A stretch of DNA of 64,000 bases, taken from positions 806,001 to 870,000 of the forward strand of contig NC_035791.1 in the NCBI RefSeq assembly GCF_001653235.2. The letters are read 5' to 3'. Within the stretch, counting starts at the first letter, position 1. Each line of letters starts with the position of its first letter. This stretch comes from Pochonia chlamydosporia 170 (taxonomy: Eukaryota; Ascomycota; Sordariomycetes; Hypocreales; Clavicipitaceae). Shown piece by piece: positions 1 to 64,000 of the stretch. The notes beneath the pieces are model-generated. The model made no database searches. It saw only the letters and a list, made by a program, of their open reading frames with translations, and was not told where the DNA came from. Position numbers and translations under genes: made by a program.

Positions 1-1064
1 ATTGCTCTCCCTCATGGAGATAGACATCAAGCCTGCTTGTCCTGGAGGCATGTGCAAATCACCGAGTTGGTGCTGCGGGAAACGCCATGGCTGCTTCTGT
101 TGAGTACAGCTAGGGTGGTGTTGATTCTTACCTCGAGGTTTCAAAGCTTGGCGCTTGCAGATGCTGGTTCACCTTGTATATGCATCTTGAGCAACCTGGG
201 TTGTCACCATGATCAGCCAGATGTCGTTGATGGTTGCCCCAGATCTGACAACCAAGCCAAGCCCCCAGCCAAGCCAAAGAAAGGCAGTTGGAGTCGGAAG
301 CTGGAGCTGGATTGTCCCGCTGTGGCTGGTGCCGCTTCTTCGAGAGAGCAGCCACATTTATTCTTCATCACATCAAACTTCAAGACAAGGACTGTGGCGG
401 TACCGAGATAAGACTCGGGTATTTAATTCTACGCTACACCTTGGAGGAGGAGGGTTTAACATGACATATGACAGGGAGACTATACATCAGCTTCTTAATT
501 GTTGAGATCATGGTTGGCAACATACTTGGCGGTACGTTGCTGTGATTGACTCAGGATCGCATTCTCCAAAATAGCCACCTCAAACATCAAGCTACCCTGC
601 ACAATCTTAACTTTTTATTCTTGACATGTTTATCCGCCTGCGAAGGTATAACGAAGGTTCATAGGAAGAGGATGAGCTTTTTCGAATATTTTCATTAAAA
701 TCCCATAACCGCGACATTCTCTTGGTACGCCGTCATCCGGTGAGAAAAGCGATGGCCGCAACAAATTACAAACTGGGCATGCGTATCACCTACGCATCGA
801 CAACCAAACGTTCGACAATATCCTCATCAACTTATCCACGCCTTCAATGGGCTATATAGGAAGAGACAGAACACAACTTTCGTAGTTGTTCAACTAAACT
901 CCTGACAAGTGGCTGCCAACCCCGCAAATACAATGGCCCCTTTCTCCAACAACTCACCGACATGTCCCTCACAGGGCGCACAACTCTCATCAACATCTCT
1001 CTGCACACTCAACCAACATGCCCGTTCCACCACACTAAACACCATCCAAGTCCCCAAATACATC
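1..1064. other. intergenic, no supported gene
   Basis: I see no convincing gene here. Open frames on both strands are short, overlap each other in several frames and show no recognisable domain. The last 150 bases are the likely promoter and 5' leader of the GNAT gene. A minus-strand gene whose body lies left of the window cannot be excluded for the first 60 bases. Confidence 0.5.
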
Positions 1065-1532
1065 ATGTCAACTACTCTACGCCCTGCCGTCCCATCAGAC
1101 GCCCCGACCCTCAGCGCCATCGCCATATCCGCCAAATCCCACTGGGGCTACGACCAAGCCTTCATAGAAGCCTGCCGCCAAGACCTCACCATCAGCTCCG
1201 ACGAAGTCTCAAACGGAACATACATCGTTGCCGAGCAGGACGGCGAAATAGCAGGCTTCTACCAAGTTCACGGCACGCCGCCAGCAGGCATCCTCGGCCA
1301 CATGTGGGTTACGCCGAGCAGGATTGGCAGAGGGACGGGCCGTGTTCTATGGGCGGATGTGTTAAAGACGGCGCAAAGAAATGGCTTTGAACATATAGAG
1401 ATTGATGCGGATCCGCATGCTGAAGGATTCTATGTCAAAATGGGGGCACGGAAGATTGGTGAGGTGGAATCGTCTGTGATTCCTGGGAGAATGCTGCCAC
1501 TGATGAGGGTGGATGTTGCGCCCAAGCAGTGA
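1065..1532 (+). CDS. GNAT-family N-acetyltransferase
   Basis: A 155-residue single-exon protein with the layout of a GCN5-related N-acetyltransferase, an enzyme that moves an acetyl group from acetyl-CoA to an amine. The N-terminal 'LRPAVPSDAPTLSAIA' is a typical GNAT beta1-alpha1 start. The acetyl-CoA loop (motif A, R/QxxGxG/A) is seen as 'SRIGRGTGRVLW' at residues 85-96, after 'GHMWVTP'. The C-terminal 'GFYVKMGARKIGE' (121-133) is the usual motif B end. I chose the ATG at 1065 because the GNAT fold begins at once; an upstream in-frame ATG at 933 would add a 44-residue Ser/Thr/Asn-rich tail. Substrate unknown; bacterial-type GNATs of this size act on small molecules or on protein N-termini. 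The family assignment is from motif reading and is fairly secure. Confidence 0.85.
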   Translation: MSTTLRPAVPSDAPTLSAIAISAKSHWGYDQAFIEACRQDLTISSDEVSNGTYIVAEQDGEIAGFYQVHGTPPAGILGHMWVTPSRIGRGTGRVLWADVLKTAQRNGFEHIEIDADPHAEGFYVKMGARKIGEVESSVIPGRMLPLMRVDVAPKQ

Positions 1533-2174
1533 TTTGGGTTTGTCCAGTGAGTTGAACGTGTCGACTTTTGGTGTCACTCGTAAACAGCTGGGCAGTTCTG
1601 ACGTTTGTATGTTGGCAGATGGGAGTGAAGAGTGAATGATGCCGATAAAGAAAGGACGAGCCAGACCAACCACCAAGATTCACCGTCATGAGGTCTGTTG
1701 ACTTGTTCTTCTCGCTTAAATTATCCGTTTTCCAATTGTAAATGTCTCTGCTCTTCAAATCGTTTCTTCAACATCTTTCCATCTTTTACCCGCTCATCCC
1801 GACCCTTTCATCCGAACAACGACCTTTGTTGCCAGCCCTTTTACTCAGCACATTCAACAATCTTTGTTGAGCCATTGCAGACACGCTCTTTCACATTAAC
1901 GTGAACACCGTAGACACCTTTCACTCAAGGCTGTTCGCGCAAACACTGCATTGATTCACTCGTCTTCAAACGAAAAAGCCTACACATACGGCAAACACCA
2001 CCCGCACATTGTCCACCATGGGTAGATATATAGAACTCGTTCGGTCCAATAGATGCGAACTCCTCAAACCAAATTCCAATTCGCCATCTTTAGCATCGCA
2101 GTAGCACGAAGTTTTTTTTCTTTCCCCTTATTTTCGTTTCTTTCCAAAATCGACAAGCAGCACCTTCGCCAGCC
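1533..2174. other. intergenic / 5' leader of the next gene
   Basis: No gene seen. The last 100 bases are pyrimidine-rich (around 2108-2150), typical of a fungal promoter or leader just upstream of the ATG at 2175. Confidence 0.5.
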
Positions 2175-3932
2175 ATGGGGACTGTGGGCAGAGTCATCCT
2201 CCAAGACGGGGAGTTTAAGCTCCCTAATGAAGAGATCGTGGACCATGAACAGCAGCCACAGTTCTTGCCTCGGATCGTGTGGCCTACCAGGCAGGACGCA
2301 GCACACAGCCAAGCCCGGACAGCACTTAATGTGAATGTCAACTGGGCCGACCGCAACGAAGTTTTGGCATTGTACGAAGAAGTCCAAGAGATATATCCGA
2401 ATTTGGACCCAATGCCGCCTTTCCGCGCGGGCAGTACTTCATATGATGAATGCCCTTGGCTTACACACCTCGCCATTACTCATGGCTTGTTCCACCGCAC
2501 GCTGCAAAATGGGAAAAGCTTGAACATCAATGAGATGACGGCGCTCGTCCGTATGATCACGTATGGGATATTCGACTCCACCACCTTTTTCGAGCCGTGG
2601 GCTGTCACTGGTGTGCCTGACAAGACTGGCGCGCGTGTCAATCCAAATACTTTCGAGGAGATGTGGAGTCCGATCTGGTGTATGAATTGGAAGACTGGTC
2701 GCTTCGGGCAGGACATCATAAACCAAGGCACGGAATGGGTCAAGGAGAGACTGTGGTCGAGACGCTGGGTCATTGTGCCCATTGTGTATGGCGGCCTCCA
2801 ATGGGGCATGACAATATTCGACCGCCTGGAAGGTCAGTTGTACATCTTTGACTGCGGGGACGACAAGTTGAAAACCGAGAGGGTCAAATCGGCCATCCAG
2901 TTCTGGGTGACTTTCCTAAATATGATTGGCCAACCGAGCCATTTTAGATACTTTGTGCCCAACGTTACAAAGCAGCTTCACTACAACGACTCGGCACTTC
3001 TCTGCATCAGCTGGCTTATGGAAGTGCTGAGAAATCAGGTTGGGAGACCAATGAGCTCTTCTGACGAGGGTGTCGACCAGGTCAACTTCGAGTTCCCAGA
3101 TTTGCCAGTTCCAGCGGACGTCGCTGAAAGCTTTACCAGCTCACTCTACCTTCGTGACTGGGTTCCCGAAGGTTGTGCCACCGGAAAGAGCAGACTCATG
3201 GCTGTTCGGAGAGTTCTTCGCGTCATGTTAGCCAACGAGCTTGGTCTGCGTGACCACGATGTCATGACGAAGCAGTACCAGAACCAGACACGTCTAGGAC
3301 CGCCAATTCTGCCATCAGCATTTAAGCTCCTGACAGAGGCTGGGGGGGACCTTTACAACGCAAACGGCAGGATGGCGAAGTCAAAGTACTTTACAGGGCA
3401 TGGCGGGCCGCAGTTTGCGTTGCCTATGCGGCGGCCGATGCTGCCTTATGATCCTGATGCACTTCGGTGCCATGGTATCGACAAGCTCCCCGGAGATACG
3501 CACCGGGCACGAATCCGTCCTATCGAGCTGACTTGTAGGTCCCAGGCACCATACGACTGGCCTGAAACATTCAGTTTCTCCAACAAGCAACCAGTTTCGG
3601 ACCCGGCTCCGGAGCTTGATCTGGCCGTGGATAGTGTTTGGGATGTTTCTGCGCCAGGAAGCGGCGGCTCTAAAGTCTTCAATGTGAAGCTGACGAACCT
3701 CGCGGTTGCCGACATGTACAAGGACGTTGAGAAGAATTTCAGAGTGAGAGTAGATCAGATGCGTGTGCGGCGGCTGGCGGCAGATGCTGACGACTTGTTC
3801 CTCGAGTTTACGCTGAGCGTGGGAGTTGAGGGTGGTGTGCAAAAATCTGTTGATGCTAGCATGCCTCTACCTCGAATACCCGGGCCGAATGAGAGTGTGA
3901 CTCCCTCCACCGAGAGGTTGAGCCCACTGTGA
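2175..3932 (+). CDS. Ulp1-like (C48) protein with degenerate catalytic triad
   Basis: A 585-residue single-exon protein. Residues about 195-285 read like the core of a Ulp1/SENP (C48) SUMO-protease domain. 'VPIVYGGLQWGMTIFD' (201-216) aligns with the strand that normally carries the catalytic His-Trp, 'YIFDCGDD' (223-230) with the strand bearing the catalytic Asp, and 'KQLHYNDSALLC' (266-277) with the 'QxNGxDCGxxxC' active-site loop. In this reading His is replaced by Gln209, Asp226 and the oxyanion Gln267 are kept, and the nucleophile Cys is replaced by Ser273. The protein therefore probably lacks protease activity and may bind SUMO or another partner. The C-terminal 300 residues show no domain I know. 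The domain call is by eye and weak overall identity leaves room for error. The start has a good context (gccATGggg). Confidence 0.6.
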   Translation: MGTVGRVILQDGEFKLPNEEIVDHEQQPQFLPRIVWPTRQDAAHSQARTALNVNVNWADRNEVLALYEEVQEIYPNLDPMPPFRAGSTSYDECPWLTHLAITHGLFHRTLQNGKSLNINEMTALVRMITYGIFDSTTFFEPWAVTGVPDKTGARVNPNTFEEMWSPIWCMNWKTGRFGQDIINQGTEWVKERLWSRRWVIVPIVYGGLQWGMTIFDRLEGQLYIFDCGDDKLKTERVKSAIQFWVTFLNMIGQPSHFRYFVPNVTKQLHYNDSALLCISWLMEVLRNQVGRPMSSSDEGVDQVNFEFPDLPVPADVAESFTSSLYLRDWVPEGCATGKSRLMAVRRVLRVMLANELGLRDHDVMTKQYQNQTRLGPPILPSAFKLLTEAGGDLYNANGRMAKSKYFTGHGGPQFALPMRRPMLPYDPDALRCHGIDKLPGDTHRARIRPIELTCRSQAPYDWPETFSFSNKQPVSDPAPELDLAVDSVWDVSAPGSGGSKVFNVKLTNLAVADMYKDVEKNFRVRVDQMRVRRLAADADDLFLEFTLSVGVEGGVQKSVDASMPLPRIPGPNESVTPSTERLSPL

Positions 3933-6245
3933 TTCCTTTTTAGACATTTCTTTTGTTTTTGGTTGCTTAGTGTTGAAGCTTGGCCTTCGCATGTACTTTC
4001 ATATGTCAGCGGCGTTGTTTGTTGTTGCCATTACGGGTTACCCTGTATTACGTTTTGCGTTTAGATTTTGCCTACCTAGTAAGAAGAATGTTTGTTTTAG
4101 CTGTTTGAATAGACAATACGCGCTTACTTTCTTTTAGCTTCTGTACCACTGGGACGTTGGCCATGATTCGATATGGTGTGATCTTCTTGGGTTGCACGAC
4201 GTTGAGAAAGATAGAGAGGCAGGAAGACCTACACCAGCAAAATGCGAGTTGTTGTAAGCCTTTGTCATCTGGTGTGTAAAGTACGCTGTAATATATCCTG
4301 GCATACCACGTACATATCGAAGTACTCCAAGAGTCCCGCATATGCAGCATCTTACATGTGCAGTGCTTGGCCGCTTGGCATGGCCGAAACTACATCTCCC
4401 ACCATAATATTCAATGATGCTGCTCCTCAACTGGAATGGCGCATCACGATATGGCTAACAGTTCAGGCCTGACCAGCCACAACCAACATTACAAGATCTG
4501 CAAGCCTTCAAAGAAGCATGGCGTATTATAAGGGCTGAGATATATCGACGTCGGAGGCCTGGAAAGTTTAAGTGCTGTCAACGAAGTTCCAGAATGCCAA
4601 CTTTCAGAATGCCGTATCCCCTTGGGGCGGGAGAAGGCAAAAACACTCCCCTTGTTGGAGAATGGAGACGCCAATGGTCAGTATGATATATAACACTCCA
4701 TATACGTCGGCAGGTTGCAAGCTAGAAAATGATCTCCTCTGGAAATTCTCGAACGACGATGTGGTTGGACAAGGACCCAATAGTGATGATCTCGGTCAAG
4801 GCAACCCCGATCTGGAGGGCCGCATAACCGAAGGCCGTGCCCCGATCGCAGGGGGCTGACTTTATGATGCACAGCATATGGACATGCATGATGCAGCCGC
4901 AAATGGACCATCATTCTGTGTAGCGCACATGCAGGTAAGTCGTCTGGCTCCATTAGTTAATGTCGTTCAGCATCTTGGCCAGGAAAAGTAGTCAGATGAA
5001 GCGCCGCACTGAGCCGTCTTATTTTGCTTCTGTCTTGGCCGCAAGGCATTTTGGGACAAGTCTACGTCACCCTTGCACAAGAGGACGCAGACATTTCCCG
5101 TGGGCTGCAATATTTTTTGAGGCTGGTAACCGCAGCCAGGACCAATGTCACAGATCTTTGCAAGCCCTCTCATCCCGTGCATTATTTGTGAATAAGTGAA
5201 CGAACAGGACTCTTTGAGTTTCCAGGCTCTCCTTGTTATGAATACTGTGCGGAGCAGCTGGAAACCAACTGTCTTGGCGAAATAAAGGAGCTTGATGAGT
5301 TGTCAGGGCACCAGTGGAGATTGTAGCACGGACTCAACTTTTAGTTGCAGGGGAGAGTGCTGACGAATAACCACAACCCATAATTAATGTCTGGTATGGT
5401 AATGCTAGGTTATGCACATTGTGAACTCAGGCAGAGTAGGGTCGTAGACAGAAAACGAAGAGAGCTGTGACTGCCATGTCTAGTCTTGTGATTCGGTGAT
5501 GGTGTGAACCTGCATCATTGGGAGGTCTGGTGATAGTTCAGCAGATGATGCAGTGCCCGAGAGGGTGGGGGGTTTGCGGGTGAAAGTATGGTGTCTTAAT
5601 GTTGTCGTTTTTTCTGCGGAACACACCTATCACGAATTTAGGAGCTTGTGGAACCGTAGCGCAACACAAACCATATGCAAAAGACGAGACGCCATCAAAC
5701 CCGGTGTTCGGGGCTCGGGAATTTCGATTTGACATCATCGTAAATGAGGCTCCCCATGGATACTTGCACTGGGCTGCGTCAACAGCAAACCGCAAGAGCC
5801 ATGAACTGCTAGGCGTGTAGGTCTGGCCGCGGAAAACAAGGATGCACATGTACGGTTTGGTGCTGTGACAACGCTGAAGGGGCTTGACGGGGCTTAGGCG
5901 GCAACATTGGCCACCAAACACCCCTGACCGGGAGCCATGGCCGGTACCGAGCAGCAACTCCGATTCGTTGGATGCTTGTCTGTCAACCGCAGCTAATTGC
6001 GATGTATGGAGACGATCCATAGTTGCTGAGGGGAGATTTCACTCAGTCATTGTGGGATCGTGCTGCTTCTTATCTCCTGATACGTATTGCTGATACCAAA
6101 GCACCAACCCGTACTCCATGCGATCGGAATGTCTGGCTCGGCCGTCTTCGGGTCCGGAATTGCAAGATGGAGGACTTGGCCCAACCTGATGATGCAGAAG
6201 AGTGAGAAAGATTGACAAGCAGGCCGGGGGGAAATAGAGGAATGA

Positions 6246-6263
6246 GTACTCCGTACTCCGTAC
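6246..6263. repeat. short tandem 'tactccg' repeat
   Basis: The words 'tactccg' and 'gtactccgtac' are repeated head to tail here. Similar words recur through the intergenic DNA of the window (near 6778, 6863, 7205, 14411 and 63859). Confidence 0.6.
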
Positions 6264-9200
6264 ATCGCATCAAAGTTCGCAAGGGTCTTTTCTCTTAGGT
6301 CAACAAAGGGTATCCTCCAAGTGCCAAGGGGCGGGACGTTCGCTGTCTTTCATATCCAATATCAGAGCGGGCCGGATCTCATAGCAAACGCGTGGCAAAC
6401 GAGTAAGGGTAAAGTGAAACCTAAACAGGCGAGAGACGGCTGTTTGGGGTCAAGGAAGAAAGGGGTCTCAGTGTAACTCTCCTGTTCAGTCGGGTCGAGA
6501 ATTCTGCGGAAGGGCGATTTCTTCTCACCGTCCTCCTGGTATGACGCACATATCGTGGCTCTGCCCCTCCGATTGTGTTGTTTGGCGAAGGATCAAAAGG
6601 GGACCCTGACAAACTCAGACAGGTCCAGACCTCGAAATGACAAACGGGGTATGGAGTAGAGTGAACTTATTGAACGAAAGCTGCCGTACTCTCTTTACTG
6701 GGCCCTCCTCCATACTGGAGTTGCTCTGCTGAGACTTTGTTCCAGCAATCCAACGAAGGCTAATTGTCAGTGTCCTACTCCGTAGTTGTTCATTCAATCT
6801 GCCCCACTCAATCTGGTGCAATGTGCCATCCCCTTTTGTTGCAGTCTATCGCATCTCCGGCGGTACGTACGAAGTACTCCGGACGTACTGTGGCAGGAGA
6901 TTGGAGGATGGAATCCCCTGGGCTAGTTTGACTCACAAGGCAGTGAATGGAATATCTTCGAGAACCTTGGGCAAACTGATGTCCTGGAAAAGGATCTCGA
7001 GGGCAGGCCACCCACAGGCTGTGGTACCTGGAGCAGTGGAGATGGTGATACAGTAGTGGAGTCAGTCAAACGAGATTTGTTCAAGACAACTGCACGGAGT
7101 GTGCGGACGAGTCATCTGCGCTTTGTCGTGGGCTCCTGGAAAGAAACCTTTGTGCTCCTTTTTCCAATGGTCAGAGTATTATTGCACCATTGCAGAAGAG
7201 TTATACTCCGTATGGTTCTCTGCAATCTCGATACCGTATTCCGTGGCGTGGGTGTCTGATGCAAAACTAGCAGCAGGAGACGCAAAATACTGAAGAAATG
7301 ACCTGGAAGCAGGAGGTATTGGCGTGGCACGGATCTGCCAACTGATGAATCCAGGGGATTGATATTGAAACCTTCGGATCGTCCGGTACCAGCGACGACA
7401 GTTTAATTGTAGGGAGCAACAGAATATGGAAACTGGAAACAGTGACAGGATCGGCATACAGAGTGAACTTGGGGGTTTGAAAATGTGAATGTGTTGAACA
7501 GGGGCTTGTATCAATTGGTGAAGGCCAATTATGCTTGAACAGTTGCGAGGAAGGAGCGATGGAGGGGGCCACTCATTTTGTCAACCCCACCACAAGTGTC
7601 TGGTATGTTTTGTATAAAAGATTCATGGTCAGTGGCATGTGGTGATTGTACGTCTCTACAGAGGACCAGGAGTGCATACGTAGCAGCTGACTTTTCAAAT
7701 AGGCTCTGAGATTTCCAATCGAGAATGTGGCCGTTGCCGTTGTTGGGAAGGTTTCCGCAATCTAGCGTGCCGCTGTTGTCGCCTTCAATGCCAGCATAAG
7801 TTTGGAAACACTCAATGCAATGCAGTACCTAGGTAGGTATGTAGGCAGTCAAGACTGGCTCAAAACATGAGACGCCATGCCAAAGCCACTGGATGGAACT
7901 GGATATTACTGCATCGACGCAAGGTCACACCACTTGCGCCTCATCTCCGTATTCTTACCAGTCAGTTCTTTTTGGATCGATGTCCGGGGTTACAGTAGCA
8001 ACAAGGAGGCGAGAAGCCAGGCTGATTGCTGTCCCATCGAAGACGACCACTTGGTGTGGCTTGCGTAGCAATACTTGGCTTTTTGGTGGCCATGGTGTCG
8101 GGTCGGAAGCAGCCAAACAGAGCTTGAACCTGGCATCTATCGGGGGCTCAAAGAGAGCAGATGACAGCCATATCCGTCTGGTGAACACGCGCTTGGGCCA
8201 ATTCGATACTAGTCTCCAGCTTGGATTGTGCGTCCGGTCCTTGTGCCCGGGAGGAGCCTCTTGGTGATCGCGGCTAGCACTGACAATGATTAGTGCTTCC
8301 AGACATTCTTTGGACAGCGGCAGAGCCCGTCCTCGTCGTTTGTCGTCTCCAGTCCAGTCCTGACACGGTGACCCGCGCGGTGGTTGATCACTCCATGGCT
8401 GGTGATGGTGATGCATGCATGCATGCGAGATGTTCGCAGGTTCAGTGACGCACTCCCACATGCCTCGGCCAAACGACATGAACCGTGTAGGCAAGGTTTG
8501 GTGTCACGGACCTCAAATTGCATTTGAGTCGGAAATCTTGTTGATGTTTGGTCCATAGCGATGAGTAGGGGGCAGAGACGGAGACTGATGAAGTCATTTT
8601 ATCTGCCTTCTGTGCCTTTGCGGAACGAGCACAGTCTGGTTCATAAAGCCAACTGGTCCATTAGCACTGGAGTCAGTTCAGTCTAGCCATTACTTAAATT
8701 ATGATTGTGGCCTGGCCCGGCAATCCAAGTACAGTATGGTTCAAACGGTTAGTGAATAATCGCACTGTAATTTCAACCTTTGTTCGCCCCCTGTCAAGGC
8801 CCTGGACCAGCTGGCCAGAGCCACTATGAACACCTGAGCCATACAGTCAGGTATTGACTGGACCAGAGCCCCCGAATGGCCCCGCCGTCCAGTCAGTGCA
8901 CCACCGTCTGGTTCCATTGAAGCCGGGAAGATCCCATTTGTCAACACTTGAGGTCATCTGCATGTACCCGCTTGCTAAAAATTGGGTGGCAAGGTACCTA
9001 CAAGGGCTTATTGGCTCCGAGTTGGAGGGCCTGATAGAAGGACCGGCCTGGCCCGCAAGTCTAGGGCTCAGGTCAGCTTCCTAGGTACGCACTGTGTGTT
9101 GACATCGAATGGACGGATTCTAAGTTGTGAAGGGCATAAAACTGCACTGCGAGGTTGTGCAGATGATGGCGTTGGAAGTTTGATGCATGGGCATCACAAG

Positions 9201-9404
9201 TCAGAGCCATAACATGATATCGCAAGCACCTTGCGATATGTCGAATGTCTATCTGGCGTCAGGTTTGCGGATGTAGATGGACGCCTGCATACATACCTAG
9301 GTATTGAATCGATTTTGTTGTTATTTTTCCTTTTGGTATGCATATTTGGTGGATTTGTGGCCAAAGCCCGTCTGCCTATACTTTTGGGTGGGACTAGTCC
9401 TGAG

Positions 9405-9424
9405 CACCAGACACCAGACACCAG
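9405..9424. repeat. CACCAGA tandem repeat
   Basis: Three consecutive copies of 'caccaga', part of the CCAGAC-rich region upstream of the RRM-R3H gene. Confidence 0.6.
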
Positions 9425-9736
9425 ATTCGACCAGCCCAGACTGCATATAACATTTGATTGAAACTAAAACCCAGACGAGAGCCTTTGAGCCACATGCATG
9501 CACCAAGCTGGATACCCAGTTGAGTCAACAGGCAGTACCCCCAGCGTGTTGCCTGGTGCTCCAACAAGCAGTTGAGAGTTAAGTTAAGGGCATCCAGTCT
9601 GGACATCCACATGTCTGGTGCAGTTTGGAGACTAGGCGTGCCCCAAGTGCAAATGCCCCCCCCAGCCCAGCCCAGTGCCCCAGCACATCTATCCCAGTCG
9701 GTCCAAGACCCAGACCTGGTCGGTTTTTATTTACCA

Positions 9737-9767
9737 CCAGACCAGACCAGACCAGACTGGACCAGAC
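9737..9767. repeat. CCAGA tandem repeat
   Basis: Four tandem 'ccaga' units followed by an inverted-looking 'ctggaccagac'. This is the densest point of the CCAGAC/GTCTGG words that lie between about 8650 and 10140. Confidence 0.75.
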
Positions 9768-10084
9768 ATCAACCACTCCCCCCAATAATCACCCCTCGAA
9801 CCGGCGAGCTTGACTTTTGTCTGCTTCCCCCCCCTTCTCCTTGTCTGCATTTTCCTCCTCAGTCTGTTGTCTTTGTGCATACGCCTCCGCGCAGCATCTT
9901 GCTTCGTCTTGTGTGAGTTTGCTGCAGCTTTCGAGCACGAGTCGTGATCATCAGTCGTGACGCTCTCAATCACTCCCTCCCTGGACGGTCATTGGCAGCC
10001 TCTCCCGGCCACCGCGGCCACGCTGCTACGCCACCACTTGACTTTCTCGAAAAGCCCACCAGCCAGGCCCAACATCGACCAGAC

Positions 10085-10134
10085 AGGACTTGACTGGACT
10101 TGACTGGACTTGGCTGCAACCTGACTGGACTGAG
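10085..10134. repeat. TGACTGGACT tandem repeat
   Basis: A run of near-perfect 'tgactggact' units with a diverged copy after a short spacer. It lies in the likely promoter or leader of the RRM-R3H gene about 0.7 kb upstream of its ATG. Confidence 0.7.
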
Positions 10135-10215
10135 TCCTCTGCTCTGTCCCCCGAGCCTCCTGCATCGCCACGAGTTTTTCGCCTTCCCAATCCCGCACGC
10201 ACGCACGCTGTCTGT

Positions 10216-10247
10216 GCTGCTTCTGCTTCAGCTTCTGCTTCAGCTTC
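10216..10247. repeat. GCTTCT/GCTTCA hexamer repeat
   Basis: Alternating 'gcttct' and 'gcttca' hexamers, a pyrimidine-rich microsatellite in the presumed 5' leader of the RRM-R3H gene. Confidence 0.7.
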
Positions 10248-10844
10248 GATCGTGTTGACGTCTAGTTGCTGGCTGGAATACTGCCTGCCTCTGGCCACCG
10301 ATTTGTCGCTTGCTATCCACTCGCCTAGCCTTCATCAGACACCCGGCTGAAGGTGCATATCAAAGATTGGCCCTAAAACTCCACCGCTCCTCAGAACCGT
10401 CGAGTTTGTCCCTCAATCACCACCACTCAACTACCTGTCCTTGACGGTCCGGTCATTCGTCCCAACTTTTATGTGCTATTGTTTTGGGCCGAGCGTTCAG
10501 ACTTGTTTTGACTTCCTGTTTTTATGATTTAAGAAGACCTACGCCCGCCACCTTTCGGAAACACTCTGACGGCCAACGCCAAAATCTTTTCAAGCCTCGT
10601 CTCCGACCGTGTACATATTTGCCGTCAACTTGATCGATGCTGCCATCGCCTTGACCGACACCTGGACGCTTTCGTGATTACCTCTTCTCCGAGGCAACTC
10701 TCACAGTCGACGCTCGTGGATACGTCGTCGAGCTGCCGCAGTCCTCGCCTTGTCCGAGACCACATCACCGATTAAAATTTTGTCGGGTCCACTGCTGTGT
10801 GAAAACAGCAGCTGCCCACCGCCTTTGGCGCAGCTATTCCCACG

Positions 10845-12879
10845 ATGAGTCAACAACCTCACGACATGGGTTATCTTGATTACACAGCTCCCCCCAGCCG
10901 GTCACCGACGTCCTCCCGACAAAACTATGGAGCTAGCTTTGCTTCAGGTCTGACCTTGCCTCGACAGTCTCAACGGCAGTTTGAGGTACCCCTTGGCTCC
11001 TCGGCTCTGTACCCCTCCGACAGAATAAGCAGCGGATACAACCCCAGAGTCATGGACAACATGCCTGGTCCTGGTGCAATGCCCGGTGGCTACATGTTGG
11101 ATAATGGCCACCCCTGGAGCTACAATACGGTTGGCGTTGCCACGGTCAATGGGGCTGTGAACGGACCTAATCGCCAACGAAGTGTGAACCGACGAGCAGC
11201 ACTGCCTCAAGTATGTGCCAGAATAACCTCCTTTCCCAATCTCTAATCATACTACGCAAAACCCTAACATGAACCTGTGCAGAATTGGACTGATCAAGGC
11301 GCCATGAACATGCCCAATAACGGCCTCGCGCCCTTTCCCGGTGGCCTCAACGGAAGCCAATTGGCCAATGGTGGCCTTCGTGTTGACCACGGCCAATCTC
11401 ACACATCTCCAGATCTTCGCTCAACCACATCCGACGGGGAACAGCTCATTCCCACCGCAATCGTGATAAAGAACATTCCCTTTGCCGTTCGTAAGGAGAC
11501 GCTGGCTTCCATCATGCTTGAAATGAATCTTCCCCAGCCATATGCATTCAACTACCACTTTGACAACGGTGTGTTTCGCGGATTAGCTTTTGCTAACTTC
11601 CAATCGGCCGAGGACACGAGAGTGGTCATCGAGGCCATGAACGGCATGGATGTTCACGGGCGAAAGCTTCGGGTTGAATACAAGAAGATGTTGCCAGAGG
11701 CCGAGCGAGAGCGGATTGAAAGGGAAAAGAGAGAAAGGCGCGGTCAACTCGAGGAGCAACATCGTGCCCCTATGCTACACCAACAGAGCTCTATCCAGTC
11801 ATTGGGTGGCATGTCGCAGACTCAACAGCGGGCGCCGTCATCTCATTTGGGTATGATACCTTTTTCTGACTCCGCAGCTTGACGACTATGCGTGTGTCCA
11901 TCCTCGGTGCTAACATGTTTTCTTGCAGGAGATGTCGATTTGAACGATCCTCAGTGCCTCGAGTTTTACACGGAGCTTGTGATGTTCAAGCGAGACGATA
12001 GTCGTGAGATTATGGTCTTCTCCCCTGAGATTAGCCCCGAGCATCGACGATCCATCCACATCTTGGCGCACCACATGGGATTGGAGCACCAGTCAATCGG
12101 TGAAGCTGACTCCCGCCAGATTACGGTTTTGAAACGACAGCAGCCGTCTCCGACCGCCAATATACAGAATGTTCCTGCCAATAGCCTCGATGTGCATAAG
12201 CGTGGCCTGAGTCGCGCAGCCACATTTGACTTTGCCGCAGATAGGGAATCTCGAGCTGCGAGCAACAATTATTCCCATGTCATGGGTCGTCAGGGGCCGA
12301 CACTTGAGCTCCCTGGCAGCCCAGACGGCAGCGGAGTTCCCAACAATCTGCGAGCAGCCAAAAGCTTTGCTGATCTTCGTTCCTTCACGCCTAGCCCTTC
12401 CCAGGCTTCGTCAAGTTACCTTGCCCCTGGCGGTGGTATGAGCACCATGGCTCCCGCCTCAACTGCTCGATTTGGCGAATACCAGACCAGCCACACTGGC
12501 AATCCAGGAACTCCTGGACCCAAGGGTGACGGGCTCATCGCCGGATTGAGTGGACTGTCGCTCAGCCCCTATGATTCGAACCCGTTGCAATCACAGGGTC
12601 GAAATGCGCCTGGGGCTATCGGCAGTCAGAGACCTGGTGCCAACAACAATCATAACAAGGGTGCCCCCGAGAGACAGCCGCGTGGACCTGAGTGGGAATC
12701 CACCGGCGGATTTGGTGGGCGCGGTCGGTCCAACGGACACATGCAAAGAGGTAGCGGTACGTTTGGCTAGTCAGGACTGACCAGCTTGATGTTTTGAAGC
12801 TAATCCTTCCCCGATAGATTCTTCGGACAGTGGTGCCCGTGTAGCCGCCAATCCGAGCGGCGCCTCCAGGTATCACTAA
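10845..12879 (+). CDS. RRM and R3H domain RNA-binding protein (Pin4/Cip type)
   Basis: Spliced from four exons: 10845-11210, 11283-11850, 11929-12756 and 12818-12879, giving 607 residues. All introns are GT-AG with CTAAC/CTAAT-like branch sites and keep the frame. One RRM lies at about 178-258; the RNP2-like 'VIKNIPF' (183-189) and RNP1-like 'GLAFANF' (222-228) are clear. It continues into a basic helix 'KKMLPEAERERIEREKRER', a hallmark of the Pin4/Mdt1 (budding yeast) and Cip1/Cip2 (fission yeast) group. Exon 3 starts with an R3H-like single-strand nucleic-acid-binding domain (about 313-385). The N-terminus and C-terminal 200 residues are Ser/Pro/Gly/Asn-rich and disordered. Yeast relatives bind mRNA and link stress or DNA-damage signalling to the cell cycle; the same role here is inference. 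The unusually long upstream region suggests elaborate transcriptional or leader control. Confidence 0.92.
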
Positions 12880-15080
12880 GATGCATAATCGACAGTCTAT
12901 CGACTTCTCCACGAAGCCTCACTTATGACGCGATGTGGAGGAATTTAGCCCACTTGCGGCTCTTCAAGCCAACGATATGTTGTAATATTGACATTTTCTC
13001 TTATCCGGACGCTTGACGCGAACTTGTGTTTGCTGTTTTCAATTTTTGAACAAACCCCTTCAGCACATTTATATATAGCCACCACCATATTTTTTTGATG
13101 AGAGATTGCCGATGATGGCATTGTGGCGACGGCCACTCTGTTGCGAATCGGCACTGATGATGATGCCAAAGTCTCGATGATAGTACGGAATACGGACACG
13201 GATATAGCATTATTCAGCACATGGGCGACCATTACGAACGATGACGACTTGCTTCCACATGCACCTTGAAGCTTGTTCACTGTACCTTTTGCCGACAAGA
13301 CCTACGAATAAAACTACAAAACTATTCTTGACGATTACGACGTTTTAACGACCTTTTCACGTCTAGACAGCTGCGCCGGCTTCCCGTTGCGACCGCTGCT
13401 CGGCATGCCAGCAGTGGGAGGAATAGCAGCATCGGCGACAAGCACGAGCACAGTATACCCACCATAATACCCTGTCTGGCGTGCAGATACGACCGCGACG
13501 ACAACGACTGAGACTTTTACCTGGGCCTCTTTCCGTGTTTCGGTAGAACACAATTCGAACCGGATGGCGATTGCAGGCGAAAATTGCGTTTGGCATGACG
13601 AAGCGGAAGAAAGTATTCTTTGTGTGAGCATGAGTGTCGAGCGACGGCATGACGTGAAGAAAATGATGAGAAAAAAAAAGCTTGTGTTACTGCATTCATA
13701 CTGAGATTTGTTTAATCACTTTGGTTTTTGTCAATTTTTTTGTTGTGCTTTGCTCTCGTTGGACTCAGCTTGGTGGCTCTCTCCTTGTCCTTGATTACCT
13801 GTGTTTTTTTTTTTTTTTTTTTTTGCTTCTGCAAAGTTCCAAGTGGTTCGTTGTGAAATCGGGATGGAGAGAAGAGACAAAATGGTTTTAGTGGCAGCAG
13901 ATTTGCAGACAGGGCAATCACACACTAATACACGGACCAGCTGAGTACAGAGTGGCGTTGGAGGCTGCATTGTTGGATATTGGGTTTCTTATCCGAATTG
14001 CTGTGTGATGTTGGACTTCGCCTGGTGCTACATTTTTCGGTGGTGGATGTGTTAGGGTGTGCGATTTTCTTTTCGATGGGATACAGATGGGAACAAACTG
14101 ATACACATGCAAAGGGTCTTTTGGAAAAGAACAAAAGGGGTGAGCGACGGCGGGGAATCTAGCCATTTTGGAACAATTTATTAGTTTCAGACAAAGGAAC
14201 CCGGCATACGGTTTGTCTCAGCGTGAGAAGGTGATGGATGGGATGCGGCAACGATGGGGAGGAAAGCCGTGCGTACCGTGGTGGCGAATGATGGCAGCAG
14301 TGTACGAATTGTTTTTGATGAGTGGCCCAATAAACAAGATGTGAAAATGAGTGTGACCATTGGGGTGAATGGTGGAAATGTATTTGAAGTTAAGGCTGGA
14401 CATTGAGGGCAGTACTCCGTAATTTGTCGCCAGTTTCCTTATCGACAGCCGAGATTCCTGATGTAGCTTTGTAAGAGGAAGCGGCTGATTCCTGCTGAAT
14501 TTGGTTCAAGAGTTTGTTTGATGGGATTGACTATTTTGAAGGATGTGTCGATGCTCTTCCTTGGTGAGACGTATCTCCTTTGAGTATCTACCTAGATGTT
14601 GGTGGATGCGATGCTAGGAGAGTCAGTCATTTGCGTGGCCTGGTATATCTCTCCTGTGTCCAAGTATTGTGATGCCATCTGGTAGAGAATTGGCAAACAG
14701 ATTCGTGCGGCGTTGTATTTCTTCTTTTTTTTTGTTAATATTGCAACCATTCGACTGTATGCCGTATAAAGTACTCAACTACACATCGACGCTGCAGTAC
14801 TAGATTTATACCGTTACGTACATTCACGGCTGACCATGTTTTCGAACCAGGCCTCCCCTCCTCACTTGCATCGATGTCTGCCTGGTCATTACAACCTCAC
14901 TCGCTCAACTCACATGGAATATCCATCACCCGATTCACCTCAACGTCTTTCGACACCAAGAGTACATCCGCCGCATTTGCACTCTTCCTTCTATAGACTT
15001 TTGTTCTGTTCTTTCCTTCCTGAGCTATTTCAGTGCTCGCCGACACATGCTCATTGCTCACACACAGCCTTTAGCCCGTC
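12880..15080. other. intergenic, no supported gene
   Basis: The first part is likely the 3' UTR of the RRM-R3H gene. Open frames near 13335-13650 (minus) and 14836-15150 (plus) show no domain, and the latter overlaps the next gene in another frame, so I did not call them. A 21-T run lies at 13804-13824. Confidence 0.5.
13804..13824. repeat. poly-T tract (21 T)
   Basis: A homopolymer run of 21 T. It may be the 3' remnant of a retroposed poly-A tail on the minus strand or a simple slippage tract; no flanking element was recognised. Confidence 0.8.
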
Positions 15081-15443
15081 ATGCGTCAAGATCTACAACA
15101 GAAGCTCTACGCCGAATTCCCCCAGCTGCTTGCGCATTTGCCAGGCATAGAGACCGGCGACGGATGGTACGATATTCTGTACCGTATGTCATGGAGGATA
15201 TGTAATTATGCGGTCCTCACCTATGGCGTGGCCGGCCTGGAGCGTGTAGCCCTGGGTTGTGTGAAGGAGAAGTTTGGTGGGCTTCGGGTGTACATGGGTG
15301 TGCAGGATCCTCAAATCGAGGATATAGTACGTGAGGCTGTGGATGAGTCCTGGCGTACGTGTGAGCGGTGTGGTCACGACGGCGAGCTGCGACGGGGTGC
15401 GTGGTTGGTGACTTTGTGTGACGGCTGTCATGGGGCGCGGTAG
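15081..15443 (+). CDS. small zinc-binding protein of bacterial/phage type
   Basis: An intronless 120-residue protein. Its motif order matches a family I know from bacterial and phage genomes: an N-terminal 'YAEFPQLL' helix, 'GDGWYDILY' (residues 36-44), 'VKEKFGGLRVY' (81-91), an acidic helix, then 'TCERCGHDGELRRGAWLVTLCDGC' with two Cys-x2-Cys knuckles probably binding one zinc ion. Function in that family is not known to me; it is usually annotated hypothetical. The lack of introns and the prokaryotic-type signature suggest acquisition by horizontal transfer, which is inference. It has no operon-like neighbours: the preceding RRM gene is 2.2 kb upstream and the next gene is convergent. The ATG at 15081 is the first in frame. 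Confidence 0.7.
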   Translation: MRQDLQQKLYAEFPQLLAHLPGIETGDGWYDILYRMSWRICNYAVLTYGVAGLERVALGCVKEKFGGLRVYMGVQDPQIEDIVREAVDESWRTCERCGHDGELRRGAWLVTLCDGCHGAR

Positions 15444-15796
15444 GGGGGTTCTTGGGCTTGTCTGGAGTTTATGTGGATAGGGAGATACGGGTGCTTATAC
15501 TCATGATGATGGGAGTTGGATGGTTATACATGTTATACATGATGGACAGTTTGTTACGCATGCCAAAAGGGTCATAGTGCATTATAGATTTGGATGACGT
15601 GTGAATTGATATATAGTTCTATGACTTGATGTATAGTTCTGTGGCTTGATATATAGTTGACACCGGCGGAGAATCCTGCTCCAAGACGAAAAAGATATTG
15701 TTTCGATATTAGGAGGGGAATACTGGACGAAAATGTGCTTGTTTTGATCAGCCATCTCGCTTCCTGACATTTTGATCCCACATATCTCTCGCCTCA
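15444..15796. other. intergenic between convergent genes
   Basis: No gene seen. A 'ttgatatatagttc' word is repeated three times with variation at about 15605-15660, probably 3' flanking sequence of the two convergent genes. Confidence 0.5.
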
Positions 15797-17527
15797 CTAG
15801 AGGGTATACCGAAAGCCCTCCAGACCTGCAATCAACTTTCCCCCCGCAGCCGCTCTTCTATTGCAACGCATAAACTTAAGAACAAGCAGCAGAGTAACAA
15901 CAATAGTAAGAGCGCTAGCCCCGAGGGCGACACTCACCCCCAATCTGTACGTCGGCGCATCTCGAGTTCGGAACACGAGGGATCCAACAATGCCACCTAT
16001 GCCCCCGCTGCCAACCAAGGTAGCAGAGCAAAGGGCTCGCTTCCACTGGCCTCTGATATTGTTTGCCTGCCAGGTCAGAACGCACGGCAGGTTGGACATG
16101 GTTGCTATGGTGGTAATGAAGGCGCCGATGTAGCGAACCGCAGGGCTAGTTGTGAAACCGAGGAGTGGGAGGCCTGTCACAAAAGTAAGTATACATCGTT
16201 TGACGAGGTTTGTTGGAGTCGTACCTATTAGCAGGCAGCAGCCGTTGAAAATGATGAATGGCGACCGAATACGCCACTTGTCGCTATAGTGTGCCATGGC
16301 GTACATGATGATAGCGGCGGCCAGGCATGGCGGTGCAGTCAAGCACTGAGAAGCAACGACACTGAAGCCCATGCCGTCTTTCAATATGATGGGAAGAAAG
16401 TACCCCATGGCAGTGGCGGTGACGGAATTTAGGCCCAATATCGCAGCGAAGCCCCAGATTTTGAGATCCAGAGCTCCGGCGAGATATTTCTTCAAATTGA
16501 ATCTTGGGAGCACGGTTAGAAGCGTCCTCTTTTGGTGTCAGACTTGGAACTTACTTCGTTGGTGACGCATCCTGTCGGTCTAATTCGATTCGAGCAATCA
16601 CAAAGGCAGCCTCCTTCTTATCAAGACGGAATCCGCACGCTGCGTTCGCAACATCCGGGAACCCCAGCACAAATATGTAGGCAGCGAGCGCAACCACACA
16701 GGTGAGAATGCCCTGTAGGATAAAGATCCAGCGCCAGCCGGCGATCCCTGCGGCAATTTTGCTGATGTAGCTGCCGTTGCCTTGTTTCGTTTTGTGAATG
16801 CGCCCCCACCAGATTGGCCCGGAACCAGAACCCTCTAGTTGTGAGAAACCAAGGGCAAGAATGCCGGCAAAGGCCGAGACTATCTTGCCAATGAGGTAGA
16901 AGACCGCGTTTCGCTTGTGAAGGTCATACCGGGGATACCAGCAGCTCAAAAGGTATGCGCAACCTGTCATAGCAGAGCACTTGTGTAAGTCGACTATGTG
17001 ATGAGGAGTTTCACAAAAAGTGATGTGCACTTACTTGGAAAGAAACCAGCTTCACAGAATCCCAGAATCAGCCGCAGAGGAATCAGGTCAGACCACTTCT
17101 TCACAAAGCCAGATGAGATGGTTGTTAAGCCCCAGAGCAGTGTGGCGACGGATAGAAATGTCCGGGGTCCTATCTTGCGAAGCACCACAGTTGCTACCGG
17201 CTGAAACAGCACGTATGGTACAAAGAACAGGAGCACAACGACGGAGTAGCGAGTGTCATACAGATCCAAATCGACGGACATGCCTGAAATCATCGCAACG
17301 CCCAAGTTGAGACGGTCCATGAGAGACACGGAGTACAGAAGGCCCAGCGTAATGACGAGTCGTCTGTCAATCTTATGGATGATTTTCCTCTGTTCCTTGG
17401 GCGTGAACGCCTCTATGCATTCGTTGTAATACCCGACATTGAGGCTGGGTGTTGACGGAGTCTCAACGTCACTCGCCTCATGTTGGCGGACTGAGGCCTT
17501 CTCCGATTTGTTTGCATCTTTCGCCAT
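15797..17527 (-). CDS. MFS permease, anion:cation symporter (Dal5/Tna1-like) family
   Basis: Three exons on the minus strand: 17527-17035, 16963-16555 and 16502-15797, introns of 71 and 52 bp, 535 residues. The protein has a cytosolic N-terminus rich in Ser/Glu, then about 12 hydrophobic segments. Family signatures include 'KIDRRLVITLGLLYSVSLMDRLNLGVA' before and in the first helix, 'RKIGPRTFLSVATLLWGL' (motif A region), 'RLILGFCEAGFFPS' joined by splicing to 'CAYLLSCWYPRYDLHKRNAVFY', and 'AGWRWIFILQGILT'. These are typical of fungal ACS-family permeases for allantoate, nicotinate, biotin or similar carboxylates; the substrate cannot be told. An in-frame ATG at 17617 would add 30 residues, but I prefer 17527. 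Expected in the plasma membrane. Confidence 0.9.
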
Positions 17528-18946
17528 TTTTTCCTTCCTGTTGAATGAGTTTGATAGCCTGTGAGGATGAGATGGTGACTTGGGATTTGCAACATTATAA
17601 GTGAATTTTGCCGGCATTCAGTGACATTGTGCATCTGGTCATTTTTGTCTTACAAGGCGTGGTCTATGCACCCTCTTTTCTTGTGAGTTGTACAATGAGA
17701 CATCTTTTCTCAATGGAACTATTGTCGATGCGGCAGTATTGAGCAAGAAATGCCGCTACTGAAACTATGATTTACACTGCAAGGCGATATTGTCATTCCC
17801 TTCATGCGTGTTGAAGGTCATATTGTTTATTTTGCGAGTGCCGCCATCGGACACCTTGCGTTTGCGAACTCGGAGACCATAAATGCAGGATTTTGGTTCA
17901 TTAGGTCACCGGACAAGAAAAGCTGTACGCATGTAAACTTTGTCTTGAATCCAATTGAGTTTACAATGGGCAGACGGGCTGAACTTGGGGTCTAAGCGTG
18001 GCATAGATCGCATGTCGTTGAGTATAGATCTTCCTAGGAGACTGTGATGAGTTTTACGCCGACGTCAATTAGATTATTGAGTACCTTTAGAGATAACTGG
18101 ATGCCAGTGAAGATACATAGCGTGATTTGATGTAAAGCAGACCCGCTAGGCATGGATTCCGATGAGAGGTGACAAGAACAACATGGCTGGCTAACTGGCG
18201 ATTCTGTATAGACCCTTGTATGGCTTACGAATTTCTGGGATAACTACGACGTCAAACAAATTTGTCGGAGAGCTCTAGACCCGACAGTCCGGATTTGATA
18301 TGGTGGAAGCCTCGAGTCGATGTTTCCGCGGCGCTGTATAATATGTCTGAAAAGCAAGACACACTAACGGCTCGGGCCATTTGCGCCATTCTCAACAAAT
18401 TCCACATGACTATTCTTGAGCACATGTAGTACCGGGAATAACTGGGCGAAGGGCTATATGACTAATGCGTTGGCGGTCGAGACTTATGCCAGAGTCCAGG
18501 CACAGTCTCAAGCCAGTAGACTCGGTTCACAATACTCCCTCAGTCTTTACTTTATAACACAAGCCTCTCCATTGTGTGCATGTACCGAATTGAGACATCA
18601 GATTTGCCCGGTTTTCCATTGAAAGGCAACGGAGACTCCTACACCCCGCAACTGAGATGACACCACCAAGCTAAATCCATTCATAAACTTTGTTTCCGCC
18701 CGCAAACTAATACATTAGCCGAGGATGAGGGGAAACCTCCTCCCAACTGTGGTATACAGGACTCGGCTATGCGGGAACTAAAGTGCCACTGTGCCGAGTT
18801 GGTGCCACTTTCGTTGCGACTTGCTCTATGTTGCTACTCCCCATCTCGTCGACTTATCATTTCAAGTAAACTTTAGTAATAATTCCAGCTTTCTGCCCTT
18901 GATACTAAAAACAAAGTCTAAGAATCTTCATCCTAAGTCGCTCGCC
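17528..18946. other. intergenic region between divergent genes
   Basis: Shared upstream region of the MFS permease (minus) and the alpha/beta hydrolase (plus). No gene-like frame was seen; the short plus-strand frame at 17804-17995 has no supporting feature. Confidence 0.5.
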
Positions 18947-19972
18947 ATGGCATTCACAATAGACCCCAGCACATTTGACCCGGCCACTCTCGGTCCCGAG
19001 TCTCGCGAGTTCAACGCCAAACTATCCGCCATCACTGCATCTCAACCAAAATGGTACGAAATCGGAGCAGAAGCATACCGAAAGCTGCGAGCAGAAGGTG
19101 GAACTGCATTACCTCCCCCTATCGTCCTCGACAGCGGCATCGCCTTCGAGATTCCATCACGCGATCCATCCCGCAAGGTCCCTTGCCGTGTATTCAAGCC
19201 TCAGAATGGAGAAGCTCCCCGCGCGGTGTTCATGCATATCCACGGAGGCGGCTGGGTGCTAGGAAACGAAAGCTCCCAGGACGTGAAACTACAACGGCTG
19301 GCCGACATTCACTCCATCGCGTGCATATCAGTGGGATACAGACTTGCGCCAGAGCATCCATTCCCGGCTGGTCCAGAAGATTGCTTCGACGTAGCAGAAT
19401 GGCTGGTCCGTCATGCTCAGGAGCGCTTTCAAGCCCCGTTTGCGTTCATGGGCGGCGAATCTGCGGGCGGGCATTTAACAGCGCTTACGACTTTACATCT
19501 CTTGCAGCACAATGATCCGGTGTATTCTGGTCATCGGCTTCGAGGGCTGATACTTCACTATGGATGCTTCTCTCTGCGCTGGCTCCCGAGTGTGTATAGT
19601 TTTGCGAAACGAGAGCCGCATCTGGTTCTTAGTCTGGAGACCATGACCGAGTTTCAGAATGCATTTCTCGGAAAGGGCTGGACGCAGGAGATGCTTGATG
19701 ATCCTAATGTTAGTCCTTTGTATGCTGATCTGCCTAGTCTTCGACACAAGCTTCCGCCCGCGTTATTCACTTGTGGGACGGAAGACTATCTTTTGGATGA
19801 TACTTTGTTTATGAGCTCGCGGTGGCTGTCGGCTGGTGCTGAGGCTGTGGTTGCTATTGTGAAGGGTGCTGCGCATGGGTACACGACTTTTGATCCGGCT
19901 ATCAAGGGCAGTGGCTCGCAGGAGGGAGATAGGGTTACGGATGAGTTTTTCAAGGACAAGCTGTCTAGTTGA
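18947..19972 (+). CDS. alpha/beta hydrolase, HSL-type (esterase/lipase)
   Basis: Single exon, 341 residues. It shows the hormone-sensitive-lipase family set: oxyanion-hole 'HGGG' (99-102), 'YRLAPEHPFPA' (131-141), nucleophile elbow 'GESAGG' (170-175, Ser172), acidic residue in 'GTEDYLLDD' (Asp280 likely) and catalytic His310 in 'AAHGYTTF'. All members of the triad are present, so an active serine esterase is expected, acting on carboxylic esters; in filamentous fungi such enzymes serve detoxification, secondary metabolism or lipid turnover. There is no signal peptide, so it is probably cytosolic. The ATG at 18947 has a good context (gccATGg), and the open frame upstream lacks another ATG. Confidence 0.93.
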   Translation: MAFTIDPSTFDPATLGPESREFNAKLSAITASQPKWYEIGAEAYRKLRAEGGTALPPPIVLDSGIAFEIPSRDPSRKVPCRVFKPQNGEAPRAVFMHIHGGGWVLGNESSQDVKLQRLADIHSIACISVGYRLAPEHPFPAGPEDCFDVAEWLVRHAQERFQAPFAFMGGESAGGHLTALTTLHLLQHNDPVYSGHRLRGLILHYGCFSLRWLPSVYSFAKREPHLVLSLETMTEFQNAFLGKGWTQEMLDDPNVSPLYADLPSLRHKLPPALFTCGTEDYLLDDTLFMSSRWLSAGAEAVVAIVKGAAHGYTTFDPAIKGSGSQEGDRVTDEFFKDKLSS

Positions 19973-21031
19973 TCGGTAGGCCGTGTTGTGGTGCAGTCTG
20001 TAAAGGAAGCGGTGGACTTTTAGTCAAGCAAATAGGTTGAATGAGACATGTTGGACTTCGTACACCAATCGTGTGGTCGAGGGTGTTGAAGCACTCGAAA
20101 AGTATTGCATATCGCGTCGTATGTCAAGGCATATTGAGATGTGTTAGTGTATCCTTAAATGTAGGCAATACTTTTTACCACAGACTGATGATGGGCTTTG
20201 GCTCAAGTTGGTAAATACGCTGATATGTGTCAAAATATGTCTTCAAGCTTTGCTGCCTCAAATTAAAGCATCAAAGTACCCTTCTTGGCAGCGATTCATT
20301 GCATTAGCTCAATGGTGGGCAGCCACCCATAAGCTGAGGAGTGTGACATTCGTGTAACTTTGTCGCTTCTTACATTGGCACGGTGATCGATTTGAGCCTC
20401 AATTCGAAGTTACACAACCTCAACTCCAGAGTGCGAATTGCAAAGTCGCATGGCCGTGATGCTTCATGTTTTGAGATTCATGTTTCCAGACTCCACCAAT
20501 ATCCATCACAAGTGGAGTTCTGAGCGGATGGCTCGGTTCATTTTCCGCAACAGTAGTAAGTAACCTAGTTGTCTGGTGAAGTTTTCCGTTGCGAACGGTT
20601 CTTGACGGTATTCCTGGTGTAAAGGCCAATTCGTGAAGAAGCAACGGCCAATATGTGGTGTCCAACCCCCCAAAAGGATCAGTTTGATGTCCAAATCTGA
20701 AACGTGAACTGATCGCTCACGCCCAATTGATTGATTAGTCTCATGCGTCTGACTGGTCGGTTTGCTCGCCACCATTCGGCATCCAACACGTCATCCCTAC
20801 CCAATCTCATCCTGTTCATCCTCCAACACCTGACATCATTACATGTTTATTTTGCTTCTAGTGTGATTCTTCAAACCTTCCCTTACTAAACTCTGAGTAA
20901 CGACTTTGAGCAACGACTTACTCCAACGCCGTTAAACCTTGATTTCTAACTCGGCTCAACGTTGCCCCGCCGAATCAAGAATTTGTGGAAACCGTCAACT
21001 GGCGTCCGTTTTTCGTAGGATTATAAATTTA
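19973..21031. other. intergenic, no supported gene
   Basis: No gene seen. Minus-strand frames at 20420-20775 overlap one another in different frames and have no domain. The final 200 bases are the likely promoter of the oxidoreductase gene. Confidence 0.5.
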
Positions 21032-22284
21032 ATGTCGCTCTCGTCGTATCTCCCCGGGTTCTTGGGAGGCAGTAAAGGAGGCAACGAACCATCAACCATG
21101 GCACCAGAGAAAATGAAGCAGTGGACGACGGCGTTGGATGGAATTGACAAGTTGGAGATGGAGGAGGTTGATGTGCCGAGTCCAGGAGAGGGTGAGGTGC
21201 TGGTTAAGATTCACGCCGTGAGCTTGAATTACCGTGATAATGAGGGTGAGTGAGCTGTTTGAGTCTCGTCTTAACGCTGTGTTTCCCTAGCGAAAAATAC
21301 GCATGGCTAACACGTAAGGTAGTCTGCAGTGGCGAGTACAACCACCATTCAACAGTCGCATCCAAGCAACGCCTCGTTCCGTGCTCCGACATGTGCGGCA
21401 CAGTCATCGACAGCAAGTCCAATCTCCTCAAGACAGGCGCCCGCGTTGCATCCATATTTCTCCAAACTCATCTCAAAGGTCCCGTCAAGGAGGAAGATAT
21501 GGCCAGTGGCATTGGACTCCCTCTGCCCGGTGTTCTCACCGAGTATCGCGTCTTCCCGGCTGTTTCACTAGTCCAAATTCCCGACTACCTATCAAACGAG
21601 GAGGCCAGCTGTTTGCCCATTGCCGGTGTCACCTCATGGACCAGTCTCAACTGGATGCGACCCATCGGCCAGCATATCGGCACTGACAAAGACCTCGGAT
21701 CCAAGTTTGTGCTCCTCCAGGGAACGGGAGGTGTAGCCATCGCAGGTTTACAAGTCGCTCATGCGGCGGGTTACAAGACCATAATTACATCCTCGTCCGA
21801 CGACAAGCTCAAGCGTGCGACGGAGGAGCTCAAAGCTGACCATACCGTCAACTACAAGACGTACTGGGAGTGGCAGGAGCCTGTCATGAAGGCAACGAAT
21901 GGTCGTGGCGCTGATGTCATTTTTGAGACGGGTGGTTCTCGTACCATTCGCAAGAGCTTCGATAGCATTGCGTTTGGTGGGATTATCAACTGCATTGGTT
22001 ACTTGTCTGGAAAATCGGACGAGAATCCGGATGAGGGCGACAAGACGCCACCTTTGCAAAGACTGAATGTCAATGTGCTGGCTTTGAGGCGGAATGTGAC
22101 ACTGCGGGGGATTATAAATGGTGGTAAGGACAGGTTTGAGGAGATGTTGACCTATTACAAGGAGAAGGAGATTAAGCCTGTGGTGAGTAAGGTGTTTGCC
22201 TTTGAGGAGGCTAAAGATGCGATGAAGTATCTGGCGGATGGGAAGCATTTTGGAAAGGTGGTTATTAAAGTCAGTGATAAATAG
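21032..22284 (+). CDS. MDR-superfamily oxidoreductase, zinc-less quinone/enoyl reductase type
   Basis: Two exons, 21032-21245 and 21323-22284, joined over a 77-bp GT-AG intron with a ggctaac branch site. This yields 391 residues, or 369 if translation starts at the second ATG (21098). The N-terminal GroES-like fold shows 'VDVPSPGEGEVLVKIHAVSLNYRDNE', spliced to 'VCSGEYNHHS' and 'VPCSDMCGTV', as in fungal zinc-type-alcohol-dehydrogenase-like proteins. The Rossmann fold carries 'LLQGTGGVAIAGLQVAHAAG' for NADP(H). The Cys/His/Asp zinc ligands of true alcohol dehydrogenases are not evident, so a quinone- or enoyl-reductase-like reaction is more likely. The substrate is unknown and no biosynthetic partner genes adjoin it. 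Confidence 0.9.
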
Positions 22285-22692
22285 ACATGAGATTTCATCC
22301 AATGCGCATATCAATTTTCCGGTCTTACTCTCTGCAGGGGAGTGTGGCATTCTTTTCGATCTTGAGCAACGAACTGAAGTGTACCTTACACGATTCTTAC
22401 GACAGTCACTGCAGACACTTGCGATAATTCGGGTGTATTCTGTACAGGATTACTGTGCAAGAGCGCGCAACGGCCAGTGATATCTGCGCTCACCGTAACA
22501 GTTACCCAAATGTGTGACACTGAGATAATCAGGCATGGAAGCAATGAAGCTAATTGTAATTAATACAAAGGAAATCTATAAGCTAATCGAGTGTAAAGAC
22601 AAAGCAAAAATTAAGGGTATCAACCTAGTATACATAAATCACCGTCTCCTCGTATCACCCCCTCACAACCTCGTTGCATATCATGAGAAGAA
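22285..22692. other. intergenic between convergent genes
   Basis: Only 3' flanking sequence of the oxidoreductase and flotillin genes; AT-rich near 22540-22640. No gene seen. Confidence 0.6.
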
Positions 22693-24228
22693 TTACTTGC
22701 TCGACTTCTCACCATTGACATTGCTCTGGTTCATAGCCTGCATACCCGCGTTCATCTTTCCAAACTGCCACTCAGGCAAAGTAATACCCGTCTGCTCATT
22801 GATAGTGGTCATCAACGGCGGAAGCATCTGGTACACATTGCGCATAGCAGTAGTAGGATCGCCGCCAGCCTCGCCACCAGCATTGCTGCCCGTGTTCCAG
22901 ACGCTGATCTTGGGCTGCAGACCACGAATAGCCTCGGCGTTGGCCTTGGCCAGCTCAACATAAGTACCCTTCTCGATCATCATGTACTGGATAAGACCGG
23001 CGGGGCCGCCAAATGCATTAGCCAACTTGGCATATGCGTCGGCCATGGCAGAAATACCCTCCGCCTCCTTGAGCTGTCGAAAGACACTAGCATCGGCACT
23101 CTGCTGAGCAGCGTAGTTGTCGGCCTCGGCATCAATACGGGTCTTGTAGGCGTCGGCGTCGGCCAAGCGCTGTTTGGCTTCCTGGTTGGCACGAGCATTC
23201 GCGGTGACTTCGTAGGCGGCAGCATCAGCGGCCTGCTGCTTGCTTTCACGCGTGATGGTGGCCTTGACGACGTCCTTAGCACGAAGGCGCTCCACCTCGG
23301 CGGCAGCACGCTTGATTTCGACCTGTCTCTTCAGGTCTTCGTCCTTGGATTCGAGGGTGCGCTGGGCCTCGACCCGGGCAATGTCCACGTCGCGCGTGAG
23401 GAGGGTTTGTTCCTTGTTGAGGTGGGCTTCTGCCTTGGCGCGCTCGATGTCTCGCTCTGTCTTCTGGACGGCCGTGTCGGCGTTGATCTTGGCGATTTCA
23501 CGGTCCTGTTCACCCCGGCGCTTGGCCTCGCCGACGTTACCGCGGAGCTGGGCCTCTGCGACGTCGATCCTGGCTTGGTTGGTGGCGCCTTCGTGGGCTT
23601 TGCGGGAGAGGGACTCGAAGTACACGGAGCCGGGGGCGTCTTTGAGCTCTTTGACGTTTGAGTTGTAGATTTTGAGGCTGCAGATGAATTAGCACTTGTG
23701 GTCTAAGGGCTCGACTTCAGATGCATGTACTTACCCAAATTGATCAAGCTCACTCTGGATGTTGCGGAAGATTCTCTTCTTGAAAACCTCACGCTCCGTA
23801 AAGATCTCCTCCATAGTCATGCTCGAAACCAGCACACGCGTTTCACCCTCAATAATACCCTTAACAATACTCGCAACATGGTCCCCATGGTCTTTCTTGT
23901 TGCTGCCCTCAGACTGCGCCAGCAGCATGGCGAACTTGACGAGGGCATCGCCGCGATCCTCACGATCAACGGCGGAGGCATCTTCCGAGTTGGAGTTTGC
24001 ACCGCGGTCGTTGACGTCCGGACCGACGGTGAAGACGACGGGCAGCGCGAACTGCAGCTTCTCCTTGGTCATGGCCTGGAGGTCCATGGCGTAGTCGCGC
24101 GGCTGGACGCTGAAGCGCGTGCATCGCTGGAGAGGCCATACCCAAGATGCTTTTGTGATCTTGACGGTGCGGATGCTCATGCCAGTGATGGCGAGGTACT
24201 CATCCGGGCCGGAGATTTTGTACGACAT
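22693..24228 (-). CDS. flotillin-like SPFH/band 7 protein
   Basis: Two exons on the minus strand (24228-23735 and 23677-22693) with a 57-bp intron; 492 residues. The N-terminal half is an SPFH/prohibitin-homology domain starting 'YKISGPDEYLAITG' and continuing 'FALPVVFTVGPD' and 'GDHVASIVKGIIEGETRVLVSSMTMEEIF'. The C-terminal half is a long, Ala/Glu/Arg-rich coiled coil with repeated 'EA' steps ('EAQLRGNVGEAKRRGEQ', 'TRDVDIARVEAQRTLE'), as in flotillins. Flotillins scaffold sterol-rich membrane microdomains on the cytosolic side; the Aspergillus homologue FloA marks such domains along hyphae. I infer the same role. The Gly/Asn-rich tail is usual in fungal members. Confidence 0.92.
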
Positions 24229-26323
24229 CTTGAATGTGGTGTCTTGGTGTTGAGGTGATGGAGGGTTTGGGGTGTTTGGTGTGTTTGGTCGCAGTGACCT
24301 TGGTGGGATGAGATTGGGCAGAAAAGTATGGAAGCTTAATGGGCTATAAGTATGTTGTCAGTGTCAACGTTGAACAGGGAGATGTACGGAACAGAGGAGT
24401 ATGAATGGGCCAAGGATGGTGCACAGCGAATCATGATACATACCGTTAGAGTACACCCTCTGTTGGGTCCTTGTGTGAATGTTATTCAGATGGACTTCAA
24501 CTTGTGTGACACATTGAATAAGCTGGGTGAAGTCCTCCTTATATCACTGAATATTGTGAGCTATGCACAGCCTGCTTCCCCCTCAACTTGAACAGAGTTA
24601 CACCATGCATCACAGTTTGCTCGGTAAAGTCGGCCATCGGAGACACACTTGAACGCGAGCTGGGATGCATCACCAGCCAGTAGTGAGGCTGGCGAAACGC
24701 CTTGAGATGCACTAAGAGCTGGTCCATGCCGTGCCGATGTCCGGCCCAAGTCCTAGCAACTTCCTGGCAACCTTGAAAGGTTCAACAGGTGCCAAACTGC
24801 ACATGTGAGCTGGATAAACATCCGTGGCGAAGCGCCCTGGAAGCTTGGCCATTCCAGAAGCCTGCCCTTTGCGGTACCGGCCGAGTGGGGAAAGTTTCAG
24901 GATGGGGCCGTCTTCGCGCCGTCATGGTCGTTCCTGCCCACTTTATGGAACAAGGCTGTGTCTCCTCGTGACCTGCTTCTTTCCTATCTGGGCTGTGTAT
25001 GAGGTGGGAATTGAGTTGCCTGAAGGTCGAATTGTTTTGGATGTGGGGAAATAGCAGGCATGGATGGGATCATGGATGTCATTGCATTGTTGTTTGTTTT
25101 TGATGTGTATGCTACACCGGGCACTGACTGGGCGACTTGCATGTCTTCAGGGGTTCAAGTTGTGCCACGACTGGGGCAAACAGCCCAGCGCCCAGGCCAA
25201 GTCAGTTCAGCTCCGTGCACCGCCCCCAGCCAGGTTTGGTAGAGCTTCAATGTTGTAAGAGCTGCTTTTGTTTGTGCTGTGATATCAGGCGTCTGTTATT
25301 GCACTTGCATATGCTTCATGGCAATGCTGTGATGAGCCGAAGCTAGGTACACTAGGCACTTTGCTGGCCAGCAATGGAGCTACTCTGTAAGAACTCTGCA
25401 TTCGGCCGACCCGTGCTTCAGGAGATATTGAGTTGTAAGCTTGTCAATTGAGGAAAGTATGAGCATATTATTTTCACCATGTCAGCCTCACCTGACCAAA
25501 TACACCAAGTGGCTGCCGACATTATGACACAGTCGTGTCAATTCTCCATCTGACAGCAAGCTTCACGTTTCGTCAAGCTCATCTCTGATTGATGCCTTCG
25601 CATTGAAGCTCGGTTGCACAGTAAATAAACTCCAACGTGGCACGGCATCGCCCAATGTTATCTTTGTCCAACTCACTCCCACTCCGTCCACTTGCACCCA
25701 TGATGCAATTGAAGAGCTGATTAGCTGCCAAGACCGAGCTTCCATACTGCGCCTCTCCCCATTTCCCGCCGTCCCCACACAGCCACCGCCAGACAGGCCA
25801 AACAGGCCAGACAGTTCGGTCCAGCAGCTAGGTTAGTGCGGTCCAGTTCCTTTGTTGCTTGAGCCTCAAATGGAGAAATGCCTTGACGGGTGACTGGATC
25901 AAGCATCCATGCTGTGTCTCGTCGCTTGCACTGTCCGTGCCATTTCCGAGTTGTCTGCCTTCGTGCCAGGTGCTTGGTATGTTGACATTGCGAGATAGCG
26001 CCGCTTCATCTGAACTGATCTCCATACCGACGTCACAGGCTACTTTTGCGTCTGATAGATTGTTGGCTCTGTGGCAGCGCTAAAGAAGAGCCTTGGGCTT
26101 TTTGTTCGGGCTGTGTTGAGCATCATTCACTCGGAGGAGCTCATGGTACTGGAGTTGAGTTCAGCAATCATTCACATTTCAAGGCTGCTTCGATTCTGAA
26201 GGAGACTCATTGGTGCAGCAGTGCAAAGTGTCTGCTCGACTTCCCCAAACATACGATTTCTCTTCTTCCCTCTTGGTCTCTGCAAACTCTAGTCCCTCGA
26301 AGCCGTCAAATCAATACCTCAAC
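24229..26323. other. intergenic region between divergent genes, 2.1 kb
   Basis: No supported gene. Frames around 24789-25346 (plus) overlap one another and have no domain. The region separates the flotillin start from the PPPY-protein start, and the bases near 26200-26320 read like a pyrimidine-rich promoter/leader. Confidence 0.5.
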
Positions 26324-27187
26324 ATGGTTCCAGAAGACGACCTGCCGCCACCGTATTCCACCGTCCCTGGCTCTACGGGAACTTCCTCCTATTTCTCTGG
26401 TACTCCGCACCAAGTGTATCAACCACAGAGTCAATCATCACTCTTCTCCACGCAGCTCTCTGGACTCCGAAGCCAAATCCTCGAGGAACAGGCTGCCCGA
26501 GCGTCTGTCCGCGACCAACAGGATATTGAGATCCTGTCTCTCATCGTCCCTCATATTGAAGCTCTCCTCGACTCCATCGCCTCACACAACCCCCCACCAA
26601 CACTTGTTGAGGCAACATTCGTACCAGATGAAGCCATCGAAAAAGGATGGAAATTCAGCGACGCCGAGCAAAAACGAACAGGCGAAGTACGAGAGTTGGT
26701 ACGTGTCGGGAGGCACTTGAAGATGGATGGCGATAAGAAATCGTCTCGACAGCCCGTGCCTAGCACATCAGAGCCAGACGGCCCCAAAGAATTTGATGAA
26801 TGGGGCCGCTGGTCTGACGACAGGGACGACAGCTTGGTCGGTTCTAAAGACGACTTGTGGTGGTCCGACGAGGAGATGGCACATAGATTAGCGAAGCACC
26901 TTCAACCGAAGCGTGCGACGGCGTCCGTGGATCGCCAGACAGTCCGAGCACAAGTTGAGCGAAACAAGGACACCAAAAAGCAAGGTCGATGGAACATGTT
27001 TAAAAAAGACGAGCCAGCAAAGCCGTTACCCGCGGCTTCGGTTTCGACGCCGTATCAGCGGCCGCTGGATGATGTTGGCATGACGGTAAATGCGGAGGAA
27101 GCTACGTTTCGGAAGCAGAACGAGATGGGGATCTGGGAAAGCAGAACTGGTTGGGGGTTAGTTGTGAGGGTGAGCATTCGACGATGA
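26324..27187 (+). CDS. conserved-looking fungal protein with N-terminal PPPY motif
   Basis: Single exon, 287 residues, function not recognised. It begins 'MVPEDDLPPPYSTVPG', giving a PPxY motif (residues 8-11) of the type bound by WW domains such as those of Rsp5/Nedd4 ubiquitin ligases. Residues about 45-90 form a predicted amphipathic helix ('SQILEEQAARASVRDQQDIE', 'IVPHIEALLDSIASHN'). The middle is rich in Asp/Trp/Arg ('EFDEWGRWSDDRDD', 'WWSDEEMAHRLAKHL'), and the end reads 'EMGIWESRTGWGLVVRV', a compact Trp/Gly-rich tail. I infer a cytosolic adaptor, possibly linked to ubiquitin-dependent trafficking, on the PPxY motif alone. The start at 26324 (aacATGgtt) is the first ATG in a frame that opens earlier. 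A GTGAGC at the very end could be a splice donor, so the last five residues are uncertain. Confidence 0.7.
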   Translation: MVPEDDLPPPYSTVPGSTGTSSYFSGTPHQVYQPQSQSSLFSTQLSGLRSQILEEQAARASVRDQQDIEILSLIVPHIEALLDSIASHNPPPTLVEATFVPDEAIEKGWKFSDAEQKRTGEVRELVRVGRHLKMDGDKKSSRQPVPSTSEPDGPKEFDEWGRWSDDRDDSLVGSKDDLWWSDEEMAHRLAKHLQPKRATASVDRQTVRAQVERNKDTKKQGRWNMFKKDEPAKPLPAASVSTPYQRPLDDVGMTVNAEEATFRKQNEMGIWESRTGWGLVVRVSIRR

Positions 27188-27792
27188 TATAATGAGCCGG
27201 ATTTGCGGACAGATTCACAGGGTTACAATTGCAGCATGTCAATAAACGATAAATGAAGTCTGGTTACAATACAAATGTCAAGCGGGAGTTGATGCACCAT
27301 CACTGCTCTTTCGAACTCCGTACTACATTTTGAAGTCTCCACTTTGGCCAGCTGTCTGACAGTTGAGGAGGATATCTGGCAGCTGTCAGTCCAAGTCAAC
27401 GAAACGATGACAGGATTGGTGTATTGCGCAATGAATTCGTAAAGTTGTAAAATTCATGATGTTTTGGAACAAATCATGTTCTCTTTCCTTCATGGTTTCG
27501 GCACTTCAAGAGCGTCACCGGTTCCCCAGCCGGAGTTTGAGTCATTCGCCGCTGTATATGCCAAGCGCCGCCCCACCGATTCAAACGACTCAAGGGCGCA
27601 CCGAATTCAGCTACCATGAAACCAAGAGATGTGAACCCTTTCACAATGATCTTCATGTGCAGAACGGTGAAGTGACTGAAACGAAAGCCGACATAGGAGG
27701 AGAAACAAGTTATATGAACGACCTGTTTCGACTGCCATAATCTCGAACAGATCGAGGTCACAGAACAATACCTTCTTCCACCAGCACTCATC
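27188..27792. other. intergenic, no supported gene
   Basis: A 94-codon plus-strand frame (27456-27740) and overlapping minus-strand frames exist but show no domain. The region probably holds the 3' UTR of the previous gene and the promoter of the SDR gene. Confidence 0.5.
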
Positions 27793-28797
27793 ATGCCTTC
27801 TCACGATGTCCTTGTCACCGGCTCTTCAGGCCACCTCGGTACAGCCCTGATGCTCACCCTCCCATCCCTAGGCTTCAACCCGGTAGGCATTGACATCCTC
27901 GCATCTGCAACAACTCAACACGTGGGCGCAGTCAGCGACCGTGCCTTTGTCTCCAACATCCTCCAATCCAACCCCATCAAGCACGTTCTTCACACAGCAA
28001 CCCTCCACAAGCCACATGTGGGGAGTCACACCAAGGAACAATTTGTCGAGGCCAACATCAATGGAACGCTGGTACTTCTCGAGGAAGCTGCAAAGCTGGG
28101 CGACCAAATCGAAAGCTTCATCTTTTTCAGCACAACCAGCACCTTTGGGCTTGCGCTGAGTCCCAAGCCCGGCTCACCAGCAGCATGGATCGACGAGACT
28201 GTTGTTCCCGTACCAAAGAACATCTATGGCGTGACGAAAGTTGCCGCTGAGGATATGTGCGCTCTTGTGCAGCGACAGACCAAGATGCCGGTTCTGGTGC
28301 TACGGACTAGTCGCTTCTTTCCGGAGGAGGATGACGAGGACGATAGACGGAATGCAATGGCAGATGATAACCTAAAAGTGTTGGAGCTGGCGTATAGACG
28401 GTGTGATATCGAGGATATTGTATCTGCGACGATATGTGGCATGAAGAAGGCACGGGATATCAAGTGGGCGAAGTATATCATCAGCGCACCGCCGCCTTTC
28501 TCCAATGATGCTGAGACGCTGGCAGCGTTGGATCGCAATCCCGCGGAGGTGTTCGGCCGAGTTGCGCCGGGCGTTGATGAGGTATTTGCGAAAAAGAGCT
28601 GGAAACACCTCGCGAGAGTTGATAGAGTGTATGACTCGAGCAAAGCTGTGCGCGAATTGGGGTGGCAGCCGAAATATACGTTTGGCAAAACGATTGAGAT
28701 GGTGGCTAATGGGCAGGATTGGAGGAGCGAGTTGACTCACAAGGTTGGCAAGAAGGGATATCATGCTGTGAGCACGGGAGTTTATACATCACGCTGA
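27793..28797 (+). CDS. NAD-dependent epimerase/dehydratase (extended SDR)
   Basis: Single exon, 334 residues. The dinucleotide-binding glycine motif is 'VTGSSGHLG' (7-15; GxxGxxG), followed by the acidic end of beta2 'GIDI' that favours NAD(H). Next come the 'TATLHKPHVG' loop, 'NINGTLVLLEEAAKLG', the Ser/Thr-rich active-site strand 'FIFFSTTSTFGLAL', and the catalytic 'YGVTK' (YxxxK). These are the marks of NAD-dependent sugar epimerase/dehydratases and related reductases. The C-terminal substrate-binding half contains 'RTSRFFPEEDDEDDRR' and 'RVYDSSKAVRELGWQPKYTF', the latter typical of sugar-nucleotide epimerases. Substrate unknown. It is convergent with the Hal2-like gene, with only about 175 bp between stops. 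Confidence 0.92.
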   Translation: MPSHDVLVTGSSGHLGTALMLTLPSLGFNPVGIDILASATTQHVGAVSDRAFVSNILQSNPIKHVLHTATLHKPHVGSHTKEQFVEANINGTLVLLEEAAKLGDQIESFIFFSTTSTFGLALSPKPGSPAAWIDETVVPVPKNIYGVTKVAAEDMCALVQRQTKMPVLVLRTSRFFPEEDDEDDRRNAMADDNLKVLELAYRRCDIEDIVSATICGMKKARDIKWAKYIISAPPPFSNDAETLAALDRNPAEVFGRVAPGVDEVFAKKSWKHLARVDRVYDSSKAVRELGWQPKYTFGKTIEMVANGQDWRSELTHKVGKKGYHAVSTGVYTSR

Positions 28798-28973
28798 GTT
28801 GTGGTGTTAAGGGCATTTGGCTGAGATACTACCACAGGGCCGGTATGGTCCATAGGTTGAGCCTGTGTTGGAAGAAGTAGAGTACGTTATCTATCGGATT
28901 GCTCTCTATACTGTAATTTTCATGCAAATAGACCCCTGAACATCATTTGCACCAGCCGTGTATGACCACCGTC

Positions 28974-30056
28974 TCAAACCGTCAACATTTCCGTATGCCC
29001 CTGCTCTTTCAGAACTTGATGAACTGTCTCCAATACCCTCGCATGAAGATGCTCCGGAGCAGCTACGAACCCAAAATTTGCGCTCATCTTCCTACCCGCC
29101 GTCAAGTCAATTGGTCTCCCTAAGACATCTGTAATCTTGCCACCCGTCTCCTCGAACAGAAGCATAGCACCTGCGTGATCCCACACCTTGGCAAATCGAT
29201 CTCGTCGCTTGTACACCCACACCGTGGTATTTCCCAGTCCGAGAGCCAGTGTCGCCCAGCGAAGAACCCATGGAACCAAATCACACCCGGGGAATGCGGC
29301 TCCTAGTTTGTCGGCTACCACTTCATGAACACCATCGAGCGCGGAATCAACGAGGCCGACGCATGTGACGAAGCGGATGTCTGTTGAGTGGGAGACTTGC
29401 GGCAGTCTTCTGGCATCTGTGTTGCTGATTAATGCATTCATCGGTCGGGTATAAGCGCCGTGTCCGCGGACCGCAAATACAATGCATCCTTCCCCAAAAG
29501 AGTCAATGTGTTCATTTTTCAGTGGTGCAGTCGCATCTATAGACATGTTTGGACATCCAACGGACCCGAGAACTTGCTTGCCATCCACCAGGAGGGCAAT
29601 ATTGATGGCGTAAAGTTCACCCCGAACGTACGTTTTCGTCCCATCAATTGGGTCAAATACCCATGTTCGTCCTGACCCTTCTCCTTGGGGTCGACTCGAT
29701 CCCGCTAGGTCAATGAGGTCGCACACATGCTCTTTTGACTCTGGCAAAACACAAAGCGAAGAATCATCATCACTCTTTATCCGCTGCAAAAGGTCCCATA
29801 CCCGATCCAAAAGAACGGGGTTGTCCCTTAAGCTCTTGGCATCTTCTTCTCCGACTACCCTGTCTTCGGGGAATGCGTTCTTAAATGTAGCTATGAGTAG
29901 TGCCTGGACAGCGAAGTCGGCGACGGTGACGGGGCTGAGATCATCTTTTTCGATGACGCCTTTGTCTTGGGCTGATATTATGGACTGGCTTAGTTGGGAC
30001 GCTTTTCGAAGGGCGCCGAAGGATATGGTGAGTTCTTTGGCGTAGGGGCTGTTCAT
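28974..30056 (-). CDS. 3'(2'),5'-bisphosphate nucleotidase-like phosphatase (Hal2/Met22-like)
   Basis: Single exon, 360 residues, inositol-monophosphatase fold. Metal-binding motifs: 'SPVTVADFAVQALL' (41-54), 'VVGEED' (67-72), 'WVFDPIDGTKTYVRGELYA' (132-150; DPIDGT at 135-140) and 'WDHAGAMLLFEETGG' (292-306). The DPIDGTK(x4)RGE wording is that of Hal2/Met22 enzymes, which remove the 3'-phosphate from PAP/PAPS in sulfate assimilation and are the lithium/sodium-sensitive target in yeast. One oddity is that the region before WDH lacks the Asp-Ser-Gln-Ala-Lys-Tyr word usual in Hal2 and reads 'RWATLALGLGNTTVWV'. This may therefore be a diverged paralogue rather than the main PAP phosphatase. Predicted cytosolic. 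Confidence 0.87.
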   Translation of the reverse strand: MNSPYAKELTISFGALRKASQLSQSIISAQDKGVIEKDDLSPVTVADFAVQALLIATFKNAFPEDRVVGEEDAKSLRDNPVLLDRVWDLLQRIKSDDDSSLCVLPESKEHVCDLIDLAGSSRPQGEGSGRTWVFDPIDGTKTYVRGELYAINIALLVDGKQVLGSVGCPNMSIDATAPLKNEHIDSFGEGCIVFAVRGHGAYTRPMNALISNTDARRLPQVSHSTDIRFVTCVGLVDSALDGVHEVVADKLGAAFPGCDLVPWVLRWATLALGLGNTTVWVYKRRDRFAKVWDHAGAMLLFEETGGKITDVLGRPIDLTAGRKMSANFGFVAAPEHLHARVLETVHQVLKEQGHTEMLTV

Positions 30057-30699
30057 GGTGGTGAAGTGCGGTGAGCACTGAGTCTTTTTTGTCCGGAGAT
30101 TGAAGCTTGAATCGGACGAAGTGACGATCTCGCGCCAAGTTTCGGTTCGCCACTTTTTGTCCGGCCAAATGGGTCCGATTTAGGCCATTTCGGGTAGTGG
30201 GCTTCTAGGGTGATAATTGTTGCTTCTTTGGAAATTCTTTGTGTAATTTGTGAATATGATGACTTTGCTGCCCTTTGCAGAGAAAAGCCCCAAATTGTTC
30301 TCTCAAGCCCAAGACGACATAACCATCATCTCCAACACAGTCAATTGTGTTCCTCGACAGCTTCGGGGATTTGGAACAACACGTCACCGACGCATGATTC
30401 CATGTTGCTGAATGCAAATTAAATAACACTGCAATAAAAACCCAACCGTGCCACACTTTAACTAATACAAGGTACCTAAATTGGAATTGCAACAGCGGCA
30501 TGCCCTTAGAGTCATTCTACGATAAACCGTGAGCATCAATTGGGTTATGCTAGAGAGGGATGTAAGTGGATATAGGTTAGTTGCTCATCTGAGATAAGGA
30601 TGGCTGGTGGGAAGGGAATCTGCTCGATATTCACTACATATACGTAGATACAAGCCTTTTGCTTGATCTCATATTTGCCGCGTTCTTCATCCTACTCAT
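30057..30699. other. intergenic, no supported gene
   Basis: Contains the promoter of the Hal2-like gene (minus) and the 3' end of the Zn2Cys6 gene (minus). Frames at 30205-30501 show no domain. Confidence 0.5.
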
Positions 30700-32519
30700 T
30701 CAACCCAAGACAGTACACGGCTCGTCCCAGCAATCCTCCCAACCAACCTGTCCAGACTCCCAAAACGTTCGAAGCTTAACCACAGAAATCATGGGCCCAG
30801 CGTAGAGCTGAAAATCCTTGAGCATATCCTGCAAATACCTCTCAACCAGCAATTTGTCAGACTGTGCTCCATCAACAAGAGAGACCCCCAAAACAGCCAA
30901 CGGCCAAGCCAGAGGCTTCTTCGAATGCAGCAGATCCATAACCGCCACAATCTGTTGCAGCAGTCGAGTACGACAAGTTATTCTTGCGTGGTGGTGAGCG
31001 GCAGCAGCGTGGGAACCCCGTGGACAGGAGAATGTCGCTGGTGAGATTGGATGTGGGAGTGACAATATGCCGTATAGAGTTACTGCGGACTTGAAAATGC
31101 TACCCATGAGGAAGATCTCAGGCGTGTCTGGTAGGGAATAGGGCTCCGTCCAGTCGTGCGGAGAGAAGTCGGAAATTTGGTCAAATATCCCTAAAGCGGT
31201 TGGCCAGATATAGTTTGAGATGGACACACCTGAAGCTGCGAGGACGCGTAGGCGGGTAATTTCGTTGATGCAGAGAAATAAGCAGGTTGGACAGGGCAAC
31301 TCTGCACATACCGTGTAGGAATAAATGGTCTTGACATCGGCGTCCGTCCAGTCAGATAGTCCGGTTATCTGATTCATCGCAGGACTGGTGGTGTTTGCCA
31401 TGGCAGCAGTTCTAAGAAAGTCAGTTGTCATTCGATCAAGTCTGTTTATACATAGAAAGACTTACACTAGAACGAATTGCATCGCCAGAATCGGTCTAAA
31501 CCACCCTTCTAGTGCTATCAATTTCGTTGCACCGCCGTACATTCGTACTAGAGCTGCAAACCCTTCGATATGTGCACGCCATGTCTTGCCTATTACTGCG
31601 AGCTGCATGGACTCAGCCAATGGAGAACAAATGCCGGGGTTAAATGTCAATACAACAGCATAGTTTTCGTACCTCAACGCTTAATACATCGACAACTCTG
31701 TACAGCACCAGTCGAGGTGGGCTTCCGTCATTGATCCGCATGTTAACACCTTGAATTGCATGCAACATGTGGTAATGAAACCTGGACCAAAGATACGCCA
31801 GTGATGGTAACTCGTCTGGCCGAGGCAGTGCGCCACGGACCCTGGATACTGACGAAATGCAGTTCGAAGTGACAATCATGAGAAAGCTGTGCTTGGCACT
31901 AAACTTTGCGGTTATACTGAATTGGTTGTCGTAGGCGCTTTGGGCTAGTCGTTTCTTGCTGTAAGCTGGAATCATGACACGAACAACTGTATTCGACTGA
32001 TGTTAGGAATCCATCCACTAATCAACTACATACACACTGAGTGGACAGGGGAGAAGTGGACAAACAGTATCGAAATCCTTCAATAAAGTCCCAGTCGGGA
32101 GGCATTGGCTCGGCGGGAATGTTATTCGGGCCATGATACTGTATCACCGTATTTGCAGATTGTTTCATGAGCTCAATGTGCTTATTCTGATCTTTTTGGG
32201 GGGCGTTTCCCCCGTCATCAGTCTCATTAGAGTCGGGTGCATCATAGCCTTTACACCACCGACCGGTTGAGATGCATTTCTTGCAATAAGGCTTGGTCTC
32301 GTCACATTTTATGCGTCGCTTCCTGCGTCAGGTCTTAGCTCGTTTGCCATTGCACATCATGACGATCGACGGAGCAGCTACAAACCGGCAGGTCAGGCAT
32401 CCCAGCTTCGTTTTAGGGGCCCACCGTTTCTGTCGTGGCTTACTAGTTTCGGAATGCTCATCCCGAGCTTGCTGTAGAGTGGCCGTGATTGTCGGCCGTA
32501 GGATTCTGCTGCTTGCCAT
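30700..32519 (-). CDS. Zn2Cys6 transcription factor with fungal-specific regulatory domain
   Basis: Hand-spliced from five exons: 32519-32386, 32322-32066, 31986-31673, 31611-31466 and 31411-30700, about 520 residues. The first intron splits the zinc cluster; after splicing it reads C-x2-C-x6-C-x6-C-x2-C-x6-C, beginning 'GCLTCRKRRIKCDETKPYC', preceded by a basic stretch 'KPRQKRWAPKTK'. The rest resembles the fungal-specific TF domain 2 (PF11951 type): 'RYFVRVMIPAYSKKRLAQSAY', 'TWRAHIEGFAALVRMYGG', 'LPCPTCLFLCINEITRLR' and 'WPLAVLGVSLVDG'. The acceptor of the third intron could also be nine bases further on (31602), changing three residues. It is a nuclear DNA-binding regulator; its target genes cannot be told from context, since neighbours are of unrelated kinds. 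Confidence 0.82.
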
Positions 32520-33054
32520 TATGCGCTGGTATATCACGGCGAGTGCCGATTGGGGAGCGATAGCATTTGGCTGCTCAACACCTCTGCGTCGCAAAAGATT
32601 CACCAAGTCGCAATGACTCGAGATGAATTGTCTTGCTGTCAGGTTTTATGAAAGATTATTGTGCAAGATGATCATGGTATTACCTTGCTAAGCTGACAGC
32701 AATGAGATAAGACGAGGACGTGGAAATGGTCATGTGCTGGGTGATCGGCGCTTAGTTTGCGGGGATTCGGCGTAACATTTAGCTAGAAAGTAACCCAACT
32801 TGAGCCAATTGGGCATGGGATATCCTAGGTCCACGGCACCTCATGTAATTGCCTGAAATAAGAGAGAGTAAGACACTGAGAGTTTTGTGTAGGTAATTGG
32901 TGTTTGTGGGAAGAGATTGAAGCAAAGACAGCCCAAGGCTTATACACGAATACAGCGACTGAACAAACCTCATGGCAACTAACATGGATCTCATATCGGG
33001 TAGGAAGGGAGGACTTGTGTTATATGGGAGAGTAAAACTTTGCAGCATGTTCTT
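32520..33054. other. intergenic
   Basis: Promoter side of the Zn2Cys6 gene and 3' side of the APH-type kinase. The only frame of note, 32779-33048 (minus), has no domain. Confidence 0.5.
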
Positions 33055-34011
33055 TCATTTGCTGTCTTGAAACTTCCACCAGGCATCAACAACATCCATG
33101 TAGCCCATCTTGTCGAGACGTTGGGCGACGCTACGACGCCAGCTTCTCTTATAATCATCCTCTCCGTGACTGAAATCCATTCCTGCCGAAAGTCGAAACT
33201 TCGTCCTCACCCATTCCATGGGTACATAGCCCGCAAGTTCCCAGTCAACAATGCCTATCGAACCTGTGGTAGGGTCGACAAGAAGATTCGTAGGGCCAAG
33301 ATCACAATGATGAAAGACCAATTGAGAGACATCCATGCCCATCTCAGTACAGTTTTGCAGGAGGTTCTCCGGGGAAAGATCATCAGCGTTCCTGCCACCC
33401 CCTTTGATAAGATATCGCTCCAAAAGCTGATGTCCGTCCACACCACAAATTCTTTGGCCTTTCAATTTCGCTAGATTGTTGCAAATATCCGCCACTTTGT
33501 CGACGTAAAGTTGGCGTTTAGCCTCATCCAAGTTCTGCCATGCTTTGTCGAGGGGCTGCCCGGGAACCCTTGAGACGATAATGAAGTATCGCGAGTCAGC
33601 TTCAAAGTGATGATGCACATTTGGAAAGTCAAAACCTTGGACCTGCTGGTCTCTGAGAAACTGTAGAGTGACATGCTCCCTGGTCACATTTGGGTAGTCC
33701 ATGTGATGCGCTTTGATAAACGCTTCGCCTGCCTGCCACACTGCGGCCAGATTATCCACGGCGTGGACTCTGGAGATGCAGGTTGAGTTTTCTGCGAGTG
33801 ATCTGGAGTCGGGAAGAGGTTCAGGTGCCGGGGAGAGCACAAAATCGCCCCCCGTACCGTCACTCCAGCATGCTTGCTCAGTCGGAATATTGTTGGGGGC
33901 TGGCAACGAGGATCGGGTGAGAAGGAAAGAGTTTGAGATAAGCCAAGTGTTTCCACTGACTTCCCGTATTGACTCATTTAGGTGTGGCCGAGGCGGATTT
34001 ACTGATGACAT
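33055..34011 (-). CDS. aminoglycoside phosphotransferase (APH)-type kinase
   Basis: Single exon, 318 residues. The C-lobe shows the catalytic loop 'FHHCDLGPTNLLVD' (233-246; HxDxxxxN, Asp237 and Asn242) and the metal-binding 'IGIVDWELAGYVP' (VDWE at 255-258), as in fungal APH/choline-kinase-like proteins. The N-lobe has 'TREHVTLQFLRDQQV' for the helix C Glu region and 'YFIIVSRVPGQPLDKAW' as the hinge. Members of this large fungal family phosphorylate small molecules; their substrates are almost all unknown, and antibiotic resistance should not be inferred. The N-terminal strand with the usual Lys is not obvious: the Lys in 'GEAFIKAHHM' may serve. Confidence 0.88.
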   Translation of the reverse strand: MSSVNPPRPHLNESIREVSGNTWLISNSFLLTRSSLPAPNNIPTEQACWSDGTGGDFVLSPAPEPLPDSRSLAENSTCISRVHAVDNLAAVWQAGEAFIKAHHMDYPNVTREHVTLQFLRDQQVQGFDFPNVHHHFEADSRYFIIVSRVPGQPLDKAWQNLDEAKRQLYVDKVADICNNLAKLKGQRICGVDGHQLLERYLIKGGGRNADDLSPENLLQNCTEMGMDVSQLVFHHCDLGPTNLLVDPTTGSIGIVDWELAGYVPMEWVRTKFRLSAGMDFSHGEDDYKRSWRRSVAQRLDKMGYMDVVDAWWKFQDSK

Positions 34012-34463
34012 GTTGATCTACCTCGATGTCTAAGGCGCTGCAAGGTGACAAGCGGATGAACAGGTCCTGCTGCCAGCGCAAAGCCCCAAGTGGCTCTGAG
34101 ACAACATCTGGTCCGGGCATCACAACAACCAACCGTTGACAGTTCGAGTATTTCAAACAGCGGTGAGATTGAACAGAAATTACCCCAGACAGCCTAGAGT
34201 GCACCGAAGCACAGGCGAACAGACCGCCCGTCCAAGCCCATGGACTACGTCGTGAATGATCCAGGCGCCAATACCGAGTGCTCATCATGCCAAGCACTTC
34301 GTTCGGGTTGATCCGAACGAGATGACGCCATTTGTACAAAAATCGGGGGTTACATTCGATCGGCCAAGTGACGACTCGATGCGCTAGCGTGGAATTTCTT
34401 GACGTCAGTGTACCTCCGTGTAAGTGATCTGCTAAGATTCTGTGGTTCTCTTAAATAGAGTTC
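34012..34463. other. intergenic region between divergent genes
   Basis: Shared upstream region of the kinase (minus) and the membrane-protein gene (plus). A minus-strand frame at 33974-34339 overlaps the kinase start and has no domain. Confidence 0.5.
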
Positions 34464-35894
34464 ATGTCCATCGCATCTCGCGTGAATCCGCATTCACTCA
34501 GTAAAAGCTCTTGCATATACAGTATGCGCAATTCTTCATTCGCCAATGCCCGATGGGAACCGTCGGGGCCAACTTTATCACTCCGCAGGTCGAGTGTGGC
34601 CGGACCCTTTGGATTCTTGAACCCTACAACGGCCATCTACGATATCAGAAGCAACGACGGGCCTGACGGTACCCGAAGTGACCTTGCCGATCTCACGGAT
34701 GCTGAACGACAAGAGAGGGCCAAGGTGCGATGGAATGCGCGAGACTATCGTAAAGGCATTAATACACTCTAGTCCCTGGGCGCATCCGCCTAAATTCGCA
34801 TGACCAAATAGTCTTATCTGACAAATGTAGGCCGTCATGTTCTTATTCTACCACGAGCTGCACCACTTACTTCCCGGCTACAAGATAGTTCCAGCCCCCA
34901 CTCAGTACTTCTTGGCATTACTCGCATGTGTACGTTGTTCCCGTATTGGGATGTCTCCTGGCTGGTTGGCATCTCATTCACCATCGGGTGCCTCATATTC
35001 GTCGCAGCCGGAATAGTCTCCTGGCTACCTCTATCATTCCCCGAGACGGCCTTCCCGAACGAAGCGTTGGTGTTGGGCGGTGTGTTGACGTTTCTTGGAG
35101 CGGCACTGTTTCAAATTGGAGCGGTGCTGCTGTTTCTCGAGTCGTACAACGATCGTGCCGAAACACAATTTGGCGGTGCGATGGAAGATTTGTTTGTGAA
35201 TCGCCTTGGAATAGCTCGACGCGTTCGGAATCACCGCCCCAAGCACTTCCATCCAGCAAACTGTCCTCAGAAATACTTGCCTTCGAATGATGGCAGTCTG
35301 AGCACGCCATCCCCTGAAAATGGAACTCGACAAGCTTCAGGTTCCTCGGGGGAGTCTAGCAATCTGACGCAACACGTCTCGCCAGCTAGTTCAAAAGATG
35401 ATGACATCTTCACCGAACGGACCTGGCAATGGTGGCCGTCTTGGCACGACGTGACAACGCACTACATCTACGAAATCGGGTTCCTTGCCTCCTTCACAAT
35501 GTCCGTTGGCGCTACCGTCTTTTCCATCTGTGGTATTCTCGCTCTACCCGGAATATTCAACAATCTCAGTGACGCGGCGCTCAAGGGTGCATATTTCTTC
35601 CCTTACCTCCTCGGCGGTCTTTTGTTCACCGTCGCATCGATCTTGTACATCTTGGAAACACAGCCCAACTGGTATACCCCGCAGCCGTTCAAGATAGGAT
35701 GGCATGTAGGCGTTTGGAATATGATTGGGAGTATTGGTTGGACACTTGCTGCATCGTTTGGATACGTTGGTACTTCTTGGAGTGACTACCAACGTGAGCT
35801 AACGCTGATATGGGCTTCGGCTGCTTTTAGTTTTGGCAGTGGGCTGCAGTGGTATGAGTCGCTTGATAAGTATGTGGTGATAATTGAGGATTAA
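34464..35894 (+). CDS. fungal multi-pass integral membrane protein (frame break near 34924-34944)
   Basis: The 3' exon, open from 34926 to 35894, encodes two clusters of hydrophobic helices ('WDVSWLVGISFTIGCLIFVA', 'GGVLTFLGAALFQIGAVLLF', then 'FLASFTMSVGATVFSICGIL', 'YLLGGLLFTVASILYIL') separated by a polar loop of about 90 residues. A 5' exon from the ATG at 34464 ends near 34749 at a GTAAAG donor. Between them, 34831-34923 reads as good protein in a different frame ('FYHELHHLLPGYKIVPAPTQ'), directly after the acceptor at 34830. Either one base is missing near 34930-34943, or the splicing is unusual. The GTAAAG donor joined to 34831 stays open into the 3' exon but loses the plausible peptide; a weak donor at 34725 restores the peptide but not the downstream frame. 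Function is unknown; it resembles uncharacterised fungal membrane proteins. Confidence 0.6.
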
Positions 35895-36066
35895 CGTGAT
35901 GTAAATAATGCGGACTGATGATAGAGGTAGTTTTACAAAGACCTGTCGACATGGCTGTGAGTGTAGTAGGACCTGCGCCTGGAATGCCCAGGAAACTAGT
36001 CTGCTCTTATACGTAACTATATCTTCGACTTTCTCTAGGTTACGTTGAGCGAGAACAGTCGTCTAA

Positions 36067-37625
36067 TTATTCTAGCGAGTTAATATAATCAACTAGCTTC
36101 CCCCAAGCATAAGGACTTGAATCTCCACCAAACCACATGTGCCCATTATGATCCCTGCCATGAACAAGAAGCATACTCGTCGTAAACTTCCCCATAGTCA
36201 AAGATCGGGAATGAAAGAAAACAGGACGAGCAAGCTTACCCAGTGTAGGTTGCCTGGTTCGGTCTACATGGGAGCTTCGTATCACCGCTGGGCTAAAGTC
36301 CACAATATCAAGCAACCCAGCCTTGCTCCAATTTGAGTACACCGTCAAGTATGATGTAGCATCCCCCGTTACAGGCAAGCTTCCCGTAGCACGCAGTGCT
36401 TCTGCTGACACCGCGGCGGCAAGCCTCATCTGCGACTCAGTGGTCTGCTCAGCAAGCGCTTTGCGAATATCCAGTGCCAACTCACCAACAGGCTTGGTCA
36501 GGATTTTGGACGCTGACTGCATTACCAGCAAACCGCATGGCGCGTTCTGTACATATGCGGCATCTGGGTTAAACAAGGCTGGTATTCGCGGTCGCGGATC
36601 TACGGCACCCAAAGTCGAAACCGTCCGGCCAGTGCCTGCGGGAAGACTCCACGCCGCGAGGCGGGCAGCCAAGGACATCAAGACATCTCCTTCGCTGATG
36701 AAAGGATCTCTCGATGTTGTGCTTGCTGCTTCAGCCGCCTCATCTCTGCAACCTTGTACTAGGGCATCCATTCGCTGCTTGGGAATGCAGATGGTGTGAG
36801 ATTGAAAGGCACTGGTCGTCCAAAATTGATCCCAGAGGAATTGGAGTATCCAAGTGACCTTTCGCCAACCGGAAAGTATGCTGTCTGCAATGAGAGGCGT
36901 CCCCTCAGGCGGATTGTCATACAATGGCTGCATGCTATCGTCCATACTTTTAAACTCCGGAGGTTCTTTGCCTGCAAGACATGCCACCCAGCCTTTGAGA
37001 ATAGCAGTAAATCCGCCAAGGTCGCTCATGGTATGGTTCCAATTGACTGAGAGGAGTGTTGCATCCATGAAAGTGACGACATGAAGAGAAAGCAGGGGAA
37101 AATCGCCGCGGAGATAATCATCCATGCATGTCGGGGCACCTGGGCCGTACGCAAGGGGAGCAAAGTCACGGGCACTTAGGAATAATTGTGCGTTGTTGCC
37201 TGCTTTGGGAAATGTTGATGCGAGTGAATGCTCTGCGATTGAGATGTCGAAATGCTCTTTGGTGAAGTAGATGGGAGGCCGTTCTGGAGTAAATGGGCGC
37301 GGGATATGAACCTCCAGCTTGCCGTCACTCTTATAACCAATGATTAGCTATGTGACGACAGTCGGTGAGTTTGTTACGGACTCACTCGAAGACGATATCG
37401 GCCGCCTAGTTTTCTCCAATCGCCGGTCTCTATTAGGTCTGATAACGATTTTCCCAACATGTCTGCCTGAAGCACCTCTTCGAAACGGAATGTCCAAAAC
37501 AAGTCGTATGAACGCATGACTTCTTGATTATCAAAGAGGTGCACCTGTACCACCTCATCTGTTGGATGGAGAATAGGCGCCACTGGGGTCGGCTGGAGCC
37601 CTAGAAGGCGTGCAATAAACGACAT
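36067..37625 (-). CDS. BAHD-like acyltransferase (transferase family)
   Basis: Two exons on the minus strand (37625-37386 and 37329-36067, 56-bp intron), 500 residues. The catalytic HxxxD motif is 'NHTMSD' (His179, Asp183), in the strand-loop context 'LLSVNWNHTMSDLGGF' typical of the transferase family that includes plant BAHD enzymes and fungal trichothecene 3-O-acetyltransferase. These enzymes transfer an acyl group from acyl-CoA to an alcohol or amine. The second BAHD signature, DFGWG, is not seen; the matching C-terminal region reads 'MWFGGDSSPYAWGKL', which is common in fungal members. Substrate unknown. Its upstream region is shared with an unrecognised gene on the plus strand, and a secondary-metabolite or detoxification role is inference. 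Confidence 0.88.
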
Positions 37626-38425
37626 GATTACGATGATGATTTCAACGGAGAGAAGATCTAGGAGGAGATGAGCGATTGCTGTGAAGAGAGAAGCAAGTTG
37701 CTGTAAATCACTGTATCGCGTGAGCGTTGTTTCAAGTGAGCCGGATAGAATACCTTACGGGCAGCTTCACCCTGACATATGCGCCAGGTCTGCGATCGGA
37801 TGTGGAGGGATGACTACTGTGATGCAAGGATACTCCAGCTGCGCTTCATACAACGTGTCGACCCTTGTGCCCTGGTTGCTTGGTGAAGGTGAGAACGTTG
37901 AAATTATTTGATGCGAGTTGCTTAACTTCGGTCCAGGTTAGTTGAAATCAATTGTGTCTTGTGATTGGCTGCTTATCTTACATGTGTCAGCTCTGGTTTG
38001 GTTTGAACTTTGCGACATCATAAATTCTGGAATAATAGACATACTTTGCGAATAGTGCCGTCTATCAAATTCATAAGGGTAGCATATTTCTTTGTCGAAA
38101 AATAGAGCATTGCTATTGATTTGGCGTTTTTGGCTGCCATATGGAGCAATCTAGACCTGGCTGAACAAATCGTGGCTCATGAGGCGTTTGCATTGCCGTC
38201 AACGAAACCAGATATTTTCACCTTACGGGCTGAATTATTGCTACCACTTGCCAGCCGTCACATGATGGGGTTTTCAAAAATTATTTAAATACAAGAACGA
38301 CAAGTTCCGGTTTTCGATACCTGAGGAGCATATTCAACCCCGCCATTTTTAAAAACCAATCGTTCAACGCCATTCAGCTACACAGCAAGATGAGTTCGTT
38401 TGTCTTGAAATGAGTACAGGTCATA
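37626..38425. other. intergenic region between divergent genes
   Basis: No convincing gene. A 76-codon plus frame (37681-37911) lacks any domain. Near 38390 lies an ATG in good context whose frame stops after seven codons, directly upstream of and in frame with the next gene (see findings). Confidence 0.5.
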
Positions 38426-39244
38426 GTGATCAATCTGACGACATATGTAGGTGCTCCAGTTAATGGTAAGGCCATCGGCTATGACACTGGGGATATTCCA
38501 GCCCTCGGTGCCGTTACTGTCGAGCTGCTCTTGGGAGTGCCCGGCATTCCCCTGCAGGGTTGCATCGATCAACAGTACAAGGATAGCCAGATCATGGATA
38601 AGCGACCTGGGATGTACTTGAAGTACATGCCATACCGCTACGATGAAGTAACTGCCAAAGTATTCACCGGCGGTTCATATTTGTTTGACACGTGGGAGAA
38701 CGCAAAGGAGTATAAACGCTGGGTGGGGGAAGACTATGAAGTAGGGGAACCGAAGGCGAAGTTCTTGGAGCAACCCTTGTTCGAAACGTCGTCGTGTCGT
38801 GTCTGGAAGGTCATCGGGGCTCACAGTTTTGCCCCTATTGAAGAGCACGCTGTCGGCCGTCTGCAATATTGGTCGGCCAAGGGCGAAAATGCCGAAGACA
38901 GTCTGCGTGACATCTATCCGAAGCTGAAGACTGCCGCCGAAGTACAGAATGCAGCCGCATTTTGGTTATTGTTTGATCCTGAGAATAACGTTTTTGGAAT
39001 CCAGTTAGCTTTCAAGAAGGCGGAAGGGAATGATGAGGCAGCTGCGAGACGAACGCTGGCTGTTGCGGCGAGCAAACCCAGTTTGGAACACCTGATGCCG
39101 GAGGGATTCTGCGAGAAGTCGTTATTTGATCGGACCAGTCTGTTTTTGACTCTGTGGTTGCCGAAATCTCGAGCTGCTGGTGGCTGTGAGCGTCTCATCC
39201 CAAATCATCCTGTAGTGCCCAACATCTCACATAGAAACGAGTGA
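38426..39244 (+). CDS. unrecognised protein, start uncertain
   Basis: An open frame to 39244. The first in-frame ATG inside it is at 38594 (216 residues, starting 'MDKRPGMYLKYMPYRYDEVT'), but the sequence before it also looks coding. Visible features are 'GGSYLFDTWENAKEYKRWV', 'SCRVWKVIGAHSFAPIEEHAVGR' and 'AAFWLLFDPENNVFGIQLAFKK', alternating strands and helices that suggest a small alpha/beta (perhaps dimeric alpha-beta barrel) fold. There is no signal peptide or membrane segment. I cannot name the family. It faces the acyltransferase across a shared promoter. The in-frame upstream ATG at 38390 is cut off by a TGA at 38411, so the gene could also be disrupted at its 5' end. Confidence 0.55.
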   Translation: MINLTTYVGAPVNGKAIGYDTGDIPALGAVTVELLLGVPGIPLQGCIDQQYKDSQIMDKRPGMYLKYMPYRYDEVTAKVFTGGSYLFDTWENAKEYKRWVGEDYEVGEPKAKFLEQPLFETSSCRVWKVIGAHSFAPIEEHAVGRLQYWSAKGENAEDSLRDIYPKLKTAAEVQNAAAFWLLFDPENNVFGIQLAFKKAEGNDEAAARRTLAVAASKPSLEHLMPEGFCEKSLFDRTSLFLTLWLPKSRAAGGCERLIPNHPVVPNISHRNE

Positions 39245-39566
39245 AATTTGCGTGGGCACATCAAAAGTATTGTTTTGCATATCTTTACATGAGTCATCTA
39301 ATTTGGAATCATAACGACTAATATACAAACTGCCTCTCTTCAAAAAGTCCTCGGGGATGTTTGCAGCGATCGACATATCAGAAAGGTTTGTGTGACGTGG
39401 TGTCGCCGGGGTAGTGTTGTCTGTACTGTGACTCTGAGACCCCTCGGATTCGAATCGTTCTCTTCGGATTTAGTCATCTGATGCCCATCGTCATATAATT
39501 CGTAGTTCCCAATGGAGTTGTCTCAACAGGTCGACGTGTTCGTCAGCAGCCTCATGATGAACATGA
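39245..39566. other. intergenic between convergent genes
   Basis: 3' flanks of the unrecognised gene and of the homeobox gene. No gene seen. Confidence 0.6.
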
Positions 39567-42554
39567 CTAAACATGGTCTGAAACAATACCAACACTGGCT
39601 TTGAACCGCTGCAACCACTCTGGATTATCGGCAGCCGTCTGATTCCACGGATCGTCACTAAAAACAGTTTAGTAAAGCAGAAATAGTACAGATTAGCGAT
39701 TACTTACTCGTTGTACAATAGGCATCGAGCATGATGCTGTATTTCCTCATCCGACGGCACATGGCAGTTTGGGTTGTTCGGAGACATGGTGGAAGTGACC
39801 CAACGGCCCAATTCGCGACTCAACCACTTATAAAAGTTTGGATCGTGGAGCATATAAGATCCGAGTTGAAGATGGTCGGCGTGTTGCTGGGAGTGAGCTT
39901 CATCCCGCTGAGAGGGTGCTGTTCTGTTCGGTTGCAATTTGTAAAGTTCTCCCCTGCCATTGTCCATTTCTTCGTCTTGTGATGTCATCGCGGGAAGTAT
40001 AGAGAGGTGAGAGAGTAAGTGTATGCTGGTCGCAGGATTCGACGAGGCGTGCTCCCGACAAGTTAGATGAGGTTTAATAAATATACTTGCCCGGTCTTGT
40101 TGGATTCCACAGACAGCCGCTTCATCAATAGGTAAACCAGATGTGACGAACTCGTCGGTGATTTCTGGATGACCGAGTATTGCCCCAGATGTGGTGGATT
40201 GAATCTGATGATCTGTTGAAGCCCACGATGTAGAGGAGTGGCTGCATTCAGCGAAAGGAAGATATGCACGCTCTCTAAAGTTGCTAAGCCAGCTGGTTGG
40301 AGACGCTTGGACTAGTATCATAAACCAAGTGAAGACACGATCCGACAAGGGAAACTTGAGACCCTGTTGCAGTTGCGTTAGTATTTTGCAGGCCTCAAGT
40401 TGCAATGTAGCGTTGCATATGGCAGCCGGATTAGCCATCGCTTCACCAAGCACAAAGTCATGCAGTTGAGCCTCGAGGGGGCATTCTTCGAATAGCGTCT
40501 TCTTTCCTCGAATCTCCAGAGTCCGAAGTCTCCCCTCAGACGGTGTCCGTATAGGGAGGAACTGCGCTTGTGTCGCAATCGTTTCGTTCGACATGACCAA
40601 GTCACGTAGCCAGGATGACTTTGCGGCCACATCTGCGTCTAACGATAACAGCTCTGAAGCGTAAATAATGCGACAGGCTTCGAGTTGTATGGCGTTACTA
40701 TCAGGGATCTTGCCCGTGCTGTACTGATACATTTCAACAAAACACGAGAGCTCAACCACCAGCAGTTCGTATGCGGTACGAGGAGACTCTGGTGAAATAT
40801 CACTCGCCTCGAATGGAAACGGACTGTTTAGCTCTTCTCCAAGAACATCTGTACCATTATCATTAGTCTGTATCAAGGGCCGACGAGAATAACTTACAAG
40901 GCGGAATGGCGTTTTCAAGTGTATTTGTAATGGCATCGTCAAACCCCCAGTCACCGGTCCAATTGGCCATAGTTTTACCCATTTTAAAATGGTCTGCCAG
41001 ATGCTCAACCCGATCGATCCAAGTCTCCAAAGCAGTTCCACAAAATCCGCATCTCGATCGGATTCTTGGCGTGGACGATTTCCAGTCTTTCGCAATTGAT
41101 TCGATCAATTTTGACTTATGTACCAAGTGTAAGTGTTGTTTAAGGTGATCTTTTCTGTTGAAGACTCGTTCTTGGCAGGAATCCGGATTATGACTGTTGA
41201 TATGACGATCCGTTGGCTCCGAGGTACCACAGAAGACGCAGATATCTTGGCCAGTTTCTGGGTCAACTGCTCGAGGTCCATCCGGGGAACACAGCCATCG
41301 CTCCAAGGGTATATGAAGCGTCTTTTCATGGCGTTGCCAGTCATATTTAGTTTTGAAGGTCTCCGCACAAAATGTGCACTGAAACGGCTGCTGTGCATTT
41401 CTGGCCAGCGGCCTCCTCGGCTTTGAGCGTAGCACACGTCGCCGGCGACGTGACTTGTTCCATGAGAGAGGTCGATTCTTCGATATAGAGTCACCAGAGC
41501 CGTACGAATATGCTGACGCAAGCGAACTGCCACTTGAAGTTCCATGGCTATTGTCTGAGGATTCATTGTTGGATTGGCCGGAGCCATCATCTACGTGCTT
41601 GGAGAAAGACCAAGCTTAGCGGGTCAAGTTAGTAACGGATTCTCCTCGAACGATTTCCTCGATGGTCGTCGATTTAAGCTTACTTTGTGATGGTTTGGCA
41701 ACTTTAACTGCATTAAAAATATCTGAAACTGCTGCAGGCTCCGCCTCTGGAGGCGAGTCTACCCAGCGCTCGAGAGGGCTCATGGCGCGGCAAGGACGGC
41801 GAGTCTGGACTGCAGGCGTATCCGGTCGTTTTGGAATATCTATCGACGCGCTGTCTGACTCGATTCCGGGTGTCGTTCTTTGGGATGATCGGTTGCTGTG
41901 GTGCATCTTTTCTCGCCGTCTGGCATTGGCAAGCCAGTTTTTGATCTGCGTTTTAGACAGACCTGTCTGCTGTTGCAAGATCTTTGTTTCTTCTTTACTT
42001 GGATACGGGTAGTCGTAATGATTTGAAAACCATTGCGATAATAGCTTGGATGATTCCATGGAGAATCGTGTACCTATTTTTGGGGGGTTTGCAGCATTTA
42101 GATTGGCAAAGTTAACAACAGACGTCGAATTTAGGGGAGCTGTTTCTGAACTAGCATCCAAGAATAGCGACGGCATAGTGACATCTTGTTGACTTTGTGG
42201 CCCAAGGACATCATGAGTCGCTTTCTTGTCTCCAGTTGAATCTCCTTGGTGCGATGGCGACAGATGAGTTAAACCCGGGTTTGCATCCAACTCAGCCATC
42301 GTATGGATTTCTCCTGGCTCAGCGAAGGGCAAGTTTCGATAGCCTAATAAGTCATCGATTGGTTTGTAATTATGCGTTAGCTGGCCTGCATCCAGGAGGT
42401 TGGGAAGTTGCCCCGAAACTGTTGTGATTGAATCCTGAGGTGACTTTCTGTTACTTGCTTGGCCTGGAGACGGCGGGTGCTGTTGTTCGGTTGCATAGCT
42501 ACTGTAGTCGGCATCATCGCCATGCTGAACAAATGGATACCCAGACCCGGTCAT
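39567..42554 (-). CDS. TALE homeobox plus C2H2 zinc-finger transcription factor
   Basis: Hand-spliced from four exons: 42554-41684, 41614-40898, 40848-39708 and 39657-39567 (introns 69, 49 and 50 bp), 939 residues. Residues about 158-218 are a TALE/KN-type homeodomain with the three-residue loop extension ('NHYDYPYPSKEE') and recognition helix 'TQIKNWLANARRRE' (Trp207, Asn210). A Ser/Gly-rich linker leads to C2H2 fingers starting near residue 360 ('FQCTFCAETFKTKYDWQRHEKTLH', here interrupted only by family variation), then 'CVFCGTSEPTDRHINSH' and 'CGFCGTALETWIDRVEHLADHF'. The end 'DDPWNQTAADNPEWLQRFK' is typical of this homeobox-C2H2 family of filamentous ascomycetes. It is a nuclear DNA-binding regulator; some family members affect development, but the role here is unknown. 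A short exon or intron upstream of 42554 (GTAAGT near 42673) is possible. Confidence 0.85.
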
Positions 42555-43280
42555 GTCTTGTGGTTTCCAGCTGACTGAAGGGCGCACTGGTTAACATGAT
42601 AAAATACAAATGAAACTTGGGTTCAACGTTGGAGAACTCAAATCCAAGGATCAGAAGAAGAGACTCGCCACTTACGGGACACCTTTGGGGTTCTCCAAGG
42701 TCCACTTTATTGTGTTGACCACGCCTTGAAGGCTTTAGTCTTGGTTGTTTGACCCACCCCCAGTGGCTGCTTTATTACTGGATTCATGGTTTAGTTAGCG
42801 CCGATATGCAGAAATACTCTGACAAGTCCAGTGACAGGCACTATTCAGACATTCGTTGTAAGAATAAGCTATTTGTAATGTTGGATTTAGTTATTGGGGC
42901 GTTTTGAAGATCTAATATGGAGTAGCAGGATGTATTGGCCGGCCTTTGCAACCTAGCCAGCGGTCTTGGACGAGCTTTAGCCCTACTGGCCCCAGGTAAA
43001 CACGACTGACCCAACCGTGTTAGAATGTACGAGAGAATCCAACACTGCTGGCCAAATGAAATAGTGTGTATATGATCGAGCTGAGGACTGTCCTGCTGTG
43101 TTTCAGAATACCCAGATGTAGTTGTATAAAATCAACTCTGGTGCTCAAGTATCCCACCCAAAGTTTGCCCGCCGTGGTCCCAGTCATTCTACACGTGTAG
43201 AGAGTCGCTATGCCAGTTCACACAACAACCCTTGGGCCAATCCCGAGACACTCCAATATTACATATGCGATTTTGAGCTA
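42555..43280. other. intergenic
   Basis: Promoter of the homeobox gene and 3' flank of the 55-residue gene. No other gene seen. Confidence 0.5.
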
Positions 43281-43448
43281 TCAAGCAGCCTTTGACTCTT
43301 TCGTCTGCGAAGCCTTTGCTTGCTCCAACTCCACATTCAGCTTCTTATACTCTTCATACCACTCCTTCATCTGTGCATTCGTGCCCCCGGCATTGAGAAG
43401 GCCGGAAATATGGGCCAATTTTGAGGCAATGTCCTCTGCGGAAGTCAT
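43281..43448 (-). CDS. small hydrophilic helical protein, 55 residues
   Basis: An intact frame of 55 codons: starts 'MTSAEDIASKLAHISGLLNA', has 'GGTNAQMKEWYEEYKKL' in the middle and an Ala/Lys/Gln/Ser-rich end. It looks coding: a Ser/Ala-capped amphipathic helix, a Gly-Gly turn, then a second charged helix, with little Cys or low-complexity bias. No domain was recognised and no membrane segment is present. The start ATG stands within gaagtcATG context on the minus strand. It sits alone between the homeobox gene and the NACHT gene. I rate it likely on composition only; conservation in other fungi would settle it. Confidence 0.5.
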   Translation of the reverse strand: MTSAEDIASKLAHISGLLNAGGTNAQMKEWYEEYKKLNVELEQAKASQTKESKAA

Positions 43449-45207
43449 GGAGGGAGGACAAAGTCTCTGTGTATGTGTCGATGTGCTAGGAAATATTGGG
43501 TCGCTTGTTTGGAGACCGAATGGCTGATTGAGTTAGGACCAGAAAAGGATAGTGATACCGTCAATATGGTTGCGGTTTGTCGGCCAAACGGAGTCAACAA
43601 GTCAGTGGAATTCAACGTTTGAGGGGAAGATCCGAAGTCATGAGGCGAGTGGAGATCAGATGAAGAGCATCCAAATTAGGCATAGACTATGTGCGTTTGG
43701 CCAATCAAAGAGACTTTGAGCTTGTCAAACTCTGCTCTCTTTTAAAGGATGCTGTCACCATAGCAGGTACATATGACCATAGCCGCATGAAAAATCTGGA
43801 TCCCGTCTGATCTCCGAGCGATAACCATGCGAGCGCCGGATTAGTAGTTGGGTCGGTGACGACCAGCGAATACCTGGTGTTATATGTAATTCACTTTTTG
43901 TCTTTTTGCCATTTACACTAGCTGAAAGCTAATTTGTCCCTTGATACCAAGTAAGTCGTGGCCAAGAAGAGTACTGTCGACATTGCTTGTCAAAACACAC
44001 CGTGGTGGACACTGTTTCCTTCGATGTAGTCCCTGTTTGTACTCATTTTTTGTTTAGTGGGCTCACCCGCCTGTCCATAATCCTTGGTTTAATTCTCTGT
44101 TCAACGTCCTCTACGTCTCGTTCACGGCCCTTCCTGTCACCAATGAGGAACGACAGTGACGGTGTGTCCAATATGAAGACTCACACCAAGTGCCTCCTCC
44201 TAATCCGCTGTTGGGTCCAAGAGAGGCAAATTTGTTGGCTATTCTCTCGTTCCAAAATTAACCGCAATTCTCCCTGTGGTGGATGAGTGAGGATATAAAC
44301 TGGGATGGCTTCTGAGACGTTGCGTCAACCCGAGATAAATCGCAACAAAGCTCGCGCACTACTCACGAGACGTTGATTTCCCGTCTCCCTCAGTCCAACC
44401 GGTCTGTGTTGCTTGTTCTCAAATGTCAGATCTCGACGTGGCAATTAGAGGTATGTGCACCTACTGGGACACTAGTGAAACATGGCCGTGAGCATTTGCA
44501 TCTCCTGTATGTTTTTACTGATAGCAGAATCTATTAGACCTTTAGTTTCCACCTTTCGGGCGATTCATCGCCACAGTCCGTCGATATCCGTCGATCCAAA
44601 TCCGGTCACTCCCGGTAGTTTGTTGGTACACCACACAAAAAGGCTCACCATACATCTCCGTCCGGTGAAACTCGACCATCCTTGTCATCACATTGTTCCT
44701 TACATCCTAGAACTTGGCGTGGCCGATCAAGCTCTTGGCGACCTTCTCTGTGCTGTGGTATTCCTGCTATTCCTTTCAGAGTGTTTCTGGTGCACCGACA
44801 AGGACTTGCTGGCCACCAAACCGATCTTCTACCCCTGTCTCATCGAGAAACACCTTGGAAACATTGTATTTTCTTTAATTAACACGATTATCAGAAATTT
44901 TTGCCGGACTGGCTCTGGCTCTTTGTTCTCCTCTTGGCTGGCCTCGAAATTGCGTAATCCTCTGGTCGTACTTGACCTTTGTTAGCTGATACTGTACGAC
45001 AGCATCAGTCCAGTAATGTTTCTCTTCGCAAATATGTGTGTGATAAGACTTTGTTGGCTCAAACGAATCTGTCGCTACCTGCCTCAGGAAGCCTAACCAG
45101 CATGACCTAGTTTTGAGCATTTAAACAAGATGTAAAGCTCATTACGACCACACTTTTCTTCACATTTGTTGGTCAGCATTGGTGATCCCGAGAAGCCGTT
45201 GAGTACA
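43449..45207. other. 1.8 kb without a supported gene; possible gene relic on minus strand
   Basis: Plus-strand frames at 43987-44286 and 44482-44985 have no domain. On the minus strand between about 44990 and 44540 one frame reads like decayed protein with several in-frame stops (see findings). The last 30 bases before the NACHT ATG contain a possible splice acceptor at 45176, so an extra 5' exon of that gene may lie here. Confidence 0.4.
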
Positions 45208-48200
45208 ATGGACGATTCCCTCATGCAATGGCACCTGGCTCAGGCGTGGGACCAGATCCTAGAATCTCAGCAGCAGATCCAAGAGCGGTGGCACAGGCGG
45301 GTGATGCTTGAGGAGGGCAATGAGAGGACACGCCAGTTAGCATTGGCAGCTTCGAAGTTACAGGAATCAAAGGAGCGGGAGGATTCAGTGACCAAGCTAC
45401 CACTGGACCAGCTTTTGGATGATTTCAATGCGATCAACTCCCACGACATTCTACTTGATTCTACCACGCTCGGAGACGAAACGTCAGAACTTCTCTACGA
45501 ATGGTTCCGTTCCAATCAGCAATACCAAGACTTCATCAGGGGCGATTCCCGAGTGCTGTGTGTCAGCGGGAGCCCAGGGAGTGGGAAGAGGACACTCCTG
45601 CTGTCAGTTGCTCGAGGACTTTCCGCAAGGCCAGTCAATTATCTGTTAGACTCGGTCTGTGCCAGTGGAAACCATATGCCCCAGGGCGCAACTTCAGTGC
45701 TCAAGAGCCTAATCTTTCGTCTCCTGGTTACTCAGCCTCATTTGCGCAAACACCTCACCGAAAAACGCATCTCCACGAATAGGAAGCAGTTTTCGGATCC
45801 TAATGACTTTTACGGGCTGTCCCTTCTCCTCTACGATATGATACGAGACGAGTCGCTCCGACGGACTACGTTTATCGTCAACGGAATCGACGAATGTGGC
45901 GACGACGGGTTAGACAAGTTCGCAACATTGATTTCGACGACCTTAAAATTATCGTCAGATGTCAGGTGGCTGGTATCAGCTACTTCCAATGAGTCTGCTA
46001 TCAAACCAGCGTTGGAGTATGCGTCGCAGTTCAATCTTGATGCAGAAGACAACCACGCAGCGCTACGCAAGATTTTTGACGAGGCCTATATTCCGTGGAA
46101 AGTGAGCCAACTTACAGGCATCAAACGCTACAAACAGAGTTTCAAGGATGATCTTATTCGGGGGCTTCGGGAACGATGCCCGACGAATTTCCTGTGGGCC
46201 GACATCGCATGCGAAGCCATCCGGCGAGGCCACCTTTCTCATGGTCAAGAAACCATTAACGCACTACCACAATATGAACTCTTCAACATTGAGCCAATGT
46301 ACACTCATATAATTAATCAGCTGGAAAAGCTAAAGCCATCACAACAGGAACACGACCTTCGAGTACTCCCAGCGTTGGCTGTCGTGTACGAACCACAGCA
46401 TGCGGAGGACTTGGAGCAGATCGTAGACCCCTCACCAAACTTTGACATTGCCGGGTTCGTAAAGGAAAGGTGGTTTGCCTTTCTGGAGCTGTGCGACAAG
46501 ACAATATACTTTAGGCATGCTTCAGCCAGAGAGTACATACGACGGGTGATGGCGAGTGAACTACATGGTGCTCACGCCAGGATCGTCGAGAACTGCCTCA
46601 AGCTCCTCTCGAAGGTACTGGAGGCCAGTGCTTCCGGAAGTGACCTGCCCCAAAAAGTCCTAGGCTTCGCAGATTACGCTGCTGTCTACTGGATTCGGCA
46701 CTTCAGCGACATGAACGATTTTGGGATGGTGGAGGATATCGTGACCGAGTTCCTTGGCAGTTCCGTCATGCTCAAATGGGTAGATCTCTTGTCTTCGAGG
46801 GGCAAACTCCCTCAAGCATGGGGTTTAATGAAGGACCTTAGGATGAAAGTATGTTGTCACGGAGATACGAGTTGCGAAAGGTCCCATTCCAAGTTCAATA
46901 TGGCTAATGTCATGCACAGATTTTTAATAACCAGACGGGCCATGGCAAAAGCCTTCTGCCACTGATCTACGACATAGAGCGGTTTCTTCAGTTTCATCGC
47001 TTCCTAATCAGCGAGGAGACCGATCGGGCCAGCAAATCACTGCTTTTCTCGCCCATTCAGAGTGAGGCGGGGAGAAAACTAATCTCTGACGAGTTTCCTC
47101 AACTGGCTGTCTTTCCAGGAACGAGCTGGAAAAGTCCTGTTGTCCTCGTCCTGCAAGGACATGCCAGGGCCGTTGGCGGCTGTGCGTACTCTCATGATGG
47201 CAAACTCTTGGTCTCGGCATCTTTCGACGGCTCGGTTCGCATCTGGGACATGGTAACGGGGAGGGTGCAGCACTCGTTTCGAGGTTTCAAAGGGGCGGTG
47301 AGGCACGTTGACCTTTCTGCCAGTGGTTTGCTTGCGGCCTCAGATGGATACGGGATCAAAGTTTGGGATCTAGCCAACGGCACGCCGCACCAGCCCCCGA
47401 GTGATGGAAGTTTGTTCAATGACGACGGGCTTATTCATAGTCTCGCTTTATCGAACGACGGAACTTTACTTGCTGCGACGATGGGGAGTTTCATCAATGT
47501 CTGGAAGCTTCCTTGTTATACACTGATCGCTCGACAAGTTTCTTGTGACAAGGGGTGTTATGCTGACCCGCCTGACACTTGTGATGGGAGCATTCTTCCA
47601 CACTCACCAGTGAGAGATATGAAGTTCTCTAGTGATGGAAAGTGGCTTGGGACGGTGTCTAGGATTGGACTCACTGTCTGGGAACTAGTCAACGAAGGAC
47701 AAAGGAGGACCATGGCAGCCATGGACCCAAGCACACAAGTTACGCAGTCAGAAGGTCATGTACACGAGCAGGAGACTACTGAGACGACGGCCGCAGCTAC
47801 AGGCGATGTAGAACATGGTGCTGAACATGTATCAGCAAGCGAAGCAGAACTGGAGACAACAATCGAAGCAGACCTAGAGACAACCAAAAGCACCCACACT
47901 TTACAACAATTGTACTGCTTCGACATGGATCCCGACGATGATGGTTGGACTAATGTGCTTGCCTTTTCTCCTGACTCGAGATATGTGGCTCTGGGGATGG
48001 ACGGGAAAAAACCCACAGTACGAATATGGGACCTAACGTCAAGCGCGGAAACTCTGCGCATGCCAGCCATCCTGATGGGGCATAGGGGCCCTGTTGATGC
48101 CATCTGCTTTTCTGCTGACGGCTCCCGTCTCGCGTCAGGGTCAAAAGACGGGGCGGCCATGATCTGGAAGGCGCCCTGGAATCGTGATTCCAAAGAGCCC

Positions 48201-49631
48201 GAAATGGTATTACAAGCCCACGGCCGGAACATAAAAGGGTTGTCATTTCGGCCGGACCAAAAACACCTCGCTGTCTGCCTGGATGACGGCACTATTCGTA
48301 TCTGGGACCACGGCTCTCAATTTGCCCAAACGTTGTCTGAACTTGAGACCACCAATGAAGCGGACAACCGGTTAGAGCAGGGAATCTCGCCGCACACGTC
48401 TGCCGTCATCTTCGTAACATCTTCGAAAGATGGACAATATGTCGCATCTGCATCCCTGGACGGCTCGATCTGCCTCTGGGAAGCGAAGTCGGGTACTCTC
48501 CTGCGTACCCTCCCAGGACACGACGAGCCCGTCACATCGCTTGTGTTCTCTCATGATGCTGAACAGCTCATTTCGGCATCAAAAGACAAGACAGCTCGCA
48601 TTTGGGAAATATCTGGGACTAGTGAGCCTCGCACACTCTATGGGCATGACAAGGGGGTTCGTTCCATTGCCATCTCGGATGACGGAAAATTGATTGCGTC
48701 GGGGTCTGACGACGAAACAGTACGGGTTTGGGACATCTCCCGGCCAGAATTGGAAGTCGACCAAGGGGCCTCTGATAACACTGATCCCGCAAATAACGGT
48801 AATAATCACAAAAATGCATTAGCAGACGTGGATGGTGTAAGAGTGCTGCGGGGTTCCCATCACTCCATTGCTTGTGTTGCATTTTCTCGGGATGCAAAAC
48901 TTGTTGCAGCCGGTAGTGATCTTGGTAAAGTCCTACTCTGGGAACTTTCAATGGATGAACCGAGCGCTTCGCACACACACAGGGAGATGTTCACCGGCCC
49001 TGGACATGGCGCCATCACAGCAGTGTCGTTTGGTCCCGGTCTCAACAGCCTGATAGCATGCTCTGATGAGGAGATGTGGGAATGGGACCCAAATCATGTC
49101 CACGGGAAGGGTGAACCTTGTGAACGCCTTGAAAAATTGGACACCGGCTATAATGATGAGGATGATCTCTGTGGGTACTCGAAACACGCGGCCACGAGTG
49201 CGCCATTCCGTACTCTACAAGTCAGCGATACGCAACCCGACTACGTAATGACGGCCTTGGGACCAGTTCGTCTGTCGAAGCTGGATTCTTGTTCTGCAGG
49301 GCCCGAATCCACGAGCTGGTGTCCATATAGCGCTACTCTTGTCTCCTCTGAGGACGGGCCAAAAGAATGCTGGATTACTCGGAAAGAGGAGAGCCTGATC
49401 TGCTTACCAGGGCCGTATAGACCCAGTAACGAAGGTGAACATCTTACTAAGAACATGATCTCGCGTCTACTTCGCCATAGCAGCCCAGTACTGGTCCTCG
49501 GGCACACAGTAGTAATTGGGTGTGGTACGGGTGATGTTTTGTTTTTCAGGTTCAAGGAGGACTACCAATCTGCGACTAAGTGGCCGATGAAGTGGGCGAA
49601 GAGTCTAGGACACTTATTCGCAGATTGGTAG
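45208..49631 (+). CDS. NACHT-WD40 (fungal NLR / STAND) protein
   Basis: Two exons, 45208-46848 and 46920-49631, joined over a 71-bp intron; 1450 residues. The N-terminal ~90 residues form a charged coiled-coil-like segment. The NTPase follows: P-loop 'VSGSPGSGKRTLLLS' (119-133) and Walker B region 'TTFIVNGIDECGDDG' (220-234), typical of fungal NACHT proteins except that the Ser/Thr after the P-loop Lys is Arg128. Helical domains follow to the end of exon 1. Exon 2 encodes about 12 WD40 repeats (for example 'GHARAVGGCAYSHDGKLLVSASFDGSVRIWD' and 'GHDKGVRSIAISDDGKLIASGSDDETVRVWD'), enough for two propellers, with an acidic Glu/Thr-rich insert at about 47750-47900. Fungal NLRs of this layout include heterokaryon-incompatibility proteins such as HET-E. 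A role in non-self recognition is inferred. A further 5' exon is possible. Confidence 0.9.
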
Positions 49632-50173
49632 GGGTGGAAATTTTCATACACCGTCTTACAATCTTGTCAATCGCTGTGTAACTGTACAACGTTTTGTTTT
49701 TGTGGGACATTGTCCACCCTCTGTCGTTACATTTCCTTAGATTCAAATACACATCCTTCATACGCAAGAGTGGTCCTTGATAAATAGGGCTTGGACTTAC
49801 GGATTGTGGGTTGATCAATGACTGCGATGTTCAGTAACACACGATCCTTCCCCTTAGCTTTCGGACGGTTTCAACATGGGATTTGGTAGCACATTACTCG
49901 ATTCATTTGCACTGAGTTACAAGGCCGACTCAATTACAGCTTATGCAATTTCTCCAGATCTTCTCCCCGAGGCAATTTTGCCAGCCCTTGGCTAACGGGT
50001 AGTGCCAGCGTGCTCCCCAACTCCCTCTACCTAACGAGGTCTGCACCGACCCCTTCATCATCATCAGAATGTCGTCTGCCAAGTTTCGTTGTAAAGCGCA
50101 GTTGCCCGTATTCTCCATCCAATCTCAGGTAATCATCTTTGTCCCTCGTTGAGGCAACCCACGTTTGTATCGG
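49632..50173. other. intergenic
   Basis: 3' flanks of the NACHT gene and of the next minus-strand gene. No gene seen. Confidence 0.5.
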
Positions 50174-51063
50174 TTACAAGGCAAACTGCAAAGCAACCGC
50201 CAATGTGGCAACTGTCCAGCCAGTAAAGCAGGCTATTTTGGAAGAGCCGCTTGTTTTGGCCTTCGCATTGGGCAAGACACATGCGACTTCGGGGGTTGGG
50301 GCCTTGTCGGACTTGGCAGAAGACCCAAACACGGTAACGACGAGCATGGGCTGACTAGCGGCGAGCTTAAAGGCCTTTTCTCCTCCGAGATCAATGCGTC
50401 GGTAAAATGGCGAGTTCTTCGTAAACACACTCGAAGCATTGTTGGCTGTTCAGTACACAAACAAGTAGCAATTGGTCAGCTCGCCTTATCCCATGAACAG
50501 CAGACGAGTAATATGAACTCACCAGGTACAGATAAAACCAGAGCAGATTGCTCACTGATATCCCGGAGGCAACTAGGTGTGGTTTGGTAAGCGGTGCAGC
50601 CATCTGTGGCCGAGTTCTTGACAGCATTTTTCTTTATGTCATCAATGCATTCTTTCGCAACTAGGTTGCTGCAGCTATCCTTCTGACCGCCATAGTACTG
50701 CGCCGCACTTCTGGGGTTCACATTGAAAGTATAGAGACAAAAGTGCCAGCTGTTGTCAAAACTGCCATTGCTGGGCGGATTGATGGACATGATGGTAGCG
50801 GTAGCATTGCTGTTGGATACATTGAAGTATTCCTTGACCCCGATGCTCAATTCCCAGCCTTCCTGTTCGGAACCTGGGTATGGTTTTGAGGTGTCGAAGC
50901 CCTTGAATTTGGAAGTCGTTCCATTAGTTGGTGAGCTTACGACGTCTTTCCAGGCGTCGATCGTAACTTCGGTTGCTTTAGGACCAATGACAATTGCATT
51001 GTCAGCGGCGCTGGCAATGCGAGCCAAGCAGACGGTGAAAGCTACCGCGATTTGAAATCGCAT
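50174..51063 (-). CDS. secreted, probably GPI-anchored cysteine-containing protein
   Basis: Two exons on the minus strand (51063-50523 and 50445-50174, 77-bp intron), 270 residues. The N-terminus is a signal peptide ('MRFQIAVAFTVCLARIASA'). The mature part has several Asn-x-Ser/Thr glycosylation sites ('NVSNSNAT', 'NGSF') and spaced Cys residues ('WHFCLYTF', 'DSCSNLVAKECIDDI', 'DGCTAYQTTPSCLRDIS'). The C-terminus after splicing ends in a small-residue stretch 'NAKAKTSGSSK' and a hydrophobic tail 'WTVATLAVALQFAL', the pattern of a GPI-anchor signal. I do not recognise a family; proteins of this build occur on fungal cell walls and plasma membranes. An ATG 33 bases upstream exists, but the signal peptide fits best from 51063. 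Confidence 0.8.
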
Positions 51064-52237
51064 TGTTTCGGTTGATTCTCTCTGTAGCGCAAACAATTAA
51101 CGATGATTGCTTTCAAAATGAGTGTCTGGGGCAGTTTTGCAAGCAATACGTAACGGGGCAGGGCAGTATTTGTGACCTGAATGATGTGCTTACCTTGAAT
51201 CGTAGAAATTGGACCCGATGAATTGGTTTGGGAGTTTGGTGGAGCAGCACTTGACTTCTCAAAAATGAATTAAAACCTCACAAAACGTCTGGTTGGGAAA
51301 CACCTAATATTTGTAAGGGCATGTATGTATCTGTACAAATACAAGCCAACAACTGACTGATCACAAGGACATTACCAACTACTCAAACAGAACCAACTGC
51401 ATCGAAACGAGATGAGACCTCAACCCATCCATTCATCGAGCTGGCTGCCTCCCATCCAATGTTACCGCCAAGACGCAGCTGGGCAGTGTTGTCATGTTGG
51501 CCCGTGGTCTCTGCATAATTTTACTGCCTCCCCGCATTCATGTCCTCCTTCCACTTGGGTCAAACTGTCTTCTCTTCCTACGTTGGTGTTTTTATTGTGA
51601 TCATTTTGAACAGCTTGCTCAGACTGGTTTGCGTAGCGCGGATGATGATTTGGTATGATGTGCCGATATGCGATGAAATAGGTGGTTGAAGAGTGGAGTT
51701 AAGGCCAGACTGTATCTATCTCGGCTAACGTGGTGCATCTTGTGAACTGTACTCCGTGTCTGTATTCGACATGATGGCTTCCATGGCTGCAGTGCTTGGC
51801 GTACTCAGCGTGGACGAGTCTGGAAGCTCTGAGATGGAGAAACTGTGTTTCCATTCGGGTATTGAACCGAGTCAAGAAGGTGTGAAAACCATTGTGTTGG
51901 TCTTGACCACCGGAACCAAGCCTTGACCAAGGACAATGTCCTTCAAGATCTATTGGTGCAATCTGGAGGGGTGGCCTTCGCCGGTCATTTGAGGTGCCTG
52001 GTAGAGACGGGACTGATAATGAGGAAACAGAGTGCTGGGATCAGACGCAGCGAAAGGGCTTCTTTTTGTTTTGATTGAAATTGTAACACCTACGATTAGC
52101 TTATGGAACTTTACGCACATAACTGCCAAGCACCTTAGCCTAATGTCTTTGAAAGCATATTAGAAGCTGCAAATCCGGTGAAGCCAAATACTTGACGCTT
52201 CAAGCTCCCAACTCCACCTTGCAACTGATTTGCTGAC
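51064..52237. other. intergenic, no supported gene
   Basis: No gene-like frame with supporting features was found on either strand. The first 150 bases are the promoter of the GPI-type gene. Confidence 0.5.
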
Positions 52238-52953
52238 CTAGCATCTATGCAATTTCAGAATTGTCTTCCACGCCGGTGGTCCATCACGAAAGATTTGTCC
52301 CTTGCATGTCACAACTTGTCCGCCTACAGCAATGCCACATTGGTTGATGATGTCGATATAATCGCCCGCGATATTCCCACACCATACGTCAATGCGATGC
52401 GGGTTCTGGTACACAAAGCACACATCGTCAGCATTTACCAATCGCAAAAAGTAATGTCAGACGCCTTACATCGTTACATAACGAAATGCCACAATTAGTC
52501 GAGCAGCTAACACGGGGAACGGCCTCCCCATCCAGCGGGAGCACCACACCATCCATTGAGCTTCTTGAGGTATAAGTAACCATCGGTGCATTGCATCAAG
52601 ACGTTTCCAACCCTTTTGCCATCGGGCTCACAGTTGGTCTGGTAGACTGATTAACGTCGATGTCATATCGAGTATTCTGATTCATCTCAAAATTTGGTAC
52701 ACACCCAGCCTCGTTTTACAAGTTTACTGCCTGCCCTGTCCGGGAAATCCAGCCCTTTGGCGAATCCCATGGAACCCATTTTCTCACGGTAGTCTGGGAA
52801 CTCCCATGGATCATAGTTTGGGCTGATCTTCAATAGTTGTTCATAAATTGACTTTGACGTTCCATAGAGCGTGATGTTTGGTCCTCCCAGAATTGCTGGG
52901 CCTTTGAAGACCATATCTAGGATTTTTTCATTATTTCCTGGAACAAGGCTCAT
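52238..52953 (-). pseudogene. frameshifted relic of a cysteine-rich secreted-type protein
   Basis: Several exons can be read on the minus strand, but not in one frame. The exon before 52701 gives 'LYGTSKSIYEQLLKISPNYD'. After an intron (52700-52647) comes 'YQTNCEPDGKRVGNVLMQCT' and 'LNGWCGAPAG'. Near 52522-52535 the good reading jumps to another frame ('EAVPRVSCSTNCGISLCND'), then a GTAAGG intron (52469-52406) leads to 'NPHRIDVWCGNIAGDYID' and the stop at 52238. The Cys-rich pieces on both sides of the jump fit together, so a one-base deletion or two-base insertion is the simplest explanation. The 5' end with a signal peptide was not found. A sequencing error is the main alternative to true loss of function. 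Confidence 0.45.
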
Positions 52954-54229
52954 TAGTAGTACAACACAGTGACTACTTAGATACAGGCTGTTTCGTTAGC
53001 GCGCAACGATCGGTATGTCCCTTGACATCAGTTCAGCTTCGAACCCCGGTTGGGCTGGACGATAGATGTGTGTGGTTGAACCATGTAGTCAATTCTCCCC
53101 TGCCAAATCGGCTCCAAAACTTTCGCTACCCCGGAGAGCTTGTAAGTGATATAATTGGATAGACAATTGCCCGTCCGGAAGGACAGCGCTGCTCTGCCCA
53201 ATCTGTTTGCACATTAGACGATGTTGACGCTTGGCATTAAGAGGCGGGAGCCTGTGATTGTCCCTCAGCTCTGGGCATACACGGCCCAATGCAAGGCAAT
53301 TTACTGCGGGATTTGTTTGTCCCGTGTATGGTCATCGAGGGATCGCCTGACCAGTGCGCGTATATGAGCTTTTGCGATACCAATATTCCTGCCTGCTTGA
53401 ATAATTCAGCCAGTTTATTCGAATCAAGGAGCTCGCTTGAAGACGGCCGGCCCGTCCCGGCGATTGCCCTGTTGAGTATAGCGCTGTTTCGTGGCTGAGC
53501 CTAAACCTGGAGGGTCTATGATGATTGGTAGGAAAAGATTGACGAAAAGGGACATGGAGGAACCCCAGCATTTGAAAATATGCTTAAAATCCTTGCAGTC
53601 GATTTATTCGCTTGATCGGCTTGACAGCCGAATAATTACGAACTTGCTTGTTTATATTGTCTAAAATCGCATTACTTCAAGCTTAATAACAGTGGCAATA
53701 CTAATGTACCCGGTTAATTCGTCTGCTTATGCTCATGCTTATGCTCAGGCTTCCCATAACTGCATTATTCCTGACTGCTCAAAGTTAAGAACTCGAGAAA
53801 TTACCCTTTTAGACTGTGTCTGTACATGTTCGTGGTACTTGTGAACCCACAAGCGACTAGTAACCCGTTACCTCCTGGTGGAAAAGTGGGAGCCGACCTT
53901 GCAGAATCGGTATACACTTTTCAGATCTGACCTTTAAGAGTGAACTTCAACTTATCGGGACCAAAAATAAGCTATGATCCAACAATCACGAGAAAAAGCA
54001 ACTTTAGAATATACCGTATTCGTGGCCAATTGTAGATTAAGCTGATTTTACTTTTATCATGGCTGAGCTGTAGTTCCCCGCAGGCAAGATAGCAATAATC
54101 ACGCTATGTTTCCCAACTTTGCTCTAGTCCGGTTTTATCCCAATCTGGCTACAACGGAAAGCACTTGAACCAAAGCATAGGTTAGTTTGTCGCAAAAATA
54201 AGTCAAACTTCAGACAATAGCTTAGCATT

Positions 54230-54267
<38 letters not shown>

Positions 54268-54543
54268 TACGAAAACACCTCTGCAGCAACCGTGTCATAA
54301 TACCTGCCACGCAGCTTCTAAATATCCGAATTGGTTTAATCTGATCTGCAGCCACAAGCCACCCCGCCCTCCTTCCAAAACATCCAATTTTCCGTTGCAC
54401 TGTACTGCGCTTCATGGCTTATTGTAATAATAAGCTTTAACTTAGAACCCGCCGTTCCAGAGAGCAAACGTACTTGCTACGGCCAACAGCCCATCTCACC
54501 AGCATGTGCAATTTCTCTGACGCTAATCATGCGTAAACAGACT
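52954..54543. other. AT-leaning intergenic DNA, no supported gene
   Basis: Stop-rich in all frames from about 53580 to 54260. It contains a 'tgcttatgctca' direct repeat near 53720-53750 and a 30-T run. No transposase or terminal repeats recognised. Confidence 0.5.
54233..54262. repeat. poly-T tract (30 T)
   Basis: A run of 30 T, the longest homopolymer in the window. It could be a poly-A tail of a retroposed sequence read from the other strand, but no coding remnant was recognised next to it. Confidence 0.85.
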
Positions 54544-54807
54544 CTAGCACAAATTGCACGTGCATTTGCGGCCGTTACAAGAGCCCGGGGAACAATGAGC
54601 TTCGTGGTCGCACGGCGTGCGCCTTGTTATGCCGTCAAATACAAAGCCGGCCGCCCGTGCCGCCTCCATCTGATCTGCTCGTACGAGGACCACCCCGCCG
54701 TAGGGGACCGTCATTTCGTTGGTCAAAAAGGGAGTATCGAGGTCTGCAATGGGCTTAGCCACGACTAGAAGAGCCTGGAAGGCAATGGTAAGAATGGCGG
54801 AGCGCAT
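54544..54807 (-). CDS. small secreted precursor with dibasic site and six-Cys C-terminal peptide
   Basis: Intact single-exon frame of 87 residues. Residues 1-18 form a signal peptide ('MRSAILTIAFQALLVVAKP'). Residues 19-61 are a Cys-free acidic pro-region. Arg62-Arg63 is a Kex2-type dibasic site, followed by a 24-residue tail with six Cys at 66, 72, 77, 82, 84 and 87 (C-x5-C-x4-C-x4-C-x-C-x2-C) and no other Cys in the tail. This architecture is that of a processed disulfide-rich mini-protein with three likely disulfides, as in effector, antimicrobial or signalling peptides. The Cys spacing is not the CS-alpha-beta defensin pattern (no CxxxC). The target and activity are unknown. The ATG at 54807 was chosen because the signal peptide starts there; the frame is open further upstream without extra support. 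Confidence 0.72.
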   Translation of the reverse strand: MRSAILTIAFQALLVVAKPIADLDTPFLTNEMTVPYGGVVLVRADQMEAARAAGFVFDGITRRTPCDHEAHCSPGSCNGRKCTCNLC

Positions 54808-56942
54808 GGTGAAGATTTTGGTCAGCCGAATTGCCTTGATATGGAGTGGTCCGTGTGCTTTTGGGGCGACTTGGTTTGCAAAAATGAAAGAAACTCGAAG
54901 AAGAATGTAAATATCTGATTTTTGCAAGGTGAAAGTGTGATGGGATGTTGCCACGCAGGTGATTGCTTCTGAAAAAGACGAGGGTGTAAGTGCCATATTT
55001 ATACTTGAGAAAGCCCATGCAAAGCTCACCGATATACTCGTTTAGCCGTGCCATTCAAGTCTATGTGTGTCGAAGCAGGCCGTGGTGTAGAAGCCTCAGC
55101 TCGTCCCGATATGGGGACTCATAGCATGCGCCAAGGCCCTGGAGGCTAAAAGGAAGGCGCCCCGAGCGTCGTCTTTAAGGCCCTTGAAGGTCATCGATGC
55201 CAGAATAGCAAGCCCGCTTTCTGATTTCAGGCAAGCTGCTTTTACGCGGGGCGTAGACAGATGACCTGATTGGAACTCCGGAGTCCTCGCAGGAACAGAG
55301 GGTGGATGAAAAAGGGCAGTCTGTGGCTTGAACAAAGCCCATACTAAGCACTAATGCACCTTTATCTTAATTCTTAATACTGAGGAGCATGGCCGCAAAC
55401 TGGAGAAGCCAGCCGGACAGGCATTTTACTGGCTAGGAGGTTTCCCTGCGCGATTTGCGTGCAGGGTTGGCCGGCTTTAGAGCCTGATCAAACTCAGCCT
55501 TCGCTTTTCCTTGGCTCACCTGAAAGATCATAGTGGGCTTGAAAGAGACTTTGCCGACCAAATGAATCGCAGGAACTTTTGCAACTCCAGACCGAGCAAG
55601 TTGCTGACCCCCAAGCTCCCCTTGTGCCGGTGTCGTAGGTAAACCCTATAGGCTTAACAGTATCTAAAGACCTCCTCGGCATTTGCTGTAACGGGCTATA
55701 CCCGAGAGTGGCTTGGAGCTCATCGCCCTTCGCCCCGGCCTGTCGGGCTGGGAACCACCGCAAGCGAGTTCGCTTCGTTTCTTTGTTTGGTTGGCTGGCT
55801 GGTGGGCAGATCAAGAGGTCATTCGGTCCATGGATGGATAAATAGTTTAACAAGGTTCAGCCCCCAACGCGTTTACTGCTTGACGATAGTCGTATATGGT
55901 CTGGGAAGATGCCTGGAATAATAGGAGCAAAGCTTGGCTATGGGGCTGAGCTCTGTCGTCGCACATACATACCGCTTTTACTTGTCTTGTGGACCAATTG
56001 TGGACGAGACGACAAGTGAAATTATTAGCAACGATTAACAGTTTACGACACTTAAACTAACATCATTTAGGTGTCTAGCAGAGAGGGTGTGTTTAAGCAA
56101 TATCGTTAGAGAGTATTCAGAGCATCAAGCCTTGCCATATACAAAGCTCGTACAATTACGTCTCTGGTTAGTCAAGGGTACGGGGAGTGCCTCAAACAAT
56201 ATATCGTATCTTGAGGTCCGCGCCAGCCATGTCCGCAACAGCGTAGACAAGTACGGAACAACGATCAGAACGACAAGCCAATTAACGTGGAGTTCACCTT
56301 AGGTATAAGAGAACTCCCAGGCCTGTGGTCAATCGGGTTCACAAGCGCAATATATAGGCACCTCGAACTTTCTCCTTTAATGATTATACTCCTTGGCTTG
56401 CAACCGACGCTTCATAGCACCATCCTAAGTTCACACTTTGAGTGGCCGCACTAATTCCTGGTTACGGCCTACGACTAACTACCAGAGTAACATTTAACCG
56501 CTGACATTGACTGCCCTAGTGTCTCTGCCAATATACACCCAGCCTGGTTCATCCCTAAGGAGCCCTAGTCATTACATGCCCAGCTAAGCAGTCGAGTTAC
56601 CCTACATCTAATTCAAGTCTAAATTTTCCTACAGAAGTTGCTAATTACCGTCACTACGAGGTGGAATAACCGAAGTCTTCGACCCTGTCGCGTAATATCG
56701 CACGGCTTGCTGAAGCAGGAGAGGTAAATCTACAAGTTCCTCAAGGTCCGCAAATAGTCGCGAATTGAGAACACTCAATAGAAAATAAATAGAGTTCCTG
56801 AAAATAAATAAACGAAAGGTAGTCTTTGTTCCGGACACAGTAAACCCATCTTCCAAACGAGATACCTCTCTCTCATAGCGTCAGAAATCTCATGATTTGC
56901 TTAAATTCCCCTCGCACGAGCAGTCATATAATTACTGCATCC
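54808..56942. other. 2.1 kb AT-leaning, gene-poor region
   Basis: No supported gene. Minus-strand frames at 55096-55335, 55494-55853 and 56641-56856 and a plus frame at 56087-56302 lack signal peptides, domains or splice logic. From about 55980 to 56940 stops are dense in all frames, compatible with decayed or mutated repeat DNA, but no element was identified. Confidence 0.45.
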
Positions 56943-57256
56943 TTAGTTATATGATGAGTCATTGTGATCATCAGAAATTTGCAGCAAGGGGTCCGATTCG
57001 AAGACGCTGCGTTCATATGAGCTAACGGTCGGATCTGCCGAGATGTCAAGCAGAGGATCTGAGATAAAGTTGCCTCGCTTTTGAGCATCACCGGGGCCGT
57101 TCTTGGCAATTTCAAGCCCACTAGTTCCCGAACGCGCTACTGAAACCGCGTATGTTAGTCATTAATCATTCCAGAATTGTCTCAGAAGAATATACCAGCT
57201 GGAGCAGCTACCACTACCGTGGCAAGCAAAGAAAATGTGAGGCAAACAAGACGCAT
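56943..57256 (-). CDS. putative RiPP precursor peptide (dikaritin/ustiloxin type)
   Basis: Two exons on the minus strand, 57256-57196 and 57139-56943, with a 56-bp GT-AG intron (branch 'gactaac'), 85 residues. Residues 1-18 or so are a signal peptide ('MRLVCLTFSLLATVVVAAPA'). A short leader ends in Lys41-Arg42, a Kex2 site. The rest consists of two similar units: one starting 'GNFISDPLLDIS' and one starting 'SVFESDPLLQIS', each matching F-x-S-D-P-L-L-x-I-S-x-D-x3-S-S-Y and each ending in Tyr (62 and 84), separated by Glu-Arg. Signal peptide, dibasic processing and repeated Tyr-containing cores are the marks of fungal UstYa-linked RiPP precursors such as UstA. It lies 649 bp from and divergent to a UstYa gene. 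No database check was possible; a short two-repeat precursor is smaller than UstA. Confidence 0.72.
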
Positions 57257-57905
57257 GGCTATTAAACTTGATAGATTTCTGAAAAATTGACAATGGGGTT
57301 CGATGGCTGGACGCTGGCTATCAGGGGCGAACTCTGCTTACATATTTCTACCAGGGAACCATTTCGTGAAGAATCAGCCTTGCTGACTACAACGCACAGG
57401 TAGGGATCGGCATAATTGTCATCCATTCTTACAATGGCTGCCTGTGAAAACATAGGAGTTTGTGCGAGTTTCGCATCGGGAGGTTACTTTGCATGGCGGC
57501 TGTCATGCGAGGTCGTGTGATGGAGCAGAAGGGCTGGGAAGTGATAAGAGTGTCACAACGGGACATGTCAGACGTAGCAAACTTGTAGCTTGTACTTGTA
57601 AGTTATGGTACCTACAGCCTCGGATAGACGTCATACCGTCTCACCACTCTCACATGTGTACAATAGTTCCTAATGAGTCTATTCTTGGATTGTTATTCTA
57701 ATTGCAATCGAAGTTTGTCATCTCAACACGTAGATGCTGTTCACAACAGTACTCTCATTCATCGAAAGCTTGTCTTCGACGCAGGGGTTTTCCAGGAACT
57801 ATCTCTGTTTGTGCTTCTCACGCTTCGTATGAGTACGAAGATCCCTGACAACAGCTTCAGTTGTCTGTGGTTCTGGCTATCACGACACAGACTTGCCTAC
57901 CAGTC
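57257..57905. promoter_or_regulatory. shared divergent upstream region of precursor and UstYa genes
   Basis: A 649-bp region between the starts of the RiPP precursor (minus) and the UstYa gene (plus). Its placement suggests co-regulation of the two genes. I could not pick out a convincing transcription-factor site or TATA box. Short frames inside it (57262-57453 minus, 57462-57701 plus) have no support. Confidence 0.45.
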
Positions 57906-58897
57906 ATGATGCCGCACCCTGTCGTTGCCTGGCGACAATACGTCATGGAAAGAAAGAGCAAAGAAGTCGGCGATGATAACGAAGCCAGTCATCATCTCCT
58001 CGACCCGGAATCGCGAGCAATTGTTCCTTCTTCGCAGTATAAGAGGTCCAAATCACTGTGGTTGTTGTTTCACGTGGCAATCGCTGGAATCTATCTTATT
58101 CTAATTCCATATGTTTTGTCCGCGTTATCAAAAAGTGGGCAGAACGGCTGCGTTGCAAAGTTCAATTACTACTGTAACACCTCCGGCCCTTAAATTCGTA
58201 TATCTATACCAGATAGACGAAGCTAACACGTAACTCACAGCTCCAATCAACGAAGCCATCAACGAAGAATATGTGGATGTCAGGTTCAACGGTTCCCTGT
58301 GGCACGACTCGCCATACAAAGGACCACCAACACCCGCGGTCGAACAAGCATGGCAAGATCTAATGGCATGTAAGATAATTCATTGCATTTCCAATCAATT
58401 TCAATATTTGACGACACAAAATTCTAACCCTTTGCATTCAAGACGGAACCATAAGCGTCACAGCCGAGGACATCATCCGCATTGGCCACAATCTCACGGC
58501 GGTGCAGTTTCCAGAGATCGCGGGGGGCGGCTATCTTGCAGTGGCAATGGGAACGCATCAGATCCATTGCTTGCACTATATCTGGCAAGACCACCATATG
58601 GACTCATTCCCAAAGACGAAGGCAAACAAAAAGGGGGCACCGGAAATGTACGAAAGGCATTACGAGCACTGTATTGATTACATTCGCCAGACACTCATGT
58701 GCAACTTTGATCCGGGGATCATTCCGTACTACTGGGTGAGGAAGCATAATCAGCCTACTCCAGATGGTAATACCCAACACAAGTGTGTTAACTGGGATGC
58801 TTTGCATGGCTGGTTGAAAGAACGAGCAGTGCACATGCCTGATGGATTCGAGTGGCATCAGCCTCCGGACGCTGTGTCTCTGCCAGACAATCCTTGA
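57906..58897 (+). CDS. UstYa-family (DUF3328) oxidase
   Basis: Three exons, 57906-58173, 58241-58369 and 58443-58897 (introns 67 and 73 bp, branch sites CTAAC), 283 residues. There is an N-terminal polar segment, one membrane helix ('LWLLFHVAIAGIYLILIPYVL'), then the family's lumenal domain: 'YSPINEAINEEYVDVRFNG', 'SPYKGPPTPAVEQAWQDLM', and two HxxHC motifs, 'HQIHC' (171-175) and 'HYEHC' (205-209), the second followed by 'IDYIRQTLMCNFD'. In ustiloxin, asperipin and cyclochlorotine pathways UstYa proteins carry out oxidative cyclisation or hydroxylation of peptides in the secretory route. A second in-frame ATG lies three bases on. Divergent from the precursor gene, so the pair probably makes a side-chain-cyclised peptide. 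No second UstYa, tyrosinase or methyltransferase gene is in the window. Confidence 0.94.
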
Positions 58898-59945
58898 TTA
58901 TTGTGCAAAACATCACGAATCGCTTCGGCGGCTGTCGATTGTTGCGTTGTTTGATAGAGTCATTGGATGGATTATCGAACAGCAATGTTTCAATAATATC
59001 GCACTCATAGATGGTTCCATAAGTTTATTCTCAAGTGCATACATATTATACCCTAGAAAGTACACGGTACCTGCGAGAACATCAACCAGTTGAAGAAGTG
59101 TCTTAAATCGTACGCCGCAGAGTAACATCCAGCCAGGCAGTGTGCACAACTATCGATGCAACAGTGGCTTGAAACCCCATCAAACAGCCTTACCGAAATG
59201 CAATCGGCATAGCTGATTGCAGGTCGCAGCAAAAATCATCCCGCAATGATCAACCCCGAGGCCACCGCTGCCCGAACTGCTTGCTGTGCTCCCGCCCCGT
59301 AAGATTTGCATATGCGAGTTGATGCCTCACCAGACATTTGCCCTGCAGCCGGAGATGTCATTGAAACCGTAGGAAGTAATTGGTCAGATCTCACACAACC
59401 ACAATGTCATGAACCAGGTCTAGAAATGGCCCCCATTCCGGCGATCAACCCGTGTCCGAGGCGGTTGCAACATGAACATGAGAATTATTGGTTGCGTCCA
59501 TGTATTGAGTTCGCCTTACAGATGCTGCTGGAAGGGCTTGGTCTCACAAATCCCCGCTAGGCTTCCCTTTTTCTATTTTGAAATCGGCATCAGGTGCACA
59601 ACTTTCGATACATTGCTTTCTTGGCCTGAGCTTTCAGAATTGGAGAAATGTCCCGATCCATTCGACGTTAAAAGTGGGGGATGAATGCTACATCAAGGTT
59701 ACAGTATTGTCTGTAGAGTGCCCCCGTGTGCGAACATGTTGGTGTTTAGCTAAACGAAATCCAGTTCGGTCAATGTCCTCCGCGTGATGTTGCATTAAAC
59801 CATAAGCCTTGCGGTGAACCATCAATATGACTGGACACTGTGTTCGTCTGCAACGGTGTAACCAACTGACGGTGAAACGACATCTCGGAAAGCAAATGCA
59901 TTGGCCCCTTGGCCGAACCCCTCGGCCGAAACTGAGACGCAGACG
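58898..59945. other. intergenic between convergent genes, possible relic
   Basis: No supported gene. A plus-strand frame at 59306-59560 ('PGLEMAPIPAINPCPRRLQH', 'CIEFALQMLLEGLGL') has a faintly protein-like composition reminiscent of the middle region of AflR-type regulators, but there is no zinc cluster and no onward frame, so I do not call it. Confidence 0.4.
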
Positions 59946-61639
59946 TCAACATTCAAGAGACTCAACCAAGTTTACGTGACGATGCTCGTTCTCCATCTGA
60001 ACTAGTTTCTGGCAGAAAGGGCTGCGGGCTCTCAATAACGGCCCCCAGCGAATGAATGCAAATGAAATTAGGGTCAGAAGGAGGCACAAGCCGCCGAGTA
60101 ACGTGCAAGCCCATTTTGTCCCAAGATTCTCGTACAAGGGATACGTCGTCAAAGGAATGATGACCGCGGCAAGAACATTGCGCGTAAAGACACTTGATGC
60201 CAATGCCGACGCACTGTAAATGCCATAGATATCCGTGAGATAGTTGTTTAGCGCCATGAACGTCAAGTCAATACCTATCCCCAAAGGAATTCCCGACAGG
60301 CACAGCCTAATGGACATTCGGCAGAGCTGTCCACCCCAGCCAAAACTCAGACAGAGCAAAAAGCGGTCCGCCAATGCATGCGAGAGGGAGTCGTCTGTAC
60401 TCTTCTTGTAAGGCCCATTGCTTGCCAGCTTTGATACTGCGTTTGTGGAACCGATCCCAGGTGACAAAGATGACGATCGCGAGAACAGCCCCGATTCCAG
60501 TGGGAATGAACATTAAAGCGGACATACCATCAGACATGGAATACGCTCCCCGGGAAATGACTGGATATGCCCCAAAGTAGAGGAAGAAGATAACATATTG
60601 ATAGAGGATAAAAAGGTCGGTGAAGAACACAAGCAGCTCGGAGAGCAACCTAATCGGGCGAGCCAGTATTCTGGTATGTTTCCCAAAATTGAAGTATGCA
60701 CTGGCGACGACCGGAGCTTGTACTTCATGCATGGGGTAACTTGAGATGTTCTGGGTGCTACGAGCTTTGAGCACCGGGCCAAATGTCTCAGGCATGACCA
60801 GAAGCAAGGGCCAGCTAATACCAGCAAATATGAGGGCACACCAAAACTGCCACTGCCAGACCTTTGTAGAGGTGAATCCCGAGAGAATTGGTCCAACAAG
60901 AGGTCCCACATTGCTTGTCAGACCGAGGAATGTCATGGCCATTCCTCGCGGTCCGAGGTCTGGGTAGAGATCACAGAACAACCCGCCTGAGAATGTCTGG
61001 GGAGCTGCAGTGCCGCATCCCATCATGAATCTAAAGAAGAGAAATGTCGACCAGTTTGGAACAAGAGCGCACCCTAACGTGAATACAGTGTAGATGGAAA
61101 AAGGAATTAGAAAGGCCGGGCGACGGCCCCAGGACTCAGACATTGGAGCAAAGATGATGGGACCAAAAACTGCGTATGCTTTATGAGTAATTGAGTTTCA
61201 CGACACAGGATGTTAAGACAGTCTCCCATTGTGTGACACAGAAGGTTAGAACTCTTACATACTATAGCCAACGAGGAACACGGCAACAGGTAGCGGCTTT
61301 TGGAGTTCTGTGGTAATTCCAAAATGTGCATTTAAGGTGGATGCGGCACCGCTTGGAAGAGAAGAGCCCATGGCGACATTGAAGTTTAAAAAGATGACTG
61401 TTACAGAGATGAGAAGTTTTCGTGTCTGGAGTCCAAGTTGAATAAGACAAGCGCTCTTGAGCTAGCAGCGTAAAGTCACACTTGCCTTGGATAACTTGAT
61501 GCCCACTTGCGCAGGTGCTACCAGATTATGATCTACGAACTCAGCTAGAACGGCGGGTCATATGTTTATGTGATACAGGTGTGTACAAACCTTCCATATC
61601 TCGAGATACAGGATCGACCATTCTATGGAGGGGCGCCAT
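59946..61639 (-). pseudogene. MFS transporter, DHA1 (drug:H+ antiporter) type, disrupted
   Basis: Exons on the minus strand: 61639-61591, 61544-61486, 61425-61263 and 61178 onward, with a possible GC-AG second intron (GCAAGT donor at 61485). The start 'MAPLHRMVDPVSRDMEAEFV' precedes 'SKTRKLLISVTVIFLNF' (first helix), 'GYTYAVFGPIIFAPMSESWGRRP' (motif A), 'MGCGTAAPQTFSGG' and 'SNVGPLVGPILSGF' (motif C region), all typical DHA1. The reading reaches 'EFWLGWTALPNVH' and then hits TAG at 60309-60307, where a Trp is usual. The transporter continues in another frame from 60296 ('SGIPLGIGIDLTFMALNNYL') to a stop at 59946. Intact it would be about 500 residues; as read it ends at 380. An intron skipping the lesion (donor GTACAG near 60387) keeps frame but deletes a conserved helix. 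It probably once exported the locus product or another toxic compound. Confidence 0.7.
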
Positions 61640-61884
61640 TGCAGCAGAGTTGAGAAGCAAATGATGCCAAGTATGAATATAAGGTAAACCGACCTCACCC
61701 ACGGGGCCATAAGGCTAAATTTTGTCTCCTTCTTTCTGTAGTAGAGAAGGATCAAGTCCATTTTAAACTCCTTAAGTTTCAATCTTTCTGAACACCCGCC
61801 ACTAAAGTAAAATTTTACAAAACAAAGAAGGCGACGGATTGTTACTTCCGGTTACAGTGCCTCCCAGAGCTATCTAAAATCTCT
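61640..61884. other. short intergenic spacer
   Basis: Region between two minus-strand MFS genes; promoter of the DHA1-type gene and 3' flank of the ACS-type gene. No gene seen. Confidence 0.5.
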
Positions 61885-63461
61885 TCAAAGTGACGGGACG
61901 TGTACTTCGTTGGTTGCGCCACTGTTGCCTAACCTGCGTTTCTCCCCAAGAATTAACAACGCATAACAAACAGTCGCAACAATTCCCAGCACAGCAATTG
62001 CCATACACAGCGAGTAACCTAGCCGATAGTAGGGAGCATGCTGAGGCAGAAAAGCAAATGGGGCCAAAATACCACCCGTGTTACCGAAACTGATCATCCA
62101 CGCAGAACCGATGCTTCGCCTCTTGTGCCCCGTCAGATTCATGAGGTACCAACAGACGATACTCGGGCCCGCTCCCATGGCACCCATACAAACCAAGCAG
62201 ATCCCGGCATATTGCAGAGAAAAGTTGGCGTGCGTTGTCAATAATATTGCGAGCCCTGCGACAAGGATGAGCCCCGTGGCGAACACATAGGGCAGACGTA
62301 CGTCTGTTCGATCCGAAAAGTATGCCAAAAGGATAACGAACACAAAGGTTGCGGCGTAAGGTGGCACTGAGCGAAGCTGCGTCTGCAAGACATTGTATCC
62401 GAGGGACTTGATGATCGTTGGCGTGAAGTAGGCGAATGCGTATACGGGGACAACGATGGCTGGTAGGGCTTAGCTATGCAGGTCTGAGACTTGATAAGCG
62501 GTGAGAAAAGAGAAACTGGGGGACTTACAAAAGTACATGATTGCTGCAGCGTAGTTTTTGAAGTCGCCGAAGAATTCGATGATGTCGCGCTTTGTGATTT
62601 TCTCATCTGATTTCGTGTCCCATACTTGAGTTTTCAGCAACACGACCTGCAATTCTCGCTCTGAAACCCACGACGCATCGTTTGGGAAATCGCTGACAAA
62701 GAAGAATGATGCGATGCCGACCAATATGGTTAAAATGCCTTCCAGAATAAAAATCCACCTCCAGTTGCTTAAACCTCTGACACCATCCAGCTGCGCAATT
62801 GCCGATGCCAAAAGTCCTCCAAACGCAGCGGCTAGAATGACTGAACAGAAGTAGACGGTGAACCGTTTCTGAGCTTCATTTCGTTTATACCAGAAGCTTA
62901 TGAGGTAAAAGCCTCCTGGGAATACGCCCGCCTCGAAGAATCCCAGAAAAAAACGTGTTGCAAGCAGGCCACTGTAGTTCTGAACAAACCCTTGACAAAG
63001 TTCGGTGATACCAAAACCAAGAACACAAATTGACAGCCAAACATGCGGAGAAAGCCTTTTCAACAGAAGATTCGAAGGAACCTCGAAAAGGATATATGGG
63101 ATGAAGAATACGGCCAGGGCAATATTTGGTTGCTTGCCTGTCAAGCCGAGTTCCTGCGGCATACTCATAGTCAACGCATTTCCAACGTTGGCTCTAGACA
63201 CTCAATTTAATAATGGCATTAGTAGATCAACTGCATTGGGTAGACTCACCTATCAAGAAAGGCTACAACGTAGATCACGAACAGCATTGGTAACACATGC
63301 CAGTCAATCTTTCACATCAGCTCAGCTTCCTCTCTGCGTGACAGGATGCCAGACACAGACGCCTCCGCCACTGAAGGCTCAGCAAGCTCACACACTGATT
63401 CACTTGGTGTGGGCGGCGACAGGCCATGGCCATACGATTTCTTCTCGAGGTAATGCACCAT
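61885..63461 (-). pseudogene. MFS permease, anion:cation symporter family, with in-frame stop
   Basis: Exons on the minus strand: 63461-63250, 63193-62529 and 62468-61885 (introns 56 and 60 bp), 487 codons. The translation begins 'MVHYLEKKSYGHGLSPPTPS', runs to 'ILSRREEAELM', then TGA (codon 50, 63314-63312), then 'KIDWHVLPMLFVIYVVAFLD' spliced to 'RANVGNALTMSM'. In this family an Arg is usual between the acidic helix and KIDWHVLP, so CGA to TGA is the likely change. The rest is intact: 'RFFLGFFEAGVFPGGFYLIS', 'NWRWIFILEGILTI', 'GPSIVCWYLMNLTGHKRRS'. About 12 membrane helices remain. No splice site pair removes the TGA. Read-through or a later start would give a protein lacking little, so function may be reduced rather than lost. 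Confidence 0.7.
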
Positions 63462-64000
63462 TTTTGCTTTGTGATGGTGCTATTCATGCGGGCGGCGCTA
63501 CGCAAGTTGCCCAACTTTTTGCGGAGTACAACGGTGAGGAGCCGCAGCAATGAAAAAGTGTGGTAATCTGGCGGAATATCCTGGCAAGAAGTGGTCTTCA
63601 AATACGCCCGTTGATGAGGTGCAATCTCCGGAGTCCGAGACCCTTCATCATGGCGAGCCCTCAAGTTGGTCTGAGCTGAAATATCGTGCCATGTGGCAAT
63701 GGCGGACGCTGGCCACGCATTCACAAAAGGGATTCCAGAACTCTTGGACTCGACATACGCATAATCTTGAAATTGAAGCACTGACACAGCTGGAAGGCAG
63801 CGATGTTCATTTCTGGTTACATTGTGTATGCTCACCGCCGCACGTATATGTAAGCTTACGGAGTACTACCAAAAGCAGGGCACGAGCGGCTTAATGTAAC
63901 CCAAGCCGCATTCTTCCAGTACTTCGAATGCGAATGCACCGAGACAAAGTTCCATAAGCAGTCCTCCAGCGGGGATGCCACTCTATATCAACTCGGGTCA
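63462..64000. other. right end of window, no supported gene
   Basis: Promoter of the ACS-type permease. Frames at 63317-63835 (minus) and 63550-63894 (plus) overlap and lack domains. A 'tacggagtactac' word at 63858-63870 matches the short words seen elsewhere in the intergenic DNA. Confidence 0.45.

What the first reader, a model, noticed from the sequence alone, without database searches (positions are those of the whole stretch)
56943..58897. Minimal UstYa-type RiPP locus: precursor and oxidase in divergent pair
A secreted precursor with signal peptide, Lys-Arg site and two repeat units ending in Tyr lies head to head with an intact UstYa/DUF3328 gene (two HxxHC motifs). Seen directly: the open frames, splice sites, repeats and motifs. 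Established: UstYa proteins with such precursors make dikaritins (ustiloxin, phomopsin, asperipin). Inferred: the pair makes a new side-chain-cyclised peptide. The core sequence differs from the known dikaritin cores I can recall, and the precursor is very short.
Basis: partly seen in the sequence, partly recalled or inferred. Interest (0 to 1): 0.92.

Follow-up and report, generated by a model that had tools for sequence, protein, structure and literature searches.

The report
Fungal peptide precursor with UstYa oxidase
Two neighbouring fungal genes, one for a short secreted repeat peptide and one for a UstYa-type oxidase, look like a small member of a known class of modified-peptide pathways, of which this genome holds several.

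Summary
The minus strand carries an intact two-exon, 85-aa secreted precursor (57256-56943) with one Lys-Arg site and two imperfect 22-aa repeats. Divergent from it, 650 bp away, lies an intact three-exon UstYa protein (57906-58897; PF11807, 181.5 bits; both HxxHC motifs).

The same genome gives the best test of the pairing. I saw repeat-precursor candidates beside UstYa genes at 8 of the 20 other UstYa places fetched, and 7 of the 8 are divergent like this one. My scan for secreted repeat genes found only this gene in about 96 kb of window and flanks.

The RiPP reading is therefore well supported, but the locus is one of several minimal pairs of a published class. It is not exceptionally short: two sibling models are shorter. 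It departs in having two repeats and no dibasic site between them, so it fails the published KEP criterion; 2 of 6 sibling models checked also lack dibasic sites.

Cyclisation, product, expression and conservation elsewhere are untested. Verdict: new member of a known kind, modest interest.

The parts
57196..57256 (-). precursor exon 1: start codon and signal peptide
   Evidence: hydropathy judgement only
57140..57195 (-). precursor intron, 56 nt, phase 1, CTAAC branch site, directly behind the signal peptide
56943..57139 (-). precursor exon 2: propeptide with one KR site and two imperfect 22-aa repeats, each ending Ser-Ser-Tyr; stop codon
57257..57905 (.). shared 5' region between the two divergent start codons
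   Evidence: a shared promoter is inferred, not tested
57906..58173 (+). UstYa gene exon 1: N-terminal tail and transmembrane segment
   Evidence: the transmembrane segment is read from the sequence
58241..58369 (+). UstYa gene exon 2
58443..58897 (+). UstYa gene exon 3: both HxxHC motifs, stop codon
59946..61197 (-). neighbouring MFS transporter exons, convergent, about 1 kb beyond the UstYa stop; possible exporter, link unproven
   Evidence: PF07690 80.9 bits on 60307-61197; efflux-type NCBIfam matches all below cut-off

Best explanation
The locus is a small UstYa-type (dikaritin-like) RiPP pair. The precursor enters the secretory pathway by its signal peptide, is cut after Lys-Arg by a kexin, and its Tyr-containing repeats are oxidised, most likely cross-linked, by the membrane-anchored UstYa protein made from the divergent gene; peptidases then trim the product and it is exported. 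Shown here: both intact gene models, the repeat, the single KR site, the intact double HxxHC motif, and recurrence of the same arrangement in this genome. Inferred: splicing in vivo, substrate pairing, the oxidation chemistry, the final cuts and the export.
For: Intact spliced gene models at 56943-58897. PF11807 match at 181.5 bits. Across 9 UstYa exons of this genome the only invariant columns are the six residues of the two HxxHC motifs, and the window protein has all six. Repeat score not reached in 2000 shuffles. Scan for secreted repeat genes: the only hit in about 96 kb of window and flanks is this gene. Siblings: candidates at 8 of 20 other fetched UstYa places, divergent from at least one UstYa gene in 7 of 8 (positions), and a phase-1 intron directly behind the signal peptide, as in the window gene, in 4 of the 7 siblings modelled (L016, L021, L026, L034). 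Kexin-like genes (S8 plus P domain) at three places in the genome. Published background: 22% of 7878 KEPs lie near DUF3328 genes, most often at the next position (sections 7 and 13 of PMC7329392).
Against: Only two repeats and no dibasic site between them, so Kex2 alone would release one piece of 44 residues, not single cores. No tyrosinase and no S41 peptidase match on this contig. At 12 of the 20 other UstYa places fetched I accepted no precursor candidate, so UstYa genes here do not always have a visible one; six further places were not fetched. For the part after KR the repeat beats shuffles narrowly (50 against 48). No precursor paralogue in the genome and no relative could be searched. 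No transcript or metabolite data.
Confidence: 0.75

Rival explanations
1. The precursor is a secreted, unmodified (linear) peptide or small effector-like protein, and the UstYa gene beside it acts on something else.
For: The same review set says that most KEPs (78% of 7878) have no DUF3328 neighbour (PMC7329392 section 7). Another small secreted protein lies about 2 kb away at 54544-55041. Only one KR site.
Against: The scan found no other secreted repeat gene in about 96 kb around, so chance adjacency is unlikely. Divergent pairing recurs at 7 of 8 sibling candidates. Both repeat units keep Ser-Ser-Tyr.
Confidence: 0.13
2. The UstYa protein is a tailoring enzyme (hydroxylation, halogenation or other) for a non-RiPP pathway, and the precursor-like frame is incidental.
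For: UstYa-family proteins also act in the cyclochlorotine pathway, with hydroxylation, chlorination and transacylation (passage of PMC12048977).
Against: Among the right-hand flank frames that I submitted to Pfam (MFS, fungal rhodopsin-like, ThDP enzyme, M1 peptidase) none is a biosynthetic core enzyme; the flanks were not annotated in full. The precursor model has a consensus intron, signal peptide, KR site and a repeat beyond shuffles.
Confidence: 0.07
3. The precursor or the pair is a decayed, no longer functional locus: a former multi-repeat precursor worn down to two diverged units that lost the dibasic separator.
For: Repeats agree at only 12 positions and at 34 of 66 bases, while several siblings have near-identical repeats. 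The sibling candidate at L020 has a stop codon inside its second repeat.
Against: Both frames in the window are open with consensus splice sites, and all catalytic-motif residues are intact. L019 and L026 also lack dibasic separators yet keep several near-identical repeats.
Confidence: 0.05

Closest known systems
Asperipin-2a locus (one UstY homologue; four genes)
   Same: Small locus, a single UstYa-type protein, secreted repeat precursor, no tyrosinase named among its four genes (PMC6514808 passage).
   Different: That locus has a transporter and an isoflavone reductase; its precursor repeats are separated by Kex2 sites and carry a different core. Here only an MFS gene of unproven link lies near, and no dibasic site separates the repeats.
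Ustiloxin and phomopsin loci (dikaritins)
   Same: Signal peptide, repeats with Tyr, UstYa-type oxidase.
   Different: Those have Tyr-x-Ile-x cores, two or five DUF3328 genes and a tyrosinase (PMC7329392 sections 3, 7, 9). Here one UstYa gene, no Tyr-x-Ile-x, no tyrosinase on the contig.
Epichloecyclin precursor GigA
   Same: Secreted precursor with few imperfect repeats containing Tyr.
   Different: Four repeats with KR sites (PMC6514808 passage); here two, with no KR between them.
Other repeat precursors beside UstYa genes in the same genome (L016, L017, L019, L020, L021, L023, L026, L034)
   Same: Divergent from a UstYa gene in 7 of 8; phase-1 intron behind the signal peptide in 4 of 7 modelled; L016 and L021 also have two repeats; L019 and L026 also lack dibasic separators.
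   Different: No detectable sequence similarity of the precursor; UstYa at most about 31% identical over the C-terminal exon.

Membership tests
UstYa / DUF3328 protein (PF11807) | match above the curated Pfam cut-off | tested here: met
   181.5 bits against a cut-off of 25, residues 43-260
UstYa / DUF3328 protein (PF11807) | two HxxHC motifs | tested here: met
   HQIHC and HYEHC, invariant across 9 aligned exons of this genome
Dikaritin (UstYa protein as class-defining enzyme, repeat precursor) | DUF3328 gene beside a precursor with signal peptide and repeated units | tested here: met
   signal peptide by heuristic only
Dikaritin (UstYa protein as class-defining enzyme, repeat precursor) | oxidative cyclisation or other modification of the core by the UstYa protein | not testable with these tools
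   needs a metabolite
Dikaritin in the older five-gene sense (as told in PMC12048977 passage) | tyrosinase in the cluster | tested here: not met
   5 PF00264 matches in the genome, none on contig C2
Dikaritin in the older five-gene sense (as told in PMC12048977 passage) | several DUF3328 genes in the cluster | tested here: not met
   next PF11807 match on the contig about 70 kb away
Dikaritin in the older five-gene sense (as told in PMC12048977 passage) | methyltransferase in the cluster | not tested
   no family search made
Dikaritin in the older five-gene sense (as told in PMC12048977 passage) | transporter or peptidase in the cluster | tested here: inconclusive
   MFS genes 1 kb and 3 kb away, link unproven; no S41 peptidase on the contig
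KEP (Kex2-processed repeat protein, criterion of PMC7329392 section 13) | at least 3 tandem repeats of at least 8 aa between KR, KK, RK or RR sites | tested here: not met
   two repeats, one dibasic site, none between the repeats
KEP (Kex2-processed repeat protein, criterion of PMC7329392 section 13) | signal peptide by SignalP | tested here: inconclusive
   hydropathy heuristic passed; SignalP not available

The most novel reading that the evidence does not exclude
This genome carries a subclass of UstYa-linked repeat precursors whose repeats are not separated by dibasic sites (the window gene, L019 and L026). Their cores would be released by something other than the usual Kex2 cuts at every repeat, or be used as one long multiply cross-linked peptide, and mining that requires dibasic separators and three repeats misses them.
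Probability: 0.25. Interest if true: 0.55.

Novelty: new member of a known kind. Interest (0 to 1): 0.36.

Why it matters
If right, it adds a precursor with an unreported-here core type to a peptide class with very few characterised products (five named in the passage of PMC10512285). The within-genome comparison suggests that short, two-repeat or dibasic-free precursors beside UstYa genes are common in this fungus, and that published criteria (three or more repeats between dibasic sites) pass over them. That bears on how many such pathways genome mining undercounts.

Tried and rejected

Solved structures: no useful relative of the UstYa protein (one chain, E 1.2). Structure prediction of UstYa exon 3 from the single sequence was worthless (mean pLDDT 40.9), so no fold search was made.

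Precursor families: no Pfam match at E 0.01 or below and no NCBIfam match at E 0.1 or below; no paralogue in the genome at E 10 or below; weak tblastn matches in L017, L028 and elsewhere (E 1.3 or worse) are chance.

The scan is mine, with filters written after I had seen candidates. It recovered 4 of the 8 candidates that I accept by eye (L017, L019, L023, L034), missed 4 (L016, L020, L021, L026), and gave 3 hits that I judge spurious or doubtful (two in L018, one antisense in L023). A weak secreted candidate in L031 (9459-9749) was also not counted. The control part was about 96 kb (the script's printed 100000 counts all of L009, of which 5 kb was scanned) and gave one hit, the window gene.

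The 1e-4 binomial for 8 of 9 divergent pairs assumes one neighbour and odds of 1/4. Several loci have two or more UstYa genes, and intervening genes were not excluded, so treat it as rough. The splice models of siblings were picked by eye among 2 to 21 alternatives each.

Taxonomy: five alpha-pheromone-like repeats on contig C2 fit an ascomycete of the Sordariomycetes (recalled); a text search for three full decapeptides read from them and one shorter shared string found no paper. The species stays unknown. A text search for Kex2-independent or monobasic processing with UstYa precursors gave 7 papers, none seen to describe it (listing only).

Full report
The finding was checked from the raw sequence. 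On the minus strand, exon 1 (57256-57196) encodes a hydrophobic signal-like peptide ending Ala-Ala-Pro-Ala. A 56-nt intron with GT-AG ends and a CTAAC branch site follows at phase 1, and exon 2 (57139-56943) encodes the rest of an 85-residue protein. After the only dibasic site, KR at residue 41, come two 22-residue units that agree at 12 positions, keep SDPLL, IS and SSY, and end in Tyr followed by Glu-Arg or by Asn and the stop. On the plus strand a three-exon gene (57906-58897, 283 aa) encodes an N-terminal transmembrane segment and a full PF11807 domain at 181.5 bits with HQIHC and HYEHC. The start codons are 650 bp apart, head to head.

Is it more than chance? The self-repeat score of 58 was reached by 0 of 2000 shuffles of the whole protein (highest 36) and by 0 of 2000 without the signal peptide (highest 41). 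For the 43 residues after KR the margin is thin: 50 against a highest of 48 in 2000. I then scanned DNA for a signal-peptide start joined directly or through one consensus intron to a repeat-bearing frame. In about 96 kb, the window plus 32 kb of flanks, the only hit was this gene. In 200 kb around other UstYa genes there were 7 hits, of which I accept 4. The filters were written after candidates had been seen, so the scan shows rarity rather than an unbiased rate.

The strongest evidence is internal to the genome. PF11807 gives 48 exon-level matches in the 44.2-Mb assembly, which I group by eye into 27 places. At 8 of those 20 I see a secreted repeat-precursor candidate: L016, L017, L019, L020, L021, L023, L026 and L034. 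At the other 12 I accepted none; L018 and L031 hold doubtful ones. In 7 of the 8 the candidate is divergent from at least one UstYa gene, as in the window; L020 is in tandem (positions; rough binomial for 8 of 9). Of the 7 siblings modelled, 4 have a phase-1 intron directly behind the signal peptide like the window gene (L016, L021, L026, L034), L023 fits a phase-0 intron better, and L017 and L019 have no intron. So the window pair repeats an arrangement that this fungus uses many times.

The siblings also put the claims of shortness and novelty in proportion. The models at L021 (66 aa) and L016 (72 aa) are shorter, and both have two repeats. The sequences themselves are unrelated: the precursor has no other match in the genome at E 10 or below, and the closest UstYa relatives are about 30% identical. 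Across nine UstYa exons the only invariant columns are the six His and Cys residues of the two motifs, all present in the window protein.

Mechanism. The best-supported reading is a small dikaritin-like pathway: secretion, kexin cut after Lys-Arg, oxidation of the Tyr-containing units by the membrane-anchored UstYa protein, trimming and export. The genes are shown; the chemistry is inferred from ustiloxin, phomopsin and asperipin-2a, where UstYa-family proteins are needed for cyclisation (PMC7329392 sections 3 and 7; PMC6514808 passages). Kexin-like genes with S8 and P domains exist at three places. No tyrosinase and no S41 peptidase match lies on this contig; the asperipin-2a locus shows that a single UstY homologue without a tyrosinase among its four genes can suffice. 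An MFS gene 1 kb downstream could export the product, but it is convergent, and MFS genes are common near anything.

What does not fit. The repeats are not separated by a dibasic site, so Kex2 would release one piece of 44 residues. By the published KEP criterion, three or more repeats between KR, KK, RK or RR (PMC7329392 section 13), the gene is not a KEP. L019 (four 15-residue units) and L026 (four 20-residue units) have no dibasic site at all. By reading the translations, L016, L020 and L021 have two repeats each. So several of the nine candidates, the window gene included, would be passed over by such mining. Whether the dibasic-free ones form a real subclass with other processing is open; that is the boldest reading that the evidence leaves standing.

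Rivals. A linear secreted peptide beside an unrelated UstYa gene is possible, as most published KEPs have no DUF3328 neighbour, but recurrence of the divergent pair argues against it. A UstYa enzyme of a non-RiPP pathway is possible (passage of PMC12048977), but the right-hand flank frames that I submitted showed no core biosynthetic enzyme, although the flanks were not annotated in full. A decaying locus is possible because the repeats are diverged; both frames and all motif residues are nevertheless intact.

Papers. PMC7329392: abstract and sections 3, 7, 9, 13 and part 1 of 2 of section 6. PMC12048977, PMC6514808, PMC10512285: passages. PMC7099791: outline and abstract only. The rest: listings with the starts of abstracts.

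Limits. No protein database, no related genomes, no transcripts, no SignalP, and an unusable structure model (pLDDT 40.9). A new member of a known kind, with modest interest; the dibasic-free siblings are what I would follow up first.

Noticed in passing
window 54544-55041 (-): Small secreted protein whose C-terminal part, after an Arg-Arg site, is a short stretch with six Cys; no Pfam match. It lies about 2 kb from the precursor.
   Followed up: partly
window 45136-49631 (+): NACHT/NPHP3_N domain followed by a large WD40 propeller in an overlapping frame: an NLR-like gene.
   Followed up: no
L019 about 6509-6772 (+): 88-aa secreted precursor candidate with four 15-aa units and no dibasic site, divergent from a UstYa gene.
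   Followed up: partly
L026 6735-7101 (+): Secreted precursor candidate with four near-identical 20-aa units and no dibasic site in the 103-aa model, divergent from a UstYa gene.
   Followed up: partly
L017 4415-5008 (-): Precursor with six near-identical Tyr- and Trp-containing units between Lys-Arg sites, flanked by two UstYa genes.
   Followed up: partly
L017 7066-7788 (-); L033 5323-6123 (+): Proteins with two HxxHC motifs and a different surrounding sequence: one matches UstYa below the Pfam cut-off (16.7 against 25 bits), the other matches no Pfam family. Possibly a distant UstYa branch.
   Followed up: partly
L020 7294-7482 (+): Two-repeat precursor candidate beside UstYa with a stop codon inside the second repeat; described only.
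   Followed up: no
G000:C3:4553870-4567224: Several UstYa matches followed about 7 kb on by an S41 peptidase match: perhaps a larger dikaritin-type cluster.
   Followed up: no
G000:C6:2569639-2571019, C12:363188-364568, C15:14343-15723: Three kexin-like loci (S8 plus P domain); the C12 and C15 copies score alike and may be duplicates or alternative contigs.
   Followed up: no
G000:C2:5309868-5310350: Five alpha-pheromone-like repeats.
   Followed up: partly
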